Shown here: positions 1 to 12,411 of the stretch, in pieces
Numbering within the stretch: the first letter of the stretch is position 1
How the letters are laid out: every line of letters begins with the position of its first letter
Origin: an uncultured Alphaproteobacteria bacterium
GTDB lineage: Bacteria > Pseudomonadota > Alphaproteobacteria > RF32 > CAG-239
DNA length: 12,411 bases
Direction of reading: 5' to 3'
Assembly (NCBI GenBank): GCA_949542085.1
Contig: CATGXW010000004.1
Coordinates: 1 to 12,411, forward strand
The notes under the pieces: generated by a model
Told to the model about the DNA's origin: nothing
Seen by the model: the letters and a program-made list of their open reading frames with translations, nothing else
Database searches by the model: none
Made by a program: the position numbers and the translations under genes

Positions 1-1105
1 GGGGCGAGAAAGAATTTATCCAGTCATAAACCGCCATAACGATAACCGGTTTGTTTTCAATAACCAAGAGAACCTGTCCCTTAGTCAGAGCAATGTCCTC
101 CGCCATTTTTATTTTTTCTTTGATCTTGTCTTTGTTGAGAATGCCTTCAATGACAACATCTGCTCGTTGGCGGGGAAGCGCGGAAACTTTTATGTTTTCT
201 ACACCGTCACCGTCAACGGCGTCAACCATCAATAATCCGCGATTTTTAAGCTCGGTTAAAACTTTTTCCAAAATAGCTTTGTTGTCGTCATCGGCAATGC
301 CGTCGTTAACGATAACGCCGCCGATGGCCGCTTTTCTGGCAATGAGTTTATGCAGGCGGTTTAGGCTTTCATCGTCGGAAATTGTCAGGCTCAAAGACAT
401 CGGGCCACTGTCGGATTTCAGAAAGTCCTTTGATGACAACAGTAAATCCATGTATGTTTCGTGTCCCTGACTGCGGGCTTGAATGATTTTTTTATCCAAA
501 TCCTGCCCATAGGGGGTAAAGCTGAGAGAAACCTCTGATGGCAACCCTTTGCTTATTTGCTGTAAAGACAAGTCGTCAAACCCCATTCCCTTGATGACAA
601 CGGCCACTTTTTTGAATGTGGGAAGCACCTTTACTCTTTTTCCGTATTCCGCCCACGGTTTTTTACCTTTACCGCTGATTGTGGGAAGTTGTAATCCGTT
701 TGTTTCCTTTATCAGCTCATCTCGTTGCGTTAAATATTTTAAAGACTGTGTTGCTTCCTTTGTCGGCAGTTTTGCCAAGTTGGGAATCTGCTCCATCAGA
801 TCATCCATGGTCAATTCTTTTTGAGGAGCTTCCGGTGTTGCCGGTTTTCCTGCTTCCGGAACCATGTTGATGTCATCTTTTTTGTCTTCGGCTTCTTTCG
901 TTTCTTGTTTTTTCTTCATGTCCGGAAGCGTCAGGATGACTTTGGGTGGCTGATTCTTTTCATGAAACATCAGCTTGTCTATTTTTGAAAGATAGACCGG
1001 CTCGCTTTTTTCTTGCGCAAAAAAGTACCCGACGATAACAATGCCGCAAAGCGCGCCGATAACAGCCAATGTCAAAAAAAGATATTGTTTAATTTTTTCC
1101 GTCAC
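1..1105 (-). CDS. Divergent polysaccharide deacetylase family protein (YibQ/DUF610-like), C-terminus cut by window edge
   Basis: The frame is open from a GTG at 1105 to the window edge (368 codons seen). AGAGG lies five bases before the GTG, and the ctpA stop is 8 bases upstream. Residues about 8-29 are a hydrophobic signal anchor. Residues 50-100 are charged and Lys/Glu/Pro-rich, probably a periplasmic linker. From about 163 the divergent polysaccharide deacetylase fold is recognisable: KVAVVIKGMG, then LPSEVSLSFTPYG, ARSQGHE (209-216), DSGPMSL, GGVIVNDG (262-269), LLMVDA and a final KPVIVMAVYDW. Family members normally carry VIDDxG, NHMGS and a DS pair. Here the first Asp is Lys172, the NHMGS block reads NDGIA, and DS reads DA, so the metal site seems lost (seen here; the consequence is inferred). 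Its place after ctpA is typical for this family in Alphaproteobacteria. The family assignment is fairly sure; enzymatic activity is doubtful. Confidence 0.85.
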   Translation of the reverse strand, partial: MTEKIKQYLFLTLAVIGALCGIVIVGYFFAQEKSEPVYLSKIDKLMFHEKNQPPKVILTLPDMKKKQETKEAEDKKDDINMVPEAGKPATPEAPQKELTMDDLMEQIPNLAKLPTKEATQSLKYLTQRDELIKETNGLQLPTISGKGKKPWAEYGKRVKVLPTFKKVAVVIKGMGFDDLSLQQISKGLPSEVSLSFTPYGQDLDKKIIQARSQGHETYMDLLLSSKDFLKSDSGPMSLSLTISDDESLNRLHKLIARKAAIGGVIVNDGIADDDNKAILEKVLTELKNRGLLMVDAVDGDGVENIKVSALPRQRADVVIEGILNKDKIKEKIKMAEDIALTKGQVLLVIENKPVIVMAVYDWINSFSP

Positions 1106-1113
1106 GCCAACCT

Positions 1114-2406
1114 CTATTTTCCGGATTGATAAATTCCCAAAGCTTTGACTAAATCAACGGCTCTGGACAGTTGATAATCCTTGCGCCATTCATCATTGTT
1201 TTCTTTTCCGTTTTTGGTGTCCTTTTTGTTGTCGTTTGCCATGTCGTTTTTCAAAGCGTTGCTGTATTCCGCCTCACTGAAGCTGAATTCGTTTTTGACT
1301 TCTTCGACTTTTGCCGGATGAACCACAACGTCTGGTTCAATTCCCATCGCTTGAATGGAGCGTCCGGATGGTGTGTAATAACGAGCCGTGGTCAAACGCA
1401 TGGCGCCGTATTTATCCAGAGGAATAACCGTCTGCACGGAACCTTTTCCAAAAGATTTTTCACCTAAAATAATTGCTCGTTTGTGATCTTGCAGAGCGCC
1501 GGCCACAATTTCGGAAGCCGATGCCGAACCTTCGTTAATCAAAACCACAATCGGCAATCCGTTAAGAATATCCCCTTCTTTGGCTGTATAACGAATGGTG
1601 TCTTCTTCGTTGCGAGAACGGGTAGAAACAATCTCTCCTTGATTTAAGAACAAGTCCGAAACGTTAACCGCCTGATCCAACAAACCGCCGGGGTTGTTGC
1701 GAACGTCAATAATTAAACCTTTCAAATTTTCTTTTTGTTCTTTTTGAGCTTTTTTGACAACCTTCTCAACATTTTTATCGGTGTCTTCGCTAAAAGAGGT
1801 TATTCTGACATATGCGACATCATCCGGTTGAATGTCGTTTTTAACGGATTGAATTTTGATTTCCTGCCGTTTGAGAGTAACATCAAACGGTTTTTCGTTA
1901 ATTCTGCGAATGGTGAGCTTGACTTTTGTTCCGATTTTACCGCGCATTTTATCAACGGCGTCGTTCAGTGTCATGCCGACAACTTGTTCTCCGTCAATAT
2001 TGGTAATGTAGTCTCCGGATTTTAATCCGGCTTTGGCTGCCGGCGTGTCGTCAATCGGCGAAACAACCTTTACCACACCGTTTTCCATAGTCACTTCAAT
2101 TCCCAGTCCGCCGAACTTGCCTTTTGTCTGTTCGTTCATGTATTTGAAGCTTTGGGCATCCAAATAACTGGAGTGAGGATCTAAAGATACCAACATTCCG
2201 TTAATGGCGGATTCGATAAGTTTTTTATCGTCGACATCTTCCACATAGGAGCTTTTTGCCCGTTCCATAACTTCACCAAAAAGGTTGAGGAGTTCATAAG
2301 TGTCTGTTTCCGGCGAGGGTTTTTCAGCTTTTTTTGCGCAAGCGGCTGTCGCGCCAAACATAATGCTCAAAGCTAAAACAGCTGTTAATGATAGTTTTTT
2401 TGACAT
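1114..2406 (-). CDS. ctpA: Carboxy-terminal processing protease CtpA (S41 family, PDZ domain)
   Basis: A 430-residue periplasmic serine protease that trims or degrades exported proteins. Residues 1-24 form a signal peptide with a likely cut after ACA24; Cys23 leaves a weak chance of a lipoprotein. Residues 35-90 are the N-terminal helical segment. The PDZ domain spans about 98-170 (GGLGIEV, SGDYITNIDG, KMRG). The S41 core follows with LIIDVRNNPGG (231-241), the nucleophile region GSASASE (293-299) and GEKSFGKGSVQ (315-325). By the spacing known for Prc and CtpB (Ser to Lys 25 residues, Lys to Gln 4), the catalytic residues are Ser296, Lys321 and Gln325, all present. The stretch 385-410 is a charged Asn/Lys-rich insert before the C-terminal helix. 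The ATG is preceded by GAGAGG, 15 bases after the envC-like stop. Proximity to an EnvC-like gene suggests a role in cell-wall hydrolase control; the substrate is unknown. Confidence 0.96.
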   Translation of the reverse strand: MSKKLSLTAVLALSIMFGATAACAKKAEKPSPETDTYELLNLFGEVMERAKSSYVEDVDDKKLIESAINGMLVSLDPHSSYLDAQSFKYMNEQTKGKFGGLGIEVTMENGVVKVVSPIDDTPAAKAGLKSGDYITNIDGEQVVGMTLNDAVDKMRGKIGTKVKLTIRRINEKPFDVTLKRQEIKIQSVKNDIQPDDVAYVRITSFSEDTDKNVEKVVKKAQKEQKENLKGLIIDVRNNPGGLLDQAVNVSDLFLNQGEIVSTRSRNEEDTIRYTAKEGDILNGLPIVVLINEGSASASEIVAGALQDHKRAIILGEKSFGKGSVQTVIPLDKYGAMRLTTARYYTPSGRSIQAMGIEPDVVVHPAKVEEVKNEFSFSEAEYSNALKNDMANDNKKDTKNGKENNDEWRKDYQLSRAVDLVKALGIYQSGK

Positions 2407-2421
2407 TCTCTTTTTCCTCTC

Positions 2422-3678
2422 TTAAAGCTTCATCCACGCCATCGGATCAACAGGTTGGTTGTCTTTCCTCAATTCTACATATAATTTTGCGTCATCGCCG
2501 CTGGGCATCTGTCCAACAGGTTCCCCTGCGAGCAATAATTGTCCGAGTTCCACATCATAATTATTCAGTCCGGCCAGCAAAGTTAGATAACCGCCGCCGT
2601 GTTCCACGATAATCAGGTTGCCGTAACCTCGGAAAGGTCCTGCAAAAATAACCGTGCCGTCAAAGGGAGAAATCACCTGAGCGTTATCACGGGTTTTTAT
2701 GATAATTCCCTTGGAAGAAACGCCCTTAACCTTTTGTTCTCCGTAGGCGGTAATAATTTGCCCTCTGGCCGGCAAGGGCAGCGATCCTTTCGCCGCCGCA
2801 AAACTGCCTCCTATTCCACTTATAGACGCAGGTTGCGATTTTATCAAGTCAACAGTTTGTTTTTCATCACGATTTTTTTCAGACAGCCGCCGAGCTTCTT
2901 CGGCTTTTTGTTGGGCAATGCGTCTGGCTTCTTCTTCCTTGCGCTGTTTTTCCAAGCGTTGTTGTTCCAGTTTTCCCAGCAAGTCCCGAAGATCCTGCGC
3001 CTGATTGGCGAGTTTGTCGACATTGCGTTTTGCTTTTTCGCTTTTAATTTCAACGGCGTTACGAATACGAGATTTTTTCTGAACTAAAATTCGCATTCGT
3101 TCGTGTTCTGTTTCCAAAATCTTTTTTTGTTTTGATATTTGGGCGAATTGTTGCTCAACCAGCCGCTTTTTCTTTTCAATAGCTTCCAGTTCTTTACGGA
3201 TTCTTTCAGCGTTTTCCTGCAAAAAAGGCACCGTTTCGCGCAACAGCATGGCGCTGCGAATAATTTCCACCGGCGTCAGCGGCTGCACAAAAAGGGCTTC
3301 CGTCGGTTTCAGCGCCAGATTTTGCAGTGCGGACAGTGTTTTTATCAGATTGTCGTCTTCTTCGGTAAAGCCCTCTTCGGCGGCTTTAAGCTCTGTTTTT
3401 AGTTTTTCGAGTTGGGTTTCCATCTGCGACAACTTTTCCTCATTGTTTTGAATGAGTTTTGCCGCTTTAACCATTTCTTTGCTGACGGAGTTTAATTCCA
3501 AATTAATCTGGGTTGCCTGAGCCTGAAGTTTTTTGTGCTCCATTGCCTCTGCGGCAACTTTTTGTTCCATTTTTGCCAAGTCGGATTTTGAAACATTAAC
3601 CGCCTCAGCCCCGACTGAAAGCCAAATGTTGGCAATCAGACCGGCAGCTGTGTATTTAAGGGCAGTTTTAAGTTTCAT
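2422..3678 (-). CDS. envC: EnvC-like murein hydrolase activator (coiled coil plus degenerate LytM/M23 domain)
   Basis: A 418-residue exported protein. Residues 1-26 are a signal peptide ending GAEA. Residues about 29-110 and 155-275 are long charged coiled coils, the second very rich in Glu, Lys, Gln and Arg. Residues about 305-415 are a LytM (M23) domain: GQIITAYGE, VISPFDGTVIFAGPFRGYGN (335-354), LIIVEHGGGYLTLLAGL and YVELRKDNQPVDP. The zinc ligands of active M23 peptidases are absent: the H-x3-D motif reads SSKGIII, the YxHL position reads LLAGL and HLHFE reads KLYVEL. This is the pattern of EnvC/NlpD-type proteins, which activate N-acetylmuramyl-L-alanine amidases at the division site rather than cutting peptidoglycan. 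The 14-base gap after gpmI has no clear Shine-Dalgarno sequence, so translation may depend on coupling to gpmI. The role in septal wall splitting is inferred from the family. Confidence 0.92.
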   Translation of the reverse strand: MKLKTALKYTAAGLIANIWLSVGAEAVNVSKSDLAKMEQKVAAEAMEHKKLQAQATQINLELNSVSKEMVKAAKLIQNNEEKLSQMETQLEKLKTELKAAEEGFTEEDDNLIKTLSALQNLALKPTEALFVQPLTPVEIIRSAMLLRETVPFLQENAERIRKELEAIEKKKRLVEQQFAQISKQKKILETEHERMRILVQKKSRIRNAVEIKSEKAKRNVDKLANQAQDLRDLLGKLEQQRLEKQRKEEEARRIAQQKAEEARRLSEKNRDEKQTVDLIKSQPASISGIGGSFAAAKGSLPLPARGQIITAYGEQKVKGVSSKGIIIKTRDNAQVISPFDGTVIFAGPFRGYGNLIIVEHGGGYLTLLAGLNNYDVELGQLLLAGEPVGQMPSGDDAKLYVELRKDNQPVDPMAWMKL

Positions 3679-3692
3679 TTACAAGGAACCGC

Positions 3693-5234
3693 TTAGCAGG
3701 AACATTTGACCAATAAGGAATTTCCGGTCATTTCCGCCGGTTTTTCAATGTTGAGCAAATCCAGCATTGTCGGTGCCAAATCAGCCAGTTTGCCGTCTTT
3801 CATCCGACAAACGCCGCTTTGATCATTAACCAGAATGGCGGCAACTTTACCGACGGTGTGAGCCGTGTAAGGTTCGCCGGTTTTTTCATCAACCATTTTT
3901 TCGGCATTGCCGTGATCAGCGGTCACAATCATCACGCCGCCGACTTTTTTCAAAGCGGCTTCCACGCGGCCTAGACATTCGTCAACGGCGGCCACGGCTT
4001 TCAAAGCGGCTTCCATAATACCGGTGTGTCCGACCATGTCGCCGTTGGCAAAATTACAAATAATCGTATCAAAACGTTTTGATTCAATTGCTTCAACAAG
4101 TTTGTCGGTCACTTCGTAAACGCTCATTTCCGGTTTGAGGTCATAAGTAGCCACTTTGGGGCTCGGAATAAGGATTCTTTCTTCGCCTTTGAATTCTTTT
4201 TCTTCACCGCCGTTGAAGAAAAACGTGACGTGAGCGTATTTTTCCGTTTCGGCAATGCGCAGCTGAGTCAAGCCGTGTTCCGCAACCACTTCGCCGTAAA
4301 TATGTGTCAAGGCCTCGGGCGGGAACATTGTTTTCATAAATCTGTTATGATCAACGGAATATTCGGTCATACCGACATGGTCGGCGAATTTAACAATCTT
4401 TTTGCGCTCAAAACCGTTAAATTCCGCATCGGCCAAAGCGTATAGAATTTCACGGGCGCGATCGGCGCGGAAGTTGGCCATCAAAATGCCGTCGCCGTCT
4501 TCCATTCCCTGATAATCGCCGATAACTGCTGGAATAACAAACTCATCGGTCACATTGGCGGTATAAGATGCTGCAATCGCTTCGGCAGCCGTCGCATAGC
4601 GTTTGCCGTCAGCAAGAACCATGTTGTTGTAAGCCGCTTCCACACGATCCCAGCGTTTGTCACGATCCATTGCGTAAAAACGTCCGGCAATGGTGGCGAT
4701 TTTAACATTTTTCAAATCAGCCGTGGCGTTTTCAAAGTCGGACAAAAATTCTTTTGCGGAAGAAGGCGGTGTGTCGCGTCCGTCTAAGAAAGCGTGAACC
4801 CAAACCTTGATACCGTTTTTATCTAAAACACGACATAAGGCGACAATATGATCTTGAGAAGAGTGAACACCTCCGGGAGACATCAATCCCATAACATGAG
4901 CGGCCTTGCCGTTAGCTTTCAAGATGTTAATCATTTCTACCAAAACGGGATTGTTTTCGATTGAACCGTCTTTAATCGCCTGATCGATTCTCGGCAAGTC
5001 TTGCATAACGACACGTCCGGCGCCCAAATTGGTGTGTCCGACCTCTGAGTTGCCCATTTGGCCTTCCGGCAGACCGACGGCCAAGCCGTAAGTTTCGACC
5101 AAGCAATGCGGATTATCGGCGTACATGCGGTGCCAATTCGGCGTGTTTCCCATTTCGATGGCGTTATCTGAGGATTTCGGTTCACGATAGCCCCAGCCGT
5201 CCAAAATCATTAACAATACAGGTTTTTGTGTCAT
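3693..5234 (-). CDS. gpmI: 2,3-bisphosphoglycerate-independent phosphoglycerate mutase
   Basis: A full-length 513-residue enzyme that interconverts 3- and 2-phosphoglycerate in glycolysis and gluconeogenesis, in the cytoplasm, using two Mn2+ ions and a phosphoserine intermediate. Family motifs are complete: ILDGWG with metal ligand Asp12; MGNSEVGH with the phosphorylated Ser63; SPGGVHSSQDH with His124; HAFLDGRDTPP (148-157); GRFYAMDRDKRWDR (184-197); NFRADRARE (254-262); the second metal site NGDMVGH (Asp399, His403), TADHGN (Asp440, His441) and AHT with His459. The start is ATG with AAAGGA just upstream. The protein ends in an unusual KCSC tail. It is the first gene of the tight minus-strand run, and its 3' end lies 14 bases from the EnvC-like start. 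Grouping of gpmI with this envelope cluster is common in Alphaproteobacteria. Confidence 0.98.
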   Translation of the reverse strand: MTQKPVLLMILDGWGYREPKSSDNAIEMGNTPNWHRMYADNPHCLVETYGLAVGLPEGQMGNSEVGHTNLGAGRVVMQDLPRIDQAIKDGSIENNPVLVEMINILKANGKAAHVMGLMSPGGVHSSQDHIVALCRVLDKNGIKVWVHAFLDGRDTPPSSAKEFLSDFENATADLKNVKIATIAGRFYAMDRDKRWDRVEAAYNNMVLADGKRYATAAEAIAASYTANVTDEFVIPAVIGDYQGMEDGDGILMANFRADRAREILYALADAEFNGFERKKIVKFADHVGMTEYSVDHNRFMKTMFPPEALTHIYGEVVAEHGLTQLRIAETEKYAHVTFFFNGGEEKEFKGEERILIPSPKVATYDLKPEMSVYEVTDKLVEAIESKRFDTIICNFANGDMVGHTGIMEAALKAVAAVDECLGRVEAALKKVGGVMIVTADHGNAEKMVDEKTGEPYTAHTVGKVAAILVNDQSGVCRMKDGKLADLAPTMLDLLNIEKPAEMTGNSLLVKCSC

Positions 5235-5325
5235 TGTTTTTTCCTTTTTTTCAATTCAAATTGTGTTCATTATATATAATAAAAAACTTTAGAAAAGCAC
5301 TATTTCAAAATTTTAGGCTGTATAT
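5235..5325 (-). promoter_or_regulatory. Candidate promoter region for the gpmI operon
   Basis: This 91-base gap between the PBP stop and the gpmI start is very AT-rich. On the minus strand a perfect TATAAT lies at 5274-5269, which would put transcription start about 28 bases before the gpmI ATG. I see no good -35 at the right distance (a TTGAAA further up is 28 bases away). No rho-independent terminator for the PBP gene is visible, so read-through from it is also possible. Confidence 0.3.
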
Positions 5326-7086
5326 TTATTCCATGATTTTTTTCCAGATTTCCGCCGGAACATTGCTTCCCGAAACCCCTTTCATCGGACTGTCGTCATC
5401 ATTGCCGACCCACACGGCGGCCACCAGCTTGTTGGTAAAGCCGACGAACCAAGCATCGCGGTTGCCCTGTGATGTTCCTGTTTTTCCCGCGGCAAACTCC
5501 GGTATTTGCGCCCGTTTTCCCGTGCCGTAGTTAATGACGTTGGCTAACATTTTTGTCAGTTTTTCAACCGGTTCTCTTTCCAGAATGCGAACAGGGTCTT
5601 CACGTCCGCGTTGATAAAGCTGATACCCGTCTCTGGTGTAAATCTCTTTAATCGCGTGCGGCCATGAGGCAAAACCGCCGTTGGCAATGGTTGAATAAGC
5701 CGTTGCCATGTCAATAACCTTAACCTCGAAAGTGCCGAGAGGTAAAGACGGCGTGTTTTGAATGGGGGTGGTAATCCCCATTTTCTGAGCGTTTTTGACA
5801 ATATGGTTTCCGGGGAGTTGTTGAGCCAGATTAATGGTTGCTAGATTGAGCGATTTTATCAACGCGTATTCCAAAGATACTTCGCCGTAGTATTTTTTAT
5901 CGGCGTTTTCCGGTTTCCAATTCTTAATGGCGACGGGTGTGTCAAAGAGTTTGTCTTCTCTGTCAAAACCCCGTTGCAAAGCCGTCAGATAAACAAAAGG
6001 TTTGAACGAAGACCCCGGTTGCCGCAAAGCCTGAATTGCCCGATTGAATTGGCTTTTGTTATAGTTTATGCCACCCACCATCGCTTTGACGGCGCCGTGA
6101 TAATCCATAACCACAATTGCGCCTTGCGTCACGTTTTTATGTTTGTTGGCGGTAATCGTCTGTTCAAGGATTTTTGCGGCTTTTTCTTGTAACGACTGAT
6201 CCAGAGTGGTCATAACGTAAATATCGTTGTCACGTTCGCCGATATAGTCGTTGACTTCGTTATAGACCCAATCTGCAAAATAATTGGCGTTTTCAACCTT
6301 ATCACTTTTTTCGGCGCCTAATCTCATGTTCAGAGCTTCTTGCCGTTCTTTTTCGCTGATGGAATTGGTTTCAACCATTGTTTTGAGAACGACTTTGGCA
6401 CGGTCGACCGCCCGTTTTTTGGAGGCGATGGGGTTGTAGCGTGACGGAGCTTTCAACATGCCGGCGATGACAGCCGCTTCCAGCAGATTCAAATCGCGGG
6501 AAGATTTTTGAAAATATTTCTGGCTGGCTGCTTCAATGCCGTAAGTGCCTGTTCCGAGATAAACACGGTTAAGATAGAGTGTTAAAATCTGCTCTTTGCT
6601 GAATTTCTTTTCCAGCCAAAAAGCCAGTAAAAGTTCCTGAGTTTTCCTTTTGATGTTTTTTCTGCTGGTTAAAAACAGGTTTTTTGCAACCTGTTGAGTG
6701 ATGGTGCTGCCGCCTTGCGCGTATCGTCCGGCAAAGACATTGGCAATCATCGCGCGGGTGAATGAAATGATATCAAATCCCGGATGTTCGTAAAAGCGTC
6801 TGTCTTCCGTGGATGTGATGGCGTCGACCACGTACTGCGGCAATTCTTCCGAGCGGATGACCTCGGAATAGACCGTGCCGAAACTTTTGATTTCATTACC
6901 GTTTTCGGCGATGATGGTTGTTGACGGCTGGCGGGTGCGTGAAATGGCGGCTTCCATATCCGGCAGGGTCGCATAGCAATATGCCAGATAAATTAAGAAA
7001 GTTATCACCAGAAGCGCAAATAATTTTAGGAGTCGCAAGCGATTCTTAAGCTTTTGTTTTGACTCTCTTTTTTTTGTTTTTTTCAT
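5326..7086 (-). CDS. Class A penicillin-binding protein, PBP1A family (GT51 transglycosylase plus transpeptidase)
   Basis: A bifunctional peptidoglycan synthase that polymerises lipid II and cross-links peptides at the inner membrane. Numbering is from the ATG at 7086, chosen because AAGGA sits 8 bases before it; an in-frame TTG at 7113 has no such site. Residues 1-20 are a Lys/Arg-rich cytoplasmic tail and 21-40 the membrane anchor. GT51 motifs: EDRRFYEHPG (catalytic Glu94), GGSTITQQVAKN (125-136), RKNIKRKTQE (Glu151) and ILTLYLNRVYLG (167-178). Transpeptidase motifs: SSFK (Ser359, Lys362), SLN (412-414) and KTGTS (535-539). All catalytic residues are present. At 586 residues it is shorter than many PBP1A proteins of 700-850, with little room for an OB-like insert and an abrupt end after the transpeptidase. 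It is separated from gpmI by 91 bases and read in the same direction. Confidence 0.95.
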   Translation of the reverse strand: MKKTKKRESKQKLKNRLRLLKLFALLVITFLIYLAYCYATLPDMEAAISRTRQPSTTIIAENGNEIKSFGTVYSEVIRSEELPQYVVDAITSTEDRRFYEHPGFDIISFTRAMIANVFAGRYAQGGSTITQQVAKNLFLTSRKNIKRKTQELLLAFWLEKKFSKEQILTLYLNRVYLGTGTYGIEAASQKYFQKSSRDLNLLEAAVIAGMLKAPSRYNPIASKKRAVDRAKVVLKTMVETNSISEKERQEALNMRLGAEKSDKVENANYFADWVYNEVNDYIGERDNDIYVMTTLDQSLQEKAAKILEQTITANKHKNVTQGAIVVMDYHGAVKAMVGGINYNKSQFNRAIQALRQPGSSFKPFVYLTALQRGFDREDKLFDTPVAIKNWKPENADKKYYGEVSLEYALIKSLNLATINLAQQLPGNHIVKNAQKMGITTPIQNTPSLPLGTFEVKVIDMATAYSTIANGGFASWPHAIKEIYTRDGYQLYQRGREDPVRILEREPVEKLTKMLANVINYGTGKRAQIPEFAAGKTGTSQGNRDAWFVGFTNKLVAAVWVGNDDDSPMKGVSGSNVPAEIWKKIME

Positions 7087-7165
7087 TTTTTTAATCCTTG
7101 CTTGGAGTCGCAAAGTGTTTTAAAACTTGTTTATTCAATATCATAAAGAAGTTAAGGAAAATTTT
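7087..7165. promoter_or_regulatory. Divergent intergenic region between PBP and ribbon-helix-helix gene
   Basis: The 79 bases must hold the plus-strand promoter for the RHH-polA pair and probably the PBP promoter. One weak plus-strand candidate is TTGCTT (7098-7103), 17 bases, TAAAAC (7121-7126). A GANTC site (7105-7109) lies inside the repeated motif TTGCGACTC (minus strand 7113-7105). The PBP ribosome binding site AAGGA is at 7099-7095 on the minus strand. No operator palindrome for the neighbouring RHH protein is obvious. Confidence 0.4.
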
Positions 7166-7366
7166 ATGAGCAAGGTTTCTGTATCGGTTTCTGAGGATTT
7201 GAAACAAAAAATCAACGCTATTGCCGCCAAAAGCGGAAGAAGCTTTGACGAATGCATTGCTCTGGCGCTTCGCGACTATGTTGACAATTACGAGGATGTT
7301 TACAAAACGGATTTGTGTTCGGTCAGTCAGCTTGAGCGCTCTTTCTTTTTATCTATTGGCGAATAA
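7166..7366 (+). CDS. Small ribbon-helix-helix (CopG/Arc-type) DNA-binding protein
   Basis: A 66-residue protein. The ATG at 7166 is preceded by AAGGAAA and fits the fold; an in-frame TTG at 7127 would add 13 unsupported residues. Residues 2-8 (SKVSVSV) form the expected beta strand that inserts into the DNA major groove. Residues 9-24 (from EDLKQKINAIAAKSG) and 26-41 (SFDECIALALRDYVDN) are the two helices with the turn G-R-S between them. This is the standard RHH pattern of dimeric repressors and type II antitoxins. The C-terminal 24 residues (after YEDVYK) do not match a toxin-binding tail I know, and no toxin gene lies beside it. polA starts 50 bases downstream, so the two may be co-transcribed. 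The fold is likely; target and role are unknown. Confidence 0.75.
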   Translation: MSKVSVSVSEDLKQKINAIAAKSGRSFDECIALALRDYVDNYEDVYKTDLCSVSQLERSFFLSIGE

Positions 7367-7416
7367 AAATTTTCGTTTATATTGACAGGTGTCGTTCATA
7401 AATTGGGAGCTGTTAA

Positions 7417-10173
7417 ATGCCTCAAAAAGTTTGTCTTATTGATGGGTCGGGTTATATTTTTCGTGCTTTTTACGGGCTTCCGCCTTTAACGGCGCCGGAT
7501 GGGACACCGGTGAATGCTGTTTTTGGCTTTACCAATATGTTTATGAAGCTGACATCCAATATTCCGTGTGACTATTGTCTGGTTTTGTTTGATGCCAAGC
7601 GTCAAAATTTCCGCAACGATATTTTTCCTGACTACAAAGGCACGCGCAAAGAAACACCGGAAGATTTAATCCCGCAGTTTTCCATTATCCGCAAAGCGGT
7701 TGACGCTCTTAACCTGAACTATCTGGAAATGGAGGGATACGAGGCGGACGACTTGATTGCGACTTATGCCAAAAAAGCGCTTGCCGAAGGTTTGGAAGTG
7801 ACGGTTGTGTCCGGCGATAAGGATTTGATGCAACTTATCCGCCCCGGTGTTACGTTTTATGATCCGATGAAAGACAAGTTTTTTACGCCGGAAGACGTGC
7901 GTGAGAAATTCGGGGTTTATCCTGACAAGGTTGTTGATGTTCAGGCTTTGTCGGGCGACAGTATCGATAATGTCCCCGGTGTCCCCGGAATTGGCCCGAA
8001 AACGGCGGCTCAGTTAATCAATGAATATGGTTCTTTGGAAGGTGTTTTGGAACACGCTTCCGAAATCAAGCAAAACAAACGTCGTGAAACAATTATTGAA
8101 AACGCTGAAAACGCCCGCATCTCTCTCAAGCTGGTGACGCTGAAAGACGATGTTCCGGTTGAAAAGCCGATTTCAGATTTTCATTGTCGTGCGCCGCAAA
8201 AGGATGTTTTGGATGAGTTTGTGCAAACCTATGGTTTCTATTCTTTGCGTAACAGAATAGAGAAATGGCTGGTTGAACGCTGTTCTAAGGTTGCGGAGAT
8301 GTCGGAAAATAACGCTGTATTTAAAACGGCGGAGATCATAAAAGATTATGAGTTGGTGCAAACGGAAGCCAAACTCAAAAAGTGGGTTGATTTGATTAAT
8401 CGGCACCGCAGATTTTCATTAAGCGTCATGACAACGGGGTTGGATCCTGTGTTTAATGATATGGTCGGGCTGTCTTTGTCCGTAGCGGCGGGGCAGGCAT
8501 GCTATATTCCGGTCAGTCATAGCAAAGATGAAAAAAATCTGGATTTGTTTGCCGAGCATAAGCCTGTTGCTCAGTTGTCGGTTGATTTGTTAAAACGTTA
8601 TTTGCAGCCGTTATTGTCCAGTCGGTCGATTCTTAAAATCGGACACAATATCAAATCGGCAATGCATTTTTTACACAAATCTCTGGCGGTGGAAGATATT
8701 TTCCCGATAGAAGACATTAGCGTTCTGTCATACGATTTGGATAGTTCCGAACACGGACATTCGATCGAAGATTTGTCTGGTTTGTTGTTGGATTTGCAAC
8801 CTCTTCATTTTGAAGATGTCATCGGCAGCGGCAAAAATAAAATTCCTCTCGAAAATGTTGATATCAATCTGGCGTTGGAATATATGGCGCAGCGCGCGGA
8901 TTTCATCTTGCGTTTATATGATCAGCTCAAACCTCGCTTGGTTGCGGAACAAAAAGCGGCGGTTTACGAAAATTTTGACCGCCCGCTGATTTCCACGCTT
9001 TATGCGATGGAGCAACGGGGCGTTATGGTTAATGCGCAGTCCTTGCGGGAATTAAGCGGCTATTTTGATGAGCGTATACATGCCGCCGAGCAAGAAATTT
9101 TCAAGTTGGCGGGAGAAGAGTTTAACGTCGGTTCGCCCAAACAAATTGGTGAAATCTTGTTTGGCAAACTGGGATTAAAGGGCAAGAAAACGGCTTCCGG
9201 CGCATGGCAAACCGGCGCTGACGTGCTGGAACAACTGGCTGAAGAGGGTGTTGGGCTTGCCGATAAGATTCTCGAATGGCGTGAGTTCAGCAAACTGAAA
9301 TCAACCTATACGGATTCCTTGTTTGCTTTAATGGATAAGGAAAATCGCGTCCACACGACCTATAGCCAGATAGTCGCCAATACCGGTCGTTTGTCTTCCA
9401 ATAATCCGAATTTGCAAAATATTCCCATTCGCAGCGAAGAAGGGCGTAAAATCCGTAGTTGTTTTGTGGCTCGTTCGGGATACAAAATCATATCTTCCGA
9501 TTATTCTCAGGTGGAATTGCGTTTGTTGGCGTCTGTTGTTGATGTCAAACGTTTGCAGCAGGCTTTTGCGGATGGGGTGGATGTGCATGCGGCAACCGCC
9601 TCGCATGTTTTCGGCGTGCCTTTGGATCAGGTTGACGCCAACCTGCGCCGTCATGCCAAAGCCATTAATTTCGGAATTGTTTATGGGATTTCGCAATATG
9701 GGCTGGCGCGCAATATCGGAACATCGGCAGCCGAGGCCAAGGCTTATATAGACGCTTATTTTGCCCAAATGCCAGAGATTAAGGCCTATATGGATGAAAC
9801 AATTGCCTTTGCGCATAAACATGGCTATGTTGTCACGCCTTTCGGGCGCAAATGTTCGGTGTTTGGTATTAATGACAAGAATAAAAGGATTGTTGCTAAC
9901 GCCGAGCGTGCGGCGATAAACGCGCCTATTCAGGGAGGTGCGGCCGATATTATCAAACTGGCGATGAATAAGGTTGAAAAAGAACTGGTTTCTCGAGGCT
10001 TTAAAACACGAATGTTGCTTCAAGTTCATGATGAATTGGTCTTTGAAGCGCCTGAAAGCGAAGTTGAAGAGGTTTGCCGCCTGATTAAAGAAACGATGGA
10101 AACCGTTGTTGATTTCAAGGTTCCTTTTGTAGCAGAAGTCGGTGTCGGCGACAATTGGACCGAGGCCCACTAA
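7417..10173 (+). CDS. polA: DNA polymerase I (5'-nuclease, degenerate 3'-5' exonuclease, polymerase)
   Basis: 918 residues, close to the E. coli enzyme (928). It fills gaps and removes RNA primers in lagging-strand and repair synthesis. The ATG is preceded by GGGAG at 7 bases. The 5'-nuclease domain (about 1-290) is intact: Asp9 in LIDGSG, EGYEADD (106-112), SGDKD (132-136), GDSIDN (180-185) and the helix-hairpin-helix GVPGIGPKTAA. The polymerase domain (about 545-918) is intact: TGRLSSNNPNLQNIP (656-670), DYSQVELR with Asp695, the O-helix Arg744, Lys748, Phe752 and Tyr756, and QVHDE with Asp872. The middle exonuclease domain (about 330-505) aligns with E. coli, but its four metal ligands are gone: Asp355, Glu357, Asp424 and Asp501 correspond to Ser336, Met338, Ala415 and Arg493. 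Proofreading is therefore predicted absent, as in Taq and Bacillus Pol I. No terminator is obvious downstream. Confidence 0.98.
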   Translation: MPQKVCLIDGSGYIFRAFYGLPPLTAPDGTPVNAVFGFTNMFMKLTSNIPCDYCLVLFDAKRQNFRNDIFPDYKGTRKETPEDLIPQFSIIRKAVDALNLNYLEMEGYEADDLIATYAKKALAEGLEVTVVSGDKDLMQLIRPGVTFYDPMKDKFFTPEDVREKFGVYPDKVVDVQALSGDSIDNVPGVPGIGPKTAAQLINEYGSLEGVLEHASEIKQNKRRETIIENAENARISLKLVTLKDDVPVEKPISDFHCRAPQKDVLDEFVQTYGFYSLRNRIEKWLVERCSKVAEMSENNAVFKTAEIIKDYELVQTEAKLKKWVDLINRHRRFSLSVMTTGLDPVFNDMVGLSLSVAAGQACYIPVSHSKDEKNLDLFAEHKPVAQLSVDLLKRYLQPLLSSRSILKIGHNIKSAMHFLHKSLAVEDIFPIEDISVLSYDLDSSEHGHSIEDLSGLLLDLQPLHFEDVIGSGKNKIPLENVDINLALEYMAQRADFILRLYDQLKPRLVAEQKAAVYENFDRPLISTLYAMEQRGVMVNAQSLRELSGYFDERIHAAEQEIFKLAGEEFNVGSPKQIGEILFGKLGLKGKKTASGAWQTGADVLEQLAEEGVGLADKILEWREFSKLKSTYTDSLFALMDKENRVHTTYSQIVANTGRLSSNNPNLQNIPIRSEEGRKIRSCFVARSGYKIISSDYSQVELRLLASVVDVKRLQQAFADGVDVHAATASHVFGVPLDQVDANLRRHAKAINFGIVYGISQYGLARNIGTSAAEAKAYIDAYFAQMPEIKAYMDETIAFAHKHGYVVTPFGRKCSVFGINDKNKRIVANAERAAINAPIQGGAADIIKLAMNKVEKELVSRGFKTRMLLQVHDELVFEAPESEVEEVCRLIKETMETVVDFKVPFVAEVGVGDNWTEAH

Positions 10174-10242
10174 AAAGAAAAGCAAGACATAATAATCCGC
10201 ATGGAAACACAATAAATCAAGATAATAGCGTACGAGGTGACA

Positions 10243-10319
10243 ACCAATTCTTGGTCAATCCGCAAATTCTTTTGCCGGACGAAAATTATGCCTAATCAAC
10301 TGCGACAACTCAATTGTTG
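10243..10319. other. Three consecutive small stem-loops, possible structured RNA
   Basis: Stem 1: 10243-10247 pairs with 10251-10255 (ACCAA/TTGGT, 3-base loop). Stem 2: 10259-10266 pairs with 10271-10279 (eight pairs with one bulged C, loop TTCT). Stem 3: 10306-10309 pairs with 10316-10319 (CAAC/GTTG). The first two share AATTCTT around the loop. This could be a small RNA, a polA 3'-UTR structure or chance; no family match is recognised. Confidence 0.2.
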
Positions 10320-10361
10320 GACATAGCGCCGTTTTCAGCCTCTACTCCCCAAAGATAATAA

Positions 10362-10373
10362 ACAAAGCTTTGT
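10362..10373. repeat. Perfect 12-bp palindrome ACAAAGCTTTGT
   Basis: The sequence reads the same on both strands and has no spacer, so it suits a dimeric protein-binding site better than an RNA hairpin. It lies 189 bases after polA and 254 bases before the coiled-coil gene. No binding protein is assigned. Confidence 0.3.
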
Positions 10374-10460
10374 GTGAACCTCAACCTGCAGAATTGCTGT
10401 TCGAGGAGATTCTAAAAAGAAAAAAGTTAATTATTTATTACCGATTCCCGTGAGTGAAAC

Positions 10461-10473
10461 CGGCGATTCGCCG
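10461..10473. repeat. GC-rich hairpin CGGCG-ATT-CGCCG
   Basis: Five perfect G/C pairs (10461-10465 with 10469-10473) close a three-base loop. A GANTC site spans the loop. No U-tract follows on either strand, so it is not a standard terminator. Confidence 0.35.
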
Positions 10474-10476
10474 CAA

Positions 10477-10507
10477 AGCAAGACTCAGATTCGTTTTGAG
10501 TCTTGTT
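10477..10507. other. 13-bp stem-loop followed by a palindromic A/T tract
   Basis: CAAGACTCA (10479-10487) pairs perfectly with TGAGTCTTG (10497-10505). Weaker pairs extend the stem at both ends to 13 bp with a five-base loop. The next 12 bases (10508-10519) are the palindrome AAAAATATTTTT. Three GANTC sites lie in the stem. The T-run begins about eight bases after the stem, too far for a canonical terminator, though weak termination of polA transcripts is possible. Confidence 0.4.
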
Positions 10508-10549
10508 AAAAATATTTTTCGATTCGTTTCCGACTCTGGCAAAACAAAA

Positions 10550-10579
10550 TTGCGACTCTGTCAGACTCGGATTTGTATT
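10550..10579 (+). promoter_or_regulatory. Candidate promoter for the coiled-coil gene, overlapping GANTC sites
   Basis: TTGCGA (10550-10555) and TGTATT (10574-10579) are 18 bases apart and would start transcription about 40 bases before the ATG at 10627. One GANTC overlaps the -35 and another lies in the spacer, the arrangement seen at GcrA/CcrM-controlled promoters. Both hexamers match the consensus at only four of six positions. Confidence 0.35.
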
Positions 10580-10626
10580 GCAAAAAATCCGTTTTTTCGG
10601 TAAACTCAAACAAAACGGAGACGGAT

Positions 10627-11439
10627 ATGGATCATGTTTATGTTATCATAATCGCCATTGTGGCGATAGTTGTGGCGGCGTGTGTTCGGGAGGTGTTGCG
10701 TCTGCGCAAGTTTTTGCATGAGGAAAAAGAAAAACGGTTGCAAGAGCAGGCGGAAAAGTCCCGAATGAAAATAGATTCTGTTTTGTCCGGCTTTGATGGA
10801 GAAAGAAGAAATATTTTAGAGTTTTCTCCTGAATACAACAAGATTAAAGACGAAGAAAAAGAAACGAGAGATCGTCTTTTGAAAGAGGTTTTGGAAAAAG
10901 TTTACGCCGAGGAGCAACGGACTAAAAAGCGCCTTGAACAAGATGTGGTGCAAGAGATTATCCGTGATGTTGTCCGTAATTTTCGCCATTCCGTGTATCA
11001 GCGTATGAACCGGCCGAAGTTGAAAGAGGAGAAGTTCAAAAAGAGGCTGGTTTCAAAAAGCAATATTGCGAAAGAAAAAGAAAAGCGAAACGAGCAAAGC
11101 AAAGAGAACGAAAAGAAACGTCAGGATGAGCAAAGGCGTCGTGAACAGGATAGCGAGCGGGAGCAGCAGCGTCAGCAAGAACAGCGCCAACAAGAAGAAC
11201 GTCGCCAAAAAGACGAGGAAAAAGCCTCAAAAGAACGTTTAGAAAAAGAAAGGCGTCAACAAGAAGATGCTCGGCAAAAAATCTTACAAAAACGCGGTGT
11301 TGAAAACTCGGAAAAACAATCTGCCAAGGCGTCGGAAACCCATGTTTCGGAAGTGGAAATCAAGCCGGAAGGTCTTTCGGTGAGCAAAGTAGCCTCAGAA
11401 ACCGGAAAAGCGGCTTCCAAAGCGTCAGGCGGTCGTTAA
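10627..11439 (+). CDS. Unknown membrane-anchored, highly charged coiled-coil protein
   Basis: A 270-residue protein I do not recognise. The ATG at 10627 has GGAG six bases upstream; the frame stays open further up but that would place charged residues before the membrane helix. Residues 4-20 (VYVIIIAIVAIVVAACV) form one transmembrane helix with Arg21, Arg25, Arg27 and Lys28 after it, so by the positive-inside rule the rest is cytoplasmic. Residues 30-128 are a charged helical region with ordinary composition (SVLSGFDGERRNILEFSPEY, then EVLEKVYAEEQ and QEIIRDVVRNFRHSVYQRM), possibly a small domain. Residues 133-225 are almost pure Lys/Glu/Gln/Arg low complexity, a likely long single helix. The tail 226-270 is Ser/Ala/Lys-rich. 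The outline resembles TolA or the N-terminus of RNase Y, but no catalytic or binding domain follows. It sits between polA and gyrB with the GANTC cluster upstream. Confidence 0.8.
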   Translation: MDHVYVIIIAIVAIVVAACVREVLRLRKFLHEEKEKRLQEQAEKSRMKIDSVLSGFDGERRNILEFSPEYNKIKDEEKETRDRLLKEVLEKVYAEEQRTKKRLEQDVVQEIIRDVVRNFRHSVYQRMNRPKLKEEKFKKRLVSKSNIAKEKEKRNEQSKENEKKRQDEQRRREQDSEREQQRQQEQRQQEERRQKDEEKASKERLEKERRQQEDARQKILQKRGVENSEKQSAKASETHVSEVEIKPEGLSVSKVASETGKAASKASGGR

Positions 11440-11477
11440 ATTTCCTCCTCAAACGTTGGAAAACTTTGATTTATTTC

Positions 11478-11506
11478 TTGGTAAAAACAACAAATTGATG
11501 TATGTT
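11478..11506 (+). promoter_or_regulatory. Candidate gyrB promoter
   Basis: TTGGTA (11478-11483) and TATGTT (11501-11506) are 17 bases apart in the AT-rich 108-base gap before gyrB, giving a 5' leader of about 35 bases. Each hexamer matches consensus at four of six positions. No terminator for the upstream gene is visible in this gap, and no GANTC site occurs in it. Confidence 0.35.
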
Positions 11507-11547
11507 TTTAGCAATAATTTTTTATGTGTAAAGGAATAGGAAAAGAT

Positions 11548-12411
11548 ATGAGTTCAGAAATGACGCAAGACGAGATTCTCAAGGAAGAAAAGGAATACGG
11601 CGCTGATCAGATTAAGGTGCTGAAAGGGCTGGATGCTGTGCGCAAACGCCCCGGTATGTACATCGGCGACACGGATGACGGTTCTGGGCTTCATCATATG
11701 ATTTACGAGGTCTTGGATAACGCGATTGACGAGGCTTTGGCCGGTTATTGTGATAAGACTGAAATCATTCTTAATCCTGACGGTTCTGCGACCATTCGTG
11801 ACAACGGCCGTGGTATTCCTGTCGGAATGCACAAGGAAGAGGGAATTTCCGCGGCAGAGGTCATTATGACCGAATTGCACTCAGGCGGTAAGTTCGATAA
11901 CAACTCCTACAAGGTTTCCGGCGGTCTTCATGGTGTGGGCGTTTCTGTGGTTAACGCTTTGTCCACGTGGTTGAAGTTGCGCATTTGGCGTGAAGGACAT
12001 GAGCATATTGCTGAGTTTGCCAACGGTAATGTGACCAAGCATTTGACCGTTGTCGGAGACGCTCCCGGCCGCCACGGAACCGAAGTGACTTTTCTGCCGT
12101 CTCCTGAAACGTTTACACAAACGGAATTTAATTTTGAAACATTGGAGCGTGCTATTCGTGAAAAAGCTTTCTTGAATTCCGGTGTCTATCTGAAATTGAT
12201 TGATCGTCGTGGTCCTGAACCCAGAGAAGCCGATTTTCACTATGAAGGCGGTTTGAAAGCCTTTGTTGACCACATCAACAAATCAAAAGCCCCGTTGCAT
12301 GCCGATGTTATCTCCATTGCCGGCGAGGGAAATGATATTACTGTCGAAGCCGCTTTGCAGTGGACCAACGCCTATAACGAGAGCATGCTCTGCTTCACCA
12401 ACAATATTCCG
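11548..12411 (+). CDS. gyrB: DNA gyrase subunit B, N-terminal 288 codons (cut by window edge)
   Basis: ATPase subunit of the type II topoisomerase that introduces negative supercoils. The ATG follows AGGAATAGGAAAAG. The GHKL ATPase domain is clear: VRKRPGMYIGD (31-41), EVLDNAIDEALAG (54-66) with catalytic Glu54 and Mg-binding Asn58 (E. coli Glu42 and Asn46), RDNGRGIPV (84-92) with adenine-contacting Asp85, the ATP lid with SGGKFDNNSYKVSGGLHGVGVS (112-133) and HGTEVTFLPS (176-185). From about 230 the transducer domain begins (HYEGGLKAFVDHINKSK, QWTNAYNES). GyrB is preferred over ParE because of the gyrase-type AAEVIMTELHSGGKFDNNSYK segment; the TOPRIM part lies beyond the window. The first 20 residues are a somewhat long acidic lead-in (EMTQDEILKEEKEYGADQIK). 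Everything beyond codon 288 is outside the window. Confidence 0.97.
   Translation, partial: MSSEMTQDEILKEEKEYGADQIKVLKGLDAVRKRPGMYIGDTDDGSGLHHMIYEVLDNAIDEALAGYCDKTEIILNPDGSATIRDNGRGIPVGMHKEEGISAAEVIMTELHSGGKFDNNSYKVSGGLHGVGVSVVNALSTWLKLRIWREGHEHIAEFANGNVTKHLTVVGDAPGRHGTEVTFLPSPETFTQTEFNFETLERAIREKAFLNSGVYLKLIDRRGPEPREADFHYEGGLKAFVDHINKSKAPLHADVISIAGEGNDITVEAALQWTNAYNESMLCFTNNIP

Follow-up and report, generated by a model that had tools for sequence, protein, structure and literature searches.

The cluster of GANTC sites between polA and gyrB in the stretch of alphaproteobacterial DNA analysed here (the window, 12,411 nucleotides) is a real, conserved and helically phased array, very probably with a regulatory function. 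In related genomes the spacing of the sites is kept and the array often precedes genes for surface adhesins, an arrangement suggestive of a methylation-read control switch. The array (10408-10568) comprises ten sites, starting at 10408, 10443, 10465, 10482, 10488, 10498, 10521, 10532, 10554 and 10564, and its core reads leftward on the minus strand. In agreement with an earlier note on this DNA, whose positions and counts were all confirmed by a recount, nine sites fall within 126 bases (10443-10568) with one more at 10408, and the left neighbour polA (7417-10173, plus strand) holds three, at 8628, 9267 and 9313; all ten array sites lie within 161 bases. Over the whole window GANTC is depleted: dinucleotide shuffles predict 46.6 sites and the sequence has 28, of which 10 fall in these 161 bases. 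The window's maximum per 126 bases is 9; among 1,200 Markov sequences (orders 1, 2 and 3, with 400 for each order) the highest value was 6, which occurred once.

The ranking of 126-base windows proposed in the earlier note placed the array first in a sample of its own assembly (231,008 bases with 417 GANTC, 1.81 per kb; of the assembly's 309 contigs it takes in the window's own and, in full or for the most part, 20 more), with 9 sites followed by two stretches with 4. In G011, the nearest relative, a 394-kb contig with a long masked part again had the same element first, with 9 sites, followed by 5 and 5. A repeat of a single word was ruled out, as the earlier note had held, by the differing GANTC forms and neighbouring bases. 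One runner-up in the own-assembly sample is 7030-7105 of the window, at the start of a PBP1a-like gene, where four further GANTC occur in 80 bases (7030-7109); these sites recur in many relatives with the spacing kept in part.

An alignment of twenty-eight copies of the element spans about 120 bp and has few gaps. It does not include L097 and L098 (unmatched by the script's anchor), L099 (class B, see below), or L185 and L186 (detected at a later stage); L097, L098, L185 and L186 are counted among the 20 relocated copies described below. On the minus strand of the window the element runs from the flank sites (10521, 10532, 10554 and 10564, spanning 10521-10568), whose places vary between copies while their helical phase is kept, through an A/T tract, AAAAATATTTTT (10508-10519), to a polar core. 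The core begins with the triad GACTC-N5-GAATC-T-GAGTC (10482-10502; GACTC at 10502-10498, GAATC at 10492-10488, GAGTC at 10486-10482), continues with TTTGC and two further GAATC 23 and 45 bp on (10465-10469 and 10443-10447, both minus strand), and is followed by a TTAA-N7-TTA-like box. In the window this is TTAA-N7-TTAC at 10427-10441, a predicted CtrA-like box based on the motif in PMC4287350; the form TAA-N6/7-TTA, as the script defined it, is found in 22 of the 28 copies. GAATC is fixed at two core places, that of the triad and that at 10465, in 28/28 copies each, middle base included, and the remaining core sites are GACTC in 19, GAGTC in 15 and the third GAATC in 17 of the 28.

Between the window and G011, the nearest relative, none of the 50 GANTC bases in 10400-10575 has changed, compared with 10 of the 126 others, so that the check for site loss found all ten sites kept. 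Across the 28 copies the AAA, TTTG and TAA...TTA columns are as constant as GANTC, and conservation is hence wider than GANTC. Several sites are not free in their middle base, so more than 'any GANTC' appears to be read.

The phasing had been noticed after the fact. Recomputed for the window, eight of nine starts lie at 0 or 1 modulo 11 counted from 10443, the exception being 10482, and 10408 lies at 9. The 100 nt upstream of the core contain 51 GANTC in 23 of the 28 copies, five copies having no flank site; a control stretch twice as long, 200 nt per copy, contains 16. This is the highest value among 16 words of the same composition; TCNGA, which ranks second, is raised too (32 against 13). 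The flank sites are 25 GATTC, 20 GAGTC and 6 GAATC, with no GACTC, and on the strand on which the element is read the middle base is G or T in 45/51. They lie near -22.6, -33, -44, -55, -65, -75, -88 and -98, with slots at -59 and -78 out of phase. Of the successive spacings, including the one to the core, 45 of 51 depart from a multiple of 11 by no more than 1 bp, against an expected share of 3 in 11. The best period is 10.8 bp with R 0.82 (51 sites, 28 copies; shared ancestry only partly discounted), and after merging into ten slots R is 0.74 with a P of 7.5e-4, for which the period was scanned and which is not free of shared ancestry. Leaving out the window and G011, 37 of 43 sites fall at 10, 0 or 1 modulo 11 in the frame of the earlier note, and 23 of 43 at the 0 or 1 it had named. 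Since the flank sites shift between copies yet keep the helical phase, the proposed placement on one face of the DNA holds.

The element lies beside polA in eleven congeneric genomes (G000, which is that of the window, G005, G011, G013, G018, G019, G024, G025, G027, G032 and G089). It is followed by gyrB (11548-12411, plus strand, in the window and extending past its end) in ten of them; in G005 the 1,500 nt covered do not contain it. Nine genomes have gyrB directly after polA and lack the element there (G001, G002, G003, G007, G009, G012, G014, G022 and G033), the gyrB word coming 200-265 nt on. The comparison of this region suggested in the earlier note therefore gave a mixed answer: all sites are kept in G011, and about one in three of the better congeneric genomes has no element beside polA. 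The closest match to the polA protein in a comparison with gut alphaproteobacterial assemblies, including Azospirillum sp. CAG:239, has 95% identity. A first model, built from the eleven polA-side copies, found matches at E 0.01 in 33 of the order's 153 genomes, the weakest of which include S10-type sites. With a second, 46 matches were obtained, spread over 30 of 35 congeneric genomes; 26 reach E <= 7.2e-15, in 23/35. Of the 20 weaker ones 18 were fetched, G010:C4 was seen as L233 and G010:C13 was left out. The match at G032:C24 lies inside a reading frame and looks like chance. The exact core pattern, GACTCAAAMMGARTC, occurs 56 times, in 45 of 153 genomes and 10 of 17 genera, against 4 times for the reversed control. 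With one mismatch there are 65 matches against 31 in the control (35 genomes), and because this control is high we relied on the exact search. G114, from another genus, likewise has the module next to gyrB, and a leftward frame adjoins the module on the opposite side.

Away from polA, 14 of 20 copies lie directly upstream of genes of the autotransporter, AIDA or PMP type. The downstream frames match AIDA at L082-L087, L090, L096, L097 and L098, the Chlamydia PMP repeat at L089, L091 and L185, and an autotransporter beta-domain at L056. The frames at L095 and L186 have a secreted look by eye and gave no match in the domain search; L088, L092, L093 and L094 have no downstream frame of 150 codons. 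The search for adhesin-side frames covered the downstream side, and both sides were listed for 20 loci. Several of the 14 copies are at one locus, beside a gene that looks like recF by eye, and are hence not independent. An adhesin gene directly downstream, found for these 14, is absent at the window copy.

A second class (class B), mostly GACTCAAACAGAGTC, has sites at 0, +10 and often +16, the layout of the core triad. It lies upstream of rpsJ/rplC in 17 loci, where S10 was identified by Pfam in one and by eye in the others; the tally, for 28 of 30 loci listed, is 17 class B, 10 class A and one other (L214). At L196 (2220-2281), L207, L210 and others, GACTC-N5-GAGTC stands about 50 bp above a promoter-like pair, TTGCTTGCA...TATGTT, upstream of the S10 operon, and in general class B sites appear by eye some 50 bp upstream of a -35-like word. 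A variant core, GACTCAAAGCGAGTC, was seen upstream of rpoB in G021 (L204, 2305-2398). The placement before adhesin genes and the S10 operon suits a switch.

The right neighbour of the array is an uncharacterised gene (10627-11439, plus strand), whose product looks by eye like a membrane-anchored coiled coil and has no match in a Pfam search. The earlier note described the cluster as lying upstream of this gene, but a role tied to the gene is not favoured: among the polA-side copies it was recognised next to the element only in the window and G011 (73% identity over 247 aa), and, judged from the core polarity at adhesin genes and S10, the core in the window points left, away from it. In G019 a similar-looking gene lies on the opposite side, between polA and the element; its product matches that of 10627-11439 at E 0.13 with low complexity masked and at 1.2e-6 (28%) unmasked. 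With the gene present in G011 and a counterpart of doubtful homology in G019, it was rejected as a fixed target.

From this polarity we infer that the window copy may act leftward, towards polA, on an interval of 235 bp that contains no apparent gene; gyrB, to the right, next to which G114 also has the module, is an alternative target. This region includes a palindrome, CAAAGCTTTG (10363-10372), kept in the polA-side copies with one base changed in 1 of 11, and an inverted repeat around CTGCAG with covarying arms (10376-10402), present in polA-side copies only. A weak leftward promoter-like pair, TTGAGG-N18-TATTAT (10355-10384, minus strand), has 9 of 12 consensus positions, and 5 such sites were found in this region where 1.4 would be expected. 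A possible TTGAC-N18 promoter, directed leftward and overlapping the core, was seen by eye in some copies, was missing in others and was discarded. Further left, between the PBP1a-like gene and polA, lies a ribbon-helix-helix gene (7166-7366). Ribbon-helix-helix proteins bind short repeats, so its product is a conceivable reader of the array.

The look-up of ccrM put forward in the earlier note succeeded: the genome of the window encodes a CcrM-type GANTC methylase (match to CcrMI, 6pbd, over residues 19-368 of 373, E 7.6e-156) with a RAMA domain. CtrA is encoded in this genome, with 69% identity to a Caulobacter sequence, and in 32/35 congeneric genomes. The parallel look-up of gcrA succeeded in part, as GcrA is present in 32/35 congeneric genomes and was not found in the window's own assembly (G000, 87% complete). 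MucR/Ros was found in 0/35 congeneric genomes with a positive Caulobacter control, and a shielding of GANTC by MucR was rejected on this ground.

Binding of GcrA to methylated GANTC, promoters with several GANTC and over-representation of GANTC between genes are described in PMC7987155, PMC5172544, PMC3667746, PMC3973325 and PMC4287350; the Caulobacter sites treated in PMC4287350 lie within 50 bp of a start site, unlike the class B sites some 50 bp above a -35-like word. An extended GcrA motif, YGAKTCK, is discussed in PMC7987155, whose authors report no preference for it in Brevundimonas. It fits 33/51 flank sites against 97/407 in the background and 5 of the 10 window sites. In the core it fits the GAGTC site in 14/15, GACTC in 5/19 and the invariant GAATC at 10465 in 27/28, and the two other GAATC sites in 1/28 and 1/17. 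Limited word searches found no paper linking autotransporter phase variation with GANTC, none on MucR with hypomethylated GANTC and the surface, and none on GcrA with GANTC and the open complex.

We give an even chance to the reading of the array as a cis-regulatory, enhancer-like and methylation-sensitive control region, perhaps read by GcrA and CtrA. CcrM would methylate its GANTC sites, GcrA would occupy the phased methylated sites jointly, CtrA would bind the TTAA-N7-TTA-like box, and the methylation state after replication would set the output. Weighing against this reading are the failure to find GcrA in the window's own assembly, the core sites that YGAKTCK does not fit, the distance of class B sites from the -35-like word, the constant columns outside GANTC, the raised TCNGA count and the five copies that lack flank sites. 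That GcrA molecules sit side by side on GANTC spaced by whole turns, forming a CcrM-based epigenetic switch and a mobile enhancer for autotransporter adhesins and, in reduced form, for the S10 operon, all without MucR, is conceivable and rather unlikely. A real though minority possibility is that a dedicated dimeric or oligomeric factor other than GcrA binds GAYTC-N5-GARTC and the phased half-sites, GANTC being incidental or only adding sensitivity to methylation. Such a factor would fit the inverted repeat GACTC-N5-GARTC common to the S10 upstream region, the excess of the exact core over its reversed control, the middle base fixed at two sites in every aligned copy and the constant columns outside GANTC. 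It sits less well with the flank, which holds GATTC, GAGTC and GAATC, every form but GACTC, and is enriched in the GcrA-type extension.

A structured RNA, as a gene or a leader, is improbable as the main identity of the polA-side copy, with GANTC as a by-product of the RNA sequence. In one helix both partners have changed in 7 of 9 pairs, against at most 2 in slid controls; however, this helix was chosen by eye from the same sequences, has one pair unpaired in 6/11, lies outside the 120-bp core and is missing from adhesin-side copies that keep this core. Rfam, tRNA and tmRNA searches of the region gave no match, and for the adjoining 190 nt the folding z-scores from 10 genomes (10 of 12 prepared loci) average about -0.2 on the minus strand and -1.2 on the plus strand, with 3/10 below -2. 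A small RNA on the minus strand left of the array, whose stems look good by eye, was therefore dropped, the folding energies giving no support for that strand. An origin of replication, or a chromosome-anchoring site like the GATC cluster of oriC such as the earlier note had offered beside a methylation switch, is very improbable. The GANTC density and the neighbours polA and gyrB would favour it, but copies occupy differing loci between genomes, before adhesin genes, and the skew minimum of G011 is at 206 kb with the element at 255 kb (part of the contig is masked, roughly 65-75 kb read as N as judged from flat skew). The likely oriC of G011 (G011:C1 202.15-202.5 kb; L060 2150-2500), with several GANTC and with DnaA-box-like words and TTAA-N7-TTAA boxes at 202.2-202.5 kb, is 53 kb from the element, and the origin role was abandoned. 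The methylation switch is the part of that proposal that finds support, with CcrM present, sites and phase kept, and copies before adhesin genes and S10.

According to PMC3667746 and PMC4287350, the Caulobacter GcrA/CcrM promoters (mipZ, podJ, ctrA P1) likewise have upstream GANTC, with CcrM present and CtrA boxes nearby. They differ from the array, which combines ten helically phased GANTC and a fixed triad: mipZ has two juxtaposed sites, and of 96 cell-cycle start sites only 11 carry several GANTC within 50 bp. The MucR-shielded, hypomethylated P169, with four GANTC, resembles the array in having several sites in a promoter region, and CtrA can compete with CcrM where sites overlap (as described in PMC5172544). 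Compared with MucR-shielded promoters, the array has more sites, these are phased, and MucR is absent from the 35 congeneric genomes. Regulators of the OmpR/PhoB type bind phased repeats that follow each other at one or two helix turns and so lie on a single face of the DNA. The array shares this spacing and single face, but its half-site is GANTC and no such regulator was matched; CtrA is of the same type and has its own box.

Dam methylation switches at adhesin genes are classic in gamma-proteobacteria, as in agn43 (with OxyR) and pap, where methylation sites cluster upstream of the genes. The relocated copies share this clustering before surface-adhesin genes, whereas the methylase and the word differ, agn43 and pap have fewer sites, helical phase is a property of the array, and the window copy has no adjoining adhesin gene. 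A GANTC counterpart with helical phasing would, if true, add a cooperative, enhancer-like mode to the CcrM system. A CcrM switch would, if true, tie surface variation and growth genes to replication-dependent methylation without MucR. Sites that move between genomes at constant phase offer a natural experiment in the simultaneous use of multiple sites by a reader, and the triad common to the array and the S10 operon makes the identity of this reader open to direct test.
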